Shown here in pieces: positions 1 through 64,000 of a stretch of DNA of 64,000 nucleotides (positions are counted from its first letter, which is position 1; every line of letters begins with the position of its first letter). A program made the translations under genes and the position numbers. The notes under the pieces were generated by a model. The model made no database searches and was not told the DNA's origin. It worked only from the letters and a program-made list of their open reading frames with translations. This stretch comes from Sphingomonadales bacterium (lineage in GTDB: Bacteria; Pseudomonadota; Alphaproteobacteria; Sphingomonadales; Sphingomonadaceae), in the NCBI GenBank assembly GCA_017309275.1, contig JAFKLT010000035.1, positions 105,819-169,818 on the forward strand. Direction: 5' to 3'.

Positions 1-53
1 GCGCGCCTGGCATTCGGGACGTATCGCGTAGTTACGCAGCGGAGGGAGGATCT

Positions 54-1712
54 GTGGCAGTAATGGGTGGTTCGGAAGGCGAGGCGAGGGCCGAGGGCGA
101 TGGCGTTCCCGTCGTCTTGGATCTTCCTAACGATGAACTCGGCGCTGCGGCTGAAGGGCTTTTCATCTATCTTTGCCCGCGCGCGCTTATCGTCTGTAAC
201 AAGAGTGACCGCGACCGTTCGGGATGGGATTTCGTCGTGGACCTGCCTATGCAGGACGGCATCCTGGACCAGCGCAGCAAGACGACCTGTCATGTCCAGC
301 TAAAGGCCACGAAGTCGGTCGGGACTGGCAATGTCCAACTGCGATTGTCCGCCGCGGACTTGCTTGCGAAAAGCCCGCTTCTCGCGGTCATCATCGTCTT
401 CAGGATGAGGCCCGATGGCACGCCGATCAGGGGCTATGTCGTCCATCTTCTCGGCGCGCCGCTTGAGAAACTGCTCCGCAGGTTGAGGCACGAGCAATTC
501 ATCGGAAACCGCGATATCAACCGACAGTCGATCTCCTTCGACTACCGCAAGCTCGGCCACCCCTTTGAGGTAACGCCGCAGGGCCTTCGCGCAGCGATCG
601 AACGGGCATGCGGCCCAGATCCTGCCGCCTATTCAGCCGAGAAGCTCGGCCAGCTCGCGGAACTGGGTTACGGTGATGACCGCATCGTCGGCGACGTCTT
701 CTTCAGACCGGACAGCGACGAGCAGCTGACCCGCGTCGTGCTCGGCATGGTTCCGCTGAAGCCGTTGGCTATTCAGGCCTTCGACAATCGCTTCGATATG
801 CCGGTGCCCTATGATCACGACATGCTGAACGCGGTTGAGGAGATCATGCTTTCGCCTCCCTCAGCCGGTGGTTGCGAGATCGTGGTGACCGGCGCGCCAC
901 TGACCCCGCCTGCTACCTTCCACGCCGAGATATTCTTCGCGCCTCCCTTCGACGCGCGCCTGCGGATGCTCATCCGTCACGCCGACTTCAGCTTCCTGTT
1001 CCATGAGCGCGAGGCGGATTTCGAGACCAAGGGCATCTTCGAGCAGGGCGGCCGGACGCTCGACGACCTCGTGATGCTGCTCCGCGCAATGGCCAACCTC
1101 GCCTCGGGCGAAGGTGCAATCGTAATGAGCGGTGACGACGGTCGCTTTGGCCCGATCAAACTGCCTATGAGCAATGTGCTAACCGGCCCCGACGTCGAGG
1201 ACCTGCCGGCGCTTTACAAGATCGCCTCCGATTGGCGGCGGTTGCTTGAACTGGCCGGCGTGCGATCCAAGGCCTCCCTCGCGATTGGTGACCTGTGGGA
1301 CAGCCGCTGGATCCAGCTGGCTGCGGATCTGCTTCTTCGGGCAAAGCCAGAGGCTCGGTTCGCATTCGACACGGATACAATCGCGGGGGATGGGGGCGCC
1401 TTAAAGGCGATCTACTTCAACAGTGCCGAGCTCGCGGGCGACGGCATTAGCTACGGCGTTGAGATTGAACTTCAGCCCACCACGCGTGATCAGCGCGTCT
1501 ACAGTTCGGTATCCTTTCGACCAATTGACGTGCGGCCGATGGTCCCCGATCTCTATGAGTACATGGAGGAGCTTGCATCACGATATGAGCATCCAATCAT
1601 GATTCACCCCGATCACCTGCGGGAGGTCGGTCCGGAGCGGCTTGAGGTCGCCGAAGCCGTAGGTAACGGATCGGATTCTGGTCGGGAAACGCCGCTCCCT
1701 AGCCGTCAATGA
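54..1712 (+). CDS. DUF4365-like protein of unknown function
   Basis: A 552-residue protein whose N-terminal third resembles DUF4365-type domains, which have a restriction-endonuclease-like fold. Residues fitting a PD-(D/E)XK-like core are Glu34 (AAEGLF), Asp59 (GWDF) and Gln82/Lys84 (VQLKAT). The remaining 400 residues match no family I recognise; they contain no membrane segment or signal peptide, so a cytosolic protein is likely. The GTG start at 54 is chosen because GGAGGGAGGA ends 4 bp upstream; an in-frame ATG lies 9 bp further in. DUF4365 proteins are common in defence islands, and the Ubl operon follows on the same strand beyond the XRE gene. A role as nuclease effector is inference; the family match rests on motif reading only. 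Confidence 0.6.
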   Translation: MAVMGGSEGEARAEGDGVPVVLDLPNDELGAAAEGLFIYLCPRALIVCNKSDRDRSGWDFVVDLPMQDGILDQRSKTTCHVQLKATKSVGTGNVQLRLSAADLLAKSPLLAVIIVFRMRPDGTPIRGYVVHLLGAPLEKLLRRLRHEQFIGNRDINRQSISFDYRKLGHPFEVTPQGLRAAIERACGPDPAAYSAEKLGQLAELGYGDDRIVGDVFFRPDSDEQLTRVVLGMVPLKPLAIQAFDNRFDMPVPYDHDMLNAVEEIMLSPPSAGGCEIVVTGAPLTPPATFHAEIFFAPPFDARLRMLIRHADFSFLFHEREADFETKGIFEQGGRTLDDLVMLLRAMANLASGEGAIVMSGDDGRFGPIKLPMSNVLTGPDVEDLPALYKIASDWRRLLELAGVRSKASLAIGDLWDSRWIQLAADLLLRAKPEARFAFDTDTIAGDGGALKAIYFNSAELAGDGISYGVEIELQPTTRDQRVYSSVSFRPIDVRPMVPDLYEYMEELASRYEHPIMIHPDHLREVGPERLEVAEAVGNGSDSGRETPLPSRQ

Positions 1713-1784
1713 CCTCAACGGTTCCGGTTTATCGGCTTGATGGACCGCGGACGCCCTGAGCTCGCAACTTACACTTCGCACCTT

Positions 1785-2135
1785 CTACCCGGGTGGCTTC
1801 GTCGATTTGCTGGCGAGAACTTCGATGAACTTCTCTGCAATATCGAGATCATAGGAATTCAACCCGTCCAGATGCTTTTGGAGCTTCTGCGCAGCCACGG
1901 ACGTGCCCACATCCTCGCTGCGCCCGAGCAGATAGTCGGTCGTAACATCGAGCGCGTCGGCGAGCCTCAGCAGATTGTCGAAAGATGGTTTGCGACCGCC
2001 ACCTTCGAAATGCGAGATCGAACTTGCCGGGAGGCCAGTTTTTTTTGCTAGGTCGCCTTGGCTGATTTTCCTTGCATCACGGGCACTTGCAAGCCGGGCC
2101 CGGAAAATCTCACCTGATCCGCTGTTATCGGTCAT
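1785..2135 (-). CDS. XRE-family transcriptional regulator
   Basis: A 116-residue DNA-binding protein with one Cro/CI-type helix-turn-helix at about residues 12-66 (RDARKISQGDLAKKTGLPAS, then SHFEGGGRKPS and a YLLGRSED end typical of the family). The 50 residues after it (SVAAQKLQKHLDGLNSYDLD onward) may mediate dimerisation; no peptidase or sensor domain is visible. It is transcribed divergently from the Ubl-conjugation operon, whose first codon lies 119 bp away, so it is probably the operon's repressor and possibly its own. XRE-type repressors next to defence operons are common. The start is ATG at 2135. Class is secure; target assignment is inference from position. Confidence 0.9.
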   Translation of the reverse strand: MTDNSGSGEIFRARLASARDARKISQGDLAKKTGLPASSISHFEGGGRKPSFDNLLRLADALDVTTDYLLGRSEDVGTSVAAQKLQKHLDGLNSYDLDIAEKFIEVLASKSTKPPG

Positions 2136-2156
2136 GGCGATTTCGCGATGAATATA

Positions 2157-2211
2157 TTGACATAAACGACATGTTTCCTATTTTAGCGTTATCGACACGA
2201 TCATCATGTCG
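2157..2211 (+). promoter_or_regulatory. Promoter and inverted repeat of the Ubl operon
   Basis: TTGACA at 2157-2162 and TATTTT at 2179-2184, 16 bp apart, form a good sigma70-type promoter pointing at the Ubl operon. CGACATG (2167-2173, between the -35 and -10 boxes) and CATGTCG (2205-2211) are a perfect 7-bp inverted repeat separated by 31 bp. The first arm sits where a bound repressor would block polymerase, so these are candidate operators for the divergent XRE protein. Regulator assignment is inference. Confidence 0.5.
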
Positions 2212-2254
2212 AAAACGTCAACAAGGCGCAAGTGCCTTCGTATGGAGAAATGTT

Positions 2255-2932
2255 GTGACGAACGAGAATTCCATGTCTGGGCGCTTTGCGATCACGATCG
2301 ACGGCGTCGAACATCTGCTGAGCGACCCACTGGTCAAGGGCCGCGACCTGCTCGAAATCGCGGGCCGTATCCCGGTCGACGAGCATCTGCTCTTCTATCG
2401 CCAGGGCGACGGGTTGCTCGAAGACATCAACCTCGCTGAAGAAATCGACCTTCGCGCGAGCGGCAAGGAAGAGTTCAGCTCGGTGAAGGCCGACCGCCTC
2501 TTCTTCCTTGTCGTCGACGGGCGCCGTTTCCCTTGGGGTAAGGATGAGATCAGCGGCGCGGAACTCCGCGTTCTCGCGCTAGTGCCGGCGGCTAAGGATA
2601 TCTTTTTCGACCCGAAGGGCGGCAGGGACGACCTCGTCGAGGATACCGAGAGCGTCACCCTCAAGGGCAAGGAGGTCGAGCACTTCTACACTGCCGACCG
2701 CTCGGACGAACCGCGTTACGTCAATGTTGACCTCAACGGGGACAAGGTCCGGATCCTCGCCGGCGACTATACGACCGAAACGTTGAAGGACGCGCTCGGC
2801 GTATCGGCTGATCTCGACCTCGACGTCGTCGACAAGCAGGGCAGCTTCCGCACCCTGCAGCCCGGCGAGGCGATCCGCGTGATCGCCCGCATGAAGTTCG
2901 TCAGCCACGTTCGCCAGGGCGGCTCCTCGTGA
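2255..2932 (+). CDS. Triple ubiquitin-like (multiubiquitin) protein
   Basis: First gene of a ubiquitin-like conjugation operon. The 225-residue product reads as three beta-grasp domains: about residues 11-77 (FAITIDGVEHLL), 82-146 (LFFLVVDGRRFPW) and 154-223 (RYVNVDLNGDKVRILAGDYT). The first two resemble prokaryotic multiubiquitin domains. The C-terminus is RQGGSS: a Gly-Gly (222-223) followed by two serines, so trimming would be needed to expose the Gly-Gly that an E1 adenylates. The GTG at 2255 is preferred because GGAGAA lies 5 bp upstream; the alternative ATG at 2273 has a weaker site. The stop overlaps the E2-like start as GTGA, indicating translational coupling. Known comparative genomics places such poly-Ubl proteins with E2, JAB and E1 partners; the target of conjugation is unknown. 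Confidence 0.88.
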   Translation: MTNENSMSGRFAITIDGVEHLLSDPLVKGRDLLEIAGRIPVDEHLLFYRQGDGLLEDINLAEEIDLRASGKEEFSSVKADRLFFLVVDGRRFPWGKDEISGAELRVLALVPAAKDIFFDPKGGRDDLVEDTESVTLKGKEVEHFYTADRSDEPRYVNVDLNGDKVRILAGDYTTETLKDALGVSADLDLDVVDKQGSFRTLQPGEAIRVIARMKFVSHVRQGGSS

Positions 2933-3258
2933 ATGCCGAAGATCAGTTCGACCGCATCAAGGCCATCTACCCGGATGCGGTCGCGCTGGTCGAAGGTGGC
3001 CGTACCTTCGTCCATCTGCCCGGGCTGGTGATCGCGACGCGGGCGGGACCGGTGACGCGCGATGCGCTGCTCTGCCCTCACGAGCATAGCGGCTATAAGA
3101 CGCGGCTCTTCCTTAACGCCGCCGTTCCCGGTCATCTCGCAAACTGGACCCAGCACAATCTCTTCACCCGGAACTGGTTTTGCTGGTCCTGGAACTACAT
3201 CGAGGCAGAACAGCCATGGACTTCCATCCTTGCAAATCATCTGGCGGCCTTCCGGTGA
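2929..3258 (+). CDS. E2-like Ubl-conjugating protein
   Basis: A 109-residue protein placed between the Ubl and JAB genes, where prokaryotic E2/UBC-fold proteins occur. It resembles the divergent prokaryotic E2 families: a short alpha/beta core, the segment HSGYKTRLFL (53-62) and a tryptophan-rich C-terminal part with W73, W83, W86 and W88. Its only cysteines are C49 (LLCPHEH) and C85 (NWFCWSW); no eukaryote-like HPN-Cys signature is visible, so the Ubl-accepting residue cannot be named. It starts at GTG 2929 inside the stop of the Ubl gene and ends in another GTGA overlap with the JAB gene. The expected role is to receive activated Ubl from the E1 and pass it to a target. The call depends strongly on gene context. 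Confidence 0.75.
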   Translation: MNAEDQFDRIKAIYPDAVALVEGGRTFVHLPGLVIATRAGPVTRDALLCPHEHSGYKTRLFLNAAVPGHLANWTQHNLFTRNWFCWSWNYIEAEQPWTSILANHLAAFR

Positions 3259-3764
3259 ACGTCCATTTCAAGATCCGCGCCCCGCTTCTCGACGCCATTC
3301 GAGGCGACTTGAGGCGGCGTCACGCCTTCGCATATGAGCGCGTTGGCTGGATTTCGGCGGGCGTGTCGCGCATCGGCGATGGCAGCCTATTTCTCCTCGC
3401 GCAGGATTATCACCCGGTCGAGGACGCCGACTATATCGACGACCCGAGCGTCGGCGCGATGATGGGGTCAAAGGCAATCCGCAAGGCGCTGCAGCGCAGC
3501 TACCAGTCGCGGACTGCGGCGCTGCACGTCCATATGCACGAACATCGCGGCCGTCCCGGGTTCAGCGGCACTGACATTCGCGAGAATGCGAAGTTCGTGC
3601 CCGACTTCTTCAACGTCGCCGCACATGTACCGCATGGCGCGATCGTGCTGAGCGCCGACAATATAGCGGGAGACCTCTGGCTTGCGCGTGGTCAGGGACC
3701 GCTCCCCATTGCCCGGTTCACCGCGGTCGGCGCCACCCTCTGGATGGAAGGAGCGATGTCATGA
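3255..3764 (+). CDS. JAB/JAMM-family metallopeptidase of the Ubl operon
   Basis: A 169-residue zinc isopeptidase of the JAB/MPN+ type. Glu28 (YERVGW) fits the catalytic glutamate; residues 91-107 hold a histidine-rich metal site, HVHMHEH, followed by Ser104 and Asp107 (FSGTD), matching the JAMM HxH...S..D order with slightly altered spacing. In known operons such enzymes process Ubl precursors or remove Ubl from targets; here the Ubl ends Gly-Gly-Ser-Ser, so maturation of that tail is a direct candidate reaction. The GTG start at 3255 overlaps the E2-like stop (GTGA), so I prefer it over upstream in-frame starts lying inside the E2 gene. The end overlaps the E1 start as ATGA. Confidence 0.88.
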   Translation: MNVHFKIRAPLLDAIRGDLRRRHAFAYERVGWISAGVSRIGDGSLFLLAQDYHPVEDADYIDDPSVGAMMGSKAIRKALQRSYQSRTAALHVHMHEHRGRPGFSGTDIRENAKFVPDFFNVAAHVPHGAIVLSADNIAGDLWLARGQGPLPIARFTAVGATLWMEGAMS

Positions 3765-4669
3765 GCCGCTATGACCGGCAGGATTTTCTGGGGCCGGACA
3801 GCGACGCCCGGCTCCGCGCCGTGACGATCGGCATCGTCGGCCTCGGCGGCGGCGGTTCGCATGTGGTGCAGCAGCTCGCCCATCTGGGAATCGGGGGCTT
3901 CGTCTGCGTCGATCCCGATATCGTCGAGGACAGCAATCTCAACCGCCTCGTCGGTGCAACCGCCGCCGACGCCGAGAACGCGACGCCGAAAGCGGATGTC
4001 GCCGAACGAATGGTGCGCGGGCTCGTCGCGGCGCCGCGTTTCCTTGCTCTTGCATGCAGGTGGCAGGATGCAACCGAGGCGCTCGCCGAATGCGACATCA
4101 TCGTCGGCGGCGTCGATTCCTACCGCGAACGGAGCGAACTCGAAGCCTTCTGCCGCCGGATGATGATCCCCTGTATCGATATGGGCATGGACGTTCACGA
4201 CCTCGGCGATCAATTCGCGATCGGCGGCCAGGTCATCCTGTCTTCCCCGGGCGGGCCATGCCTCTGGTGCCTTGGCGTTCTCACCGACGCGCGGCTTGAG
4301 CAAGAGGCGCAGAAATATGGCGCCGCCGGCGGCAAACCGCAGGTGGTCTGGCCGAACGGCGTGCTGGCGTCGTTGGCCGTGGGCCTCGTCATGCAACTGC
4401 TGCTGCCGTGGATGCGCGAACCCGTCGCCAGCGTCTACCTCGAATATGATGGCAATCGTCATCAGGTCGCGACAAGCAATCGCTTAAAGGCGGTCGCCGG
4501 GCAAACATGTCGGCACCATGGCGCATGCGAGACCGGTGACCCGCTGTTCGATGTTCGACGTCCGGCGCCGGCAAGGCAGTCAGAAACGGAACGGGAGGAG
4601 ACGCGCGTGGCGCCGACCAGCGGATCGTGGTGGCGCCGCCTGTTAAGCCAGCTTGGCGTCCGAATCTGA
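3761..4669 (+). CDS. E1-like ThiF-family Ubl-activating enzyme
   Basis: A 302-residue adenylyltransferase with the ThiF/MoeB/E1 Rossmann fold. Visible motifs are RYDRQ at the start, GLGGGGSH (27-34) for nucleotide binding, VDPD (50-53), NLNR (59-62), Lys77 and Asp119 (VDSYRER), all positions conserved in E1-type enzymes. PCLWC (166-170) matches one half of the MoeB-type zinc site; a later TCRHHGAC may supply the rest. It would adenylate the Ubl C-terminus and form a thioester before transfer to the E2-like protein. There is no fused second domain, so it is shorter than eukaryotic E1 and nearer MoeB. ATG 3761 overlaps the JAB stop. Its last 27 bp overlap the convergent peptidase gene. Confidence 0.92.
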   Translation: MSRYDRQDFLGPDSDARLRAVTIGIVGLGGGGSHVVQQLAHLGIGGFVCVDPDIVEDSNLNRLVGATAADAENATPKADVAERMVRGLVAAPRFLALACRWQDATEALAECDIIVGGVDSYRERSELEAFCRRMMIPCIDMGMDVHDLGDQFAIGGQVILSSPGGPCLWCLGVLTDARLEQEAQKYGAAGGKPQVVWPNGVLASLAVGLVMQLLLPWMREPVASVYLEYDGNRHQVATSNRLKAVAGQTCRHHGACETGDPLFDVRRPAPARQSETEREETRVAPTSGSWWRRLLSQLGVRI

Positions 4670-6322
4670 CCCGGCGTCCGGCACTTCGCACTGGTCGAAG
4701 TCGGGCCAATTGCGGACCTTGGGCAGGAAGGGTTCGGCTTCGTCGGTCGTCCGGAAAATGAGGTTATAAGTCTGGGTCGGGCTGTCGGCGTCAAACGTCC
4801 AGAACATCGAAAGCCCGGGCACCTGGACGATCAGCATGCTCTCGCCGAACTTGCTGCCTGTCGCGTCGACGACGACATGGGCACGCACCTTCCGCTGGCA
4901 CTGGTCGAAACCGCGAAGATCGTCGGGAAGCGAGAATTCGGTCACCCACACGTAGCGTGGATATTGGTGTCGGAAGATTTCGAACTTGAAGATATCGGGA
5001 AGCCGATTGCGGAGCGTCCTGCCCTTATAACGCCAGCCATAGGTAAGATAGGTCCGCGCCACGAGTCTTGAAGGCGAAACCGCAAAAAAGGAGGGATCGA
5101 CGGCGATCGCCTTGCCGAGTGCAGCACTGCCTTCGCCGGCGCGCATGCGGGCGAGTTCGCGATACTCTTCGATGCGCTCGACGCAGCTCGCAAGAAAGTC
5201 GCGGCTCAGTGTTTCGGCAACTTCGCCGGTCATGAACACCTTCCCGGGCAGCGGCGTCACTGAATAAACCGCATCCTCTTCGAGCGTCCACGGATAGGCA
5301 CCGGGCGCGCCCGCCTCCAGCGCGTCGTCCTTGTAGACCGGCAGGCGGCAGACCGGCCCCCTCTGGTCGTCGGCGACGATGAGATGCGAAATCAGTTCGG
5401 CCGAGGTCGGGTCATCGGGCAGGTCGTCATCGCCGCGTTCGCGCATCACCCGGCCGATGGCAACGACAGCATGGCCGACCGTCGCGCCGTCCCGGCCCTT
5501 TAGCCCGATCAGCACTGGGATGCCGGAATCGAGATAACGACCAATCACCTCATGCAGAGGCTTGATGCCGACCCCTTGTTCGACCGCGGCCTTGCCGAGA
5601 TCGAAGACCGGATGACGGTCCATCGCCCGTAGCGCCCGGATTATGTTGTCGGGCCTCAGGAACTCCGATCCGGCGGGAAGTGAGCGGGTCACGAAATTGT
5701 CTGTGGGCTTCAGCGCCGCATCATTGATGTCAGGCATCGAGAACCAGGGTCCGCCATGCGCGCGATGGAAATGGCGTCCTGCCATCCAGATTGCCGCCTG
5801 CGCGCAGGCGCCGACGCGTGTGTCTTGCTGGGTGAGCGGGAATCCCGTGACAGTAAGGTCAGCCCCCACGAGGTGAACGGGATAATCCGCCGTTACGTCG
5901 ATGATCGTCGAGGGGTCGGAAGCAATCGCAGCTGCCGAGATTACCGCCGCTGCAACCGGCGCGTGGGAAACGGGGCGCAGCACCACAAAGCCAAGATAGT
6001 CGTCGTCATGTGAAGCGACCTCGCGCGACAGGCCTTCGGGGCTATCGACCTTGCCGAGATACGAAAGGTCACACCCGAAGAAGTGGAGACGCTGGCAATA
6101 TTTGAGATAGGGATGGAATAGGGTCGAATAGAAGGCCGAATAGGCGGCGGAGAAGTCGCGGTCGATATAGGCCCGCTCGAGGAGATAGGCCTTCGCACCC
6201 GCCTCCCTGTAATCGCGTAGCAATTGTTGCAGCAGCGCGGACTCGTCGGCCCCCACCAATTCGGCCAATTCAGTCCAGTCGTCTTCGCCGAGCAGGGGTC
6301 CTACCTGGATTTGAGCCTGCAT
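4643..6322 (-). CDS. Papain/C39-like cysteine peptidase domain protein
   Basis: A 559-residue protein converging on the E1 gene. A central papain-like unit is readable: Gln165-Gln166 as oxyanion-hole candidate, Cys173 in VGACAQAAIW, His284 in TVGHAVVAIG and Asp318/Asp319 in IVADDQ, the Gln-Cys-His-Asp order of papain/C39 folds. About 150 residues before and 230 after it match nothing I recognise. There is no signal peptide or membrane segment, so it acts in the cytosol. It lies 18 bp downstream of a 63-residue ORF on the same strand. Position against a Ubl operon suggests a Ubl-specific protease or a protease effector controlled by conjugation; this is inference. The tail-to-tail 27-bp overlap with the E1 gene suggests the two units have been inherited together. 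Confidence 0.7.
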   Translation of the reverse strand: MQAQIQVGPLLGEDDWTELAELVGADESALLQQLLRDYREAGAKAYLLERAYIDRDFSAAYSAFYSTLFHPYLKYCQRLHFFGCDLSYLGKVDSPEGLSREVASHDDDYLGFVVLRPVSHAPVAAAVISAAAIASDPSTIIDVTADYPVHLVGADLTVTGFPLTQQDTRVGACAQAAIWMAGRHFHRAHGGPWFSMPDINDAALKPTDNFVTRSLPAGSEFLRPDNIIRALRAMDRHPVFDLGKAAVEQGVGIKPLHEVIGRYLDSGIPVLIGLKGRDGATVGHAVVAIGRVMRERGDDDLPDDPTSAELISHLIVADDQRGPVCRLPVYKDDALEAGAPGAYPWTLEEDAVYSVTPLPGKVFMTGEVAETLSRDFLASCVERIEEYRELARMRAGEGSAALGKAIAVDPSFFAVSPSRLVARTYLTYGWRYKGRTLRNRLPDIFKFEIFRHQYPRYVWVTEFSLPDDLRGFDQCQRKVRAHVVVDATGSKFGESMLIVQVPGLSMFWTFDADSPTQTYNLIFRTTDEAEPFLPKVRNWPDFDQCEVPDAGSDSDAKLA

Positions 6323-6340
6323 TCAGCGATTGCCTCCCGA

Positions 6341-6532
6341 TCAGCCGCGGTTCGCGCCGACGACGAAATTTCCGAGTCGCTGTTCTGCCGCGAGCGTCAG
6401 CTCTTCGAGCCGTTCGATTTCTTCGACGGCCTTCTTCGATGGTCGAAGATTGAAGTGCTTGAATTCCTTGCGATTGGAAATCTCTACACGTCCGTAGGTA
6501 TTGTCCGCGAGTAACTTTATACCATTTTTCAT
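6341..6532 (-). CDS. Small 63-residue protein upstream of the peptidase gene
   Basis: A 63-residue ORF, first gene of the peptidase transcription unit. ATG at 6532 is preceded by a perfect AGGAGG five bases upstream, one of the best ribosome-binding sites in the window, which makes this short ORF credible; a longer in-frame extension to 6733 would run through sequence with poor coding character. The product is charged: a basic stretch (SNRKEFKHFNLRPSKK) followed by a probable helix (AVEEIERLEELTLAAEQRL) and a glycine-containing tail ending ANRG. No family recognised. It could be an inhibitor, a substrate or a small partner of the peptidase; I cannot choose between these. Confidence 0.65.
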   Translation of the reverse strand: MKNGIKLLADNTYGRVEISNRKEFKHFNLRPSKKAVEEIERLEELTLAAEQRLGNFVVGANRG

Positions 6533-6729
6533 GGGTCCTCCTCGCGAATCGAACGCGCCCTGCCGGGCCGGCAGGGCGCAATGATTCGCTTTCGCTACGA
6601 AACACAGGGCGAGTCGGCAATGAATATCGCCGCCGTTTAGCCCCAAAACTGCAGTATTCCTTAAAGGCCGCACGACTTTCTGCGAACCGGTTGGGAATTT
6701 CTGTTCCGAATCCAGTTGGATGTCGGCGA

Positions 6730-7770
6730 TCATTGGCCGTTCACCTTGGCTTCGATTTTCTCGGTGGTTGCGATGATTTCGTCGAAGGCTGGAGCCTTGC
6801 CGAAGATCATTGCCTCGGTTGCGGCATAGTCGCGCCGCAGCGCCTCGCGCATCGCCTTGGCCGGCGCGAGGCTGAAACTTCCTTTCGCCGCTGAGGCGAG
6901 GTCGAAGTCGGGTCGATTGAAGAACATGCGGGCATGACGCACGCAGTCGGCGCCAAGTTCATCCTTCTCCATCGCTTCGCGGCCAAGCGTGGTATCCGCA
7001 AGGCAGTGAAGGTCATAATAGTGGCGCGATATACGCTGGCCCTCATTCTTGAGGACGCCTCGGCGATCGAACCAACTGCGCAGCCCGTGCGCGATGACGA
7101 TCTTGTCCCAGAAGGTCCGCTCGGCGTCGATCGTCGTTACTTCGGCAACCGCGAGATCTAGATCCGGCAACTCTTCGGCGACATAGGGCGTGACCGTGGC
7201 TTTGCCGTTCGGATCGAGCGCCGATTTGGCACCAGATTCGATGCGGACGGCTGGCTTGATATAGCTCGCTTCGTCATGTTCGAGCGACGGATACCAGACT
7301 AGCAGGGTCTGGGAGTCGCGGTCGGCCTTGTCGATCTCTACGCGTCCCGCGCCGTTCGTGGCCTCGGCGAGGCGCGCCGCGATATCGGTCTGGAGAGGAC
7401 CGGTGATATAAGTGCTGCAGGCGTCCCGGATGGCGTCGAGTCTCGCTTCACGCTTTTTGCCCGACAACGCTTCGAGCTCGTCGACGCTCGCGGCTTCGCC
7501 GAGATCGTCCCTGTATATGGTGACGTCGATATCCTCGGAAAAGCGCTTGATGAGGCCGTGCGCCTTCGAAAGCGAGGTGCCGCCCTTGAAGAGCAGCCGT
7601 GGCTGGTCGGCGCTGCGCTCATGATAGAGCTGGTCCAGCGTCCAGCAGACCCAGAAATCCTTCTCGACATTGCCGAGCGGCGTGCCAAGCCGGTTCGCGG
7701 CCGACAGGAACAGGTCCCGGCGATCGGCTTCTCTCGACCCGATGATCTGCTGGTAGCCGGCGCGGGTCAC
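6730..7770 (-). CDS. AbiEii/AbiGii-family nucleotidyltransferase toxin
   Basis: A 346-residue toxin of the AbiEii type (nucleotidyltransferase fold), the effector of type IV toxin-antitoxin and abortive-infection modules. Diagnostic segments are EKDFWVCW near residue 36, LLFKGGTSLSKAHGLIKRFS (about 59-78) and SEDIDV, giving the GG-T/S and DxD-like pattern of the nucleotidyltransferase core. Known relatives modify tRNA or related targets to halt growth during phage infection. The GTG start at 7770 overlaps the antitoxin stop (GTGA), so antitoxin is translated first. Length fits the family and the gene appears intact. Autoregulation by the operator array upstream of the antitoxin is likely. Confidence 0.9.
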   Translation of the reverse strand: MTRAGYQQIIGSREADRRDLFLSAANRLGTPLGNVEKDFWVCWTLDQLYHERSADQPRLLFKGGTSLSKAHGLIKRFSEDIDVTIYRDDLGEAASVDELEALSGKKREARLDAIRDACSTYITGPLQTDIAARLAEATNGAGRVEIDKADRDSQTLLVWYPSLEHDEASYIKPAVRIESGAKSALDPNGKATVTPYVAEELPDLDLAVAEVTTIDAERTFWDKIVIAHGLRSWFDRRGVLKNEGQRISRHYYDLHCLADTTLGREAMEKDELGADCVRHARMFFNRPDFDLASAAKGSFSLAPAKAMREALRRDYAATEAMIFGKAPAFDEIIATTEKIEAKVNGQ

Positions 7771-8438
7771 GCGCGCCGCACCTTGGCCGGCGTGACGAGT
7801 TCGCGGAGGAAGTCCTGCATCCAGATCGGAAGTGCGGCGAGGCCGTCCTTCAAGTCCTTGCGAAGGGTCCGGCCGTGCCTTGGGTCCAACAATATCGCGG
7901 AGAGCGCGTCATAGACGCGAGTGCGCTCCTCTTCGCTGCGGTCGATCACATCCTTGAGCCAATAGAGTGCTTGCACGATTCGCATTGCAGGGCGGCCAGC
8001 CCAATAGAGGCGGCTCGGAGCGGCGTGCTTGAAGGTGATTTCTTGGTTGCCGAGCGTGATCGGTTTCAGCCGCGCATCCACCAAGACCTCGATCCGCGCC
8101 GGCACAGCCGTCGTCAGGCCGAGGTCGTTAGCGGCTGTCATGCCGTCGACAACCATGCGGGCTTGGTCCCGGCGAATGACCGCCTCGATGACCGCGCGAT
8201 AATCGGGGACCGAGGGCTTGCCCGTAAGTTCGTTGTGGACGGGGCGATCGTAGAGCCCTCGATCGATGCGGCGGAGTTCGCCAGCCTTGGTCAGACGCTG
8301 TAAATTCTTGTCGATGACCTGCCGGTTGCCGAGGTCGCTGAAGTCTGCCGGGGTCCATGCTTGGCCCAGCTTTCGCTTTACTCGGCGCATGATGTTCCTG
8401 CCCACATCATCGTCGGCTCCGGACGATTTCCCCATCAT
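7767..8438 (-). CDS. AbiEi/DUF6088-type antitoxin
   Basis: A protein of about 223 residues, partner of the AbiEii toxin. It has an N-terminal winged-helix region (PADFSDLGNRQVIDKNLQRL, then GELRRIDRGLYDRP) and a C-terminal antitoxin domain with VPARIEVLVDARLKPITLGN, features of DUF6088/AbiEi proteins. Known AbiEi proteins counteract the toxin and repress their own operon by binding inverted repeats through the winged helix. The ATG at 8438 (second ATG at 8435) is preferred because the frame upstream to 8498 runs through the repeat array; no clear ribosome-binding site marks any candidate, so the start is uncertain. The stop overlaps the toxin start. Confidence 0.87.
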   Translation of the reverse strand: MMGKSSGADDDVGRNIMRRVKRKLGQAWTPADFSDLGNRQVIDKNLQRLTKAGELRRIDRGLYDRPVHNELTGKPSVPDYRAVIEAVIRRDQARMVVDGMTAANDLGLTTAVPARIEVLVDARLKPITLGNQEITFKHAAPSRLYWAGRPAMRIVQALYWLKDVIDRSEEERTRVYDALSAILLDPRHGRTLRKDLKDGLAALPIWMQDFLRELVTPAKVRRA

Positions 8439-8576
8439 GTCCGAAGCATGATACATTTTTCGGACAATGTCTATTTTAATTTGTCCGAAGCATGTCACTT
8501 CGTTCGGACGGCAATGTCCGAACCATGATGTAAACTTCAGACAGCTATGTCCGAAGCATGTTGCACTCTTCGGACA
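8438..8576. promoter_or_regulatory. Four tandem inverted-repeat operators of the abiE-like operon
   Basis: Four copies of TGTCCGAA-N13-TTCGGACA lie at 8438-8466, 8482-8510, 8515-8543 and 8548-8576. The first and fourth are perfect, the second differs at its last base (TTCGGACG) and the third at one base (TTCAGACA). Arms are 21 bp apart (two helical turns) and sites start 44, 33 and 33 bp apart, multiples of 11, so all sites face one side of the helix. The array abuts the antitoxin start, as expected for an autoregulatory operator; the number of sites implies cooperative repression. Confidence 0.85.
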
Positions 8577-8734
8577 GACAGAATGGCGCCGCGCCCAGCC
8601 TGTGGACCTTCAGCAGGAAGCCTCAAATCCTCTACTGCAAAAACCGGATTCCATTCGCACGGATTATGTGAGATTCAGCTTCACGAAAATTCGGTTGTCT
8701 AATCGATTTCGAGACGGGGCAAAGCAGAACGACA

Positions 8735-9472
8735 ATGGCTGATCACAGCGCAATAGAGTGGACCGACGCTACGTGGAACCCCGTCACAGGTTGCACGAAG
8801 ATCACCGCTGGATGCGATAACTGCTATGCCGCGCGCTTCTCCGAGCGGTTCCGTGGAGTGCCGGGCCATCCCTTCGAAAACGGGTTTGACCTGACCCTCC
8901 GGCCCGAGCGCTTGGATCAGCCACTGCGCTGGCGCCGTGGACGGATGATTTTCGTAAACTCGATGAGCGATCTCTTCCATAAGGCCATACCGACATCCTT
9001 CATCGATCGGATATTCGACACGATGGAGGCGGCCAATTGGCACACGTACCAGGTCCTGACCAAGCGGAGCCCGAGGCTCCGGGACTATATGAATGGCCGC
9101 TATGCCGACAGAAGCCCGCCCGCGCACATATGGGTAGGCGTATCCGTCGAAGACCAGAAAGGCGCGGCGCGGGTTGCCCATCTTCGTGCGGCCAAATCCG
9201 CAGTCCGCTTTCTATCGGTGGAACCTCTCATAGGCTCTGTAGGCCCTATTGACCTGAAGGACATACACTGGGTCATAGCGGGCGGAGAAAGCGGTCCCAA
9301 TGCCCGCGTGATGCGGATCGAGTGGGCACGGGAGATACGCGACGCGTGCCGAGAACAGCGCGTGCCTTTCTTCTTCAAACAATGGGGCGGATTTCGACCA
9401 AAGTCTGGCGGACGGGAGCTTGATGGCCGCGAGTGGAGTGAGTGGCCCCGCCTGACGCGGGCGGCCGGCTAA
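8735..9472 (+). CDS. DUF5131 / phage Gp37-Gp68 family protein with three-Cys motif
   Basis: A 245-residue protein of the phage Gp37/Gp68 (DUF5131) family. The N-terminus carries the three-cysteine motif, Cys20-x6-Cys27-x2-Cys30 (TGCTKITAGCDNCYA), reminiscent of iron-sulfur or radical-SAM-like proteins. Other family segments are IEWTDATWNPV, FVNSMSDLFH, VLTKR, WVGVSVE, FLSVEPLIG, VIAGGESG and a closing FFFKQWGG. Biochemical function is not established to my knowledge. It is followed without spacing by tcmP, its usual partner, so the two probably act together. No strong ribosome-binding site precedes ATG 8735. Family call is firm. Confidence 0.93.
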   Translation: MADHSAIEWTDATWNPVTGCTKITAGCDNCYAARFSERFRGVPGHPFENGFDLTLRPERLDQPLRWRRGRMIFVNSMSDLFHKAIPTSFIDRIFDTMEAANWHTYQVLTKRSPRLRDYMNGRYADRSPPAHIWVGVSVEDQKGAARVAHLRAAKSAVRFLSVEPLIGSVGPIDLKDIHWVIAGGESGPNARVMRIEWAREIRDACREQRVPFFFKQWGGFRPKSGGRELDGREWSEWPRLTRAAG

Positions 9473-10642
9473 ATGCTCGATCCGCGCTGGTACGATGGTC
9501 GGGAACAGGCGCTGGTGAAGCACACGTTCCTCGATACCTATATGCCGGCCCAAATTCCCAAGATCGTCAGCTGGGCAAACGAATTCACCTATGTCGATCT
9601 CTTTGCCGGACCGTGGCAGTCAAAGAGCGGCGATTATTCGGACACATCGTTTGGAATTGCCCTCCGCAGGATGACGGAAGCCAAAGCGAAGCAGGCGGAA
9701 CTCGGCCGTAAAGTGACCATGGTGGCTCACCTCGTTGAGAAAGATCCCGCTAATTTTGCAGAGCTAATCGACGCCGTAAAGCGCTTTCCCGACGTTGAAA
9801 TACATTGTCACCCGGGTCAGGCCGAGGATCACGCATCCGCAATCGCGACCGCCATTCCTGCGAGAGCCTTCCGGTTCGTCGTCATAGACCCCAAAGGTGT
9901 TCCCGACGTTCGGAAGTTTCGATGCTTGATCTCGCCGGATCGAACGGAAGTTCTCATGAATTTCATGTTCCAATTCGCAAACCGCTTTGCGGGATCACAG
10001 GATCGGATGCCGACACTCGAAGGATGGCTCGGCGATCTGCAAGAAAATGGCGGTTGGAGAGCGGAGTTCGCTGAACTGCGCGGATCCGAAAGAGAAGCGG
10101 CCATTTCCGAGCGCGCCCGCCAAGCGTTGCGGCGCATGGGGGACTATAAATTCGCGCCGGCGTTAACCGTCGACGAGACGGCGGTCGATCGGCCCTTGTA
10201 CAAGCTCATTTACCTGACTCGGCACCCAGCCGGCATCAAGGTGTTCCGTGACGCACACAGAAAGTCTCTCGAGACCCAAGCGACCTACAAATCGGCGAAA
10301 AAGGCGGAGACGCGGAGGGTTGCAAGCGGAATGAACGACATGTTTGCTGGCCAATCTGCCATGGAACCGGGCGAGCGAAGCGCTCGCGAAATATCCCAAG
10401 GCGAGGCGGCCGCGCGGTCAACGATGCTTCAAATCCTGTCGGAGAGCTCGGCCGATTTGAAATGGAAAGATGTCTGGCCGCGTGTGTTGGATCTTTGCGC
10501 GGTTACTTACGGCGCCCTCGGTAACATAGCTAACGACTTAAGGAAGCGCGGGCTCATAATTGTCCCTGCGTGGAGCGGCGACGTGTTGAGGCGCCCGAAG
10601 GATGATTTCTCTATCAAAATTGCTCCACACCTCGCGCCTTAA
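9473..10642 (+). CDS. tcmP: Three-Cys-motif partner protein TcmP
   Basis: A 389-residue protein of the three-Cys-motif partner family, defined by co-occurrence with Gp37/Gp68-type proteins such as the gene just upstream. Recognisable features are LVKHTFLDTYMP near the start, YVDLFAGPW (about 43-51), a methyltransferase-like glycine/Asp strand, then VEKDP and FVVIDPKG strands, which suggest a Rossmann fold. The start ATG follows the upstream stop codon directly, so the pair is one transcription unit with coupled translation. Function is unknown; the pair is often found in mobile or defence contexts, as here next to a toxin-antitoxin module. No truncation is seen. Confidence 0.92.
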   Translation: MLDPRWYDGREQALVKHTFLDTYMPAQIPKIVSWANEFTYVDLFAGPWQSKSGDYSDTSFGIALRRMTEAKAKQAELGRKVTMVAHLVEKDPANFAELIDAVKRFPDVEIHCHPGQAEDHASAIATAIPARAFRFVVIDPKGVPDVRKFRCLISPDRTEVLMNFMFQFANRFAGSQDRMPTLEGWLGDLQENGGWRAEFAELRGSEREAAISERARQALRRMGDYKFAPALTVDETAVDRPLYKLIYLTRHPAGIKVFRDAHRKSLETQATYKSAKKAETRRVASGMNDMFAGQSAMEPGERSAREISQGEAAARSTMLQILSESSADLKWKDVWPRVLDLCAVTYGALGNIANDLRKRGLIIVPAWSGDVLRRPKDDFSIKIAPHLAP

Positions 10643-10712
10643 GGAGCGGCGTCCCCTTTTCATCCCAGGAAACTAAAACCTGTCGGTCTGCTTGCGGCCA
10701 GTTCTGCTTTTC

Positions 10713-10988
10713 CTACCGCTCGGCTTTGCCTGCGGTCGGCACTTGGTGGATCATCGCGGCGTCGATCATGGCTCGATAGATTCTTCCGACTTCATCTTTG
10801 CTAACGTGGCCAGCCTCGAGCGCTGCGGCGCTGATCATCGTCATGTCGGGTTCGCGAAGAGCCATGATCGCGGCCTGTGCCTCCGGCAAATAGTCTTCCC
10901 AAAGCGACTTGCCATCCATCCGCGCATTGGGTGGATTTGCATCCAACTCGCAAAGTGCGCGGGCGACTCGTTCTAGGCCGGAGGTCAT
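10713..10988 (-). CDS. Hypothetical protein
   Basis: A 91-residue ORF from ATG 10988 (MTSGLERVARALCELDANPP), predicted mainly helical, with no signal peptide or recognised domain. Coding character is good: acidic-rich, no rare-codon runs. An alternative TTG start at 11051 would add 21 residues. It faces the TcmP gene and is divergent from the small cysteine protein at 11120, with a 130-bp gap between. Small proteins of this type are common in accessory regions of sphingomonad genomes; I infer nothing about function. Confidence 0.6.
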   Translation of the reverse strand: MTSGLERVARALCELDANPPNARMDGKSLWEDYLPEAQAAIMALREPDMTMISAAALEAGHVSKDEVGRIYRAMIDAAMIHQVPTAGKAER

Positions 10989-11119
10989 GACGCGAGAATA
11001 ACATAGAACGTCGACCTGATATGGGGGGATTTCGGTGTTTCTCACGATCAAATCGAGTCGATCCCGTGGTCCGACATCGGTGACTTTCCAAAAACTCGGT
11101 CCCTCTCTACAGCCGCCTA

Positions 11120-11344
11120 ATGGCTAGACGCTCAACCATTGCAGAACGTGTCGAGGCGCTCGTCCGGCGAATGGATGGGGCGCCCCTTTGCGACGAATGC
11201 ATTACAGACCGGCTCGACCTTTCTTCGGTGTCACAGGCAAGCGTCGCCACCGGAGCAGCTGCCGGCGTCGGAGGATTTGAGCGGCTCAAAGAGCCATGCG
11301 GCCTTTGCGGCGAGCCGCGGCACGTCATTCGTTACAAAGGCTGA
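11120..11344 (+). CDS. Small protein with two CxxC pairs
   Basis: A 74-residue basic protein. Its N-terminal half looks like a short helix-turn segment (ARRSTIAERVEALVRRMDG), followed by CDEC (about 24-27) and later CGLCG near residue 60, two CxxC knuckles that could bind zinc. The sequence between them (DRLDLSSVSQASVATGAAAG) suits the recognition helices of a small winged-helix-like protein. No ribosome-binding site is obvious. It is the first plus-strand gene before the conjugative-element genes and may belong to that element. Function unknown. Confidence 0.6.
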   Translation: MARRSTIAERVEALVRRMDGAPLCDECITDRLDLSSVSQASVATGAAAGVGGFERLKEPCGLCGEPRHVIRYKG

Positions 11345-11621
11345 ACTTCGCAATTCGCCGCGGAAAGATCGAGCGCGGCTGAATGGGCGTGCTCTGGCGC
11401 CGGCAGGCGGCGCCAGGGGCCGCGCGTTATCTTGGGCCGCGCAGCGCACTTGGCTCGCTATCCTTGCCGGACGGCGGCTGGCCCACAGGCCCGCGCGCAC
11501 GCCGCCCGGCTGCGGCCTCGCCAAGAGCGCGTTTGCCTTTGCGCGCTTCGCGCGGTTCTTTGACGCCTTGCGATAGTTACGGGGTTTGAATCGATCGGCG
11601 GTCGGCACTACGGATCCCGCA
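11345..11621. other. GC-rich non-coding stretch with inverted repeat
   Basis: No gene is supported here. CTGGCGCC (11394-11401) and GGCGCCAG (11409-11416) form a perfect 8-bp inverted repeat around a 7-base loop, and the rest is rich in GC palindromes. Open frames crossing it are long only because of GC content: they are proline/arginine/alanine-rich and resemble no family. Confidence 0.5.
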
Positions 11622-12053
11622 ATGATATTCAGTCTGTTCCTGCTCGCCTCGGTCGTTCCGGCCGGCCAATCCTTCACCTGCACCCCCGTCGCAGTCTGGG
11701 ATGGCGATGGGCCGATCTGGTGCGCGGAAGGTCCGCATGTTCGCCTTTCCGGGGTCGCCGCACGCGAAATGAATGGCAGCTGCAGTTCAGCGCATCCCTG
11801 TCCGGACGCCGATCCGGTCGCGGCGCGCGATCATCTCGTCGGCCTGCTCGGGACGCCGCAAGGGCGGAACCGGACTGGCCATATTCTCGTGCGCGGACCG
11901 GCCATGCGCTGCCTATCGCGCGGCGGGGCCGGCGGCACCCGCACCGCCGCCTTCTGCACATCGCCCCGGTCGGGCGATATCTCCTGTGCGATGACCCGCA
12001 GCGGCCTCACCGCGCGCTGGGACAAATATTGGGGTGCGCATCGCTGCGATTGA
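11622..12053 (+). CDS. Secreted thermonuclease-like (SNase-related) protein
   Basis: A 143-residue exported protein. It opens with a signal peptide (MIFSLFLLASVVPAGQS) followed by FTCTPVAVWDGDGPIWCAEG and HVRLSGVAAREMNG, the order of the first beta-strands of staphylococcal-nuclease-like proteins; HPCPDADPVAARDHLVGLLG then matches the helix region of related proteins carried by alphaproteobacterial conjugative elements. The ATG at 11622 is chosen because the signal peptide starts there. The active-site arginines of SNase are only partly recognisable, so nuclease activity is not assured. It precedes DUF736 on the same strand, in keeping with a conjugative-element origin. Confidence 0.72.
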   Translation: MIFSLFLLASVVPAGQSFTCTPVAVWDGDGPIWCAEGPHVRLSGVAAREMNGSCSSAHPCPDADPVAARDHLVGLLGTPQGRNRTGHILVRGPAMRCLSRGGAGGTRTAAFCTSPRSGDISCAMTRSGLTARWDKYWGAHRCD

Positions 12054-12309
12054 TCGGACCGGATCGGGCGGGTGGGTCAGGTGGACCGGCCTTTGAGTCC
12101 GGCGCGGATCGTTGAATGGACGCGGCGGCAGCTCTCTCTCAGTTGCTCAAGGCCACCCCTTTTCTGTCGCCTTTCTGCGGGCCCGGCTCGCCTCTGGCCG
12201 TCAACCCCATGCGGGGTTCGCCCTCGCGTTCCGCTCGGTGACGGCAGCTCGCGGTCCCTTCTTCTGGCGCCATCGGGGATGTCCCCCGAGCAACCGAAGG
12301 AGAAAGTCC

Positions 12310-12630
12310 ATGCCCACCATCGCCAACCTCAACGTCAAGGCCGACGGCAGCTTCGAAGGCACGCTCGCCACCCTCAACGTCACCGCGCAGATCGCGATTG
12401 TCCCGAACGGCCGCAAGGCCAAGGACAACGAACCCGATTATCGCATCCTCAGCCGCAAGAACGGCTTCGAACTTGGCGCAGCCTGGGTCAAGACCGCCAA
12501 ATCGACCGGCGCCGAATATATCGCAGTGACGATGTCAGCCCCCGAGTTCGGGACCATCTACGGCAATGTCGCAAACGCCCCCGGCGACGACCCGATGAAA
12601 AAGGTCATCATCTGGAACCCGCCTGCCTGA
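12310..12630 (+). CDS. DUF736 family protein
   Basis: A 106-residue DUF736 protein starting at ATG 12310, preceded by GGAGAAAG. The family begins with a short conserved segment (IANLNVKADGSFEGTLATL) and ends with KVIIWNPP, both seen here; the protein is small, soluble and beta-rich. DUF736 is a marker of alphaproteobacterial integrative conjugative elements, where it lies near relaxase and trb genes. Function is not known. The 255 bp upstream hold no gene but contain two short hairpins (AACCCC/GGGGTT near 12204 and GGGGA/TCCCC near 12275), perhaps leader structure. Two strong hairpins follow the stop. Confidence 0.92.
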   Translation: MPTIANLNVKADGSFEGTLATLNVTAQIAIVPNGRKAKDNEPDYRILSRKNGFELGAAWVKTAKSTGAEYIAVTMSAPEFGTIYGNVANAPGDDPMKKVIIWNPPA

Positions 12631-12640
12631 CGGGCACCCC

Positions 12641-12662
12641 GGCTCCGCCTTCGGGCGGAGCC
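12641..12662 (+). terminator. Hairpin after the DUF736 gene
   Basis: GGCTCCGCC-TTCG-GGCGGAGCC is a perfect 9-bp stem with a stable TTCG loop, 10 bp after the DUF736 stop, followed by a partly T-rich GATTGATTT. It probably ends the transcript or protects its 3' end. Confidence 0.6.
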
Positions 12663-12680
12663 GATTGATTTCATCACGTG

Positions 12681-12706
12681 AAGGCGGTCCTCTGGGCCGC
12701 CTTTTC
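12681..12706 (+). terminator. Intrinsic terminator downstream of DUF736
   Basis: AAGGCGG (12681-12687) pairs with CCGCCTT (12697-12703), with the inner bases extending the stem, and is followed by TTTT. This is a second stop signal behind the 12641 hairpin. Confidence 0.65.
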
Positions 12707-13102
12707 GTGTCTTGTGCTGACGAGTGTGGGTTTCCGGGGCCCGGCACTCGGTTATCCTCCTTTTCGGCGACTGGGCTGTCGCAGACGACGAGTGCCGCGC
12801 ATGTTGCGAACGGCAGAATGTCGACAGGTCTTCGAAATGAAAGGTCAGCGAGGGGGCCGGGACGCGGCGGCGAACCGGGGGCGGGTGGGGCGTGGGGGCT
12901 CTGCCGCATGGGATCGGGCCATACCCGCTCTCGATTGCCGCTGATCCCTTGGCCGAGGCCAGGCCTCCTTCAATCAACCCGTGAAGGGTCCCCACGCTTC
13001 GCTCGGGCCGCGGCTTCGCGCGCGGTGATTGCGGCCTGTCCCCGTCCGGCGGGGCGCCTGTCGAGCGGGAATGGCCCGCTCCCAAGGACAGGAGTTGATC
13101 CC
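12707..13102. other. Gap without a supported gene
   Basis: Long frames exist on both strands but are GC-driven and arginine/proline-rich. In intact conjugative elements the relaxase, coupling protein and trbB-trbF genes would lie between DUF736 and trbG; they are missing, so this stretch probably covers a deletion junction. Confidence 0.45.
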
Positions 13103-13234
13103 ATGCCGCTTTCCACCGCCCAGTCGCTCGGATGGAGCCTCGCCCGGACCATGATGACCGTGATCATCCTCATCGAGACCAGCGCCGGATATTCGGTCAT
13201 GCCGCTCGACTGGTCGAAGGAACTCAGCCAATGA
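13103..13234 (+). CDS. 43-residue ORF coupled to trbG, possible trbF remnant
   Basis: A 43-codon ORF with CAGGAG 8 bp before ATG 13103; its stop overlaps the trbG start (ATGA), so it is translated and coupled. A hydrophobic middle (TMMTVIILIETSAGYSVM) could span the membrane. The last residues, LDWSKELSQ, resemble the C-terminus of TrbF/VirB8-type proteins, and trbF is the normal gene before trbG. It may therefore be the fused end of a deleted trbF. The alternative is a genuine small membrane protein of the element. The TrbF resemblance is from memory of the family and covers few residues. Confidence 0.5.
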   Translation: MPLSTAQSLGWSLARTMMTVIILIETSAGYSVMPLDWSKELSQ

Positions 13235-14085
13235 CGCGATATCCTCTGCTTCCGATCGCACTCGGAGCCATGCTGTCCCTCCTTGCGGCGCCCGCCGCGG
13301 CGAGCGAGGCCGCCGATCCCCGCCAGCGCGTCGGCCGCGCCAACGCCGAGGCGCGCGTGCAGCCCGACCGGCAAGGCTATCGGAACGCCATCCAGCAATA
13401 TGCCTGGTCCGAAGGCGCGCTCTTTCAGGTCTATGCTGCGCCAGGGCAGGTCACCGATATCGTCCTTCAGGAAGGCGAACAGCTCGTCGGCCCGGGGCCG
13501 GTCGCCGCGGGCGACACGGTGCGCTGGATCATCGGCGATACGGTCAGCGGGACCGGGGCCCGGCGGCGCGTGCATATTCTGGCGAAACCCACCCGATCCG
13601 ATATCGCCACGAATCTCATCATCAACACCGACCGGCGCACCTATCATGTCGAGCTGCGCGCGACCGCCGCGGCCTATATGGCATCGGTATCCTGGACCTA
13701 TCCCGCCGATGAGCTGATCGCCTTGCAGCTTGCCGAGGCCGAGGCGGCGAGGGTGGCGCCCGTTGCCGGGGCGATCGATCTCGCCGCGCTCAACTTCCGC
13801 TACCGCATCGCAGGCGACAAGGCCGCGTGGCGGCCGGTGCGCGCCTTCGACGACTCGCGCCAGCTAATCATCGAATTCGGTGAGGATATCGCCACCGGCG
13901 ATATGCCGCCACTCTTCGTCATCGGCGGCAGCGGCGAGGCAGAGCTTGTCAACTACCGGGTGCAGGGCCGCTACATGATCGTCGACCGCCTTTTCGAGCG
14001 CGGCGAACTCCGCTTGGGCGCCGGAAAGCAGGCCCGCGTCGTTCGGATCAAGCGTGAAATGCCGCGCCGCCGGGGGCGGTCGTGA
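13231..14085 (+). CDS. trbG: Conjugal transfer protein TrbG (VirB9-like)
   Basis: A 284-residue periplasmic/outer-membrane component of the Trb mating channel. A signal peptide spans about residues 1-23 (LLPIALGAMLSLLAAPAAAS). The VirB9-family N-domain is seen in YAWSEGALFQVYAAPGQVTDIVLQEGE and RRVHILAKPTRSDIATNLII (each quoted in part), followed by the YHVELR strand and a linker; the C-terminal domain contains FDDSRQLIIEF and NYRVQGRYMIVDRLF. ATG 13231 overlaps the stop of the 43-residue ORF, and the end overlaps trbI as GTGA. The gene is full length, but with most trb genes absent no working mating channel is encoded here. Confidence 0.94.
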   Translation: MTRYPLLPIALGAMLSLLAAPAAASEAADPRQRVGRANAEARVQPDRQGYRNAIQQYAWSEGALFQVYAAPGQVTDIVLQEGEQLVGPGPVAAGDTVRWIIGDTVSGTGARRRVHILAKPTRSDIATNLIINTDRRTYHVELRATAAAYMASVSWTYPADELIALQLAEAEAARVAPVAGAIDLAALNFRYRIAGDKAAWRPVRAFDDSRQLIIEFGEDIATGDMPPLFVIGGSGEAELVNYRVQGRYMIVDRLFERGELRLGAGKQARVVRIKREMPRRRGRS

Positions 14086-15314
14086 CCGGGCCGGCAAGCG
14101 AGGCGGTGGCGCCCGCCGACGTGCCGGAAGCGGGCGAGCGCACGGCGCCCGGCCCGGAGGTCGATCCTTTTCGGCTACGCGGCGACACGCCGCGGGTCAT
14201 GCGGCTTTCGCGCAAGGCGCTCGCGATGATCGGCGCTGCCGGCGGCACCGCGATCGGCGGCGCTCTGCTCTGGGCGCTGCAACCCGTAGCCCCGAAGACC
14301 GCCGAGAATCTCTACACGGCCGATGGAGCGAATCGCGCCGAAGTCGTCACCGGTGCGCCCGCCGACTATGGCAAGGTGCCGAAGCTCGGACCGCCGCTAC
14401 CCGGCGATCTCGGGCGACCGATCGTCTCGGCGCAGCAGAACGGCGAGACGATCCCGGTGCCGCCGATGGGAAATCCGCCCGCCGGCGGGCGCTCACCCGC
14501 CGACAAGGCGCGCGATCGGGCGCGGCTGGAGCGCGAGGCCGCCACGGCGAGCCGGATATTCCTTGGAGGAGGGACCTCGGGCGCGCCGGTGGCAGACGCG
14601 CAGCGTGGATCGATCGAACCGTCCGCCGCGACCATGTCGGCACCCGAAGGCGGCGCGCGGACTCCGGCGGCGGCGCGGCGCGCCTTTCTCGCGGGCGGCT
14701 CCGCCGAACCGTTCGAGAGTGCCGAGCGCCTTCATGCGCCTGCTTCGCCATACATCCTTCAGGCGGGAAGTCTCATTCCGGCCGCGCTGATCACTGGGAT
14801 CAGGTCCGACCTTCCCGGACAGGTCACGGCGCAGGTGACCCAGAATGTCTACGATAGCCCGACGGGTCGCATTCTCCTCATTCCGCAGGGTGCCCGGCTG
14901 ATCGGCGACTATGACAGCGAAATATCCGTGGGGCAGGAGCGCGTCTTGCTGGCCTGGAACCGGTTGATCCTGCCCGGTGGCCGATCGATCCGGCTCGATC
15001 GTCAGCCCGGCGCCGATGCGCGGGGCATGGCGGGGATTGCCGATCGCACCGACCATCATTGGGGGTCGATGCTGCGCGCGGCGCTCGTCTCTTCGTTGCT
15101 CGGCGTCGGAGCCGAACTTGGCTCGGACGGGGATGATGCGCTCGTGCGGGCGCTTCGCGACGGGCCGCAGGATACGGTCAACCAGTCGGGACGGCGGCTC
15201 GTCGAGCGTCAGATGAACATCCCGCCAACCCTCACGATCCGCCCCGGCTTCGCTTTGCGGGTCCTTGTCACACGCGATCTGATACTCGAACCGCCGGCGG
15301 GTGCGGCCCCATGA
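14082..15314 (+). CDS. trbI: Conjugal transfer protein TrbI (VirB10-like)
   Basis: A 410-residue VirB10/TrbI protein that would bridge inner and outer membranes in the mating channel. It has a cytoplasmic N-terminus, one membrane segment near residues 45-65 (ALAMIGAAGGTAIGGALLWA), a proline/alanine-rich periplasmic linker, and the C-terminal barrel domain with LQAGSLIPAALITGIRSDLP, GQVTAQVTQNVYDSPTG and LLIPQGARLIGDYDS. The GTG start at 14082 overlaps the trbG stop; the end overlaps the DUF2274 start (ATGA). The order trbG-trbI-DUF2274 is the normal 3' end of this trb cluster type. Full length and apparently intact. Confidence 0.95.
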   Translation: MTGPASEAVAPADVPEAGERTAPGPEVDPFRLRGDTPRVMRLSRKALAMIGAAGGTAIGGALLWALQPVAPKTAENLYTADGANRAEVVTGAPADYGKVPKLGPPLPGDLGRPIVSAQQNGETIPVPPMGNPPAGGRSPADKARDRARLEREAATASRIFLGGGTSGAPVADAQRGSIEPSAATMSAPEGGARTPAAARRAFLAGGSAEPFESAERLHAPASPYILQAGSLIPAALITGIRSDLPGQVTAQVTQNVYDSPTGRILLIPQGARLIGDYDSEISVGQERVLLAWNRLILPGGRSIRLDRQPGADARGMAGIADRTDHHWGSMLRAALVSSLLGVGAELGSDGDDALVRALRDGPQDTVNQSGRRLVERQMNIPPTLTIRPGFALRVLVTRDLILEPPAGAAP

Positions 15315-15532
15315 GCAAGCTGCGCCTAGGCCCCATCGCCGACGACAAGCCCGTGAAGCTGTCGATCGAATTGACGGGATCCCTCCATCGCGAATTGCTC
15401 GTCTATGCCGAGGTGCATGCGAAGGCTAATGGCCTCGCGGCGCCTATGGCGCCGGAAAAGATCGCGGTGCCGATGATCGAGCGCTTTATCGCGACCGATC
15501 GTGGATTTGCGACGGAACGGCGGCGGCGCTGA
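15311..15532 (+). CDS. DUF2274 family protein
   Basis: A 73-residue DUF2274 protein, the small gene that regularly closes alphaproteobacterial trb clusters of conjugative elements. It starts at ATG 15311 overlapping the trbI stop. The family opening KLRLGPIADDKPVKLSIEL and the segment SLHRELLVYAEVH are present; a C-terminal helix ends in a basic tail (ATERRRR). The fold may be ribbon-helix-helix-like, but no function is established. It marks the right end of the recognisable element. Confidence 0.92.
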   Translation: MSKLRLGPIADDKPVKLSIELTGSLHRELLVYAEVHAKANGLAAPMAPEKIAVPMIERFIATDRGFATERRRR

Positions 15533-15888
15533 GTGTCTGCGGCGTCATCCTCACGTCGGTCAGGCGTGATCACCCATATGTGTTCGTTCAAACCGCTGGC
15601 GGCGGTGCGCCAAAAAAAAGACGCCCGCGCGATCGAAACCGTGCGGGCGTCAGATGAAGATCTCTGTTTCCTGAAAGGAAGAGCTCTTCTGGGTCGCACC
15701 GCGCGGATAGCGTCGCGAGCCGACCGATAATTGTACGGCAGCGCCAAAAGATACCCTGGAGCTCAAACCGTTGTCGGCTTTCGGTTAGTTTCAGTCAGAA
15801 ACCCGGCGATCTCCGATCGGCCAAGACCAGCGATTCCCCTGAGTAGCGAACATTCCGGGGAGAGGGGGTCATTTCTTGCCCTATTTGC
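15533..15888. other. Gap between element remnant and esterase
   Basis: No protein gene is supported. The stretch contains a strong minus-strand terminator (15612-15651) with about 230 bp of AT-balanced sequence before it on that strand, enough for a small RNA. No attachment site or tRNA was recognised. Confidence 0.4.
15612..15651 (-). terminator. Rho-independent terminator on the minus strand
   Basis: Read on the minus strand, GACGCCCGC pairs with GCGGGCGTC around a 14-base loop and is followed by eight T residues (15612-15619, A-run on the plus strand). The nearest minus-strand gene ends 238 bp earlier, so it may serve either that gene or a small RNA located between. Confidence 0.8.
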
Positions 15889-16934
15889 TCAAAGAATTCC
15901 TGTGTCCTTTAGCCAATCTTCCACGAGCGTCGGCCATCGCTCAACGGGATGACGCAGCGGGCGCATGGCGAAGGCGTGCCCTCCCTTGGCAAAGAGATGG
16001 ACTTCCGCTGGAACACCTGCCTCGTCCAGCGCTCGCGCATAGACTATGCTATTGCAAATCGGATCGACGGGATCGTCCCAAGCCTGAAGAAGAAATGTTG
16101 GCGGGGTCATCTTGGTAACTTTGATACCAGGATCAAGCGAGCCCCCCGATCTGCACAGGTGGCCTGGGAACATTGCGATGGCAAAATCGGGCCGGCTGCT
16201 CACTTTGTCTATTTCGTCGACCGGCTCATAAGCAGGTTCGAATATATTGCTGGTCTGCGCGACCAGATACCCTCCGGCTGAGAAGCCTATGACACCGATC
16301 TTGCGGGGGTTGATCTTGAGCTCGCTGGCGCGCGAGCGCACCAGGCGTATCGCACGCTGGGCGACCTGCAACGCAAGGAGGTGCTTGGGCGTCACTGCAC
16401 AATGGCAGTCTTCATCATAATGGTGGCCGCTTTTGGGAACATGGTATTTGACGAGCACGCAAGTGGTGCCTCTTGAAGTCAGCCAGTCGCGAACTTCACT
16501 ACCTTCCAGATCGATCGCGAGCTTGGAGAATCCTCCGCCGGGAAAAACCAGCATCGCTGTGCCATTGCCTGGTTGTTGGGCGGGAAACACCGTGAGAGTG
16601 GGCACAGTGACGTTGAAGGCGCCGGTAACCGGACGTCCGGCGAAGCGTTTCGGATTCGTTGCCGTTTCGCTATACTCTGGAGGAAGTTTGACATCCTCCA
16701 TGTTCGGCGCCGCTCCAGGCCACGGTGGCGTCTGCTGATGGCCCGCTGGGGTTGCCACACGCCCTCCTCCCTGCCCTCAACGCTTGCCGTCTCGGGCATC
16801 TTTGTCGGGCCCTTAGCGTCAGGATCACGCGTCTCGGCCTCGCTGCAGCCAACAACGAAGCCTTGAAAGCACAAAAGGCCTGCTGGAATCACGCTTCGCT
16901 GCAATGAAATTCCGAACCGCCCCACATTCCGCAT
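15889..16934 (-). pseudogene. Frameshifted lipoprotein esterase (alpha/beta hydrolase)
   Basis: The catalytic part, 289 codons from 15889 to 16758, is an alpha/beta hydrolase of the acetyl-esterase type: VFPGGGFSKLA (oxyanion region), GVIGFSAGGY (nucleophile Ser) and a late GGHAFAM (His). Its apparent GTG start at 16758 has no ribosome-binding site. In another frame just upstream, starting at ATG 16934 behind AGGAAGCAGGAAA, a lipoprotein signal is readable (PAGLLCFQGFVVGC, lipobox VVGC) followed by some 30 residues. Joining the two by a single shift near 16750-16758 gives the usual layout of these secreted esterases. I therefore call a frameshifted gene; a cytoplasmic version starting at 16758 is the alternative. 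Confidence 0.65.
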
Positions 16935-17631
16935 TTTCCTGCTTCCTCACCTCGGATCGCCACCGGAAAAATTTCTCCTGACGACATCCAACCCTTAATT
17001 GACCGGGTGACCAAAGGATGATTTCTCGGGCTAGCGTCCAATTTTTTTAGGGACATGCCGTGGGTCGGCGATCAATCTCGCTAAACACGCGCCGCGCCTT
17101 TGAAGCCGCAGCGCGGTTGTCTGAACAACCTGAATAGTTCGATCGGGCAAGCACTGCTCGCGTCTCAGGCAGGGTGCGATACTTTCGTCATCGGGTTGCG
17201 CAATGTGGTTGGGGGCAAAGCATTGATCCGGAGCATGTTCGGCTCGCTCTTGACGGCGGTACTGTTGCTCGCGCTGAGACCGGGCGCGTCCGCAGAGTTA
17301 GTTTTCGAGCCGCTTCCGCCCAGCCCGGAACTAAGCGACCGTCGGCAAAGTGCCTATGCCGGGTCCTCCAGCGAAAATCGTACCTGATAGAACAGGTTGG
17401 TCCCATTGCCCGTCCGTACGGACGTTGCTGGGCTAAACGGCAGGCCGAGCTTCTTTATGTTTCCCTACTCATGGGGGAGTATTAAAGCTGGATTGGCCGC
17501 ATCGTGGGTCAGCTGACATGGGTCGATGGAGGGAGCGTCGTCGGTCGTCGTTTCGGGCCCTTGGCCGAAGCAGGAGTTTGGCAAATGGAATTAATGTTCG
17601 CCCCTCTCATGGTGGCGGGATCGCGCGCGCG
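16935..17631. other. Long gap with a 14-bp palindrome
   Basis: No convincing gene. A frame at 17100-17387 contains a signal-like hydrophobic run but lacks a ribosome-binding site and any family resemblance. CGTCCGTACGGACG at 17411-17424 is a perfect palindrome of the kind bound by dimeric regulators, about 210 bp before the mlaA-like gene. Confidence 0.4.
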
Positions 17632-18666
17632 ATGAGCCCTGCAACCGTCGCCGCGCTTCTGTTTCTGTCCGGGGTAGCGCCGCCTCCGACCGACCTCGCA
17701 TCCGAAAGCCAGACTGAGACCGAGTTGCAGCGGGTAGATGATCCCTCGGCCCCACCCGAGCCGCCGATCGTTGTGCCAGCACTCGGCAACACCCCGCATC
17801 CCTCTTTAGCCGCGCCAGCAACCTCCGACGACGAGACTATGGCCGAAATGCCCTCGGCGCCCCATGATATTGTGGTGACGGCCCGTGGCGATGCGCCGCC
17901 GGGAGATCCGCTTCAAGCGGTCAATATTGCCTCTTATCGGGCGGTCCAGTCGATCGATGCGGCGCTCGTGGCCCCAGTCGCGATGGGCTATCAAGGTATC
18001 GTACCCGAACCTGTTCGCGACGGGCTGGGCAATGCACTGCGTAACCTCAGCGAACCCGTCAATTTTCTGAACTTCCTGTTACAGTTCAAGATCGGCAAGG
18101 CTGCCGAGACGCTCGGCCGTTTCGCCGTAAACACGACATTTGGTGTCGGCGGCCTTTTCGATGTCGCGAAGACAATGCCTTTCAATCTGCCTTACCGACG
18201 CAACGGCTTTGCCAATACATTGGGTTTCTACGGCGTCGAGCCCGGTCCCTATTTCTATCTTCCGCTTATCGGGTCGACGACATTGCGCGATCTGGCGGGC
18301 AACAGCATTGACTTGCTCGTCGTGCCGACCGCGGTCGGCGCGCCTTTCGACCGCACGGCATATGCCGTTCCGACAACTGTGGTCAGGCAACTCAATGACC
18401 GCATCGAGGGCGACGCTCAAATCCAGCGCTTGCAACAGGAAAGCCTTGATCCCTATGTCGAGACACGGACCCTCTATCTGGAACTGCGCAAACGCGAAAT
18501 CGACGCATTGAAAGTTAGGCGCAGCGACCGCAATGGCGAGGCTGGACCTCAAACAGAAATCACGGTCAGCCAGACCGGGCCCTTGTCCGATCCAGAAGGT
18601 CTCATCTCCGTCGGCCCCCTTGAACTCGAGACGCCGACCTCGGACGGTTTGCCACCGCGACCTTAA
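17632..18666 (+). CDS. mlaA: MlaA (VacJ) family lipid-transport protein
   Basis: A 344-residue MlaA/VacJ homologue. The first 90 residues are a leader and a proline-rich, low-complexity extension (residues 20-85), after which the MlaA core follows: LRNLSEPVNFLNFLLQFKIG, RFAVNTTFGVGGLFDVAKT, TLGFYGVEPGPYFYLPLIG and STTLRDLAGNSIDLL (each about 15-20 residues). MlaA sits in the outer membrane and removes mislocalised phospholipids, passing them to MlaC and MlaD. The N-terminus lacks a classical lipobox cysteine, unlike the E. coli protein. ATG 17632 is chosen because it gives the signal-like MSPATVAALLFLSG. No mlaC is nearby; mlaE-F-D-like genes lie 25 kb downstream. Confidence 0.88.
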   Translation: MSPATVAALLFLSGVAPPPTDLASESQTETELQRVDDPSAPPEPPIVVPALGNTPHPSLAAPATSDDETMAEMPSAPHDIVVTARGDAPPGDPLQAVNIASYRAVQSIDAALVAPVAMGYQGIVPEPVRDGLGNALRNLSEPVNFLNFLLQFKIGKAAETLGRFAVNTTFGVGGLFDVAKTMPFNLPYRRNGFANTLGFYGVEPGPYFYLPLIGSTTLRDLAGNSIDLLVVPTAVGAPFDRTAYAVPTTVVRQLNDRIEGDAQIQRLQQESLDPYVETRTLYLELRKREIDALKVRRSDRNGEAGPQTEITVSQTGPLSDPEGLISVGPLELETPTSDGLPPRP

Positions 18667-19490
18667 CGCCAATGATGCACATTTGGCGGGCGCGCAGAGA
18701 AGCCAAAGCGCTTCGAAATTTTGCTCGCACGGAACTCAAGCCGTCAACTGCAATCGCCGCGGTGAATCTCAATAAGCTTCCTCGCTGAAGTTTGGTCTTC
18801 CGGTTTCGGACGTGTCGAGACAAATGCCCACAACCGCTATCGGTTCGGCCATCGCGGATGAGTTTTTCGATCATGAACGCGTGCCTCGCGCTGTCTCCGA
18901 CTGGCGTTCCCGAACTCGCCGATGGTCCCATGTCAAATGCTCGTCGCTTTGCGTGGGAACCGCTGGGCCTTCGCGTGGCAAGATGCGCCGCGCGTCAGAT
19001 GGGTGTTTTGCTCGCCGAATGGCTCAATTACCGCGCAAACCAGGCTGCCAGATTGGGATCTGGATATCTCTTTTCTGTTCAAAAATTATAGGTTCGCAAG
19101 CAAGCTTGGGAATATCGTGATCGATGCGGCGGCCAAGAGTGTCATGCTGCACTCGGCAATCAGGGGCCACAAACCGCCGCGATGATCGTGCCGCCTCCGA
19201 ACGCTGCCGGATTGATCGCGAGCTCGCGGTGCCGGAGACCAGCGTGCTTCCTACAAGTGCCCGTGGGCAACGGTCAGCGCGCCGTTCGCGTCGGTCGCAT
19301 GCGACATCGCAAGCACAGGCCGCGAAATTCGGAGATCCTTGAGATGGCTCCAGATGACTTGCCTCTTTCCGTCGCAGATGCCCCCGTTTGGTGCCTTGGG
19401 CCTGGCGCATGGAAACCGGCGTCGGAGAAGGTTCCCCCGTCTCTCCGACGCCGCGATTTCTATGCGAGTTAGATTGGAACCGCTAAATCG
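18667..19490. other. Long gap, probably decayed sequence
   Basis: No frame over 130 codons resembles a protein family on either strand, and no ribosome-binding site supports a short one. Codon-like patches appear on the minus strand near 19200-19330 but are broken by stops. Likely a degraded gene; no identity can be given. Confidence 0.35.
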
Positions 19491-22427
19491 TCAGAATTTT
19501 GCTCCGATGGCGACACCATAACGCCGCGGATCAAGAGTATAGATGTTTGTAAAATTACCGGAAGATGCATCGGTGACATAAAGTCCGGTAACCGAGTTGC
19601 TATCGAAAATATTCTGAACGAACCCCCGGACAAACCAGCGCTCGTCGGCGCCATTCAACTGTAAAACCGCATTTGCCTGGACGAAAGGTTCGATACGATT
19701 AATCCTGCCGTTGAAGATATTGCCATATTGCTTTCCGGTAAGGGAAATGTCGACGCGGGGGACGAGTGTCATACCATTCCCAACCTCTGCCGTGTACTGC
19801 ACGCCCATCGAGACCTTGACATTCGGCGCTTGGGGCAATGTGTTGCCCTTGATGTTAACCTCGACGCCAGGACTCAATACCTGGATCCCGCTGTTCGCAG
19901 GGATAGCGCTCGCGAGGACACCGCAAATGCCGAACGCGCCGCTGGAGGCGATATTGCCGTCCGAAGGAAATTCCTGCGGTGCGCGAAGGCCGAGAGCCGC
20001 ATTTACTCCCGCAACGAACGCATCAGCAACGCCAGGCGCAGGTCCCGTGACAGCGCAGTGCGCACCATTGCTGATGTCCTTGATAATCACGGCATCAGGA
20101 TCTCCGCCGCCCGGATCACGCGGATTGGAGAAGAATTGATCGCCGGCGACCTTGGCATTGAGATAGCTGAAGGACAGATTGATAAGCCAGTTCGGGTCCG
20201 GCCTGATGACAGACTCCAGTTCGACACCCCAGATATTGGCGTCAACCGTGTCATTCACAGACGTTCTTGCCACGATGCGGCTGAGCTGCAGTCCACTATA
20301 TTTGTAGTAAAATGCGGTGGCATTCAGTTGCAACGCGCCGTTTGCGAAGACGTTCTTGGAGCCAATCTCGAAGGCATCGATCGATTCAGAGCCGAAACTC
20401 TCGCTGACGGCGAAAATCGGAGAAAGCGGAGGATTGATACCGCCGGATTTGTAACCCCTCGAGTAAGATGCATAGAGTGAATTGTCCGGCGTAACCTCGA
20501 AGGCCAGAACTGCTCGTCCGGTAATTTCGTCGAAGCTTACTTCGCGAAACTGGGCGAGCTGTTGGCCCGGTGTCCCCGGGTCGGCATCGAAAAGTCCAGA
20601 CGGCCCGGTGAGAGGCGTTATCGGGGTATCGAACGGATCTCCATCGTTGGCATAAGGGTTCAGGAAACTGATCAGTGTCGTACGCGCCGTTACATCCTTC
20701 TTGTCATTGTTGTAACGCAGCCCCCCGGTCAACGTCAGCCGGTCGCTTAGATCGAAATAGACCTCGCCGAAAATCCCATAGCTCTCCAGATTCGATTCCA
20801 GCGAGTTGTTCCGATACATCGACGTCGCGAAATAGGATGGCGGAAGGCCGCCCGACAAGGAGCCGAATGAACCCAATATGGCACTGGCGTAATCGAGCGC
20901 AAACGAGTTCACATAATAGCTATTGTCGGTGGTTTTCGATTTCGCGTAAATTCCCCCCAACAGGAAATTGAACGGCCCGTCGAAGTCACTCGTAAGGATG
21001 AGCTCTCCGCTCCACGATTCGCGTTGTTCCGAAGATCGATCGAAAGAAAGCGGCGTTTCGGAACACAGCGAGTTCCCTTCGAAAGCGCCTCTGCTTCCAT
21101 CATCATTATCCGAGGTGCACAGCACGCCCTGCGGACCGTCCGGGATGAGAGCGCCGGCAATCGGCGAAAAATAGGCCGAGGAGCCGGGAATGAAGGCCGG
21201 CGCCGGCGGAGCAAGACCCGTCGGCAATCCGTTAGCCGCAAAAAAGGCCAGCGTATTGAGCGCCGGGGCGAAACCGGCACGGCTTTGAATTCCAAGAAAA
21301 TAGTCCTGCCTGGAATCGACTTCAGTATCCTGATAAATGCCGGTGGCCGTCAGGGTCATCGCGCCGAATTTTTGCTCAAGGCGCGCCTGCACCTGTAGCT
21401 CTTCCGCAAAATAGAAGGGCGTATAGGCCGTGTTGACGACACGCACATCGCCAGGCTCCTGAAACCCGGAAAACCCGTCAGGGCCATAAAGGCTGCCAAG
21501 GCCGAGTACGGCGGGAATGCCCTGAATGGCGAAGAACTCGGAAGAACTGAGCGTCGCACCGACCGTGGAATTTGCGTTCGTGGTATCGAAATCACGTCGA
21601 TTGTTCAGGCATCCGAGCACGCCCAATGGATCGCGTTGGCACGTTTGTTTCTGGTTTCTGAGGCGCGTGTCCTTTTCCCGGAAATAATAGCCCATGAGAT
21701 CGATCGTCGTATCAGGACCGGGCTCGAAACGAAGTGAGCCTCGCAACGCGTAAAGGTCCCGAGTGTCGATGTCCGATCCATCATAAAGATTCGTCGTATA
21801 ACCGTCGCGGTTCACATATATGCCCGCCAGTCTCACGCCGATCATATCCCCGATCGGGACATTGACCATGCCACGCGCTTCGATGCTGTTGAAATTGCCA
21901 TACTCGAATTGCGCTTCAGCCTCGAAACGGGAGAGTTTGGGTTTCGCGGTCACGACATTCACGACCCCGGAGGTCGCATTCCGACCGAACAGGGTGCCTT
22001 GAGGTCCGCGAAGGACTTCAATCCGTTCCAGATCGAAATATTCGGTCTCGAACAGGCGTGTTCCGAACAAGGGTGATCCATTGACATGAATTGCGGTCGC
22101 AGCATCGCAGGTGACGCCGACGCACAGGTCGCCAACGCCGCGAATAGTGAATGAAGCTGAGGTGAAATTGCCTTTCGAGAAAGATACATTGGGCAGCGTC
22201 AGCTGTAGATCCGAGGCATTTTCGATCTGCTGGCTTTCAAGCGCCTCAGCGCTGAATGCGCTGACAGCTATCGGCACGTCTTGCAAGCTTTGCGCCTGAC
22301 GTTGCGCCGTCACGACGATGACATCGTTACCGCCATCTGGCTCTTCAGCTATGGCTTCCTGAGCATTTGAGACCTGTGGCAACGCCATCAGGACGGCGCT
22401 TGCCAACAAATAAGCTTTGTTATTCAT
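19491..22427 (-). CDS. TonB-dependent outer-membrane receptor
   Basis: A receptor of about 978 residues for TonB-driven uptake. The signal peptide (MNNKAYLLASAVLMALPQVS) is followed by a TonB-box-like VIVVTAQRQ, the plug domain (DVPIAVSAFSAEAL, RGVGD, LFGRNATSGVVNVVTAKP) and a long beta-barrel ending in VAIGAKF, the C-terminal aromatic signature of outer-membrane proteins. Sphingomonads use many such receptors for organic compounds, and the adjacent minus-strand catabolic operon suggests its substrate rather than a siderophore; that is inference. ATG 22427 is preferred to the preceding GTG because AGAAGGG lies just upstream. A terminator-like hairpin 80 bp upstream isolates it from the operon. 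Confidence 0.95.
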   Translation of the reverse strand: MNNKAYLLASAVLMALPQVSNAQEAIAEEPDGGNDVIVVTAQRQAQSLQDVPIAVSAFSAEALESQQIENASDLQLTLPNVSFSKGNFTSASFTIRGVGDLCVGVTCDAATAIHVNGSPLFGTRLFETEYFDLERIEVLRGPQGTLFGRNATSGVVNVVTAKPKLSRFEAEAQFEYGNFNSIEARGMVNVPIGDMIGVRLAGIYVNRDGYTTNLYDGSDIDTRDLYALRGSLRFEPGPDTTIDLMGYYFREKDTRLRNQKQTCQRDPLGVLGCLNNRRDFDTTNANSTVGATLSSSEFFAIQGIPAVLGLGSLYGPDGFSGFQEPGDVRVVNTAYTPFYFAEELQVQARLEQKFGAMTLTATGIYQDTEVDSRQDYFLGIQSRAGFAPALNTLAFFAANGLPTGLAPPAPAFIPGSSAYFSPIAGALIPDGPQGVLCTSDNDDGSRGAFEGNSLCSETPLSFDRSSEQRESWSGELILTSDFDGPFNFLLGGIYAKSKTTDNSYYVNSFALDYASAILGSFGSLSGGLPPSYFATSMYRNNSLESNLESYGIFGEVYFDLSDRLTLTGGLRYNNDKKDVTARTTLISFLNPYANDGDPFDTPITPLTGPSGLFDADPGTPGQQLAQFREVSFDEITGRAVLAFEVTPDNSLYASYSRGYKSGGINPPLSPIFAVSESFGSESIDAFEIGSKNVFANGALQLNATAFYYKYSGLQLSRIVARTSVNDTVDANIWGVELESVIRPDPNWLINLSFSYLNAKVAGDQFFSNPRDPGGGDPDAVIIKDISNGAHCAVTGPAPGVADAFVAGVNAALGLRAPQEFPSDGNIASSGAFGICGVLASAIPANSGIQVLSPGVEVNIKGNTLPQAPNVKVSMGVQYTAEVGNGMTLVPRVDISLTGKQYGNIFNGRINRIEPFVQANAVLQLNGADERWFVRGFVQNIFDSNSVTGLYVTDASSGNFTNIYTLDPRRYGVAIGAKF

Positions 22428-22430
22428 CAC

Positions 22431-23097
22431 CCTTCTCTCCCTGTCTCGATTTTTTAGTTTCTTACGCGAACCCGTCCTTTTCCCCGGTAGTCGATGTTCA
22501 AAAATGGGGCAGCTCGCCGAGCTGCCCCGAGTTTGAGAGGTGGCCAGAAGGAGATTTCCGGAGAGGAAAAGATTCTCGCCGCCCGGCTTGAAGCTGAGCA
22601 GTTTTTCGGTATTTGGTAAAGAACTTTATTATGGCACTTTATTATATTGCTCGGGGCGCTGGGAGGTGTTCCATCTCAGATCCGAAGAAATCAGTTTATA
22701 CATCCGATGCTTGCTGTCAGCGCTTCAGCCTTGGCACGGTCGAGCGCGCGCCGACGACTTTTGGATGCGGCTGCGGTACGGCACGCCCGATCCCGAGCGC
22801 ATGTCCCGCCGAAGCTGGACAGCCTTTTGTGGCTCCATGACCTTGCCTTGCTGTTTGCCTCGGAAGGCATATCGACCAACTGTGCCACGATAGATTTCTT
22901 TGTGGCGCCAAGCAACACAGGCAAGAGAAGAAGATCTAAACAGAACATATGAACTCTGCTTGGTTATTTCTGCCTCGGCCTTAGTATTTATGTCTTGCTG
23001 TGCAAAAGAGGCCTCATCGTTTAACTAAATGTTGGATCGGCAATTCTCGCATCGCCATTACGGTCGCATGCAACCATAAAATCGCGCTAGACGTTGC
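22431..23097. other. Gap upstream of the receptor gene
   Basis: Apart from the hairpin at 22506-22528 nothing is supported. The stretch is lower in GC than its surroundings, and short frames near 22650-22950 have no recognisable product. It should contain the receptor promoter. Confidence 0.4.
22506..22528 (-). terminator. Intrinsic terminator, minus strand
   Basis: GGGGCAGCT and AGCTGCCCC form a 9-bp stem with a 5-base loop; read on the minus strand it is followed by ATTTTTG. It lies between the end of the hydrolase operon and the receptor gene and would end read-through from upstream. Confidence 0.7.
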
Positions 23098-24075
23098 TCA
23101 AGTCGGCGCTTCCCAAAGCCGGAGAAGGCTCCTCAACGCGGTGACAAAGGCCAGCGGCTGGTCGAGCATCAGATGGTGGCGGGCTTGAGGCACGGCAATG
23201 ATCGGAATGGCTCCTCCCCCCAGTTCACGAACATATGCCACGGAATCCCGGTTGAAGAGCTGGCTCTCCTCGCCGTGAACGATAGCCTTGCGGCCCGGCG
23301 CGTTCACTAGGCGCTCGCCGATGGTGAGCCACTCGTCGGGCCGGTTGCTCCTCCGGAACACTTCGGGAGAGAATTTCCACGTCCAACCCTCCCCGTCACG
23401 CCGCAGAGAATGAAAGGCCATATAGTCCAAAAGAAATGGCTCACCGACAGGCTGGGGTGGGGAAAGGACGTATCGACTGCGCGCCGCGTCGTAGCTGGGA
23501 TAGCGACTTTTGGCTTTGTCCGGGTCGCCGGATCCGGGGCTGGCGCGGCGGAGATTCCAATACGCTTGCAAGAGCGCAGGTCGCATGACCATCAGGTCGC
23601 AAACCACAATGCCGGAGAAGGTATCGGGCGATTGGGTGACGGCCGTCAACGCTGCGCCAGAACCGAAACTGTGGGCAATGATCGTGGGCTTGTGGCCATC
23701 CGCAAACAGTCCAAGCGCTTCGGCAATTTCGCCGAACTCGCGCCCCCTGGCCAAGGGGTCGGCGTGCCCTCGCATTTCGCTGTCGCCCATGCCGGCAAGA
23801 TCGAAGGCCACCACATCATAATCTTCGGCCAGAAACGGCGCGATGAAGGAAAAGCAGCGGGCATGCGAGAGAAAACCGTGCGTCATCAGTACCTTGGGTT
23901 TCGCCCGGTCGCCCCAGCGAAAGTAATGCGCTTTGGCACCCTCGATCTCTACATAGCCTTCCTCGCGCGGCACCCTGAGAGCGGAAACGAACCATTCGGG
24001 CAGATGCGAACCATCGCCCGCCCAGAGAGCGTCGATGTCCTCGGGGCAATCTTCAATCTTTACCGCCTCGTTCAT
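23098..24075 (-). CDS. Alpha/beta hydrolase, last gene of the catabolic operon
   Basis: A 325-residue alpha/beta-fold hydrolase. HGFLSHARC holds the oxyanion HG motif, IIAHSFGSGAA the nucleophilic serine elbow, and ARHHLMLDQP near the end the catalytic histidine. There is no signal peptide. ATG 24075 overlaps the stop of the Baeyer-Villiger monooxygenase gene (ATGA), so the two are translationally coupled. A Baeyer-Villiger enzyme produces an ester or lactone, and a coupled hydrolase is the logical next step, so a lactone or ester hydrolase is the best inference. Other possibilities are an epoxide hydrolase or C-C hydrolase. Confidence 0.88.
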   Translation of the reverse strand: MNEAVKIEDCPEDIDALWAGDGSHLPEWFVSALRVPREEGYVEIEGAKAHYFRWGDRAKPKVLMTHGFLSHARCFSFIAPFLAEDYDVVAFDLAGMGDSEMRGHADPLARGREFGEIAEALGLFADGHKPTIIAHSFGSGAALTAVTQSPDTFSGIVVCDLMVMRPALLQAYWNLRRASPGSGDPDKAKSRYPSYDAARSRYVLSPPQPVGEPFLLDYMAFHSLRRDGEGWTWKFSPEVFRRSNRPDEWLTIGERLVNAPGRKAIVHGEESQLFNRDSVAYVRELGGGAIPIIAVPQARHHLMLDQPLAFVTALRSLLRLWEAPT

Positions 24076-25709
24076 ATTGTTGGGCCGTCCTTGCGTGTGA
24101 GTTTTTCGAAAGCGAAGCCAGCATAGCTGCCGGCCGCCTCTTCGTCGCAGAGCGCGGCATAGCCAGACACGCTCGGAAAATTGATGAGCTGGCGCTTCTT
24201 TCCCGGAATATTCGCGCCCATGTACCATGAGGCCGCCTCGGGAAAGAGCGTCATCGCGCCAGCCGCGGCAACCATTTCAGTCCAGCCAGTTTCGGCAGCC
24301 GGTTTGCCCTCGAAAAGATCGATGTCCCTCCTACGCAACCAGACCATGAAATCGCAAATCCAGTCGCCCTGTATTTCCGCGCTTGTCGGGCCATTGGCGA
24401 AACCCGACGGGCTGAGAGGACCATAAGCGAACAACATGTTGGGAAAACCCGACACCGCCATGCCGAGATAGGCGCGCACACCGTCTTCCCACGCCTGCCA
24501 AAGGGGAAGCCCCTCCCTCCCGGTGATGTTCATGTCGATCAACCCGCCACGCCCGGCATCGAAGCCGGTCGCAAAAATGATCAGATCGCATTCGACCTCA
24601 CCGTCTTCCATCTTGATGGCCTGGGGCTCGATACGGATGATCGCGTTTGCCTTCAGATCGACCAGCGCGACATTATCCTGCTCGAAAATTTCATAATATC
24701 CCTGTTCGAGCGAGGGTCTTTTCGTGCCGAAAGGATGCGGCGGCTCCGCAGGCGCAAGTTTCTCGGCCAGAACGGGGTCGATAATCCGCGCGAGAACCTT
24801 TTTGCGCCAGAACTCATAGGCGTAGCGGTTCGCTTCGCGATTGGTCAGTATGTCGGCAAAGTTGTTGTACCAGAATTTGAGGCCGCCCTGCCGCCACAGG
24901 GTCTCGAAATGGTTGTTGCGCGTCGTGGCGTCTACATCGAGCGCGGAGATGTCAAGCGACTGGCATTCGAATCCCCCGTTCGTTCGCTTGCGCCGAACAA
25001 AAATGGCGGGATAGCCCTGCTTATCACGCTGCTGAATGTCTTCGGTAAGCCGTTCCTGGCGCATGGGCAGGCCCAGAATAGGAGTCCTCTGAAACAAGGT
25101 CAGCTTTTCTGCGCATTTGGCGGCCTCCTGCGCGATCTGCACTCCGCTCGCACCAGTGCCGATGACGGCGATCCGGCGGCCCGAAAGATCGATACCCTGT
25201 TGCGGCCATCGCGCCGTGTGACACCAATCGCCTTCGAACGCCGCGATTCCTCGCATATCGGGAATATACGGCTTCGATGCGAATCCCAAAGCGGGCAGAA
25301 GGAAGTGTGTCGATATTCCTTCCCCGCCCTCAAGCTGCAGGCGCCACCGTCGTCCCTCTTCATCGAACCTTGCGCTTTGGACCCTCGATCCCATCCGCAT
25401 AAGCGGCCAAAGGCCCAGCGTATCGCAAACATGCCGGAAATAGGCTCTGAGCTCCTTCCATCCGGGAAAGCGCTCGCTCCAGGCCCATGATTTCCAAACC
25501 TCGGGTATCGAAAACTCATAGAGCGGTACCTGCGAGTCCACGCGGGCACCGGGATAGCAATTCCAGTACCAAATGCCGCCGGGCTGGGCGGCCGCATCTA
25601 CCAGCAGCACCTTGAACCCGGCGTCACGCAATTTGTGCAGCAGATAGATGCCGCTGAAGCCTGCACCGACGATCACGGCATCGTAATCGGGAGAGCCAGT
25701 CGATCTCAC
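24072..25709 (-). CDS. Baeyer-Villiger flavin monooxygenase
   Basis: A 545-residue FAD- and NADPH-dependent monooxygenase of the cyclohexanone-monooxygenase type. Seen are the FAD-binding GAGFSG (15-20), GGIWYWNCYPGARVD (44-58), the Baeyer-Villiger fingerprint F158-x-G160-x3-H164-x3-W168 (FEGDWCHTARWP), a second Rossmann motif GTGASG (184-189) and a late ATGFD. The reaction inserts oxygen next to a ketone to give an ester or lactone. GTG 25709 overlaps the ligase stop (GTGA), which fixes the start better than the longer frame reaching 25916. Coupled downstream to a hydrolase. The substrate is unknown; the setting suggests a cyclic or alicyclic ketone. Confidence 0.93.
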   Translation of the reverse strand: MRSTGSPDYDAVIVGAGFSGIYLLHKLRDAGFKVLLVDAAAQPGGIWYWNCYPGARVDSQVPLYEFSIPEVWKSWAWSERFPGWKELRAYFRHVCDTLGLWPLMRMGSRVQSARFDEEGRRWRLQLEGGEGISTHFLLPALGFASKPYIPDMRGIAAFEGDWCHTARWPQQGIDLSGRRIAVIGTGASGVQIAQEAAKCAEKLTLFQRTPILGLPMRQERLTEDIQQRDKQGYPAIFVRRKRTNGGFECQSLDISALDVDATTRNNHFETLWRQGGLKFWYNNFADILTNREANRYAYEFWRKKVLARIIDPVLAEKLAPAEPPHPFGTKRPSLEQGYYEIFEQDNVALVDLKANAIIRIEPQAIKMEDGEVECDLIIFATGFDAGRGGLIDMNITGREGLPLWQAWEDGVRAYLGMAVSGFPNMLFAYGPLSPSGFANGPTSAEIQGDWICDFMVWLRRRDIDLFEGKPAAETGWTEMVAAAGAMTLFPEAASWYMGANIPGKKRQLINFPSVSGYAALCDEEAAGSYAGFAFEKLTRKDGPTI

Positions 25710-27319
25710 GTCGCGACATTCGATCGTTCGGCAATCGCTTTTGCCGTTGCATAATCGGCCTTGCCGTTCGAGGCTCGCATGGGGATGTCTGTCGGAATTA
25801 TGGTCTTGGGAGTTTTGTATCCCGCCAAATGTGCGCGCACATGGGTTTTGACCGCTTGTTCGTCGAACTGGGCGTGGTCGTTGAGGTGGACGATCGCGGT
25901 TACGGCTTGGCCCCATTTATCATCCGGCACGCCTACGACCAGCGCGTCCCCGATGGCGGGATGGGTCTTGAGCACTTCCTCGACCTCCTCGGGATAAACT
26001 TTCTCTCCCGCCGTGTTGATGCAGACGCTTCCGCGGCCGAGCAAGGTCAGGCTGCCATCGGCTTCTACCCGACACCAGTCGCCCGGAATGGAATAGCGCA
26101 CCCCATCGATCGTGCGAAACGTCTTCGCGGATTTCTCGGGGTCCTTGTAATAGCCTATGGGGATCGCACCCTTCCGGGCGATAAATCCCGGCACGCCGCT
26201 CCCCGGTTCGACTTTCTGGTCGGTTTCGTCGAAAACATCGCAGAACTCGCCGATCCCAAATTTCGCGGTGTTCGTGCCGCCCTCCGCAGTGGTGACGGCA
26301 AGGCCGAAGCCGAGGCCTTCGGATGCGCCAAAACTGTCCATCAGTACGATTTGCGGAATATGCCGGCACAGGCCGGACTTGACCTCCTTGCTCCACATCA
26401 CACCGGAAGAGAGGATTGTAACGAGGCTGCTGGTATCCCAGCGGCCAGGGTGGTCGTCGAGCGCGGAAAGCATTGGCTTGGCAAAGGCGTCGCCCACGAT
26501 CGCTATACCTTCCACCTTGTGCCTTTCCACCGTATCCCACAGTTCCTCGGCATCGAAAGACCATGCCTCCAACGTAACTATCGCGCCGCCAGACATCAGC
26601 GTGCCGATCGCAGTGATAAAGCCCGTTCCGTGCATCAGCGGGCAAGAGGAAAGCGTGCGCCTGCCCGGGCCTTCGCGGGCGATCAGCGCGACATTTTCTT
26701 CGAGTGTCTCTGGAACGGGGCCGAGCAACTTCTGTGCGTCGAGTTGGGCCTTGCGCATGTCATCATGACGCCACATCACGCCCTTGGGCATTCCGGTCGT
26801 ACCACCCGTATAGATGAAAAGCAGATCGGCGGGCGAGCGTGTGATGCCGAGCGCCGATCCGTCCCCCTCTTGCGCGAGAGTCTCATAGTGGATCGCAAAG
26901 GGCGCGATTGAAGACAGCTCGCCAATTTCGACGAAGGTGCGAACCTTCCTAAGCCGGTCGTTGAGTTCGACGATAGTGTCGCGGAATTCCGAACTGTAAA
27001 CGATGACCTCGCTGTCGGAATCGTCGAAGATATAAAACACCTCTTCGGCCCGATAACGGTAATTGATGTTCACATGCGTCAAACGCCCCTTGAAGCAGGC
27101 CGCCATCAACTCGCCATATTCGGGTCGGTTGCGCATATAGAAGGCGACCTTCGCGCCATCGCGGATGCCGCGTTGGCGCAACCCGCGGGCGATATTGTTC
27201 GAGCGCGCCGACATCTCGGGCCAGGTGACGATCCGGTCTCCATGTATCAGAGCCGGCGCATCTTCGGGCATGAAGGGCTCGATCGCGTCGAGAATATCCC
27301 CGAGATTCCAGTCGATCAC
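25706..27319 (-). CDS. Acyl-CoA synthetase (AMP-dependent ligase)
   Basis: A 537-residue ATP-dependent CoA ligase of the FadD/ANL superfamily. The phosphate-binding motif IYTGGTTGMPKGVMW lies near residue 165; later LMDSFGASE, YSIPGDWCRVEADG and GRGSVCINTAGEKVYPEEVEE mark adenylate binding and the hinge, and the C-terminal catalytic lysine is in RASNGKADY. It activates a carboxylic acid for degradation. GTG 27319 is chosen for its GAGGAGA ribosome-binding site; the ORF continues upstream without one. Its 3' end overlaps the monooxygenase start. A 57-bp gap separates it from the acyl-CoA dehydrogenase gene upstream, small enough for one transcript. Confidence 0.93.
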   Translation of the reverse strand: MIDWNLGDILDAIEPFMPEDAPALIHGDRIVTWPEMSARSNNIARGLRQRGIRDGAKVAFYMRNRPEYGELMAACFKGRLTHVNINYRYRAEEVFYIFDDSDSEVIVYSSEFRDTIVELNDRLRKVRTFVEIGELSSIAPFAIHYETLAQEGDGSALGITRSPADLLFIYTGGTTGMPKGVMWRHDDMRKAQLDAQKLLGPVPETLEENVALIAREGPGRRTLSSCPLMHGTGFITAIGTLMSGGAIVTLEAWSFDAEELWDTVERHKVEGIAIVGDAFAKPMLSALDDHPGRWDTSSLVTILSSGVMWSKEVKSGLCRHIPQIVLMDSFGASEGLGFGLAVTTAEGGTNTAKFGIGEFCDVFDETDQKVEPGSGVPGFIARKGAIPIGYYKDPEKSAKTFRTIDGVRYSIPGDWCRVEADGSLTLLGRGSVCINTAGEKVYPEEVEEVLKTHPAIGDALVVGVPDDKWGQAVTAIVHLNDHAQFDEQAVKTHVRAHLAGYKTPKTIIPTDIPMRASNGKADYATAKAIAERSNVAT

Positions 27320-27376
27320 ATTGATTCTCCTCTCTGGACGGGGCCGCAGCATCGGGGCGCATGACTCCCGTTACTA

Positions 27377-28468
27377 TCAGGCTGCTCTCGTCCAACCCTG
27401 CAGAGCCGCTGCCTCGGCTCGCACCGCTTCGGGGCCACCCAAGACCTGCCGATCGAAGCCGATCCGTTTGAACCAGTAGTGCAGGCCGAGCAGATCGGTG
27501 AACCCCATCCCGCCATGCACTTCAGTGGCGGTGCGGGCGACAAATCGGTGGACGTCGCCCGTGAGGGATTTCGCATGGCAAGCCGCGAGAGATGCATCCT
27601 CCGGCAGCGCATCGAAGACATGGGCGGCGTACCAGACCAGCGCGCGGCACGGTTCATGGCGTGCGGCCATTTCGGCGCACATGTGCTTTACCGCCTGGAA
27701 GCTGCCGATAGGGCGGCCGAACTGCTCTCGCTGACCAGCATAATCGACCGCCTTTTCAATCATGGCCTGCCCTGCGCCTAAGCTGTCGGCGGCAAGGATC
27801 ACGCGGCCAGCATCGCGCAGCCGAGCCGATGCTGTGCCGCCGTCGTCGGCAAGCGGATCGGTCTCGACAGCCGCAAAGGACAATTCTCCCACGCTGCGCG
27901 TGCGATCGATGGTGGTGAGGCGGGTCGCCTTGAGTCCCGATGCTAGGGCTGGGACGAGGTGCAGCCTGCCACCGGCGTCCGCTACGAGATACGCGTCCGC
28001 GCCTTCGAAATCGAGGCAGAACAGGGCGGTGCCGCTAAGCTTCCCTTCGACGAATTGAACTCCCGCGCCGTCGCGCGCCTGGACCGTCGCGGAAATCGCG
28101 ACTCCGATACGGGCCTCGCCACGCGCGATCTTCGGAAGCCATTGGCACTTTTGCTTGTTAGTTCCTGCCTCGCTCAGCGCGATCGGGGCGAGAACTACGC
28201 TGGCTAGAAATGGCGCTGGTGTGACCGCATAGGCGAGTTGTTCCGCCACGACCGCAGCGTCGAGAAGGGTCATGCCTAGGCCACCATGCTCTTCGGGGAC
28301 AAGCATGGCTGGGACCGCCAGATCGTGGAGGGCTCCGAAAATAGTGTCACTTAACGGGTTGTCGCGCCCGGCACATTCGCGGACATGCTCAAGCGGGGAG
28401 GTATCGGCAAGACACCGCGCAACTGCGTCGCGCAGTATCTGCTGATCCTGCGAAAGGCCGAAGTCCAT
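27377..28468 (-). CDS. Acyl-CoA dehydrogenase, second subunit-like
   Basis: A 363-residue acyl-CoA dehydrogenase. The N-terminus MDFGLSQDQQILRDAVARCL and LVPEEHGGLGMTLLDAAVVA are family hallmarks; the C-terminal domain has REQFGRPIGSFQAVKHMCAE and TEVHGGMGFTDLLGLHYWFK. The middle domain is poorly conserved and the usual catalytic glutamate is not evident, as in the beta chains of heterotetrameric steroid-type dehydrogenases (ChsE1/ChsE2 pairs). ATG 28468 shares one base with the stop of the preceding dehydrogenase gene, so both are made together and probably form one alpha2beta2 enzyme. Substrate unknown. Confidence 0.9.
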   Translation of the reverse strand: MDFGLSQDQQILRDAVARCLADTSPLEHVRECAGRDNPLSDTIFGALHDLAVPAMLVPEEHGGLGMTLLDAAVVAEQLAYAVTPAPFLASVVLAPIALSEAGTNKQKCQWLPKIARGEARIGVAISATVQARDGAGVQFVEGKLSGTALFCLDFEGADAYLVADAGGRLHLVPALASGLKATRLTTIDRTRSVGELSFAAVETDPLADDGGTASARLRDAGRVILAADSLGAGQAMIEKAVDYAGQREQFGRPIGSFQAVKHMCAEMAARHEPCRALVWYAAHVFDALPEDASLAACHAKSLTGDVHRFVARTATEVHGGMGFTDLLGLHYWFKRIGFDRQVLGGPEAVRAEAAALQGWTRAA

Positions 28469-29718
28469 CACGCCGCTCCCTGCCTGTCGGTCTGCATGCC
28501 TGCCGCTCCCTTCGCTTCGTCGGAAATCCGCGCCAGCTTCGGCTCGCGCGGCATCTCTAGGCCACGTTCGGCGATGATGTTCTTCTGGATCTGCGCGGTG
28601 CCGCCACCTATTATGAGGCCGAGTTGGAACATATAGTTCCATTGCCAAGCCCCTCCGTCTCGTTCCCGCGGGCTGCGGTGATACAAAATGCCCATCTCGC
28701 CCATCGCGTCGATCGCCAGCGCAGAGATCTGATGCGCGACCTCGCAACTCTGCAGTTTGACGATCAGCTTCGCCATGCCGCCAGGCTCGCCCTTGAGGCT
28801 GTTCGATAGAATGCGCATTCCATTACATTTCATCGCCGTCACTTCGGCCTGGAGCGCCACCAGCCGGTCGCGCAGGACCGCATTGTCGATCGCCCGACCT
28901 TCGCCGATGGATTCCTGCTGCATCAGGCCAATCAATGCCTGCAGCCGGTTCTCGAGTGCGTCGGGATCGCCCAGCATTCCGCGCTCGTGGCCAAGCGTTG
29001 CGTTCGCGACGAACCAGCCCTGTCCTCGCTGGCCGACGATCTGGTCCACCGGAACCCGCACATTAGTAAAGAATGTCTCGTTGAACTCGGCGTGACCGGT
29101 CATCGTCTTCAAGGGGCGTACCTCGATCCCCGGTATGTCCATCGAGAAAATCAGATAAGAGATACCGCTATGCTTCGAGGCCTCGAGTTCGGTCCTCACA
29201 AGGCAAAAGATCATGTCGGCTTGCTTCGCGGTGCTGGTCCAGATTTTCTGGCCATTTATAACGAATTCTCCATTTTCGATGCGCGCGCTGGTCTTGAGGT
29301 TGGCGAGGTCCGATCCCGCACCGGGTTCGGAATATCCTTGGCACCACACGACTTCGCCCGTCAGCGTTGCTGCGATCCACCGCCGCTTCTGTTCATCGGT
29401 GCCCAACTCGAGCAAAGTCGGGACGAGCATTGAGATGCCCTGGTTCGCCAAGCCGCTCGGAAGCCGAGCTCGCGAAAACTCTTCCGCGATAATGCGCGAT
29501 TTGAGTATATCCGGCGCCGCTCCGTAGCCGCCATATTCGGCCGGTATCGTGCGCGCCGTATAGCCGTGCTCGATCAATAGCTTTTGCCATCGGATAGCTT
29601 CGGCTGAGGGCCGGGAGAACCGGGTGGCGGAGGGTGGCGCCAAATGTCTGTGCGCATTGATGAAGGCGCGGATCTCCGCGCGGAAGGCGTCATATTGGGG
29701 GCCGTAGTCGAGATCCAT
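28468..29718 (-). CDS. Acyl-CoA dehydrogenase, first subunit-like
   Basis: A 416-residue acyl-CoA dehydrogenase. Motifs include TIPAEYGGYGAAPDILK, CQGYSEPGAGSDLANLKT (FAD/substrate loop), FVINGQKIWTSTAKQADM, VPVDQIVGQRGQGW and the C-terminal GGGTAQIQKNIIAERGLEMP, all of the FadE26/FadE28-like group that acts on bulky acyl-CoAs. ATG 29718 (8 bp after the DUF35 stop) is preferred to an in-frame ATG at 29736 inside that gene. It is followed directly by a second, more divergent dehydrogenase, the arrangement of alpha2beta2 enzymes acting on steroid or terpenoid side chains. The adjacent thiolase-like/DUF35 pair would act on the hydrated product. Confidence 0.93.
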   Translation of the reverse strand: MDLDYGPQYDAFRAEIRAFINAHRHLAPPSATRFSRPSAEAIRWQKLLIEHGYTARTIPAEYGGYGAAPDILKSRIIAEEFSRARLPSGLANQGISMLVPTLLELGTDEQKRRWIAATLTGEVVWCQGYSEPGAGSDLANLKTSARIENGEFVINGQKIWTSTAKQADMIFCLVRTELEASKHSGISYLIFSMDIPGIEVRPLKTMTGHAEFNETFFTNVRVPVDQIVGQRGQGWFVANATLGHERGMLGDPDALENRLQALIGLMQQESIGEGRAIDNAVLRDRLVALQAEVTAMKCNGMRILSNSLKGEPGGMAKLIVKLQSCEVAHQISALAIDAMGEMGILYHRSPRERDGGAWQWNYMFQLGLIIGGGTAQIQKNIIAERGLEMPREPKLARISDEAKGAAGMQTDRQGAA

Positions 29719-29725
29719 GTCGTCT

Positions 29726-30187
29726 CTACCCTTCACGCGGACGAAAAACAGGAAGGCGAAAGTCCCCCCCGATCATTTCGAAATCGAGTTCGACCGGCAG
29801 ATCGAGTGCGAGGATGTCACGCTCGCAATCCACGAGGCGCGTGGCCATGCGCACGCCTTCCTCAAGTTCCACCACGGCAGCCACGAACGGGACGTCGGCG
29901 GCAAAAGCGGGGTGCAGCGCCTGATGGGTCACGGTCCAGGAAAAAAGCGTGCCCTTGCCGCTGCTGGGTTCCCAGGAATAGTCTGGCGAGCCGCATCGTG
30001 CACACATGTAGCGAGGCAGGTGGCGAAAGATGCCGCAACTTCCGCAACGCTGGAAATAGAGTTGACCGTCCTGGCACAGCCTCCAGAACTCCTGTTCGAT
30101 CGGGTCCTGCGGCCGCGGCTGCGGCTTGGCCGGCGTTGCCTGCGCGGAGGGCCGCGCCTTGGGAGGCACATCATGCTCGTCGCTCAT
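29726..30187 (-). CDS. DUF35 OB-fold protein with zinc ribbon
   Basis: A 153-residue Zn-ribbon/OB-fold protein. A disordered proline-rich start (1-28) precedes the DUF35 helix, then a rubredoxin-like zinc ribbon with Cys48, Cys51, Cys62 and Cys65 (RCGSCG and YMCARCGS), and the OB-fold ([20 protein letters not shown]). DUF35 proteins form complexes with thiolase-like partners and are needed for their activity, as in the ChsH2-Ltp2 aldolase of steroid degradation. Here it overlaps the thiolase-like gene by 4 bp (ATGA), which supports a physical complex with that protein. Start ATG 30187. Confidence 0.92.
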
Positions 30188-31374
30188 GCAAACCTCCTGA
30201 GGATCGCGATGCTGCCATCGCCAAGGTCTCCCCAGCCTGTCACAAGGCCGGTCTGGGCTCCGATCACTTGACGCTCGCCGCAGTCATGGCGCAGCTGTCG
30301 TACTGCTTCCACAACATGGTTGAGACCCCAGACATGCGCCTCGCTAAGCAAGCCGCCATGGGTGTTGATCGGTAAGCGCCCGCCCAGCTCGATCTGGCCA
30401 TTGGCGACAAATTCGGCCTGCGCGCCAGGCTCGCAATATCCGAGCGCTTCGAGCTGCAGCAGAACGATATAGGTGAAACAATCGTAGATCTGGAGGAAGT
30501 CCATGTCGTCGCGCGTGACGCCCGCCATATCGAATGCGCGCGGGGCGGCATCGCTGAGGCCGATCTTGAAGGGGTCGGGGCGGGAAGGGATGTCGTCGGC
30601 GGGATAGGGATGGCCTTCGGCCGCGCCGGCGATGCTGACGGGCACATGCGGCATGTCTTTGGCACGGTCCATGCGCGAGAGGACGACAGCACAGGCGCCA
30701 TCGGTCTCGAGGCAGCAATCGTAGAGGCGAAACGGCTCAGATATCCAGCGCGCCGAATAATAGGTTTCCGCGTCGAGTTCGCGGCCATAGGTAAAGGCGC
30801 GTGGATTCAATTGCGCATGACGGCGGCAGGCGAGCGCCACGGCCGCCATCGCATCTTCGCCAACGCCGTAGAGCTTCGAGTGACGGGTCGCCAGCCAGGC
30901 GTACATCTGCACCGGCAACAATACGCCGTAGGGGCTGTAGTAGCCTTGGATCGTATTGGTCAGGGTGTTCATGTTCATCGGCCGGGTGGGCGGGGCGCCC
31001 GGCTTAGGTCTGAGAGCGGAATAGCCGTTCCAGCCCAGTGTCACGAGCACATGATCGCATAGACCACAGGCGATCGCCATGGCGGCATTCTGTAGTGCCG
31101 TTGTCGGGCTGGCGCCGCCCATGTGCACGGTTGCCGCATAGCGCAGCACATCAATGCCCAGATTGGCGGCCATCTCCTCCGACGTCGTATAGATTGGCGG
31201 CGGCACCATGCCGTCGATATCGGAGGGTTTCAGTCCAGCATCCGCGATGGCCCGGCGCGAGGCGGTGAGCATCATTTCCACTGCAGTCCGCTCGGTGCCC
31301 TTGACGAAATCGGTCTGGCCGACCCCGGTGATTGCTGCCTTGTCGGCAAAGGAAAGGGTGGATGAAAGATTCAT
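30184..31374 (-). CDS. Thiolase-superfamily protein, probably a retro-aldolase
   Basis: A 396-residue member of the SCP2/Ltp-like thiolase group. Family features are [10 protein letters not shown] at the start, [25 protein letters not shown] and [12 protein letters not shown] (336-347). At the place where thiolases carry the acyl-accepting cysteine the sequence is [10 protein letters not shown] (83-92), without Cys; Tyr297 in QIYDCF and the absence of the nucleophile match Ltp2-type enzymes, which cleave a beta-hydroxyacyl-CoA by retro-aldol reaction. The partner DUF35 gene overlaps its stop. ATG 31374 has AGGGA upstream. I infer a side-chain aldolase rather than a true thiolase; the alternative is an inactive or synthase-type paralogue. 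Confidence 0.85.
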
Positions 31375-31399
31375 GCCGCGTCCCTGTCTCGCTCGCCGG

Positions 31400-32542
31400 T
31401 CAGAAATGAGTTCCGGCGCCGGCCAATGCTCTCTCCGCGCCCTCTATAAGGTCGCGCATCACGACTGCCGCTGGGCGGATCGCATCGATCAGACCAATCC
31501 CCTGGCCTGCGAAGCCGGGCATGATGTCCTTGCGTGCGGCCTTGATGCCAGAAGCCATGACAGGCCCCGAAACCATCGACTGATAAGGCATCGGAAGCGG
31601 CTCTTTGCCGGCCGCCACCCAAGCATCGGCCCATTTGTTCCGAATCATCCGGGCAGGCTTGCCCGTTAGCGATCGGCTGACCACCGTATCGGCATCGCCG
31701 CTTTCGGTGATGGCTTCTTTCTGAAATTGTTCGATACCTGCTTCGTCGGTTGCGAGGAACGCCGATCCGATCCACGCCCCCTGGGCGCCGAGCATCATCG
31801 CTGCGGCGACTCCGCGACCATCGGCTATTCCTCCCGCACCGATTACGGGAACACGATCGCCGACTGCATCAACCACTTGCGGAATCAGCGAGAAGGTTCC
31901 GACAGGAGAGTTGTGGCCGCCGCCGTCGTGACCCTGCGCGACGATCAGGTCGATACCCGATTCCACTACCTGCAGGGCGTGCTTGACCTTTCCGATCACC
32001 GCCATGACCTTGGTGCCATTGGCATGAAGGCGTTCCATCCACGGTTCGGGATTGCCAAGGCCTGCGGCATAGACCGGCACTTTTTCTTCGATGATTACTT
32101 CCATCTGCGCTTCGAAGAACTCCCGCGAGAACAGCTGCAGTCCGCCCTTGCCCATGTCCGGGGCGCCCGCCGCGCGCATCGCCGTGGCGGCGTCCACTGC
32201 GGGCAAATGCTCGCGCTCCATGAATTCGCGGGTGAACTCCTGATATTCGCCGAGCAAAGCCAGGGGGTTTTCTGCTACACCTCCGCTCTCCGGCGCCGAA
32301 CCGCGCCTGACAGACGCCGGCAGCAAGGTATCGACCCCAAAAGGCATGTCGGTCATCTCGCGGGTTTGCCTGATCCAGCTACGTAACTGGTCGGGCGAGC
32401 ATGCGGCAGCGCCGAGAACACCAAGTCCGCCTGCGTTCGACACCGCGGCAGCGAGTGCAGGCACGCTCGCCCCGCCCATTCCAGCCAGAAGAATCGGATA
32501 TTCGATCCCGAGAATTTTGCAAACAGGGCTCTTCAGCGCCAT
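31400..32542 (-). CDS. Nitronate monooxygenase family flavoprotein
   Basis: A 380-residue FMN TIM-barrel enzyme of the nitronate monooxygenase/2-nitropropane dioxygenase family. [20 protein letters not shown] opens the barrel; [20 protein letters not shown] and [20 protein letters not shown] form the phosphate-binding part of the FMN site. Members of this family in acyl-CoA operons sometimes act as enoyl reductases or on fatty-acid derivatives rather than nitroalkanes; which applies here is not evident. It is the first catabolic gene after the FadR regulator (42 bp apart) and precedes the thiolase-like gene by 25 bp. ATG 32542 has GGTAGGATA upstream. Confidence 0.9.
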
Positions 32543-32584
32543 TATCCTACCCTCTCCGTTCCGCGCCCGATCAGACGCAATTTT

Positions 32585-33325
32585 CTAAATCTGCCCCCAC
32601 CTGACACGCTGGGATACAAGCTCGGGGCTTCGCTCTGCCAGATAGGACGCGGATCCCGAGACGAGCCGGGCCATGGCCTGACGCGCCGCTTCGGAATCCC
32701 CGGTGCGTACTGCTTCGAGGACACGGCGGAGGAATCGCAATTGGACCGCTCGCTCCTGCGCCGAATAGCCAAGTGAGTGAGAGAATTCGCGCGTAATTAA
32801 ATGCAGCGTCGACGTTAATAGCCCGAACAATGGATTGCCGCTGGCCCAGCCGAGAAGGTCATGAAAACGACGGTTCAGTTCCTCGAACTGGCCTCCGGCT
32901 TCATTTCGTTCCAGCTCTTTGAGGCAATCGGCGAGTGCGCTCAGGTCGCCGGTAGTCGCGCGCTGGGCGGCGTAGGCGGCAACATCCGCGGCGATCGCTT
33001 CACGTAGTTCGAGCAGGCCTCTGAGGTCGGCGTCCATGAAATGCAGAATTAGCGAGAGACTGTTTGCAAAGTCGCCGGTCTGCGGACGCGCAACCACCGG
33101 ACCGCCGCTACGGCCCAGCTGAAGATGGATAACGCCCTGGAGCTCAAGGAAGCGGAGCGCTTCGCGCAAGGTCGCTCGCGCGACATCATATCGCGCAAGC
33201 ATTTCTTCCTCACGCGGCAACCTGTCGCCCGGGGCGTGTGCACCTGCCTCGATATCGCGAACGATGTGCTGGGCAAGCGAGAGTGCGCGCTTAGCTTTCT
33301 TCGCGTTTTCGACTTTCAGCAACAT
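32585..33325 (-). CDS. FadR-type GntR transcriptional regulator
   Basis: A 246-residue regulator with an N-terminal winged helix (IVRDIEAGAHAPGDRLPREE, then RATLREALRFLELQGVIHLQ) and an all-helical FCD ligand-binding domain (LRGLLELREAIAADVAAYAA onward, with His residues near NRRFHDLLG that usually bind metal). FadR-type regulators respond to acyl-CoA or organic acids and normally repress adjacent catabolic genes. It heads the minus-strand operon and faces the P450 gene. Two CCTTATAAG palindromes in the intergenic region are likely binding sites. ATG 33325 is taken; a GTG lies one codon upstream. Confidence 0.93.
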   Translation of the reverse strand: MLLKVENAKKAKRALSLAQHIVRDIEAGAHAPGDRLPREEEMLARYDVARATLREALRFLELQGVIHLQLGRSGGPVVARPQTGDFANSLSLILHFMDADLRGLLELREAIAADVAAYAAQRATTGDLSALADCLKELERNEAGGQFEELNRRFHDLLGWASGNPLFGLLTSTLHLITREFSHSLGYSAQERAVQLRFLRRVLEAVRTGDSEAARQAMARLVSGSASYLAERSPELVSQRVRWGQI

Positions 33326-33351
33326 CACTCTGCCTCACCCCTGTCACGAAG

Positions 33352-33469
33352 CCTTATAAGATTTAAGTTCCGTTTATGTCCATGGTCGTGAGATAAAAAT
33401 GTTTCAGATGCAAAAAAATGATAAAACCTTATAAGCATTATTGACTGAGCCTCAGAAGGGATTTACGAT
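33352..33469 (+). promoter_or_regulatory. Divergent control region with two CCTTATAAG sites and a promoter
   Basis: CCTTATAAG occurs at 33352-33360 and 33427-33435, 75 bp apart (about seven helical turns). The second copy lies just upstream of a good promoter for the P450 gene: TTGACT (33441-33446), 17 bp, TACGAT (33464-33469). The first copy is 27 bp from the FadR start, where it could control the opposite operon. Regulator assignment to FadR is inference. Confidence 0.55.
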
Positions 33470-33511
33470 TTCAAGTAGGGCAATTGTGCTGTTATCGACG
33501 AAGGGCGCGAC

Positions 33512-34774
33512 ATGGATACCGACATGGTGGAGCCGAATATCCGCGAAAAGGTCGCTTTCATCCCGATCGACGAGATTGATGTTGCGCGTCCGAGCCTTTT
33601 CCAGAAAGACACGGTCGGCCTGTTCTTCGAGCGGCTTCGCCGAGAGGAGCCGGTCCACTACTGCCGCGAAAGCTATGTCGGACCATATTGGTCGATTACA
33701 AAGTTCGACGACATCATGGCCGTGGACACCAACCATAAGGTATTTTCGTCAGAGGCGAAGCTCGGCGGTATCGCCATCGAGGACATGCACTCGGCGAAAA
33801 GCGCGCTTGAACTTGAAATGTTCATCGCGATGGACCCACCAAAGCACAACCAGCAACGAAAGGCCGTTACTGGTGCGGTCGCGCCGTCCAACTTGCTGCT
33901 GCTTGAGCCAACTATCCGCGAACGAGCATGCCAAATCCTCGACGACTTGCCGGTCGGCGAAGATATTGATTGGGTTGATAAGGTGGCGGTCGAATTGACC
34001 ACAATGACCCTTGCGACCCTGTTCGACTTCCCGTGGGAGGAACGCCGCAAGCTCACGCGCTGGTCCGACGTCACAACGGCCGCCCCTGAAACTGGGATCG
34101 TCGCATCCTATGAGGCGCGGCGCGCAGAGCTGATCGAATGCGCAATGTATTTCAAGGGTCTGTGGGAGCAGCGCATCAATGCGGAGCCGAAGAATGACCT
34201 GATCTCCATGATGGCGCATTCTCCGGCGACACGGGACATGCCCTTCCTGGAGTTTCTGGGCAACCTCTTGCTGCTTATCGTGGGCGGCAATGACACCACG
34301 CGCAACTCGATCAGCGGTGGTGTCCTGGCACTGAACCAGAACCCGGACGCGTATTTGAAATTGAATAACGATCCTGGGCTCATCACTAGCATGGTGCCAG
34401 AGATCATCCGCTGGCAGACACCGCTGACCCATATGCGCCGCACGGCGCTGCAAGATTGGGAGATCGGCGGCAAGAAGATCAGAAAAGGCGACAAGGTTGT
34501 GATGTGGTACCTGTCGGGTAACCGCGACGAGACGGTCATCGACAGGGCGGACGAGTTCATCATAGACCGTAAGAACCCACGGCATCATCTGTCTTTCGGC
34601 TATGGCATTCATCGCTGTATGGGCAACCGGCTCGCAGAACTGCAACTACGGATCATCTGGGAAGAGATCCACAAGCGGTTCGCGAAGATCGAAGTGACCG
34701 GTGAACCCGAGCGCCTGTTCTCGAACCTAGTGCGAGGGATTACGAAACTGCCGGTGAGGCTCCACGCCCGCTGA
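33512..34774 (+). CDS. Cytochrome P450, CYP153-like
   Basis: A 420-residue soluble bacterial P450. The I-helix holds LLIVGGNDTTRNS, the K-helix EIIRWQ (ExxR), and the heme loop FGYGIHRCMGNRLAELQ with Cys369 as iron ligand. The heme-loop and I-helix sequences match the CYP153 group, which hydroxylates terminal or unactivated carbons of alkanes and alicyclic compounds. Electrons would come from the ferredoxin encoded immediately downstream; no ferredoxin reductase is in this window. The gene is divergent from the FadR-led operon and probably makes the first oxidised intermediate for it. AGGG precedes ATG 33512. Subfamily assignment is from motif memory. Confidence 0.92.
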   Translation: MDTDMVEPNIREKVAFIPIDEIDVARPSLFQKDTVGLFFERLRREEPVHYCRESYVGPYWSITKFDDIMAVDTNHKVFSSEAKLGGIAIEDMHSAKSALELEMFIAMDPPKHNQQRKAVTGAVAPSNLLLLEPTIRERACQILDDLPVGEDIDWVDKVAVELTTMTLATLFDFPWEERRKLTRWSDVTTAAPETGIVASYEARRAELIECAMYFKGLWEQRINAEPKNDLISMMAHSPATRDMPFLEFLGNLLLLIVGGNDTTRNSISGGVLALNQNPDAYLKLNNDPGLITSMVPEIIRWQTPLTHMRRTALQDWEIGGKKIRKGDKVVMWYLSGNRDETVIDRADEFIIDRKNPRHHLSFGYGIHRCMGNRLAELQLRIIWEEIHKRFAKIEVTGEPERLFSNLVRGITKLPVRLHAR

Positions 34775-34804
34775 TTGGCTGATTCAAAAAAAGCGGAGCT
34801 TGAT

Positions 34805-35131
34805 ATGGTCAAAGTGACGTTCGTTTCCAGCGATGGAACGCGGAGGGCAGTCGACATAGCCGAAGGTGAGACAGCGCGCGAAGCGGCGCTGTTCAACGAT
34901 GTGCCGGGCATCGACGGTGATTGCGGCGGGGTGTGCGCTTGTGCAACCTGCCATGTGTTTGTGGATCCGGCCTGGATCGACAAGGTCGGCCGCTTGGCCG
35001 AAGGCGGTGCGGAGGCAGACCTCCTGCAGTTTGCGGAAGGGGCGAACGAATATAGTCGCCTCGCTTGCCAGATTCCCATCGAGCCCTTGATGGAAGGTCT
35101 GATTCTGCATGTTCCCGAGCAGCAATACTGA
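34805..35131 (+). CDS. 2Fe-2S ferredoxin
   Basis: A 108-residue plant/adrenodoxin-type ferredoxin. Cluster ligands are Cys40, Cys46, Cys49 and Cys88 (pattern C-x5-C-x2-C...C in DCGGVCACATCH and RLACQI), as in putidaredoxin. It transfers electrons to the P450 encoded 30 bp upstream. ATG 34805 has GGAG 6 bp upstream. The C-terminus HVPEQQY is typical of P450 redox partners. No reductase gene is adjacent, so a reductase from elsewhere in the genome must serve it. Confidence 0.94.
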   Translation: MVKVTFVSSDGTRRAVDIAEGETAREAALFNDVPGIDGDCGGVCACATCHVFVDPAWIDKVGRLAEGGAEADLLQFAEGANEYSRLACQIPIEPLMEGLILHVPEQQY

Positions 35132-35302
35132 CATGCCTGCGTGACGCGTGTTTCACACGACGCTCGACTGTCTGAAATCGCGAGTAGAGCTCAACCAGGA
35201 GGTACTCGCTACCTTTCAGAGGTCCCAGCATCAAATGGCGGATCTGTGCTGACCTAGCTCTCGTGCGCCCGCGAGTCGAGGGGGGCGTGCCAACAGTGCC
35301 TT

Positions 35303-36073
35303 TCAACTTAAAATTTCATACGCTGCGCCGTATCCCGCGTTGGCGGGAATAGTGAGGATGTTCGTGCCGTCTCGCTGGATGACTTCTGGAAGGACCGGCA
35401 CGATTTCGCGAGCCTTGGCCCGCGCGACGCAATCGTCTGCGCTCGCAGCTTCGGCTAGCAGTTGCAGGTTCAATCTCGTAGGAAAGATGATCGTTCGTTC
35501 ACCGCTGACACCCAGTTTCAGGGCTTTGCTTGGCGAAAGCCATTCCGCATCAACGGTTTCATATCCATCACATGCTGCGATCTGGCGCTCTGGGGCGCGA
35601 ACGACGAAGAAATGAGTGTCGAAGCGCTTTTGCATAAAGCTGGGCGTGATCCACCGCGCGAACTCGCTCAGGCGATCAAGGCGCAGTTGCACATCGGCCT
35701 CACGCACAATGTCGAAAAATTCGCGCTCGCCTCGCTCGACGGCTTTGCGGCTTTCAAGATCGCAAATATCCTCGAACTCGCTACCGTCGCGATGATCGGC
35801 CAGCAGGATGCCTGCTTCCTCAAAGGCTTCACGAATCGCGGCAATCCGGAGGGTGCGCTGCGTAGGATCTAGCGTTTTCCAACCCCTGCAATAATCGGCC
35901 CATTCAGGCGCTTCATCGGCAGCAGAAGGCTTTCCACCCGGAAAGACCAGCGCGCCGGATGCAAAATCGATCTGGTGATGCCGCTTGACCATCAGCACCT
36001 GGAACTCCGGCTCGTCGCGAAGCAACAGCATGGTGGCTGCGGGGACCGGATTGACTGGCTTCTGCAGGGTCAT
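35303..36073 (-). CDS. NUDIX hydrolase, NUDT19-like
   Basis: A 256-residue NUDIX hydrolase. The Nudix box is split by an insertion: FPGGKPSAADEAPEW is followed some 20 residues later by RIAAIREAFEEAGILLA, containing the REXXEEXG metal-binding core. This insertion is typical of NUDT19-like enzymes that cleave CoA or acyl-CoA pyrophosphate bonds. A role in recycling acyl-CoA would suit the neighbouring acyl-CoA operon, but it is a separate convergent gene. Two ATG codons in tandem (36076, 36073) follow GGAG; the second has better spacing. No signal peptide. Confidence 0.88.
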   Translation of the reverse strand: MTLQKPVNPVPAATMLLLRDEPEFQVLMVKRHHQIDFASGALVFPGGKPSAADEAPEWADYCRGWKTLDPTQRTLRIAAIREAFEEAGILLADHRDGSEFEDICDLESRKAVERGEREFFDIVREADVQLRLDRLSEFARWITPSFMQKRFDTHFFVVRAPERQIAACDGYETVDAEWLSPSKALKLGVSGERTIIFPTRLNLQLLAEAASADDCVARAKAREIVPVLPEVIQRDGTNILTIPANAGYGAAYEILS

Positions 36074-36136
36074 CATAAACTCCAGTTTGAATTGGCCTGA
36101 TATTGGACGCTGGCCCGTTCAGGCTGAGCAACGATC

Positions 36137-37726
36137 TTATCGCCATTTGCGCAGAAGAACCAACCCGGCAAGAGCCAGTGCAACACTTGCAAGCACCCAG
36201 GACTGATTCGCAAGCAGCGCCGCGGAGACGATAAGTGCGGCCGCCACAGGACCTTTGACAGGCTGGCTCGCGCGGCGAATGGCTGCAAGCCGTTCAAAAC
36301 TGGCCGGATCGATCTGGACAGGCACGTACCCGGACTTGGCGATCACGGCGGCGTTATCGAGAAGGTCGGGCATGACCGCCGCCAAGGCGAGGAGTTTTCG
36401 GCGAACTTTTTTTAGATTGGGCTGATTTCGGCCGAGAGAGAATCTTTCCGCGAACAGCTCCAACATGATGGGGCGTGTTTCCTCCCCAATATTATAACCA
36501 GGCGCAAAGGAACGCGCAAACCCCTCCGCCGTGAGCAATGTTCGAAGAAGGATCGCCAGATCAGGCGGAAGTGCGAGCTGATAGTCTCGCAGGAGATCGA
36601 ACACGCGGCTGAAAATATGCGAGAACTCAATCCCCGAAAGGACGGTTCCTCTGAATTCACCTATCAGCTGGTCCAAATTCTGGGTGAGCCCATCACGGTC
36701 AACTTTTGGATTTCCGGCCCATTCGAGCAACACGTTCGCGACGTCGGCTGTGTCCTCGTCGGCTATAGCCATGACAAGTCGCACCAGCTCCTCGCGTCTC
36801 GCCTTCGTGAGAGTGCCGACCGATCCAAAGTCGATAAAGCCCACATCCTGTTCCCCGATAAGGAAAACATTGCCCGGATGCGGATCGCCATGGAATTCGC
36901 CATTCAGAATGATCATGCGCAGGACTGCATTCGCATATTGTCTCGCGAACGCCGCCACGCGTGGGTCGGTCGAGCCGGCCTCGAGCGCAGACGCGGGCGT
37001 TCCATACAGCCGCTCCTGGACGTTGACCCGTATCCCCGTCAGTTCCCAATGAATTGTTGGAGTCTTGATCCCAAGCGTGTCAAGATAGCCACCGATACGC
37101 TCGCATGCACGAGCTTCGGCTGCCAGATCCATTTCCCAGGCAAGATTTCTGCCAAAGGTTCGCAGGAACTCTACGGGGCGATAGCGGGCGATTTCAGGGG
37201 ATCGATCCTCGGCAACGGCGGCGAGGCGCGACAGCAGCCGCACATCGGCCTCCATTCGCGCAGCAGTGCCCGGACGCCGCACCTTTATGATAACGCCGGC
37301 GCCGTCGAGCAGCGAAGCAGAGTAGGTCTGCGCTACCGAAGCCGAAGCCAGTGGTTGTTCATCGAATTGGGTGAATTCCCCTCGCCAGTCAGCTCCCCAG
37401 CTTGCGGCAAGGATGGGCTCGATTTCTTCGAATGGCACCGGAGAAACCTGATCGTGGAGCGTCGCGAAGGCAGCAATCCAGGACCTGGAAAACAGATCGC
37501 TGCGCGTCGCCAGCAGCTGTCCAAGCTTTATTCCGACCGGACCAATGTCGCGCAGGAGTGCGACGACCGCCGCCGGCCGCAATTCACCTGGATCGATTGA
37601 ATTGGCAGGATGCGGAATGACGCCGAGCGCGCCCGCCAGGCTTTTGGCGCCGTGCCGGACAAGAATCTGTCCTATCTCGGCGGCGCGTGCGATGTCTCCT
37701 ATCGGTTTATCTCGGAACCCAGGCAT
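36137..37726 (-). CDS. AarF/UbiB-family atypical kinase
   Basis: A 529-residue member of the AarF/UbiB/ABC1 family. Hallmarks are GIKLGQLLATRSD (KxGQ motif), VIIKVRRPG (nucleotide lysine), EMDLAAEA, HGDPHPGN (catalytic loop) and IDFGSVGTL (metal-binding Asp). Two C-terminal membrane segments (AALIVSAALLANQSW and VLASVALALAGLVLL) anchor it. Relatives act as ATPases that support ubiquinone synthesis or lipid transport. It lies 5 bp after a MarR gene on the same strand, so the two share an mRNA; this, and the divergent efflux operon, suggest a stress or membrane-protective role rather than housekeeping quinone synthesis. ATG 37726 chosen. Confidence 0.9.
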   Translation of the reverse strand: MPGFRDKPIGDIARAAEIGQILVRHGAKSLAGALGVIPHPANSIDPGELRPAAVVALLRDIGPVGIKLGQLLATRSDLFSRSWIAAFATLHDQVSPVPFEEIEPILAASWGADWRGEFTQFDEQPLASASVAQTYSASLLDGAGVIIKVRRPGTAARMEADVRLLSRLAAVAEDRSPEIARYRPVEFLRTFGRNLAWEMDLAAEARACERIGGYLDTLGIKTPTIHWELTGIRVNVQERLYGTPASALEAGSTDPRVAAFARQYANAVLRMIILNGEFHGDPHPGNVFLIGEQDVGFIDFGSVGTLTKARREELVRLVMAIADEDTADVANVLLEWAGNPKVDRDGLTQNLDQLIGEFRGTVLSGIEFSHIFSRVFDLLRDYQLALPPDLAILLRTLLTAEGFARSFAPGYNIGEETRPIMLELFAERFSLGRNQPNLKKVRRKLLALAAVMPDLLDNAAVIAKSGYVPVQIDPASFERLAAIRRASQPVKGPVAAALIVSAALLANQSWVLASVALALAGLVLLRKWR

Positions 37727-37731
37727 ATGTC

Positions 37732-38220
37732 CTATTCCGCATCGGTCCGGCTCTGATCGAGATTCGACGCAATCCGCACAAGAATGTCCAGCAACGTCCG
37801 TTTTTCGTCGCGCGTGGCGTTCCGCCATAAGACCCTATGCAGCCCGTCCGCGGATTCTCTCAGTTGGGGCAACAACCTGTCGAGCTCCTGGGTCAGGATG
37901 AGCTGCCATGCCCGGCCGTCCGTTTTGGCTCGTCGCCTTTCCATCAATCCTTTCTCACAAAGGCCAGCGACGGCTTGACCGATCGTGGCGGATTCCAACT
38001 CTAGTCGCTTGGCAATTCCGGCCTGCGTCAACGATGGTTCGCGGAGAAGTTGTCCGATGATGCGCCACTGCGTCTGATTGAGGCCGCTCTTGGCAATCCG
38101 TGCGTCATAAGCGCGCCTCGCCCCCCGACTAATCTCGTCCATCAAATATAGCATACGGTCGTCGTCGGTGAGGGCGCCTTCGCGAAGCCGTGGCGGCATT
38201 GTGTCGAGATTTGCGTTCAT
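37732..38220 (-). CDS. MarR-family transcriptional regulator
   Basis: A 162-residue MarR regulator. The winged helix is seen in LNQTQWRIIGQLLREPSLTQ, GIAKRLELESATIGQAVAGL and GLMERRRAKTDGRAWQLIL (wing). MarR proteins are dimeric repressors released by small aromatic or phenolic ligands and often control EmrAB-type pumps, which is exactly the divergent neighbour here. ATG 38220 (MNANLDTMPP) is preferred over the longer frame from 38253. Two TTACTAA repeats lie in the 104-bp divergent region. It is co-transcribed with the AarF gene. Confidence 0.93.
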   Translation of the reverse strand: MNANLDTMPPRLREGALTDDDRMLYLMDEISRGARRAYDARIAKSGLNQTQWRIIGQLLREPSLTQAGIAKRLELESATIGQAVAGLCEKGLMERRRAKTDGRAWQLILTQELDRLLPQLRESADGLHRVLWRNATRDEKRTLLDILVRIASNLDQSRTDAE

Positions 38221-38261
38221 ACCGCTGCCTAGTCCGTTTCGTGGGAATGCCAAAACGCAAA

Positions 38262-38281
38262 TTACTAAACGATTTTACTAA
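38262..38281. promoter_or_regulatory. Direct repeat in the MarR/efflux divergent region
   Basis: TTACTAA occurs at 38262-38268 and 38275-38281, 13 bp apart, in the only AT-rich patch between the MarR gene and the efflux operon. Candidate MarR operator or -10 region on the minus strand; assignment is inference. Confidence 0.4.
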
Positions 38282-38324
38282 CTGGATGGAACGGTCTACG
38301 CCACGCCATGAAGCGACTTAGCAC

Positions 38325-39479
38325 ATGTCCAAAATCCTTCGAAAGAGGCAGATGACCGACGAACCAAATGAGCGGGAACAGGATCGCGCGCCCGCATCCA
38401 GCCTGAAATCGCAACCCAAATTTCGCCTCATCCTCATCATAGCCATCACTGCTGCGCTGATTGCAGGTGGTTGGTGGTATTACAGGCATGTCACCTATGG
38501 GCAGTACATGCAGTCGACCGACAACGCCTATGTCGCGGCCGACAGCGTTGTGGTTTCATCAAAAGTGGCCGGATACGTGGACGCGGTGCTCGTCTCTGAG
38601 AACGGGTGGGTCAGTCCCGGCGAGGCGCTCGTGCAACTGGATGTGCGAGATTATAGAGCCCAGGCGCAACAGGCGCGTGCGCAGATTGCGGCGACGCTGG
38701 CCGGCGCCGACACAATCCGCTCGCAAGTAACCGAACAGGACTCAGCGATTCGACAGGCGCGGGCCCAACTCGCCGCCAAGCGCGCGGCGCTCGACCTCGC
38801 CAATGAGCAGGTAGCGAGGTATCGCCCCCTCGCCGCGACCGGTGCGGAGCCGCGAGAAAAGCTTCAACAATATGAGACACAGGCGCAGCAAGCGCACGCC
38901 GACTTTGTTGCTGCCCAGGCAGCAGTCTCTGCCGCCAACGGTCGGAGGGCCACCTTGTTCAAACAGATCGACCAGACCGAAGCCCAAGCTGACGCGGCCC
39001 GCGCGCAGCTGGAAGCGGCCGACCTAGATGTCACATCGACCCTGCTGCGAGCCAGCAAGGGAGGTCGCGTTGGCGATCTAACAGTAAGGGTCGGCCAATT
39101 CGTTCAGCCCGGCCAGCGATTGATGACGGTGGTTCCGGTAAACGAAATCTACGTCATCGCTAATTTCAAGGAGACGCAGGTCGGCCTTTTGCGGGCGGGG
39201 CAACCGGTCAAGCTCGAGGTCGACGCACTTCCCGACTTTGAGATTGCCGGACGCGTTGAGAGCATCTCCCCCGGAACCGGAGCAGAATTTTCAATCCTGC
39301 CGCCCGAAAACGCCACAGGGAATTTCACCAAGATTGTTCAGCGGATAACGGTTCGTATCGCGATAATAGCCTCGCCCAAAGTGCGTCGTCTGCTCGTCCC
39401 GGGCATGTCGGTTGTGGCAGTTGTCGACACGCGAAATGCTGCCGGAGAGCTGAAAGAGATCTCGAGTACCGACAAATGA
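38325..39479 (+). CDS. HlyD/EmrA-family membrane fusion protein
   Basis: A 384-residue periplasmic adaptor. One membrane segment near residues 37-54 (LIIAITAALIAGGWWYY) is followed by the beta-barrel/lipoyl half (STDNAYVAADSVVVSSKVAG), a long alpha-helical hairpin rich in Ala/Gln/Arg (about 100-240) and the second lipoyl/barrel half. It links the inner-membrane transporter encoded next (ATGA overlap) to the outer-membrane channel. TDNAYV and the order of genes are typical of EmrA in drug efflux systems. An alternative start at ATG 38352 has AGAGG close upstream and would shorten the protein by nine residues. Probably controlled by the divergent MarR gene. Confidence 0.93.
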   Translation: MSKILRKRQMTDEPNEREQDRAPASSLKSQPKFRLILIIAITAALIAGGWWYYRHVTYGQYMQSTDNAYVAADSVVVSSKVAGYVDAVLVSENGWVSPGEALVQLDVRDYRAQAQQARAQIAATLAGADTIRSQVTEQDSAIRQARAQLAAKRAALDLANEQVARYRPLAATGAEPREKLQQYETQAQQAHADFVAAQAAVSAANGRRATLFKQIDQTEAQADAARAQLEAADLDVTSTLLRASKGGRVGDLTVRVGQFVQPGQRLMTVVPVNEIYVIANFKETQVGLLRAGQPVKLEVDALPDFEIAGRVESISPGTGAEFSILPPENATGNFTKIVQRITVRIAIIASPKVRRLLVPGMSVVAVVDTRNAAGELKEISSTDK

Positions 39480-41047
39480 CCGCCGAGTTGGCATCGAACA
39501 GCGCCTCTGGTACTCCGACTGCAGACAGGCGGAATGCCGATATCACCGCGTGGATAGCGGTCGCAGCGGGCGCACTTGGCGCCATGCTCGCAACACTCGA
39601 TATCTCTATCGTCAATTCCGCGCTTCCGGTGATCCAGGGCGAAATCGGAGCCAGCGGCACCGAGGGAACCTGGATTGCCACCGCATTTCTCGTAGCCGAA
39701 ATCGTGGTAATTCCGCTTAGCGCCTGGCTTGAACGCCTTTTTGGACTGCGAAATCTGCTCATCATTGCGGTTTCCGCGTTCACCGGCTTTTCAATTCTTT
39801 GCGGTATGGCGACCGACCTCACGACCATGATCATCGGTCGCACGGGTCAGGGTTTCATGGGTGGTGCGCTGATACCGACTGCGATGACCATCGTGGCGAA
39901 AAGATTGCCGCCCCATCAACAGCCGATCGGCATGGCGCTGTTCGGCATGACAGTGATTCTGGGTCCGGTCATGGGGCCGCTGATCGGTGGCTGGCTGACC
40001 GAAAATTTGAGCTGGCACTATGCCTTCTTTGTCAATGTTCCAATCTGCGCTGTGCTGCTGCTGCTGCTATTCGTCGGGCTTCCTCACGAAGAGCCGAAGT
40101 GGGAGTATCTGACCGATGCTGATTGGGCGGGCATTGCCGGCCTGATTCTGGGGTTGGGCGCTTTGACTGTGTTGCTTGAGGAGGGGCATCGCGAGGAATG
40201 GTTTGAATCCGCTCTTATTCGCTGGCTGGCCCTCATTGCCGTCATCGGTTTCGCTTCACTGATCTACGGGCAGCTGAATGCGTCCAAGCCCGTCCTGAAA
40301 CTCCGCCTCCTTCTCAATCGCCAATTCGGAAGCGTTGCGGTGATGGCTCTCGCCTTGGGAATGGTGATGTATGGTTCGACCTACGTCATTCCCCAATTTC
40401 TTGCGATCATATCGGATTATAACGCTTTTCAAACCGGGCTCGTTATATTTTGGATGGGTATTCCGGCCTTTGTGCTTATGCCGATCCTGCCCTTAATGAT
40501 CCGTAGGCTCCACATCCGCATTGCCGTCGGAGTCGCAATGCTTCTGATGGCGGCCAGCTGTTTCGTCAGCATAAGCCTCACCGCGGAATCCGGGGGCGCC
40601 GTATTCATCGAAAGCCAGCTTATTCGGGGTGTTGGCATGATTCTGTCCATGATGTTCCTGAACCAGGCTACCGTAGCCTCAGTGGCAAATACAGATGCTG
40701 GCGATGCCTCCGGTATTTTTAACGCCGCTCGAAATCTCGGAGGATCTTTCGCTTTGGCCGGACTGGCTTCGTTTCAGGACCAGCGGATCTGGCACCATAG
40801 CCGGCGCATGGAAGAAACGCTGAATGCCAACAGTGTTTCGCTCCAGATTTATCTTGATGAACTCGCGAAAAGCTTCGGCGGGATGGAGGGTGCCATGTCG
40901 ATGCTAGGCCGGACCATCCAGCGGGACGCGTTCGTAATGACCTACAATGATGTGTTCTTGGCGATGGGCGTCCTAACCTTGATGACCGTTCCTTTGGTCA
41001 TCTTTTTGAAGCCGCTTCCCAGGAATGTTTCCCTTTCGATGCACTGA
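39476..41047 (+). CDS. EmrB-type MFS drug:proton antiporter (DHA2)
   Basis: A 523-residue inner-membrane transporter of the DHA2 (14-helix) major facilitator family. Helix-1 region reads ATLDISIVNSALPVIQGEIG, helix 4-5 loop GRTGQGFMGGALIPTAMTIV, and motif C is GPVMGPLIGGWLTENLSW, marks of antiporters. It would pump hydrophobic drugs, phenols or pathway intermediates out, using the adaptor upstream and the channel downstream. Start ATG overlaps the adaptor stop. The C-terminal loop (ARNLGGSFALAGLASFQDQR) is normal for EmrB. Gene intact. Confidence 0.94.
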   Translation: MTAELASNSASGTPTADRRNADITAWIAVAAGALGAMLATLDISIVNSALPVIQGEIGASGTEGTWIATAFLVAEIVVIPLSAWLERLFGLRNLLIIAVSAFTGFSILCGMATDLTTMIIGRTGQGFMGGALIPTAMTIVAKRLPPHQQPIGMALFGMTVILGPVMGPLIGGWLTENLSWHYAFFVNVPICAVLLLLLFVGLPHEEPKWEYLTDADWAGIAGLILGLGALTVLLEEGHREEWFESALIRWLALIAVIGFASLIYGQLNASKPVLKLRLLLNRQFGSVAVMALALGMVMYGSTYVIPQFLAIISDYNAFQTGLVIFWMGIPAFVLMPILPLMIRRLHIRIAVGVAMLLMAASCFVSISLTAESGGAVFIESQLIRGVGMILSMMFLNQATVASVANTDAGDASGIFNAARNLGGSFALAGLASFQDQRIWHHSRRMEETLNANSVSLQIYLDELAKSFGGMEGAMSMLGRTIQRDAFVMTYNDVFLAMGVLTLMTVPLVIFLKPLPRNVSLSMH

Positions 41048-41054
41048 GCCTGAT

Positions 41055-42518
41055 ATGATAAAAAAATCTGTAATATCGCTTCTCGCCTCGTTTCTGCTGG
41101 CCGGTTGTGTCGCGGGCCCAGACTACGCCGGGCCTCCAGAAGTATTCTCGGCGAACCGAAATGACGGCTTTGTCCGTGCCGGCGGTAACGTCAGCGATGC
41201 CGAGCCCGAGCTGGCAGATTGGTGGCTCCTTTTGAACGATCCGGAATTGAACAGGCTTATCGAGGCCGCGTTATCGGACAATCCTTCGCTTCAGGCTGCG
41301 CAAGCGCGGATCGCGCAGGCGCGGGCATCCGTGAGACAGGAGAAGGCCGGAAGATTTCCGACGCTTGGAACCCAGGCGACGGCTATTCAGGGCCGCTTGC
41401 CGGGCCTTGATATTCAGAACAGTGCCCCGCCTTCGGCGAGCGCGCCTGTTAGTCCGCAGGGACAGGCGGATGATAGCCTCAGTGTCTACAATCTCGGGCT
41501 CAACGCTAACTGGGAGCTGGATTTCGCAGGAGGAACGCAGCGACGGATCGAGGCCGGCAACGCTCAGGCAGCGGCAGCGGTTGCCAATGTGGAGGATGCC
41601 AAGGTCCAGCTGACCGCCGAAGTCGCCAATGCCTATGTCAACCTGCGCGAGGCCCAGTTTCGAGCCAAAGCGTACCGAACCGAGTGCGAGTTGCAGCATC
41701 AAATCCTCTCGCTAACCTATCAACGGTATCAGCAAGGCGTTTTGCCCCTGTTCCCTCTCGGCAATGCAAATGCCGAGCTCGAGTTGCTCAAGTCTCAGCT
41801 CGCCGAGGCCGAAGCTGACACGGCGGTATTGCTCGATGCGCTTGCCATTTTAGCTGGGCAGATCCCAGGGACAACGGACGAAGCGCTGAAACAGATCTTC
41901 GATGTTCCCCTCCCGCCGGAACAGGTCGCGGTGGGCGACCCCTCAAACCTTGTCGCACGTCGGCCCGACATCCGCGCGGCCGAACGCAGCCTGGCGGCAG
42001 CAACGGCTCGGATCGGTGTTGCGGAGGCCGCACGATTTCCGAAGCTGTCATTCATGGGAATCTTGGGACTTGGCGGAACGTCGCCAGACGATCTCTTTGA
42101 TGTGAGCAACCCGTCAATTCTCGCTATTCCGCAGCTGCAGTGGAACTTCCTCGATTTCGGAAGGGTCGATGCCTCGGTCGATCAGGCGAGCGCCGCCCGT
42201 GCCGAGGCGGTTGCCAACTATCGACAGACAGTGCTTTCTGCACTTCAGGACGCCGAGCGCGCGTTGTCGCGCTTTGGCCAGCAGCGCTCTGCCCTGGTGG
42301 CGTTCGCGCAGATCAAGTCCCAGGCAGATGGCGCAGCCGATCTTGATCGACAACGATTTGCCGGCGGAGTGATCTCGCGCGCTGACCTAAATCGCACGCT
42401 TCGCAAACAGGAGCAGGCGGCAACCGACCTCGTCCGGGGAAAGGCGGCGCTCACGCTGTCATGGATCGCCCTGCAAAAATCACTCGGCCTGGGATGGCAA
42501 ATGCAAGCAAAGATTTAA
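41055..42518 (+). CDS. Outer-membrane efflux channel (NodT/OprM family lipoprotein)
   Basis: A 487-residue TolC-like outer-membrane factor. The lipoprotein signal KKSVISLLASFLLAGC ends in the lipobox LAGC; the mature protein starts CVAGPDYAGPP as in NodT/OprM proteins. Duplicated coiled-coil repeats are seen (NPSLQAAQARIAQARASVRQ and RRPDIRAAERSLAAATARIG). It completes the tripartite pump with the two preceding genes, 7 bp after the transporter stop. ATG 41055 gives the signal peptide; upstream in-frame codons overlap the transporter gene. Intact. Confidence 0.94.
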   Translation: MIKKSVISLLASFLLAGCVAGPDYAGPPEVFSANRNDGFVRAGGNVSDAEPELADWWLLLNDPELNRLIEAALSDNPSLQAAQARIAQARASVRQEKAGRFPTLGTQATAIQGRLPGLDIQNSAPPSASAPVSPQGQADDSLSVYNLGLNANWELDFAGGTQRRIEAGNAQAAAAVANVEDAKVQLTAEVANAYVNLREAQFRAKAYRTECELQHQILSLTYQRYQQGVLPLFPLGNANAELELLKSQLAEAEADTAVLLDALAILAGQIPGTTDEALKQIFDVPLPPEQVAVGDPSNLVARRPDIRAAERSLAAATARIGVAEAARFPKLSFMGILGLGGTSPDDLFDVSNPSILAIPQLQWNFLDFGRVDASVDQASAARAEAVANYRQTVLSALQDAERALSRFGQQRSALVAFAQIKSQADGAADLDRQRFAGGVISRADLNRTLRKQEQAATDLVRGKAALTLSWIALQKSLGLGWQMQAKI

Positions 42519-42873
42519 TGTCACCTACGAGTGTTGTTAATATAAACTCCAAGGTGCGATATCGGTTCAGAAAGAATCTCATAGGGATTTCACCTGACAA
42601 TTTTATCTAACCTTAGCAAGAGTATCCTGTGCTTATTCAAACGATCTGTCGGCCGATTTGTGCGCAGCATACTCCTTGCAAGCGACCTGATATAACGCTA
42701 CGCTGACGTCTACATAATGTCATTGAGGCAAGGCGCGATGTGTGGATCGGCATGGTTAAATGTGTGGGGTCAGTGGTCCCGCTTGCTGGCATGATCCGCT
42801 CGACGACGGGCTATGGGAGAGGAAGTTGCCACGGGCGATCCGCTCTCCCGACACCGGTTGGAGACTTGCTGCG
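42519..42873. other. AT-rich gap before the Mla-like operon
   Basis: No gene seen. The first 180 bp are clearly AT-richer than the surroundings and should contain the promoter of the lipid-transport operon, though no clean -35/-10 pair could be fixed. In-frame codons extend the permease ORF back to 42760 but lack a ribosome-binding site. Confidence 0.45.
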
Positions 42874-43974
42874 ATGAATGCGCGCACAGCACCGAACATC
42901 TTCGTTCGCGAAGGAGATGGCATTTCAACGTTGGTCGTTGAAGGTGACTGGACAGCGATTTCGATCGCAGGCCTTTCCGGGCATGTTCTGAGTCCCTCGA
43001 ACCTCTCCTTCTCAAGCGACTTCGGAAACCTGGGAAGGATAGACAGCGCAGGCGCGCTCGCCATCCTGACTCTCGCACCCAATGCGGCATTTACCGCAGA
43101 CCTGCCCGCCAATCTTGCTGATCTGTTCGCGCTGGTGGGCTCGGCCATGGCCGACCGCGATGTCCCGTCTATCAAAACTCCCCCATTTCACGTGCGTCTT
43201 GGCCAAAAAGTTTATCGAGCTGTCCAGGAAATCGGCGCAAGCGCTCGATTTCTCGGGCAACTTGAGGTGGCGCTCATGAAATCTCTTGCACATCCCAAAA
43301 GGATGCGACTGATCGCACTGGCGTCGTCAATTCAGAAGGCCGGCTTCGATGCGCTGCCACTCATAGCGATCATGACATTCTTTATCGGCGCAGTAGTGGC
43401 TCTCATAGGAAGCGATCTGCTCAAGACATTGGGTGCATCGGAACTGGTCGTCGAACTGGTTGGCATATCCGTCCTCCGCGAGTTCGGCGTCCTCATTCCC
43501 GCGATACTACTTGCCGGTCGGTCCGCTTCCACTTTCGCGGCCCAGATCGGCGCAATGCGAATGAATCAAGAGACGCAGGCAATGAAGGTGATGGGCATCG
43601 ACCTGTTCGACGCGCTGGTTGTGCCACGCGTATTGGCATTGCTTGTAATTATGCCCCTCCTGGCGATTGTTGCCATGCTGGCTGGGTTGGCCGGCGGGCT
43701 TGTCGTCAGCTGGGGCATACTCGACGTGAGCCCGACATATTTCGCCGAACGACTCTCGGCTGCGGTCGATATCCGACACTTCTGGGTTGGAATGGCAAAA
43801 GTACCGGTGCTGGCCATTGTGATTGCGCTTGCCGGATGTCGCCACGGCCTTTCGGTACGCGGAGATGTTGAGGATCTGGGCGGGCGGGTGACCGTCGCCG
43901 TTGTCCAAGCGCTATTCGCAATCATCCTTCTGGATGCCGCCTTTGCAATTCTCTTCAACGTGCTCGAAATATGA
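42874..43974 (+). CDS. MlaE-family lipid ABC permease with STAS-like N-domain
   Basis: A 366-residue permease. Residues 1-115 form a STAS-like domain (GDWTAISIAG, NLGRIDSAGALAILTLA); the rest is the MlaE permease with five or so membrane helices, including PLIAIMTFFIGAVVALIGSD, VLREFGVLIPAILLAGRSAS and GAMRMNQETQAMKVMGID, the coupling-helix motif. MlaE-type proteins move phospholipids across the periplasm with an ATPase and an MCE protein. ATG 42874 is chosen for GGAG upstream and domain boundary. The stop overlaps the ATPase start (ATGA). The STAS fusion replaces a separate MlaB. Confidence 0.92.
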   Translation: MNARTAPNIFVREGDGISTLVVEGDWTAISIAGLSGHVLSPSNLSFSSDFGNLGRIDSAGALAILTLAPNAAFTADLPANLADLFALVGSAMADRDVPSIKTPPFHVRLGQKVYRAVQEIGASARFLGQLEVALMKSLAHPKRMRLIALASSIQKAGFDALPLIAIMTFFIGAVVALIGSDLLKTLGASELVVELVGISVLREFGVLIPAILLAGRSASTFAAQIGAMRMNQETQAMKVMGIDLFDALVVPRVLALLVIMPLLAIVAMLAGLAGGLVVSWGILDVSPTYFAERLSAAVDIRHFWVGMAKVPVLAIVIALAGCRHGLSVRGDVEDLGGRVTVAVVQALFAIILLDAAFAILFNVLEI

Positions 43975-44738
43975 TTTGCGATCCGGACGTCGTTATTCGG
44001 GTGGAGAATCTTAAAACCCGATTTGGCGATCACATTATCCACCAGGATTTGAACCTAGAAGTCCATCGTGGCGAGATTCTTGGTGTCGTCGGAGGGTCCG
44101 GTAGTGGAAAATCCGTCCTGATGAACACCATTTTGGGCCTGATTGCGCCTAGCCATGGGACAATCGAAATCTTTCAGAAAAAAATTGGGAGTCGCTTTGA
44201 TCGTACGGAAATTAATCACCGAATTGGCGTCATGTTTCAAAATGGCGCGCTTTTTTCTTCTCTTAGTGTGCAAGAAAATGTCGAGGCTCCTCTCATCGAA
44301 CATACCCGTCTTAGAGAGCCGTGGCTCGAGGCCGTGGCTCTGATGAAAATCGGCCTTGTCGGACTCGATGCCGAGGTGGGCCGGCAAATGCCCGCTGAAC
44401 TTTCAGGCGGAATGCGAAAACGTGTAAGCGTAGCGAGGGCCTTGGCGCTCGATCCAGAATTGCTGTTCCTTGACGAACCCACTTCGGGCCTCGACCCGAT
44501 CGCAGCCGCGGAATTTGACCAGCTGATACGGACGCTGAGCGACACGCTGGGGCTTACTGTCGTGATGGTGACCCATGATCTCGACAGCCTGTATTCCATC
44601 AGCGACCGCGTGGCCGTGGTTGCGGATCAGAAAATTGTCGAGGTTTCGCCAATCGCGGAACTTGAGAGGTCTGACCATCCTTGGATCAGGGCGTTTTTGG
44701 GAGGGCGGGCGGAGCGCGCCAAGGAAAGGAACCGCTAA
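43971..44738 (+). CDS. MlaF-type ABC transporter ATPase
   Basis: A 255-residue ABC ATPase. Walker A is GGSGSGKSVLMN, the signature ELSGGMRKRVSVARAL, Walker B LLFLDEPTSGLDP, followed by the switch histidine in MVTHDLDSL. The MRKR variation of the signature loop is typical of MlaF-like lipid transporters. It powers the permease encoded upstream and overlaps both neighbours (ATGA start; its stop shares one base with the MCE gene start). Cytoplasmic face of the inner membrane. Confidence 0.94.
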   Translation: MICDPDVVIRVENLKTRFGDHIIHQDLNLEVHRGEILGVVGGSGSGKSVLMNTILGLIAPSHGTIEIFQKKIGSRFDRTEINHRIGVMFQNGALFSSLSVQENVEAPLIEHTRLREPWLEAVALMKIGLVGLDAEVGRQMPAELSGGMRKRVSVARALALDPELLFLDEPTSGLDPIAAAEFDQLIRTLSDTLGLTVVMVTHDLDSLYSISDRVAVVADQKIVEVSPIAELERSDHPWIRAFLGGRAERAKERNR

Positions 44739-45646
44739 TGGAACGCGACGCGAACTACGGTCTGATTGGGGGCCTGACGCTGGCTCTGCTAGCGGCGGCT
44801 TTCGGCTTCATCCTCTGGCTCGGTCAATCCCAATTCGCGCGTGATTTCGACGAGTATCGGATCATTTTCGATGGTCCTGTCCGCGGGCTGAGCGAGGGAG
44901 GCGAGGTGCAGTTCAACGGAATTCCGGTGGGAGAAATCACGCGTATTAGTCTTGATCCCAGAAATCCAAACAGGGTGCTTGCAGGAGTGCGCCTGCGCGA
45001 GGATACGCCTGTGCGCGTCGATTCTACCGCCGCGACGGAGTCGCAAGGCATAACCGGCGGAAGCTACATCCAGATCAGTGCGGGGACGCCCTCTAAGCCG
45101 TTGTTGAAGGAGGTTTCCAAGGAAGCGCTCCCAGTGATTAAGGCGGAAAAAAGTTCGCTACAATCCCTGATGGATGGAGGTGGCGCATTGTTGGCGGATG
45201 CTTCGCAGGCCCTGGAAAGGGTCAACCGGACCTTGTCCGACGAGAATATCGAAAATGTTTCGGCTGCTATTGCGAATGTAACAGCTACCACGGCGGAATT
45301 GCGATCTAGTCGCGGAATGTTCAGCAAGGCTGAACAAGCGTTTGCACGCCTGGACCGGGCGGCGGCCGATATCGAGGCCGCGGCCGCATCGGCGCGCACG
45401 GCGATCGATGGCGACGGTCGCAAGACGTTTGCCGATGTCTCGGCAGCCGCTCGAGATCTTCGAGAGGGGATCGCCGAGGCGAGGGTGGTCATTCACAGGC
45501 TTGATGACGCCGCGAGTGGATTGGCGGCGCCCGACGGCTCCGGGATTGCTGCAACTTTGAAATCGCTCGATAGCGCGGCGCAGGAAATCGAGCAGCTCGC
45601 CGGCCAGCTACGACGGACCCCTCGTGAAAGGAAGCTCCCCCAATGA
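44738..45646 (+). CDS. MlaD-family (MCE domain) lipid-binding protein
   Basis: A 302-residue MCE protein. An N-terminal membrane anchor (YGLIGGLTLALLAAAFGFIL) precedes one MCE domain, about residues 38-118 (YRIIFDGPVRGLSEGGEVQF, GIPVGEITRISLDP, TGGSYIQISAG), then a long alanine-rich helical tail of 170 residues (DRAAADIEAAAASARTAIDG) likely to form a coiled coil reaching into the periplasm. It binds lipid between the permease and outer-membrane partners. Start ATG shares a base with the ATPase stop; the stop overlaps the lipoprotein start. The single MCE domain and long tail suit a periplasm-spanning needle type. Confidence 0.93.
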   Translation: MERDANYGLIGGLTLALLAAAFGFILWLGQSQFARDFDEYRIIFDGPVRGLSEGGEVQFNGIPVGEITRISLDPRNPNRVLAGVRLREDTPVRVDSTAATESQGITGGSYIQISAGTPSKPLLKEVSKEALPVIKAEKSSLQSLMDGGGALLADASQALERVNRTLSDENIENVSAAIANVTATTAELRSSRGMFSKAEQAFARLDRAAADIEAAAASARTAIDGDGRKTFADVSAAARDLREGIAEARVVIHRLDDAASGLAAPDGSGIAATLKSLDSAAQEIEQLAGQLRRTPRERKLPQ

Positions 45647-46254
45647 AAACGATCTCTGCAAGAATGTTTTTGCTGATGGGCGCGCTAATTTGCCTTTCTG
45701 GTTGCGGGAATATTCTGGGAACTGGCGGCAAATCGACGTTGTACCGGATCAGTAGCACGCCCGTACCGGAGCGTGAAATTGCACGACAGTGGATTCCGGT
45801 GTATATTACGCGACCGACGCTTCCGCCTGGGGCCGATGGAGACAGGATCCTCACGATCGAGAATCGCGAAGTCACGTATCTGGCCAAAGCACGGTGGATG
45901 AGGCCTGCGCCCGAGATGATCCGCGAGGCTATTGCCGGAAGCGTAGCGCGCAAAATCGATCACGCATATATCCCTGTCCAGAGCGTTGCTTCCGATCATT
46001 ACGTCCTATCCGCACGGCTTTCTTCTTTTGCAGCCTATTACGACCAGGGGCCCGACGCGGCCCCGATCATTCGCATCGCCGCGCAAGTGGAACTAAGCCG
46101 ATCCAAAGAATCGGAACCACTGGCAGTCACGCGCATCGTCCTTGATAGGTCAGCAAGTGCAAATAGCGTTTCGAGTATCGTCGAAGCCTTTGATCGCGCG
46201 AGCCTTGAAATGGCCGACGAAATCGCGAGTTGGACGGCTGCGGCGATCAACTAG
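45643..46254 (+). CDS. ABC-type transport auxiliary lipoprotein (PqiC-like)
   Basis: A 203-residue lipoprotein with lipobox LSGC (FLLMGALICLSGCGN) and the auxiliary-component pattern TLYRISSTPVP, VYITRPTLPPGADGDRILTI and YLAKARWMRPAPEMIREAIA. Proteins of this family accompany MCE transporters and sit in the outer membrane as the receiving partner, functionally standing in for MlaA. Start ATG overlaps the MCE gene stop. Last gene of the four-gene lipid-transport operon; a TetR gene faces it. Confidence 0.9.
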   Translation: MKTISARMFLLMGALICLSGCGNILGTGGKSTLYRISSTPVPEREIARQWIPVYITRPTLPPGADGDRILTIENREVTYLAKARWMRPAPEMIREAIAGSVARKIDHAYIPVQSVASDHYVLSARLSSFAAYYDQGPDAAPIIRIAAQVELSRSKESEPLAVTRIVLDRSASANSVSSIVEAFDRASLEMADEIASWTAAAIN

Positions 46255-46313
46255 CGTGAAGCCAATGGAAACTTAGTCGGGACAACGGCCCAGCCCAAGA
46301 TGAAGCGGGAATG

Positions 46314-46991
46314 TTATGGGTGGCTCCCCTTCAGGGAGGGGCGGCAGCCGTACACAAATAGATCGACAGCTTGCCTCATTCGGGCTGAAGAGGTTTCATT
46401 GTGACTGGTCACTCCCACTCCAAGAGCGGCCCGACGAAAAGGTGACAAAATGACGCTGGAGATAAACTGCTCCGCAGCAAAATTCGCGTCTGACACCCTG
46501 ATTTCTCCCCTCTCCTCGGCTTTGCGCAAGACCTCTGCCACCAATCTCGTCGTGCGTCCTACGCCGAATTCGTAAAGGTTTCGCGCTAAAGCGGGAAAAC
46601 GTGCAGCCTCAGCCATTACAACGCGTTCCAACGCGACGTGAATGTCGGTAAGCATCCAGGATAGCAGTTCATCGGACAGCTCTTCAAGCTCGAGCCGAAC
46701 GTCGCCATGTTCGGGAACGTGCTGTTCGAGGAAGGAGAGCCGATCCTCGATTTCCCTGAGTATTACCGCCTCGAAAAGCAGCTTTTTGCTCCCGTAACGG
46801 GCGTACAAAGTGCGCTTGGAGATGCCTGCTTTTGCAGCAATCCGTTCCGCCGTTGAACGACCGAATCCGTCGGCAAAGAAGACATCGCGGGCGACACGGA
46901 GAATTTTCCTCGAAAGTGCTTGCGAGGCTTGTCGAGTGGGCCTCCCTGTTCGTCCGGAAGCTGGTTCTTTGGTTTTTTGGGTCGACGCCAT
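46314..46991 (-). CDS. TetR-family transcriptional regulator
   Basis: A 225-residue TetR regulator. The N-terminal helix-turn-helix is clear (FADGFGRSTAERIAAKAGIS, then KRTLYARYGSKKLLFEAVI). The C-terminal helical domain contains ARFPALARNLYEFGV, as in AcrR-like regulators with the TetR_C_7-type domain. It converges on the lipid-transport operon and lies downstream of a broken acyl-CoA ligase gene on the same strand, 167 bp apart. The target is not evident; regulation of the ligase or of the lipid transporter are both possible. Confidence 0.92.
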   Translation of the reverse strand: MASTQKTKEPASGRTGRPTRQASQALSRKILRVARDVFFADGFGRSTAERIAAKAGISKRTLYARYGSKKLLFEAVILREIEDRLSFLEQHVPEHGDVRLELEELSDELLSWMLTDIHVALERVVMAEAARFPALARNLYEFGVGRTTRLVAEVLRKAEERGEIRVSDANFAAEQFISSVILSPFRRAALGVGVTSHNETSSARMRQAVDLFVYGCRPSLKGSHP

Positions 46992-47158
46992 GCCTCATCT
47001 TGGCCATACCTTGACCGCGCTGCAAGCGTAGAGCGCTTTGCCTTGGACAGCCCGACCGAGATTGCCCGGGCTTATGCAAGACTCACGAGGCCCGCTGAAA
47101 TTATCCCGCCTGAAAGGATCGCTGCCATTCGCACGGAATGGACGCAGTGTGATCTCAT

Positions 47159-48774
47159 CTAGGCGAGTTGGTTACGATACGCTTCGCGTAAGGCCTTTTT
47201 GTCGATCTTTCCCGTTGCAGTGAGCGGTACTGTCGCGAACAGGATGTCGTCCGGCAGCCACCAACGAACAACCTTCGTCTCCAGATGCGCGCGAATTGCG
47301 TCGGCTGTGACGGCTTGACCTTCATGCGTTTCGATCACGAGAAGGGGGCGCTCTTCCCATTTTGGATGATATACGCCAACGACCGCCGGGACCCGGACGC
47401 CGGGGTACCCAACCGCCGCATTCTCGATATCAATCGAGCTGATCCATTCGCCCCCGGACTTGATCACATCTTTCTCGCGGTCGGTCAGCCGGAGAAAGCC
47501 GAAGCGATCGATCGTACCGATGTCCCCGGTGTCGTACCAGCCATCGCTCCCGGCGCCCTCAATATCGGGGAAATAGCGATCGACGACCCACGGTCCGCGG
47601 ACCTGGAGCGCACCCGCCTGCTCACCGTCCCAGGGGAGCGGCGTGCCATCGCCGTCGATAATGCGCAGTTCGATGCCAAATTGCATGCGACCCTGCTTCG
47701 TCAGCGGGAGGTCGTTCGCGAAATCCTCGCCTTCGGCCATCAGGAGCGGGGAGGGCGTCGAAATCACGCCGAGCGGATTGGTTTCGGTCATGCCCCAGAG
47801 CTGCAGCACAGTGACACCATATTTGGCTCGGAATGTCTCGGCCATCGCCCGGGGGACGGCCGAGCCCCCAATCACGAGGCGCTTGAGATTGCCGACCCCC
47901 GTCCCCGTAGTGTCGAGATGAGCGAGGTACAAGGTCCAGATCGTCGGCACACCACCCGAAAAGGTGACGCCCTCTTCGTTGATCAGGTCGGCAAGACTGG
48001 CACCGTCCATCCTGTCACAAGGAAGCACTAGCTTGCAGCCGTTGATCGCTGCCGTGAAGGGAAGTCCCCATGCCGTTGCATGATACATGGACGAGCAGGG
48101 CATGATGACATCAAAAGCGCTGAACCCGAAGGCACTGCTTAGACCGGCCGCCATCCCGTGAAGAACGATTGAGCGGTGGCTGTATAGGACGCCCTTGGGG
48201 TCGCCCGTCGTCCCCGAAGTGTAGCAAAGAAATGCGGCTGCCTTTTCATCGAAGCTCATCCAGGTGAGGGCTCCGTCCTCGCTTGCCAGCAACGCTTCGT
48301 AGTTCAACGTGTCGGCAACATCTGGCGCGATCGTTCCGCGCTCCGCGAGAAGGACATAGCGCTCGATACCCGGAAGGAGAGGACGCAGCCGTGCGACGAG
48401 CTCGGCTAGATTGGGCTCGAAGAAGAGAATGCGGCTCCCTGCATGAGCGATAGTGAAGGCGATCTGCTTGTCGCTGAGACGCGGGTTGGCGGTGTGCAAT
48501 ACGGCGCCCATGCCCGGCGCCGCATAGAAGAGTTCGAGGTGGCGGTGGGAGTGTTCCAGGCGAGCGAGGAGACGCCGTCGCCCGTCGCAATCCCGAGGAC
48601 GCCAAGGGCCTGCGCAGCCTGACGCGCACGCTGATCGCAGCGGTGCCAGTCATACCGCCAAACCGGCTCCACGACAGCCTTCGAGACGATCTCCCTCTTG
48701 CCGTGCGCGCGCGCTGCATATTCCAATATTCCGCTGATCAGCAGCGGCGCGTCCTGCATCAATCCCCGCAACAT
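47159..48774 (-). pseudogene. Acyl-CoA ligase interrupted by a frameshift
   Basis: A long-chain fatty-acyl-CoA ligase in two frames. The N-terminal 75 residues start at ATG 48774 (AAGGA upstream; MLRGLMQDAPLLISGILEYA) and run to SSLAWNTP; the rest, from MGAVLHTANPRL to the C-terminal catalytic ATGKIDKKAL, is in another frame ending at 47159. The usual sequence between, AWNTHRHLE...MGAVLHT, is recovered if two bases are removed near 48545-48556 (CTCCC run), so one indel explains the break. The larger part retains the ATP loop FLCYTSGTTGDPKGVLYSHR. As written no full enzyme is made; sequencing error is the alternative. Confidence 0.8.
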
Positions 48775-48988
48775 GCTGCATCCTTCTTCGCCCCACTGCG
48801 CCGTCGCGCGCACGGTTCCGCCTCTCGGTTCCGATCGCCGCGCTGGCTGTCAATGACCGTCATCATGCTGGCCCATGGGCAAACTCCACGGGCCGCGATT
48901 GCATTCAGCCAGCAATTCTCAATGATCATATTGCAGCGGCACGGCTTAGGTTCGATCGCCCCCGAGATGTTCTCGCCCGCGTTTCAAA

Positions 48989-50002
48989 TTATTCACTCGC
49001 TGGTTTCAGCAACAGCGACAGGAACCGCCAATCGGACCAATCACCTTTTTTCCCCGCCGCTAAGGCGGCAATGTCGAGTTTCGCCTGCCTCACGATCGTA
49101 AGCCGAAGCGACGGAATGATATAGAGGCGTTGATCGCCCGCGCCGGCGGCGACGACCATATCCGCCGGTAGTTCGGCGGCATGACTGGTGATATCGGTGG
49201 ACCGAGTAACAATATCGACAGCCGGCGTGCTACGGGGTAGCCACCAAGTGAGACCGTAGGCAGGATTGACCTGGCTACCCTGGAACATCTCGCCGAATGT
49301 CGCTTCGTCGACAAGTGGCCTGCCTTCGAGCTTTCCGCCCCCGCGGACGAACTCGCCGATCTTCGCCCACTCGGATGCGGCCAGCACTAGGCCCTGCGGC
49401 ATGAGCGGTGCGCCATCGGGGCCGCTGCGCCAATCGCCGACCGTTACGCCTAGCGGCATTAGAATGCGACGCTCGATATAATGGCGAGGGTTGCCGTCCT
49501 CGCCTTTGGCGACGAGCTTTCGGCGCATGATTTCGCCGACGACTTGCATCGGAGCAGGGCCATACTGGAATTTCCCGCCCGGTGCCGCCGCGAGCGGTGC
49601 CTTGACCGAGTCCAAATACCCTTGGGGTCTCCCGACGGTTGAGGCCTGACCACCTGTCATCGACAGCAGTTGGCGAAGCGTGATCTGTTCCTTTTCGGCG
49701 TCGCCCTTCCACTCAGCGAGCGTCTCTGATGCCCGCTCGTCGAGCGTCAAAAGCCCGTCCTGTACGGCCGCCGCCGCCATCAGCCCGACAAGACTCTTGG
49801 TGCCCGACCAGAGTTCCTGCGGTGTCGCAATATCTGCAGAACGGCATCGAACCTCGCCATCCTCAAGGATCAGCAGCGCCACGCCAGAGTTTGCCTCGGA
49901 ATAGGCGATCGCCGCGGCACAGCCGGGAAGAGGAGCGGGTTCGCCTGCCGTGGCCGGCTGTGCCGCAACGGCTGCTGCGAAAAAGAGGATGGTGCGCTTC
50001 AA
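48989..50002 (-). CDS. Secreted beta-lactamase-fold serine hydrolase
   Basis: A 337-residue class C beta-lactamase-like serine hydrolase with a signal peptide (RTILFFAAAVAAQPATAG). Ser66-Gly-Thr-Lys69 is the SxxK nucleophile motif and Tyr147 in FQYGPAP the YxN-type base; LRQLLSMTGG precedes it as usual. Such proteins are more often esterases or peptidases than antibiotic resistance enzymes. The start is TTG at 50002 with GGGAG 8 bp upstream; no ATG is available in frame. The ATTATCGATAAT operator lies 39 bp upstream, so it likely belongs to the GntR-controlled ester-degradation set divergent from it. Confidence 0.88.
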   Translation of the reverse strand: MKRTILFFAAAVAAQPATAGEPAPLPGCAAAIAYSEANSGVALLILEDGEVRCRSADIATPQELWSGTKSLVGLMAAAAVQDGLLTLDERASETLAEWKGDAEKEQITLRQLLSMTGGQASTVGRPQGYLDSVKAPLAAAPGGKFQYGPAPMQVVGEIMRRKLVAKGEDGNPRHYIERRILMPLGVTVGDWRSGPDGAPLMPQGLVLAASEWAKIGEFVRGGGKLEGRPLVDEATFGEMFQGSQVNPAYGLTWWLPRSTPAVDIVTRSTDITSHAAELPADMVVAAGAGDQRLYIIPSLRLTIVRQAKLDIAALAAGKKGDWSDWRFLSLLLKPASE

Positions 50003-50040
50003 GTTCCGACTCCCATTTTCTGGTGCTTGTCATTCTCGAT

Positions 50041-50056
50041 ATTATCGATAATAATT
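50041..50056. promoter_or_regulatory. Palindromic operator, first copy
   Basis: ATTATCGATAAT (50041-50052), a perfect 12-bp palindrome, extended to ATTATCGATAATAATT, lies between the TTG-started hydrolase and the GntR gene. The identical 16 bp recur at 52243-52258 before the receptor gene. Probable binding site of the GntR protein encoded next to it. Confidence 0.7.
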
Positions 50057-50135
50057 TCATTCGCAATCATCGATTGCTCGCGTGCACTGTCCGATTAGGA
50101 TGGTGCCGGTAGCAGGGAAAGCCGAACGGAGAGAA

Positions 50136-50876
50136 ATGGGCGCGACGAAGACCGAAGACGACAGTGCACCGACTCAAGACCGCGTCATTGCGCGTCTCTT
50201 GACTGACGACATCGTCGAATGGCGCATCCAGCCGGGATCGTGGCTGCGCGAGCGCGAAATCGCCGCGCGCTTCGGGGTGAGCCATGCGCCCGTGCGCGAA
50301 GCATTCCGTCATCTTGCGCGGATCGGTCTCGTGAAGGTGGTCCCGTGGCGCGGAACCTATGTGATCGATATCGACGAGCATGCCGCGAACGAGGTCTATG
50401 AGCTGTGGAAATCCCTGTTCGGTGTAGTTTGCCGCCTGGCTGCGGTCGAGATGACGGATCGCGACGGGCGCGAACTGATGCACCGTCTGGTCGAATATAA
50501 GGATGTCACCCAGCGCACCGAAAATACGTTCGAGCATATCAAAGTCTCGAACCGCATCGGCCGCTTCATCGCCAAGCGGAGCAATGCGCCGCTCGCGCTG
50601 GAGCTCCTCGACCGGGTCGCGCTGCTCGCGCGCTGGCAGCACAATGTCTATACCGACAGCTATATCGAGACGCATGGCAATGACGCCGCGAAGCGATCGG
50701 CCATCCTCTACGACGCGCTTTGCCGCCATATCGTCACGCGCGATGGCGATGCCGCCGATGCGGTGGCGCGCGATCTGATCGGCGTTACTCAGAATAGTTT
50801 CGGGCGCGCACTCGAGGAATATAAGGCCCGGCACGCAAAGACTAAGCCCAGCCGCCGCCGCGCAAAAGTGACATGA
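50136..50876 (+). CDS. GntR-family regulator with FCD domain
   Basis: A 246-residue GntR regulator. The winged helix is in LLTDDIVEWRIQPGSWLRER, FGVSHAPVREAFRHLARIGL and VKVVPWRGTYV; the C-terminal FCD-like all-helical domain follows (YELWKSLFGVVCRLAAVEMT onward). Such regulators sense small organic acids. ATG 50136 has GGAG 4 bp upstream. It overlaps the next gene (ATGA) and stands between two copies of the ATTATCGATAAT palindrome, so it probably controls the whole ester-degradation cluster, including the divergent hydrolase and the receptor gene. Confidence 0.92.
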   Translation: MGATKTEDDSAPTQDRVIARLLTDDIVEWRIQPGSWLREREIAARFGVSHAPVREAFRHLARIGLVKVVPWRGTYVIDIDEHAANEVYELWKSLFGVVCRLAAVEMTDRDGRELMHRLVEYKDVTQRTENTFEHIKVSNRIGRFIAKRSNAPLALELLDRVALLARWQHNVYTDSYIETHGNDAAKRSAILYDALCRHIVTRDGDAADAVARDLIGVTQNSFGRALEEYKARHAKTKPSRRRAKVT

Positions 50877-52177
50877 GCCGCCTCCCGACCGACCGCCGCA
50901 CGTTGCTTAAGGCGGGCCTCGCGGCGCCGATCGCATTGCAGGTTAACTCCGCTGCCGCTGTATCTCGGGATTTGACCATGTTCGGCTCCGAACGCCTCTT
51001 CACCGACGTCCAAAGCTATACCGAGGCCGGCAACAAGCAGTCGGGCGGCGAGGGCGATCGTTGGACCGCCGACTGGACAGCGAAGCGGCTGTCCAGTGCC
51101 GGATTCGAAGTCGAACGCCAGACGTTTGACGTGCCTTGGTTCGAGGCCTCGCGCTGCGACCTCAGGCTCGGCGACATCACGATACCGCTCGTCGCACAAC
51201 CGCTCGCCATCGAAACCGGCGAGGCTGGACTCGCTGCGCCGCTGCGCCTCGCAGAAATTCCTGAACGCCTCGACGGCGCGATCGCCGTAGTGCGCCTGCC
51301 TTTCCGCCGCTGGTCGAGCCTCGTAGATCGTGCAGCGCGCGAGCCGCTCGCCGATGCGCTTGCGCGCGGTGCGAGCGGGGTCATTCTCATTACGACCGGG
51401 CCGACGGGCGAGGCCTTGCTCCTCAATGTCCCGGGCGGTCATCCCGTATCGGAAAAGCCACTTGCCTTGCTCGCGCCGCGACTCGCCGCCCCGGTGATTG
51501 AAGCCGCGCGCCACGGTGCCGCGGCGAAATTAGCGCTGCGCGGGCGCGGTGGGGCTCGGGCAGCTCAGAATATAATCGGGCGACTCGTTCGCTCCGGCCG
51601 CCCTTGGCTCGTCGTCTCGACGCCGCGTTCAGGCTGGACCGATTGCGCCGGCGAGCGGGGGCCGGGCATCGCGATGTGGCTCGCGCTCGCCGACTGGATG
51701 CCCCGAGCGTTTCCCCAGCACAGCCTGCTCTTTCTGTGCAACAGCGGGCATGAATATGAGAATCTCGGTGCGAGCCATATCGCCGACAAGTTTGGTCCAG
51801 CCCCCAGCGAGACGGCTTTCTGGTTGCATCTCGGCGCCAATGCCGCAGCACGTGACTATCAGGAAATGCCGGGGCGCTTGCTGCCGCTGCCGAGTGCCGA
51901 TCCCTATCGTTTTCTCATGACATCGCCCGAATTCGTTGCGCGTGCGCGCGAGATATTCAAAGGCCAGCCAGGGTTGGAAATGGCCTATCCTTCGGCGGAA
52001 GGCACAGCGGGCGAACTCTCGGAAGTGATAAAGGCCGGCTACACACGTCATGCTGGCATCTTTGGCGCACACCGTCATCACCACGCTGTGACCGACGATT
52101 TATCTACCGTCACACCTGACCCGCTTGCCGCTACGGCGCGGGGCGTCCGCGACCTGCTGAGCGCCGTCGTCTCCTAA
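50873..52177 (+). CDS. M28-peptidase-like protein lacking metal ligands
   Basis: A 434-residue exported protein with a Tat-like leader (DRRTLLKAGLAAPIALQ). It has the layout of M28 aminopeptidases: N-terminal part, PA-like insert (ARGASGVILITTGPTGEALL), and a catalytic-fold core. Where M28 enzymes have the zinc ligands His-x-Asp and Asp, the sequence is VVSTPRSGWTDCAGERGPGI, with neither; the downstream GHEYENLGASH partly keeps the Glu site and HRHHHAVTDD the terminal His. It is therefore likely not a canonical zinc peptidase; perhaps a lyase, esterase or binding protein. ATG overlaps the GntR stop. Confidence 0.72.
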   Translation: MSRLPTDRRTLLKAGLAAPIALQVNSAAAVSRDLTMFGSERLFTDVQSYTEAGNKQSGGEGDRWTADWTAKRLSSAGFEVERQTFDVPWFEASRCDLRLGDITIPLVAQPLAIETGEAGLAAPLRLAEIPERLDGAIAVVRLPFRRWSSLVDRAAREPLADALARGASGVILITTGPTGEALLLNVPGGHPVSEKPLALLAPRLAAPVIEAARHGAAAKLALRGRGGARAAQNIIGRLVRSGRPWLVVSTPRSGWTDCAGERGPGIAMWLALADWMPRAFPQHSLLFLCNSGHEYENLGASHIADKFGPAPSETAFWLHLGANAAARDYQEMPGRLLPLPSADPYRFLMTSPEFVARAREIFKGQPGLEMAYPSAEGTAGELSEVIKAGYTRHAGIFGAHRHHHAVTDDLSTVTPDPLAATARGVRDLLSAVVS

Positions 52178-52242
52178 ACCCGTGACCCACGTGCAATGAC
52201 ATTGCGCTTTCCGGCTTGACTCGCTCGCGTTTTCTGCACAAA

Positions 52243-52258
52243 ATTATCGATAATAATT
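52243..52258. promoter_or_regulatory. Palindromic operator, second copy, at the receptor promoter
   Basis: ATTATCGATAATAATT, identical over 16 bp to 50041-50056, lies 27 bp before the TonB-receptor ATG (52285). A -35-like TTGACT is at 52216-52221, so the palindrome would cover the -10 region and block transcription when bound. Confidence 0.7.
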
Positions 52259-52284
52259 GCGATAACAAAATGGGGAGAGTGACC

Positions 52285-54522
52285 ATGGGACGCAGGGCGA
52301 ACCTTCTTTTCTGCACGGCCGCAATTTGGGTAGCCGTCGCTCCGCCTGCTTTCGCGCAAGACAGACCGCCCGAAGCTCTTCCGGACGCGGCGGAAGCGAA
52401 CGATGACGGCGCGATCGTCGTGACGGCGCGGCGCCGCGAGGAGCGGCTCGCCGACGTTCCTACAGCCGCTTCTGTCATCGATATCACCTCACTCACCGAT
52501 CGCGGCGGCGCAAGCGGCAGCGGCGAATTGCTAGCAGACCAGCCGAGCGTCAGGTTCAACAATCTCAGCTCATCGATCACTTCCGAGATTTCGATCCGCG
52601 CCTCGTCGACCGCGCGCGCGACCAATGGCGATCCCAGCGTCGGCCTGTATCGCAACGGTGCCTATATCGCCGGTGGTCCCGTGGGCGGGCGAAACTTCAC
52701 CCGCCTCGATCTCCTCGATATCGGCCGGGTCGAGGTGCTGCGGGGGACACAGGGCGCACTCTATGGCCGCAACGCGGTCGGCGGCGCGATCAATATCATT
52801 TCGGCCGAGCCCGAATTCGATCTCTCAGGCTGGGCGAGTGCGCGCTACGGCTTCGAGAATAACAGCTTCCAGACGCAAGGCGCGATCAATGTTCCGCTTG
52901 CCGAAGGTCTTGCGATCCGTCTCAGCGGCGATCTCGTCGAGCAGGACAAGGGCTTCTTCTACAATCCGGACAACGACGTCTATTTCGACCAACAGAAGGG
53001 TCATGGTCTGCGCGGCCAGATCCGTCTCAAACGCGGACCCGTCGACGCGATCATCATGGCCGAGACCCAGCGGCTGACGACCCCGGCGGTTCATTATCAG
53101 ATTTCCATCCCCGCCGGCACGCCAGGCTTCCCGGGGGGATATACCCAGGATCGCTTCCGCTATCCCTGGAACACGGCGCCCCGTGCCAGCCAGGATGTCG
53201 ATGGACTGCAGGCGATTATCCGCGTGGACTTGGGCGGCGCCGACCTCACCTCGACAACATCCTTTCGCAAGCGCCACTCGGAATATGACCTTGACAATGA
53301 CGCGGTGAGCCCGGCCGAACTTGCGCGCGCGCGCGCTGCAGGTCAGATCGGGGCGCTAACCCCGCTCGACCCGAGCGGCGCCTCCTATGTCGTCGACACC
53401 ACCGACAATTTCTCGCAGGACATCCATGTGACGGGCGCGAGCGACCGTCTGACCTGGCTCGTGGGCGCCGAGATGCTGCTGCTCGACAGCGATTTCTCCG
53501 TGACGACGACGCGCACGCCGACGCTTGCCAATCCTTCTCCGGGCAACATCGCCCCCGCCCGGCTCCATTTCGAAAGCTATGCGGCTTATGGTTCGCTCGG
53601 TTTCGATATCACCGACAGCCTCAACTTGACCGGCGAGCTCCGCTATACACGCGACAGCCGGAGCATCAGCGCGCGGCTCTATGATCTCGCGACAGGCCTG
53701 CCAACAGGCGGGTCATCGCGGATTATCGACGACAACATCAGCGCCGACAATCTCTCCTACAATGCGACGCTTTCGTACAAACTTACTCCAAATATTCTCG
53801 CCTATGGCAAGGTCGGCAGCAGCTACCGCGCCGGCGGTTTCAACACGCGCCTGTCCGATCCCCGCGCTCCGAGCCCGGTACAGGTACTGTTCGGCAACGA
53901 AAGCAGCACCTCCTATGAGGTCGGCATCAAGGGCAGCCCGGTGCGGCGCGGCTATTTCGCAATCGCGGGATATTATACCGAGCTCAAGGATCTGATCGCG
54001 CAGGTCGACGATGGATGCGCGCTGACCAACGCGGCCTGCCCGGTCGCCGCGGTCGCCTATCTCACTAATGCCGGTAATGCGAAGAGCTGGGGTATCGAGG
54101 CAGAATATAGCCACGGATTCGACCTTGGAGAAGGCGACGGCCGCCTCGCGCTCAGCGGCTCGCGGCAGGGCGGCAAGGTCAAGACGGGCCGATACGACGG
54201 TCTCGATCTCGCGCAGGTTCCCGACTGGCTCGCCTCGGCGAACCTCAATCTTCGCTATCCGGTCACCGGCGACGTTGCCTTGACGAGCAATGTGCTTGTC
54301 AGCGGACAATGGGGTGGCAAGCAGGAGCTGACCGCAACGTCGGTCGACCTCGACAATTATGTCCTCGTCAATCTTCGCATCGGCGTCGACTTCGGAAAGG
54401 TCAATGTGAGCGCCTTCGCGAACAACCTCTTCGACAAGCTCTACTATGTTGCCCAGGCGCCGACGATCAACCGTTACAGCCAACCCCGGGTGATAGGCGT
54501 CGAGGGCCGCATTTCTTTCTAG
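52285..54522 (+). CDS. TonB-dependent outer-membrane receptor
   Basis: A 745-residue receptor. Signal peptide (RRANLLFCTAAIWVAVAPPA), TonB-box-like AIVVTARRR, plug domain (LADVPTAASVIDIT, RLDLLDIGRVEVLRGTQGAL, YGRNAVGGAINIISAEPEF) and a barrel ending in GVEGRISF. ATG 52285 is preceded by GGGGAGAG. The operator palindrome just upstream and position between an M28-like gene and a carboxylesterase suggest uptake of an ester or other organic substrate under GntR control. Distinct from the receptor at 19491; the two share only family features. Confidence 0.95.
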   Translation: MGRRANLLFCTAAIWVAVAPPAFAQDRPPEALPDAAEANDDGAIVVTARRREERLADVPTAASVIDITSLTDRGGASGSGELLADQPSVRFNNLSSSITSEISIRASSTARATNGDPSVGLYRNGAYIAGGPVGGRNFTRLDLLDIGRVEVLRGTQGALYGRNAVGGAINIISAEPEFDLSGWASARYGFENNSFQTQGAINVPLAEGLAIRLSGDLVEQDKGFFYNPDNDVYFDQQKGHGLRGQIRLKRGPVDAIIMAETQRLTTPAVHYQISIPAGTPGFPGGYTQDRFRYPWNTAPRASQDVDGLQAIIRVDLGGADLTSTTSFRKRHSEYDLDNDAVSPAELARARAAGQIGALTPLDPSGASYVVDTTDNFSQDIHVTGASDRLTWLVGAEMLLLDSDFSVTTTRTPTLANPSPGNIAPARLHFESYAAYGSLGFDITDSLNLTGELRYTRDSRSISARLYDLATGLPTGGSSRIIDDNISADNLSYNATLSYKLTPNILAYGKVGSSYRAGGFNTRLSDPRAPSPVQVLFGNESSTSYEVGIKGSPVRRGYFAIAGYYTELKDLIAQVDDGCALTNAACPVAAVAYLTNAGNAKSWGIEAEYSHGFDLGEGDGRLALSGSRQGGKVKTGRYDGLDLAQVPDWLASANLNLRYPVTGDVALTSNVLVSGQWGGKQELTATSVDLDNYVLVNLRIGVDFGKVNVSAFANNLFDKLYYVAQAPTINRYSQPRVIGVEGRISF

Positions 54523-54577
54523 GGGATATGCTTGCCCGCGGCCTGCGGCCGCCAGCCGAGACGAAAGGGACGGCGAA

Positions 54578-56125
54578 ATGCGGCAATGGGTCATGGCAGC
54601 ATGTGCTGGAGCCGCGACGCTGCTCGCTTCAGCATCCGCCGCGGCGGCGGTTGCCCCTCCGCAAGCGACGCTGGCGCAGGGGCGACTAACGGGCGCTGCA
54701 GAGGCAGGAGTCGAGCGTTTTTTCGATATTCCCTTCGCTGCGCCTCCCGTAGGCGCGCTCCGCTGGCGCGCGCCGCAGGCTCCGCCGCGCTGGGCGGGTA
54801 TTCGCAATGCCGCGAAGTTCGGACCCGCTTGCCCGCAGATGGTGCGGCCTGCGCTCGTCGCCGGTGGAGTAGCGGATGATCAATCCGAAGACTGCCTACA
54901 GCTCAATATCTGGCGCCCGGCCGGCGCGCGGAAACTTCCCGTCATGGTCTGGATCCATGGCGGTGCGCATGTCATCGGGTCGGGTACGTTCCCGGCTTTC
55001 GACGGTACAGCCTTCGCAAGGCAAGGGGTCATTCTTGTCACGATCAACTACCGGCTCGGCGCACTCGGCTATTTTGCCCACCCGGCTCTGAGCGCAGCCA
55101 AGCCGCGTCGCGAGGCGCTCGCCAATTATGGCCTCATGGACCAGATGGCCGCCCTTCGCTGGGTCCAGAAAAATATCGCAGCCTTTGGTGGCGATCCGGG
55201 GAAGGTCACTTTGTTCGGCGAGTCCGCGGGGGCAATCGGCGTGACGACGATCCTCGCCCACTCCGAAGCCAAGGGCCTGTTCGCGCGCGCCATCGTACAG
55301 TCGGGCGTCGGCCTACTCGACCCGCGCCCGCTTATCGAGCAGGAAGCGCTAGGCACGGCATTGGCGGCTCGCGCCGGCGCGCCGCCTTCGGCGACGATCG
55401 ACGCGCTCCGGGCGCTTTCGGCCGACGCGCTCGTCGCGGCCGGCGATGTCCGGACGCCGGGCGCGATGGTCGGCCCCATTCTCGACGGCGAGCTGGTGCG
55501 CGAAGCGCCATGGCGCGTTTTTGCGCGCAGTGAGCCGATCGACGTGCCGCTCCTCGTCGGCGCTAACAGCAACGAAGCCAGCGTAATCCTCGCCATGGGC
55601 GTGCCGCCGGCGGCCGCGCTCACCTATCTCGGGCCCGACCAGGCGGCGGGCCGCGCCGCCTATGGCACCGGGCTCGCCGATGACGAACTGGCCCGCCAAA
55701 TTCTGGGCGACGCCTGGTTCGTCGCACCGTCGCGATGGCTCGCGGCGCGGACGTCCGCCGGCGCGCCGTCCTACCTCTATCATTTCGACTATGTTGCAGC
55801 AGCGCGCCGCGATCGGGCGAAGGGCGCCGGGCATGGCTCCGAAATTCCCTATATTTTCGGGACGCTGGGCTATTTCGCTTCGCTCGCCGGCCCCGTCGAC
55901 GACGAGGATCGCCGCTTCGGCGAAGGCGTGTCCGCCTGCTGGGTCGCTTTCGCGAAGAATGGCGTACCCGACTGCGCGCTGGTGCCTGACTGGCCCCGGT
56001 ACCAGCCGACTGACGACCGTCTCGCACATCTCGCGCCCCGGTCAGCCGTCGTCGCCGGTTTTCGCAAGGCGCAACTCGACCACCTGCTGAAAATCCATTT
56101 CGCGGCAGGCCAACCCAGGCCTTAG
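54578..56125 (+). CDS. Secreted type-B carboxylesterase
   Basis: A 515-residue carboxylesterase/lipase with a signal peptide (WVMAACAGAATLLASASAAA). Family landmarks are GRLTGAAEAGVERFFDIPFA, SEDCLQLNIW, VMVWIHGGAHVIGSG (oxyanion hole) and TLFGESAGA with nucleophile Ser216; a late GHGSEIPYIFG carries the catalytic His. It would hydrolyse carboxylic esters in the periplasm after uptake by the receptor encoded 55 bp upstream. AAGGGA precedes ATG 54578. Cholinesterase-type fold; substrate not predictable. Gene intact. Confidence 0.94.
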   Translation: MRQWVMAACAGAATLLASASAAAAVAPPQATLAQGRLTGAAEAGVERFFDIPFAAPPVGALRWRAPQAPPRWAGIRNAAKFGPACPQMVRPALVAGGVADDQSEDCLQLNIWRPAGARKLPVMVWIHGGAHVIGSGTFPAFDGTAFARQGVILVTINYRLGALGYFAHPALSAAKPRREALANYGLMDQMAALRWVQKNIAAFGGDPGKVTLFGESAGAIGVTTILAHSEAKGLFARAIVQSGVGLLDPRPLIEQEALGTALAARAGAPPSATIDALRALSADALVAAGDVRTPGAMVGPILDGELVREAPWRVFARSEPIDVPLLVGANSNEASVILAMGVPPAAALTYLGPDQAAGRAAYGTGLADDELARQILGDAWFVAPSRWLAARTSAGAPSYLYHFDYVAAARRDRAKGAGHGSEIPYIFGTLGYFASLAGPVDDEDRRFGEGVSACWVAFAKNGVPDCALVPDWPRYQPTDDRLAHLAPRSAVVAGFRKAQLDHLLKIHFAAGQPRP

Positions 56126-56184
56126 CCCGCTCGGCCAAACAGGCCCACCGTTTCGAAACGTGCAACGAAGCTGGGAGAGATAAA

Positions 56185-57423
56185 ATGTCTGGACGACGGA
56201 AATCGATATGGCTTGCCGCCGGCGCCGCATTGGTCGGCGTAGCGGTTTTTGCGGCGCAAAGTGGCTTCGGGAGCAGCGACGGCGGCGAAACGCGTCCGAT
56301 GGTCCAACTGCCACCCGCGCCGTCCGCCGCCAAGGCGACGGCATCCGCTGCGTCGGCGCTCGCGACCGCAAGCCTCACAACGACCGTCGGCGGTTACACC
56401 TATGACTGGACAGCGCTGAAGGCCGCGATCGTCGCTGACACCGAAGTCGCTAGTGGCTATTTCATTGTCGGGAACGCGTCCGATCCCACTTATCTTTTCG
56501 AATTCGACAAGGGCAGTTTTGGCATCGACCGGGTGACACCGCTCGCCTCGGCTTCCAAATGGTTTGCTGGCGCGCTCGGCATGCGCATGGTGCAGGCGGG
56601 CATTGCCACGCTCGACGATCCGATGCGGCCACCACTCGCCTTCTGGACGACGAGCGGAACGAAGAAGGATGTCAAACTCAAGCATACGCTGTCGATGACA
56701 TCGGGCTTTAATGCGAGCCCGCTCGTCGGCGGCTGCCAGCTTCTCCCGACTTTTGGTCTCTATAACTGCGCCAAGAGCATCCACGACCTGCGCTACGACA
56801 TCCTGCGCCCGGGCAATGCGCCTGGTGCTCAATATAGCTACGGTCCTCACGGCATTCAGGTCGCAGGGGCGTATTTGGAGGCCAAGGATACAAGCATAGA
56901 ACCAGGAACGTCGCCAGCACGCGAGCGGAACTTCCACGAACTGTTTGCGCAGCACGTCACCATCCCGCTCGGGATGTCAAGCACCACGTGGTACGATCCC
57001 CACCCCCCCGCGACCGTCCCAACCAATCCGTGGGTGGCCGGCGGCGCCTTCTCCACGCCGCGCGACTATGCGAAACTGCTGCGCGCGTTCCTCGGCGGCA
57101 GCTTCATCACCAACATGACGGCCTTCACGCAGCCGCGCACGATCGGACTGCCGCGTGTTTTCGTTCCGGCGAGCACAGTGAACTGGGAATATGCGCTCGG
57201 CTCCTTCGTCGAATGCGACACGCCCTCGGCGTGCGCGACGTCGAAGATCAACTCTTCGCCCGGCGCCTATGGCTGGACCGGCTGGATCGATCGCGAGACC
57301 GGCTATTATGCCCTGATCGCGACCGAAATATCGAGCGGAGGCGACCGCAAGGGCGTCGAGCTCGAGCAGGTCATGCAGGATCTGATCGAGGATGCGATTG
57401 CGAACCGCACTCCGGCGCCCTGA
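56185..57423 (+). CDS. Beta-lactamase-fold serine hydrolase
   Basis: A 412-residue class C beta-lactamase-like hydrolase. A hydrophobic N-terminus (SIWLAAGAALVGVAVFAA) directs export, followed by an alanine-rich linker to residue 65. Ser122-Ala-Ser-Lys125 is the SxxK motif and YSYGPHG about residue 215 supplies the tyrosine. Many relatives are esterases. It ends the plus-strand ester cluster, 59 bp after the carboxylesterase gene; with the hydrolase at 48989 the cluster has two such enzymes. ATG 56185 follows GGGAGAGA. Substrate unknown. Confidence 0.9.
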   Translation: MSGRRKSIWLAAGAALVGVAVFAAQSGFGSSDGGETRPMVQLPPAPSAAKATASAASALATASLTTTVGGYTYDWTALKAAIVADTEVASGYFIVGNASDPTYLFEFDKGSFGIDRVTPLASASKWFAGALGMRMVQAGIATLDDPMRPPLAFWTTSGTKKDVKLKHTLSMTSGFNASPLVGGCQLLPTFGLYNCAKSIHDLRYDILRPGNAPGAQYSYGPHGIQVAGAYLEAKDTSIEPGTSPARERNFHELFAQHVTIPLGMSSTTWYDPHPPATVPTNPWVAGGAFSTPRDYAKLLRAFLGGSFITNMTAFTQPRTIGLPRVFVPASTVNWEYALGSFVECDTPSACATSKINSSPGAYGWTGWIDRETGYYALIATEISSGGDRKGVELEQVMQDLIEDAIANRTPAP

Positions 57424-57812
57424 CCCGATCGGCAAAACTTCGCCTATGGTGCCTGGGCCAGGCCGCGCCGTGAGGTAGCGGTCTGGCTCAACGGAGGGGG
57501 CTGGACACCGCGTGGTTGTGCTGACAGCCGGCTTTCGAAGGGCATGAAGGACCGCTTTCTCGATCATGGAGCGGTTCAATACGAACGCGAGTAGAGCAAG
57601 TAGAACCGAAGGCGGACCATCTCGCCCTGCGCATCTTGCTCGAGCGTTCGGCGCGACGCATGACAGCGCCAAACGCGGTGCCGCAACTATGCCCTAAGAC
57701 TTAGTTCCGCTCGATAACTCGCCGCAGCCGATCAGCGATGATCAAAAGGTCGCCGAGGCAGGACCGCACCAGCACGATGGCTGCGAGAAGTGCCACGACT
57801 CTTGCGCGATGG
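57424..57812. other. Gap without a supported gene
   Basis: Nothing recognisable on either strand; the frames present are shadows. It separates the plus-strand ester cluster from the convergent thioesterase. No clear terminator hairpin was found. Confidence 0.4.
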
Positions 57813-58226
57813 TCAGGCGACGTAAGCACCTCTACCACTCGCTATCAAGGTTCCGTCTGCAGACACAATCCGCGTCCCGGCTATGCTTATCTGCCGACCC
57901 AGTTTGACCGGCCTGCCGATCGCCCGCATCAGCCCTGGCAAGGCCGGTCGGTGAAAATCGACGTGCAAGTTTGCCGTAGCCCGCGCAGACCCTCCCATGG
58001 CAATGACCGTGTAAAGGCCGGTAAGATCGATCAGCGCCGATAAAATGCCACCATGCGCTGCGCCGACCGTCGGATTTGAGATTATTTCGTCTCGCCAGGG
58101 CATTGAGATCACCAACTCGTCGGTGCCGACCTCGGCGATCCTGAGCCCGAGCCAGCGGTGGAAAGGCGCAAGCAACAGCAGCTCCCCCAGTTCCTCAAGC
58201 CCAGGGGCGACCCGTGGGGCGTTCAT
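57813..58226 (-). CDS. PaaI-family hotdog thioesterase
   Basis: A 137-residue thioesterase of the PaaI/4HBT hotdog type. The active-site helix region reads NPTVGAAHGGILSALIDLTG, with the HGG(x)5-D pattern of the family, followed by ATANLHVDFHRPAL. It would hydrolyse an aryl- or acyl-CoA thioester. ATG 58226 overlaps the stop of the upstream alpha/beta hydrolase (ATGA), so the two are co-translated and probably act in one pathway. Soluble, normal length. Confidence 0.93.
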   Translation of the reverse strand: MNAPRVAPGLEELGELLLLAPFHRWLGLRIAEVGTDELVISMPWRDEIISNPTVGAAHGGILSALIDLTGLYTVIAMGGSARATANLHVDFHRPALPGLMRAIGRPVKLGRQISIAGTRIVSADGTLIASGRGAYVA

Positions 58227-59098
58227 GACTTCATCTCCATTTCATGGGTGCTGAGCAAAAACTCCACAATTGACTTGCCAAACGCGTCATTCTCGTCGCC
58301 CACCACCATATGGGTCGCATTCGCGATGTCGCTATATGCCATATGCGGGACCAATCTTCGGAAATGCTTGACGGCTTCCAGCGAAACTAGGTCGCTCGAC
58401 CCACCGCGGATCAGATGCACAGGCAAGGCTAAACTGGCAGCGGCGGCGCTCAGTTCGCTGCGGCCATTGTCGCTTGAGACACCGCCTTGCCGCGTAACTC
58501 CTTCGATGAAGGTCGGGTCCCAATGCCAATAGAAGCGCCCATCGTCCTTGCGGCGCAGATAGTGGGCGAGCCCAGGCGAGGCCTTCCGGCTAGGCCGATG
58601 GGGCAGATAGTCGGAAATGACCTCAGCGGCCTCCTCCACCGACGCAAACCCTTCGCGCGCATGGGCCGCCATGAAACCGACCACGCGGGCAACGCCGCTC
58701 GGTTCCATCTGCGGCGTGACGTCGACCAAGGTAAGCGATCCAAAACTCCCCGGTGCGCGGTTTCCCTCCGCAATGATCCCAGCCAGCCCCCCAAGCGATG
58801 CGCCGATCATCGCCGGCTTTCTTCGCATCGCCGCAGCGATCTCAACGAGATCGGCCGCGAAATCGGAAATGTCATAAGCCCCATCACTGGCCCAAGCGCT
58901 CTCGCCGTGCCCGCGCATATCGACGGCGATCGTCCGAAAACCGTGGCTCGCGAGTTGACGGGTCACCGACTTCCACGCCCGGCGGGTCTGGCCGCCGCCG
59001 TGCGCCAAAATCACCGGAAAGCCCAGTTCCGGTCCATCGATCGACGCCGCGATTGCATGGCCCGCTTTTCCCGCAAGCGTGATCGTCCGATCATACAT
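58223..59098 (-). CDS. Alpha/beta hydrolase
   Basis: A 291-residue alpha/beta hydrolase. ILAHGGGQTRRAW gives the oxyanion region, VDMRGHGESAW the conserved loop, MIGASLGGLAG the nucleophile elbow, and NATHMVVGDENDAF the catalytic histidine near the end. The pattern is that of the haloperoxidase/epoxide-hydrolase/ring-cleavage hydrolase group. ATG 59098 lies 44 bp from the divergent MarR gene, with a perfect inverted repeat between them, so MarR control is likely. Coupled downstream to a thioesterase. Confidence 0.92.
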   Translation of the reverse strand: MYDRTITLAGKAGHAIAASIDGPELGFPVILAHGGGQTRRAWKSVTRQLASHGFRTIAVDMRGHGESAWASDGAYDISDFAADLVEIAAAMRRKPAMIGASLGGLAGIIAEGNRAPGSFGSLTLVDVTPQMEPSGVARVVGFMAAHAREGFASVEEAAEVISDYLPHRPSRKASPGLAHYLRRKDDGRFYWHWDPTFIEGVTRQGGVSSDNGRSELSAAAASLALPVHLIRGGSSDLVSLEAVKHFRRLVPHMAYSDIANATHMVVGDENDAFGKSIVEFLLSTHEMEMKS

Positions 59099-59108
59099 TC
59101 AGGCATCA

Positions 59109-59130
59109 TACTGTATCATATCTTACAGTA
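59109..59130. promoter_or_regulatory. Inverted repeat between hydrolase and MarR genes
   Basis: TACTGTA (59109-59115) and TACAGTA (59124-59130) form a perfect 7-bp inverted repeat with an 8-bp spacer, 22 bp in all, placed between two divergent start codons. Size and position fit a MarR dimer operator controlling both directions. Confidence 0.65.
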
Positions 59131-59142
59131 AAGCATGTTCAT

Positions 59143-59666
59143 ATGCCGATAGTGGCTTTACAGTTTCAGCCGATGGTCGACTTTCGCAGCACCAGCGATG
59201 CTTCTCTCGGGAAAAGTCTTCTGACGGACTCAGACGAGTTTGTCTTTGTCATCGAAGAAGTGCCACGCAAACTTCGCCGCTTGTTCGACGCCTCAATGGC
59301 GCGCTTCGGATTGACCCGAACCCAGTGGCGCGCGCTCGTCTATATTTATCGGACCCCGGGCATTACCCAGACCGATCTCGCCAAATGCTCGAACTGGAGC
59401 GTGCCAGCGTTGGCCATGTTGTCGACCAGCTGGAAAGAATGACGCTCGCGGAACGGCGCGCTGCCAAGGGCGACCGGCGCGTCTGGGAGCTTCATCTCTT
59501 ACCCCGAGCGATCGAAATCCTGCCCCAGCTGCGCGCCGAAGCCGACATGATCTACGCGCGGCTGCTCCATATGATTTCACCGACTGAAATACGCGCGGTC
59601 CGCGCATTGCTGACGAAAATGTCAGGCAATCTCGAAAGCGGATCGGAAGACATGCCTCCTCGATAG
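59143..59666 (+). pseudogene. MarR-family regulator broken by a one-base frameshift
   Basis: The N-terminal half (from ATG 59143; FVIEEVPRKLRRLFDASMAR, LTRTQWRALVYIYRTPGITQ, TDLAK) and the C-terminal half (MLELERASVGHVVDQLERMT, RRAAKGDRRVWELHLLPRAI, ending 59666) lie in different frames. They join perfectly as TDLAK-MLELERASV if one A is restored to the AAA at 59383-59385, giving a normal MarR of about 174 residues. As sequenced, translation ends at 59442. Either the regulator is inactivated or this is a base-calling error in a short A-run. The operator-like repeat upstream is intact. Confidence 0.85.
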
Positions 59667-60012
59667 AAGCATTGAAAGATTTGAAATGGCCGACGCCATT
59701 CATCGTCAGCAAGCCGATTTCCCCAATTGGCGCCGCTCGCGTTTGCGGCGGCGCACCGCCGCCGTTCTGCCCCCTCTGCACCAAATCGCCAGCACTGACG
59801 ACTAACGAATTGCGAATATGGCGGCAGGGAGCCCTACCTAACCTCTTGTCGTGTCAGCAAAATCGTCCGACCGAGCCGGCGATCTTTCGGCGGTGAGGGC
59901 TCTTCCTCGAGGCAGACCGCTCTTGGCTTCGCATGCCAACGCCAATTGACCGACGAGCCATTTTGTGCAACGTGTTGTCTACTAGGAAACGAATCTCTGC
60001 TTGGAGACCGAC
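59667..60012. other. Gap without a supported gene
   Basis: No recognisable coding sequence. Contains a GC palindromic patch near 59730-59765 (gcggcggcgc/gccgccg) that may end transcription of the MarR gene. Confidence 0.35.
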
Positions 60013-60396
60013 ATGGCTCAACCCGAGCGCTTCATGCGAGGACAGAGTGCCGGTGGCTGCGCTTGTGGCGACGGGCCGGTCTTTGAAGTGAGGCTGGGCG
60101 CCGACGGTCAGCCTCTGGCATTCGCCGACGCCTATCCCAACGCGCTTCCAATCCTGAAGAGGCTCGCACGCGGTCGGGTACCGAACAAGCTAGTGCTTCC
60201 CCTTTCGGCGGATCGCCCGACACGACACGTCTGATATCGGGGCAGCGGGGACTACCAGATCGCTCTCGACGGGCTCGCCGAAGCCGGCCGCTCTTTGCCT
60301 CGGGCCCTGCGCGTTGAAGGATCGAACGTTCGCGACGAGCGGGCGATAACAACCCTATGCTGCCAGGTGCCGCTCAGCACATCGCCCCGGTCATGA
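60013..60396 (+). pseudogene. Unidentified ORF with an in-frame TGA
   Basis: A short ORF from ATG 60013 (GGAG 6 bp upstream) gives 73 residues (GQSAGGCACGDGPVFEVRLG, then ALPILKRLARGRVPNKLVLP) and stops at TGA 60232-60234. The same frame continues open with good coding character for 53 codons after the stop (GDYQIALDGLAEAGRSLPRA) to 60396. It may be a gene cut by a nonsense change, or two unrelated frames. I recognise no family. It lies upstream of the ring-cleavage genes on the same strand. Confidence 0.35.
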
Positions 60397-60484
60397 CGAC
60401 ACCCCTCTCGGGACTCGCGATAAGGCTTGCCCCGAATCAAAACAAACAGTACAGACTGACTGATCATTGGATTTGAGGTGGCAA

Positions 60485-61345
60485 ATGCTGGAGCAGCTAC
60501 GGTTCGTACGGATCCCGGTTCAGTCGCTTAGCGAAGCCACGCGGCTCGCCGTTGATACCGTCGGCCTGCAGCACAGCGAACGGTTGCCGGAAGCCGAACG
60601 GTTCCGTTCTGACTCTCGGTCCTATTGCCTGGAGTTCGACGGTTCCGGGAGCAGCCTCCGGCCCAGCGTGGCGGTGTCGCTGAGAACCGTCGAGCAGCTG
60701 CAGGAAGTCTCCGGGAAACTCAGGGAGCGAAATTGGGATGTCGAGGCGATCCCTCACGATCTGTGTCGAAGCCGCCGCTATCACGCGGGGCTCGCCTGTC
60801 GCGACCTAAGCGGCAATCTCATCGAGCTGGTCGTTCGGGCCGAGGAGAGCGGCGAGCGATATTTTCCATCGCGCGATGCGGGAATTGTCGGCCTGTCACA
60901 CGTGATCCTCGGCAGCCGGGACCCGGCGTCTGACGCCGCTGTGTGGGTGGACATCCTCGGAGCGCGGATCACCGATCGGGTGGGCGACGCAATCTACCTC
61001 GGCTGGGACGATCAGCATCACAGGATCATGATTGTGCCGAGCAAGCGCGAGAGCTTCCTCGTCGTGGGGTTTGAGGTCGAGAGCATCGACGCCGTGATGC
61101 AGTCGAAATATTTTCTCCTTGACCGGCAGGTCGGCATTGTCCGCGGCCCAGGCAAGGAACCCGCGAGCGGTGAAGTGTTTCTGACCTTCAGCGGGCCCTC
61201 GCCCGACAGCTATTTCACCTATTCGACCCGATCGGATCCGTCGCCCGTCGGACGCCGGCCACGGCAGTTTGCCGATTCTCCCGCCTCGCTATGCAGTTGG
61301 GGTTCGACCTCCAACCTCGAAGAATTGGGAGGAACGTTGCCATGA
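60485..61345 (+). CDS. Extradiol-dioxygenase-like VOC protein lacking the Glu ligand
   Basis: A 286-residue two-domain vicinal-oxygen-chelate protein resembling type I extradiol dioxygenases. In the C-terminal domain the two iron histidines are kept (GLSHVIL and DQHHRIMIV), but where the third ligand, a glutamate, is expected (FEY in the neighbouring protein) it reads YFTYS, with Thr245. The iron site is therefore incomplete. ATG 60485 has GAGGTGG upstream, better than the ORF's earlier start at 60467. The stop overlaps the start of an intact paralogue (ATGA), suggesting co-translation and perhaps a heteromeric enzyme in which this chain is non-catalytic. Confidence 0.85.
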   Translation: MLEQLRFVRIPVQSLSEATRLAVDTVGLQHSERLPEAERFRSDSRSYCLEFDGSGSSLRPSVAVSLRTVEQLQEVSGKLRERNWDVEAIPHDLCRSRRYHAGLACRDLSGNLIELVVRAEESGERYFPSRDAGIVGLSHVILGSRDPASDAAVWVDILGARITDRVGDAIYLGWDDQHHRIMIVPSKRESFLVVGFEVESIDAVMQSKYFLLDRQVGIVRGPGKEPASGEVFLTFSGPSPDSYFTYSTRSDPSPVGRRPRQFADSPASLCSWGSTSNLEELGGTLP

Positions 61346-62199
61346 CCATCAACATCATTGACATCGCTTATACTCGTCTCAAGACACCGGATGTCGCGGC
61401 CGCTACCGATTTCGCCACGCGAATACTTGGCCTGGAGCCTGTCGATCGCGCGGTTGATCGCCTGTCGTTTCGCTCCGATAGTCGCATGAGCACGATGAGC
61501 TACGAGATCGGCGACCCATCCGAAACGATTGTCGGCTTCGAATTGGCGAATGGGGAGGATCTCCTCAATGCGGCGAAAACGCTCGAAGCATTAGGGTATG
61601 AGGTGTGCTACGGTTCGCATGAGGAACGCGAGCAGCGGCACGTTTCCGAATTCATAGCCTTTCGTGACCCCAGCGGGGGACGCATCGAATTCGCGGTTTC
61701 GCCGCAGATCGGTGGCAATGGCGCGCAGCTGTCTCGCGACGCGGGAATTACGGGTTTCAGTCACGTCGGTCTGTTCAGCCGGGATCCCGGTCGCGATGAG
61801 CATTTCTGGACCCAAATATGCAATGCACGCGTCAGTGACCGGGTAGGCGAGCTCCCGCTGCTCCGTCTGAGCCAGATTCACCACAGCATCGCGCTCGTCC
61901 CCGCAGACCGGTGCGGTATCCAGCACATCAACCACCAGGTTCAGTCGATCGACGATGTGCAGCGCAGCTACGCGCTGCTTAGCCAGCATAAGGTTCCCAT
62001 CGTCTTCGGACCCGGCCGGCATCCGACTTCGGGCGCGCGGTTCGTATATTTCGAGGGTCCCGACGGGATGGTCTTTGAATATTCCGTCGGCGTGCGCGAG
62101 GTCGACGAAGAGACCTACAGGGAACGCCAGTTCGGCTTTGAACCGAAGAGCTTCTGCATGTGGGGCGCAACCCCGAAAATCAAGGAGTTGTCCACATAG
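61342..62199 (+). CDS. Type I extradiol dioxygenase (VOC family)
   Basis: A 285-residue two-domain extradiol ring-cleavage dioxygenase. The Fe(II) ligands are present: His in GFSHVGLF, His in IHHSIALV and Glu246 in MVFEYSVG. The first domain (IDIAYTRLKTPDVAAATDFA) is the non-catalytic VOC repeat. It would cleave a catechol-type ring next to the hydroxyls, the step after dihydroxylation by the Rieske enzyme encoded downstream. ATG 61342 has GGGAGGAACG upstream and overlaps the stop of the ligand-deficient paralogue. Substrate may be biphenyl-, naphthalene- or hydroxylated-aromatic-like; not resolvable here. Confidence 0.92.
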   Translation: MTINIIDIAYTRLKTPDVAAATDFATRILGLEPVDRAVDRLSFRSDSRMSTMSYEIGDPSETIVGFELANGEDLLNAAKTLEALGYEVCYGSHEEREQRHVSEFIAFRDPSGGRIEFAVSPQIGGNGAQLSRDAGITGFSHVGLFSRDPGRDEHFWTQICNARVSDRVGELPLLRLSQIHHSIALVPADRCGIQHINHQVQSIDDVQRSYALLSQHKVPIVFGPGRHPTSGARFVYFEGPDGMVFEYSVGVREVDEETYRERQFGFEPKSFCMWGATPKIKELST

Positions 62200-62291
62200 A
62201 CTTGGGCCCCGGTGGGCAGCGGGCATGGGATGAATGTGACCGCATCGCGAGGTGACGCGGGCGGCGAAATAGCAAAGAGAAAGGATGGGAG

Positions 62292-63482
62292 ATGACGGTT
62301 CCGGAGGCTTATCTTCAAGACATTGTCTGGCCGGCAAATTTTAACGAAATCCCCAAGGAGATTTTCGTCCGGCAAGACCTCTACCAAGCCGAGATCGACC
62401 GGATTTTCCGTGGAGCCGAGTGGCATCCCGTTGCGCACGAAAGCGAAGTGCCGCACCCGGGGGACTTCAAAACCTGCAATCTTGCGGACGTCCCCCTGCT
62501 CATCATCCGCGGCGACGACGGACGGGTCAGGGCATTCTTCAACGCCTGCTCACATCGCAGCACCCAGATCGAGGTAAAGCCTTCGGGCAATCGAGCCGAA
62601 TTCGAATGCCCCTATCATCGGTGGCTGTTCAACAAAGAGGGCGAGTTGGTCGGCTGCCCCAATCAGCGCGAATTCATCCCCGGTTTCGACAAGAAAGACT
62701 ATCCGCTGACCCAGCCGCGGCAGGAATCGGTCGGCGGCCTCCTGTTCGTGACGCTGTCGCCGGACACCGAAAGCCTCGACGACTTCCTGCAGGAAGCGAA
62801 AGGGTCGTTGCTGGACATCATGGCCGGTGACGGACGCCTCAAGCTGATTGGCTATCATCGGGTCCGGTATCTGACCAACTGGAAAGCCTATAGCGACAAC
62901 GACGGCTATCATCCGCCGCTCCTGCACCAGGCGTTCACGATGCTCAACTGGCAGGGCGGCGCAGGCCGCCAGTATGCGACTACCGGACGTGGCCATTATT
63001 GCATCGAAACCGAGTTGACCGTTCCCCAGCCCACGAGCGTAATCCGCGATGCTTCGGTCATCGAGTTTCGCGACGAGGGGCGGCCGAAAAACGCCAGCGT
63101 GCTCGCTCTCTTTCCGATGCTCGTCGCCTCAAATTACCTGAACGTCATCAGCATCCGTTTCGCTACGCCTGTCGCAATCGACGAGGTGGAAGTCACCTAC
63201 GCCTATTTCGCGCATCAGGACGACGATGACGCGATGGTCTTGCACCGAATAAGGCAAAGCTCCAACGCGATCGGCCCGTCCGGCCTGATCAGTATGGAAG
63301 ACGCCTCGGTTTTCCACCGGGTCCAGATCGGCAATCGCACCCCCGGCAAGGCCATCTTCCAAAAAGGCGTCACCGATCCATCCCGGCTCGGGTTCGAATT
63401 CCGTCAGAACGACGAGAGCGGCAATCTTCCGCACTGGGAATATTATCGCGCCGCCATGGGCTTCCGGAGGAGGGAGGCATGA
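62292..63482 (+). CDS. Rieske aromatic-ring hydroxylating dioxygenase, alpha subunit
   Basis: A 396-residue catalytic subunit. The Rieske cluster motif is C-x-H-x17-C-x2-H (ACSHRSTQIEV... then FECPYHRW); the mononuclear iron site is in NWKAYSDNDGYHPPLLHQ (Asp-x2-His-x4-His) with the distal Asp in SMEDASVFHR. It adds O2 across an aromatic ring using electrons from a ferredoxin, none of which is encoded in the window. AAGGA precedes ATG 62292. The stop overlaps the beta-subunit start (ATGA). The subunit is somewhat short (396 versus about 450 for naphthalene-type enzymes), nearer to the salicylate/anthranilate or terpenoid-type group. Confidence 0.95.
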   Translation: MTVPEAYLQDIVWPANFNEIPKEIFVRQDLYQAEIDRIFRGAEWHPVAHESEVPHPGDFKTCNLADVPLLIIRGDDGRVRAFFNACSHRSTQIEVKPSGNRAEFECPYHRWLFNKEGELVGCPNQREFIPGFDKKDYPLTQPRQESVGGLLFVTLSPDTESLDDFLQEAKGSLLDIMAGDGRLKLIGYHRVRYLTNWKAYSDNDGYHPPLLHQAFTMLNWQGGAGRQYATTGRGHYCIETELTVPQPTSVIRDASVIEFRDEGRPKNASVLALFPMLVASNYLNVISIRFATPVAIDEVEVTYAYFAHQDDDDAMVLHRIRQSSNAIGPSGLISMEDASVFHRVQIGNRTPGKAIFQKGVTDPSRLGFEFRQNDESGNLPHWEYYRAAMGFRRREA

Positions 63483-63973
63483 CGCGCTTGACGCTCGACG
63501 AGCTCGCGCGGCTCGATGAACTCCAGTCGGCATATATGTCGGCACTGGACGGGAAGAAAATGCGGTCGTGGCTCGACACGTTCGAAGATGATCCGAGCGC
63601 GAGTTACATCTGCATCGCGCGCAACGATGTCGAGAGCGGCCTGCGCGTGGCGATGATGCTCGACGACTGCCGCGACAGGTTAATCGATCGCTGCACCTTC
63701 ATCGAAGACATATGGGCGGGTACATTCCAGGACTATCGTACCCGGCATTTCGTTCAGCGCGTGCACGCCAGCCGCCGCGCGGATGGTCTCGTCGACATGG
63801 TCTCGAACTTCTCCGTGATCTTTACCCCCGACGATACCGGGCTGCCGCAGCAGCTGGCCGCCGGGACCTACGAGGACATTATTCGAATGGAAGACGATCA
63901 ATGTCGCTTTCTGTCGCGGAACGCGGTGACCGACAACGCGGTCGTGCCGCGGTATCTTGTGTTTCCTTTGTGA
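63479..63973 (+). CDS. Aromatic-ring hydroxylating dioxygenase, beta subunit
   Basis: A 164-residue small subunit with the NTF2-like cone fold of ring-hydroxylating dioxygenase beta chains. It opens LTLDELARLDELQSAYMSAL and has WLDTFEDDPSASY, MLDDCRDRLIDRC and the closing LSRNAVTDNAVVPRYLVFPL, matching the family's C-terminal strand. It has a structural role in the alpha3beta3 enzyme. ATG 63479 overlaps the alpha-subunit stop, so subunits are made together. The gene is complete; the stop lies 27 bp before the window end. Confidence 0.94.
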   Translation: MTRLTLDELARLDELQSAYMSALDGKKMRSWLDTFEDDPSASYICIARNDVESGLRVAMMLDDCRDRLIDRCTFIEDIWAGTFQDYRTRHFVQRVHASRRADGLVDMVSNFSVIFTPDDTGLPQQLAAGTYEDIIRMEDDQCRFLSRNAVTDNAVVPRYLVFPL

Positions 63974-63988
63974 GCGGTGACAGAATAA

Positions 63989-63996
63989 CCTTATAA
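63989..63996. promoter_or_regulatory. CCTTATAA motif at the window end
   Basis: CCTTATAA after the dioxygenase beta gene repeats eight of nine bases of the CCTTATAAG sites at 33352 and 33427. It may mark a further site of the same regulator before a gene outside the window, or be chance. Confidence 0.25.
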
Positions 63997-64000
63997 ATCA

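Follow-up and report, generated by a model that had tools for sequence, protein, structure and literature searches.

Organisation of the operon

The window, by which we mean the whole 64,000-nucleotide stretch of sphingomonad DNA that was analysed, probably from a Sphingopyxis, carries four forward-strand open reading frames at 2255-2932, 2929-3258, 3255-3764 and 3761-4669, with a 4 bp overlap at each junction. As separate genes and in this order, they encode a ubiquitin-like protein (Ubl), an E2-like protein, a JAMM peptidase and an E1-like enzyme; a divergent XRE gene lies upstream. A sequence-only reading had described exactly this set, including a triple beta-grasp Ubl and the XRE gene, and the open reading frames, family matches, structure models and conserved residues presented below agree with it. 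The reading had also noted correctly that the operon class is known from comparative genomics: operons with a polyUbl, a cysteine-less E2, a JAB and an E1 were predicted in 2006 (PMC1779556), and the current name for the class is Bub (PMC13373217). The Ubl gene starts with GTG at 2255, where the aligned position in a Sphingopyxis sp. H115 locus (L033) is ATG.

Recurrence and distribution

We collected 80 genome loci by E1 similarity alone, using E1 residues 1-9 and 193-200 as search patterns. Partner HMMs found JAB at 80, E2 at 79 and Ubl at 78 of these loci, so the homologues co-occur more than chance would give, in keeping with the sequence-only reading, and the order Ubl-E2-JAB-E1 was kept at 77, three of which have JAB and E1 fused. 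The 80 include four near-copies of the window (L027-L030). A larger set of 86 loci included five plasmid loci with the four-gene arrangement (L017, L018, L019, L021 and L022) out of ten fetched from a Ubl search; the other five were left out because of their different arrangements, namely a JAB-E1 fusion (L020), a Ubl-E2 fusion with JAB and E1 apart (L023), a Ubl-E2 fusion with one ThiF protein (L024), and Ubl with ThiF (L025 and L026). The 80-locus counts are independent of this choice. JAB and E1 were fused at 3 of the 86 loci (L098, L099 and L106).

The E1s of window-type loci separated from five classical type 6e E1s with support of 99/99 in a phylogeny from which six near-copies had been left out and which is unrooted, the MoeB-like outgroup from the window's own genome having fallen inside the group on a very long branch. 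In this phylogeny the window type is a distinct 'split' clade, with JAB and E1 unfused.

The distribution of the operon is patchy: an E1 match was absent from 14 of 16 listed genomes of the genus, the window's own genome being among the 16. Relatives of the Ubl were present on 114 plasmid records, in operons of both the window type and other types, and conjugation genes lie at 13.1-15.3 kb of the window. No close Ubl relative was found in viral contigs in one scan with a single-sequence query. In five plasmid records the E2 and JAMM genes are labelled hypothetical.

The four proteins

The BubA-like Ubl (225 aa, 2255-2932, forward strand) matched Multi_ubiq (PF14452) at 6e-25. Its model contained three beta-grasp units, at about aa 11-66, 83-148 and 155-219 (pLDDT 90.9, pTM 0.69), which is the fold that had been proposed. 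Foldseek matched the model to 9cd2 (1.2e-18) and also to 9d5a, 9d5b and 8u38, and multi-ubiquitin relatives with solved structures come from Citrobacter, M. brachiatum and E. coli. The protein ends in ...RQ-G222-G-S-S, a Gly-x-Ser-Ser tail in which G222 was conserved in 78/78 sequences, S224 in 76/78 and S225 in 74/78. The Synechocystis Ubl ends in ...TTEG, and in Shinella TTEG runs into a fused E2; a glycine end would fit both observations. At 9 of 84 loci the Ubl has 115 aa or fewer and aligns to the third domain only, and because some relatives carry only this domain, we suggest that it is the essential one.

The BubB-like E2 protein of the window (109 aa, 2929-3258, forward strand) had no family match. 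Its AlphaFold2 model (pLDDT 94.2, pTM 0.88) combines a beta meander with two helices, one of them C-terminal. Among the 50 PDB matches listed, the top TM-score was that of Citrobacter BubB (9eae_C, 0.65/0.57, E-value 0.49), and TSG101 UEV domains were also present (TM 0.35-0.51); none of the Foldseek E-values, of which 0.19 was the lowest, got down to 0.001. Given confident models and weak E-values, we assign the protein a predicted UBC-like fold, as had been anticipated. The Prok-E2_E profile (PF14462) matched none of six E2-like proteins at E up to 1; it matched the E2s of Synechocystis (9e-56) and Shinella (9e-47). An hhalign comparison of window-type E2 with Synechocystis E2 gave 11% probability, yet a W-x-x-W-S motif is common to the window-type and Prok-E2_E proteins of both organisms and looks to be at the same position. 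A PDB sequence search with a six-row E2 profile found no match, and a single-sequence match to Imp4 (0.004) was dropped when it disappeared with the profile. In the alignment of 79 E2 sequences, Y56, W73, W83 and S87 were invariant (79/79), and no column contained cysteine at 50% or more; C49 was present in 37/79.

The JAMM/JAB protein (169 aa, 3255-3764, forward strand) has the residues E28, H93-x-H95, S104 and D107, conserved in 78-80 of 80 sequences. The window protein had no Pfam match, the Prok-JAB profile matched 8 of 45 aligned members, weakly (best 0.0024), and hhalign related the family, with 90% probability, to the JAB portion of the JAB-E1 protein from Synechocystis. A six-row profile matched no PDB chain, not even Citrobacter BubCD, at E up to 0.1. 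The protein is predicted to process or deconjugate the Ubl.

The BubD-like, ThiF-family E1 (302 aa, 3761-4669, forward strand) had one ThiF match (PF00899, 6e-29) and matched PADLOC E1-E2 models at 1e-10. The closest solved E1 by sequence was Citrobacter BubCD (3e-14 with the single sequence, 1.7e-20 with a profile). A C167xxC170...C250xH252 motif is probably a zinc site. The crossover loop (residues 183-205) contained no conserved cysteine; because residues 1-9 and 193-200 were search patterns, conservation in those blocks and the absence of cysteine there are partly selected. Elsewhere in E1, C111 was present in 75/80 and C131 in 51/80.

Regulation and neighbourhood

The divergent gene (1785-2135, reverse strand) encodes a CapH-like XRE/Cro repressor that matched HTH_3 at 2e-14 and, as its best PADLOC match, capH at 1e-17. 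A putative sigma-70 promoter facing the operon, TTGACA-16-TATTTT (2157-2184, forward strand), is weak alone, since one such site was found and 1.4 were expected by shuffling. It is overlapped by an imperfect inverted repeat, a candidate operator (2157-2221), with arms at 2157-2173 and 2205-2221 that are 76% complementary. In four sphingomonad loci the putative promoter is largely conserved and the repeat partly conserved. The neighbourhood tally found no CapP peptidase gene beside the XRE gene of the window; four M78-family matches lay on other contigs of the same genome. With CapP present at 55 of the 86 loci, many relatives are under a CapH/CapP switch, of which the window keeps the repressor only.

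The neighbouring gene at 4643-6322 was considered as a pathway component. This candidacy was weakened by its homologues, identified independently of the operon, which adjoined a Ubl operon at two of four plasmid loci and at none of 18 genome loci (16 regions in 15 of the 20 further phylum genomes that had a match, and two class genomes), several of which end near the homologue, where a partner could be cut off.

To compare defence genes, we sampled 110 of 164 proximal and 110 of 191 distal ORFs at 33 loci. Peptidase_M78/CapP, exonuclease and IetA were commoner near the operon. PADLOC model matches, which were largely redundant, numbered 62 for proximal and 81 for distal ORFs, and because the distal genes matched more models in all, we claim no overall excess of defence genes.

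A proposed conjugation pathway

Textbook ubiquitin transfer is a relay between cysteines. From the gene content, predicted folds, conserved residues and co-occurrence, we infer a different route, and consider it probable that this is a Bub-type conjugation operon of the split clade with JAMM trimming, E1 adenylation, an E2 serine oxyester and CapH-like repression. The JAMM protein would cut the last three residues (x-S-S) off the triple-domain Ubl and expose the invariant Gly222, which the ThiF-type E1 would adenylate with ATP. As no catalytic position in E1 or E2 retains a cysteine, we propose that the Ubl moves to the E2-like protein via a hydroxyl group, as an oxyester, with Ser87 as the best candidate; a cysteine route might run elsewhere, because E2 C49, E1 C111 and E1 C131 are common. 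Conjugation to a target, or of one Ubl to another, would follow, and the JAMM protein could undo it. The conjugated module would be the third beta-grasp domain only, the first two Multi_ubiq domains being an optional part for assembly, and repression of the operon would fall to the CapH-like XRE protein. Ye et al. are said to have reported in 2026 that Bub transfer passes through oxyester intermediates; our search of the literature from 2023 on found no paper on oxyesters in bacterial ubiquitin-like operons.

A role of the operon in defence, as first suggested, is plausible. A stress-induced or plasmid-maintenance system that is not antiphage, with CapH/CapP control responding to DNA damage generally, is a serious competitor on this point, though less likely than not. 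Consistent with it are the 114 plasmid records, the conjugation genes in the window and the statement in PMC13373217 that phage protection by Bub operons has not been shown. CapP and IetAS-like neighbours at some loci argue against it, but the distal control genes match defence models too.

As for the transfer step, we think it rather unlikely that the E2-like protein is a UEV/RWD-like adaptor with no catalytic activity of its own, E1 passing the activated Ubl from the adenylate straight to targets in the style of ThiF/MccB. The lack of a conserved E2 cysteine and the resemblance of the model to the UEV of TSG101, an inactive E2 variant, fit this account, as does the proposal of Iyer et al. 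that type 6e E2 is inactive (PMC1779556), and S87 could be structural. Against it stand the invariance of this loop serine, along with W83, and the retention of the E2 gene at 79 of 80 loci picked by E1. A BilABCD system, in which a canonical cysteine cascade acts on phage virions, would share the identical component order and a Ubl relative in 8u38 (labelled Ubl-BilA); it is highly improbable and the sequence already contradicts it, since the second adenylation domain and the Cys domain of BilD are missing from the E1, the E2, having no conserved cysteine, lacks the CEHH motif of BilB (PMC11354881), and the Ubl has three domains, not two. Sulfur-carrier or small-molecule synthesis without conjugation (ThiS/MoaD-ThiF/MoeB style) is just as hard to credit. 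The E1, ThiF-like with one domain and a CxxC...CxH site, would suit it, but the Ubl tail is G-x-S-S instead of GG, the E1 has a partner with a UBC fold and the distribution is unlike that of a biosynthetic operon.

The oxyester reading can be extended, more speculatively and with the balance tipping against the whole, to a widespread, separately evolving branch that works without a catalytic cysteine in either enzyme, E1 or E2. Here JAMM would cut the Gly-x-Ser-Ser tail, the E1 adenylate would pass to the invariant E2 serine, and the conjugated domain would be a third beta-grasp family, with Multi_ubiq domains as later additions. At some loci a CapH-CapP-exonuclease cassette would serve as the switch, its nuclease tuning the ssDNA signal. 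A compact four-protein set with a JAMM protein and no conserved catalytic cysteine would allow a one-tube test of the ester route, making the operon a good place to test tagging without the usual chemistry. Annotation would also be gained for the E2 and JAMM families, still called hypothetical in plasmid records.

Comparison with known systems

The operon is Bub-type, similar to type 6e of Iyer et al., and is neither Bil nor CBASS. Type 6e comprises a polyUbl, sometimes with an optional third Ubl domain, an inactive E2/RWD-like protein, a JAB-E1 and a metal-binding protein, and in some cases JAB is unfused, encoded by a neighbouring gene (PMC1779556). Because of the shared parts, we read type 6e and Bub as the same class. 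In members, the Ubl carries between one and three Multi_ubiq-type beta-grasp domains, the UBC-fold partner is without catalytic cysteine and the E1 is of the Bub kind; the window has all three, judged by the Multi_ubiq match and model of the Ubl, by the E2 model and 79 sequences and by the PDB match of its E1.

The Citrobacter Bub system (BubA/BubB/BubCD; PDB 9d59, 9d5a, 9ea4, 9ea5, 9eae) likewise has a triple beta-grasp Ubl, a UBC-fold E2 and a ThiF-type E1, and its CapH/CapP-type regulators recur in many loci of the window type. In contrast to Citrobacter, the JAMM peptidase of the window comes from its own gene, the E2 is only distantly related and the Ubl tail is G-x-S-S. Type 6e operons, such as that on Synechocystis pSYSX, have the same component classes and a cysteine-less E2. 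Most Bub and type 6e members carry JAB (or domain X) at the E1 N-terminus, whereas in the window the two are unfused; compared with type 6e, moreover, the E2 has no Prok-E2_E match and the E1 falls in a separate clade. Neighbours resembling DUF6527, which we take to be Iyer's metal-binding protein, were found at 0/86 loci, with DUF6527 proteins from the classical operons L020 and L024 as the two seeds.

The sequence-only reading had set the operon apart from studied systems. With respect to Bil and CBASS this stands, on the strength of a single 302-aa ThiF E1 and an E2 without conserved cysteine. BilABCD resembles the window in gene order and functional roles; its canonical cysteine E1 and E2, its two-part E1 (BilD, which has a pair of adenylation domains along with a Cys domain) and its two-domain Ubl (PMC11354881) all differ. 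Type II CBASS Cap2/Cap3 resembles it in the ThiF E1 and the JAB peptidase, but E1 and E2 are unfused in the window; no CD-NTase, effector or E2-E1 fusion Cap2 was found in the operon, nor a CD-NTase or Cap2 in the six neighbours scanned. The triple Ubl, which had been offered as a distinguishing feature, is as such already known, in a class predicted in 2006. Less familiar are the split clade, an E2 invisible to Pfam, the lack of a conserved catalytic-type cysteine, the invariant E2 serine and the G-x-S-S tail.

The operon and its relatives

Four overlapping genes at 2255-4669 (+ strand) encode proteins of 225, 109, 169 and 302 aa, and every junction between them is a 4-bp stop/start overlap. 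The GTG at 2255 is a sound start of the first gene, because the codons aligned to it in two related loci are ATG (L033) and GTG (L032). As an E1 100% identical to that of the window occurs in three Sphingopyxis strains (sp. H053, L1A2A and LC363), the genome is probably Sphingopyxis; its 5.1-Mb assembly, with the window in contig C32, contains a single Multi_ubiq locus.

An E1 alignment was scanned against 84,980 species, one genome each, giving 159 stretches, of which 138 encode relatives. The best 80 were kept, and the locus set therefore leans towards close relatives; four of these loci (L027-L030) are near-copies of the window. Within these best 80 of 138, HMMs recognized JAB (80/80), E2 (79/80) and Ubl (78/80). 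The sequence-only reading had named homologues that never co-occur as one outcome that would speak against it; with four overlapping genes and a recurrent set, the Ubl/E2-like/JAMM/E1 operon it had described is real and complete.

Addition of the window and five plasmid loci, picked for having the four genes, gave 86 loci (JAB 86/86, E2 85/86, Ubl 84/86). By HMM, Ubl was not recognizable in L074 and L078, nor E2 in L078; in L089, Ubl is split and JAB is short. The order Ubl-E2-JAB-E1 was found in 74/86 loci by raw ORF starts and 80/86 by HMM-trimmed starts, with JAB fused to E1 in three further loci, and in 77 of the best 80 of 138 genome loci when fused cases are counted. NTGA overlaps are present at the successive junctions in 64/83, 79/84 and 53/82 cases (window left out).

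The hosts belong to Pseudomonadota, Acidobacteriota, Verrucomicrobiota, Planctomycetota, Bacteroidota, Nitrospirota, Thermodesulfobacteriota and Melainabacteria. The distribution is patchy: E1 (E up to 1e-40) was found in 4/296 genomes of the order and Multi_ubiq in 8/289 of the class, own genome counted in both. In an E1 tree with long branches, a misplaced outgroup and no fixed root, the group with separate JAB and E1 genes stands apart from five classical 6e E1s (support 99/99); fused Bacteroidota forms fall inside this split group.

Upstream genes and regulation

A CapP-like peptidase gene lies at most 2.5 kb upstream in 55/86 loci, and an HTH gene was detected in 47 of these; 10/86 have an HTH gene alone, 14/86 neither, and 7/86 short flanks. 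Sphingopyxis loci with enough flank, the window among them, carry the repressor alone, and Novosphingobium L032 has both. The putative promoter/operator region is alike in four sphingomonads. On the side that holds CapP in relatives, the window encodes a 552-aa protein (54-1712, +) with no family match, whose only homologues among the 86 loci are in L027-L029; on this side, L031 has an ORF with HEPN and Pol-beta nucleotidyltransferase domains.

An ExoI-like exonuclease is encoded upstream in 15/86 loci, in 14 on the same strand after CapP, 12 of these with a detected HTH gene. It was seen next to CapH/CapP-type genes on the upstream side in L021, L044, L052, L055, L058, L060, L062-L067, L070 and L095, and also in L075. 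Since ssDNA activates CapP (PMC13373217), the neighboring nuclease might tune this signal.

Downstream genes

A 559-aa protein (4643-6322, -) with no family match is convergent with the E1 gene, overlapping it by 27 bp. Cys173, His284 and Asp319 are invariant among 10 homologues, and we take them to be a papain-like peptidase motif. Each of the 10 is preceded by a small ORF of 52-76 aa, with a gap of 12-84 bp between them; the window has one at 6341-6532 (-), about 63 aa from an inner Met of a 130-aa ORF. In the window clade, and in L048, L069, L072, L112 and L025 (a plasmid locus outside the 86), the 559-aa protein adjoins a Ubl operon; 0/18 loci fetched from other genomes had a Ubl operon beside its homologue.

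Directly past this presumed peptidase is an AbiEii/AbiEi-type pair (6730-8498, -), which L027-L029, L031 and L032 also have. The window further has a DUF5131 gene and, after it, one for a 389-aa protein without a Pfam match (8735-10642, +). CagX and TrbI conjugal transfer genes at 13132-15314 (+) suggest that the operon is on or beside a conjugative element. Elsewhere, an AAA ATPase/S8 subtilase pair resembling the IetAS defence system is in line with the operon downstream of E1 (L017, 9507-12886, and nine other loci; 10/86 on the same strand). IetA models match 3/110 proximal proteins scanned.

The Ubl and E2-like proteins

Two stretches of the Ubl match Multi_ubiq (6e-25), and the protein also matches multi-ubiquitin proteins of solved structure from M. 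brachiatum (8u38/9d5b), E. coli ZDHYS365 (9cd2) and Citrobacter (9d59/9d5a). The best PDB sequence matches break off around residue 164-180, either short of the third unit or within it. The predicted structure has the three beta-grasp units anticipated from sequence (pLDDT 90.9, pTM 0.69), and its Foldseek alignments (1.2e-18 for 9cd2) span 216-218 columns with 9cd2 and 9d5a and about 145 with the M. brachiatum entries. Triple Ubls reportedly form Ca2+-dependent filaments (Gong et al. 2025).

The Ubl tail is G-x-S-S, with G222 in 78/78, S224 in 76/78 and S225 in 74/78 sequences (six near-copies dropped) and position 223 variable; a few ORFs extend beyond it (L076, L086, L097). Because the Synechocystis Ubl stops at TTEG and the Shinella Ubl runs from TTEG straight into E2, we infer by analogy that the mature end is Gly222. 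Ubl is at most 115 aa and aligns to the third domain alone in 9/84 loci; this domain is therefore probably the working module.

The E2-like protein had no match to any Pfam, PADLOC or NCBIfam model. Its predicted structure, built from 64 aligned sequences, is confident (pLDDT 94.2) and shows the expected UBC-like topology, with weak fold-match E-values (0.19 and up). Among 50 of 159 matches listed, Citrobacter BubB (9eae_C) has the top TM-score, 0.65; TSG101 UEV domains score 0.35-0.51, and alpha-crystallin domains likewise match (about 0.2). Y56, W73, W83 and S87 are each conserved in 79/79 sequences (six near-copies dropped), and a W-x-x-W-S motif occurs at an apparently corresponding place in Prok-E2_E proteins. 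No alignment column is Cys in at least half of the 79, the nearest being C49 (37/79). Bub enzymes are said, by Ye et al. 2026, to act via oxyesters.

The JAMM peptidase and E1

The third protein has the full JAMM residue set, E28, H93, H95, S104 and D107, each in 78-80 of 80 sequences (six near-copies dropped). Prok-JAB support is weak (8/45 members, best 0.0024); by hhalign, the protein can be aligned over the length of the JAB half of Synechocystis JAB-E1 (90% probability).

E1 belongs to the ThiF family (6e-29); among relatives of solved structure, Citrobacter BubCD is nearest to it in sequence. Cys 167, 170 and 250 are each kept in 80/80 sequences, C111 in 75/80 and C131 in 51/80 (six near-copies dropped); the three invariant Cys, together with H252, likely form a zinc site. 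Residues 183-205, the region where ThiF/MoeB proteins carry their Cys, have no conserved Cys in the 80 sequences. Because two E1 blocks, residues 1-9 and 193-200, served as search patterns, part of the E1 conservation there is due to selection; E2, JAB and Ubl were outside it.

Comparison with known systems

Iyer et al. 2006 (PMC1779556) describe type 6e operons as having one to three Ub-like domains, a Cys-less E2/RWD-like protein, a JAB that in most cases forms one protein with E1, and a further protein that binds metal. The JAB-E1 fusion and the accessory protein have no counterpart in the window operon. Of 544 Bub operons reported, 219 have CapW or CapH+CapP, and the same study states that phage protection by Bub is undemonstrated (PMC13373217). 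Bil has a different E1 and E2 anatomy (PMC11354881). Given this difference and its likeness to Bub/6e, we file the window operon as a Bub/6e variant that lacks two 6e features. It is real, complete and, by analogy, largely understood; what may be new is a well-bounded clade in which JAMM and E1 are unfused, the E2 is unrecognized and the catalytic outline is cysteine-free.
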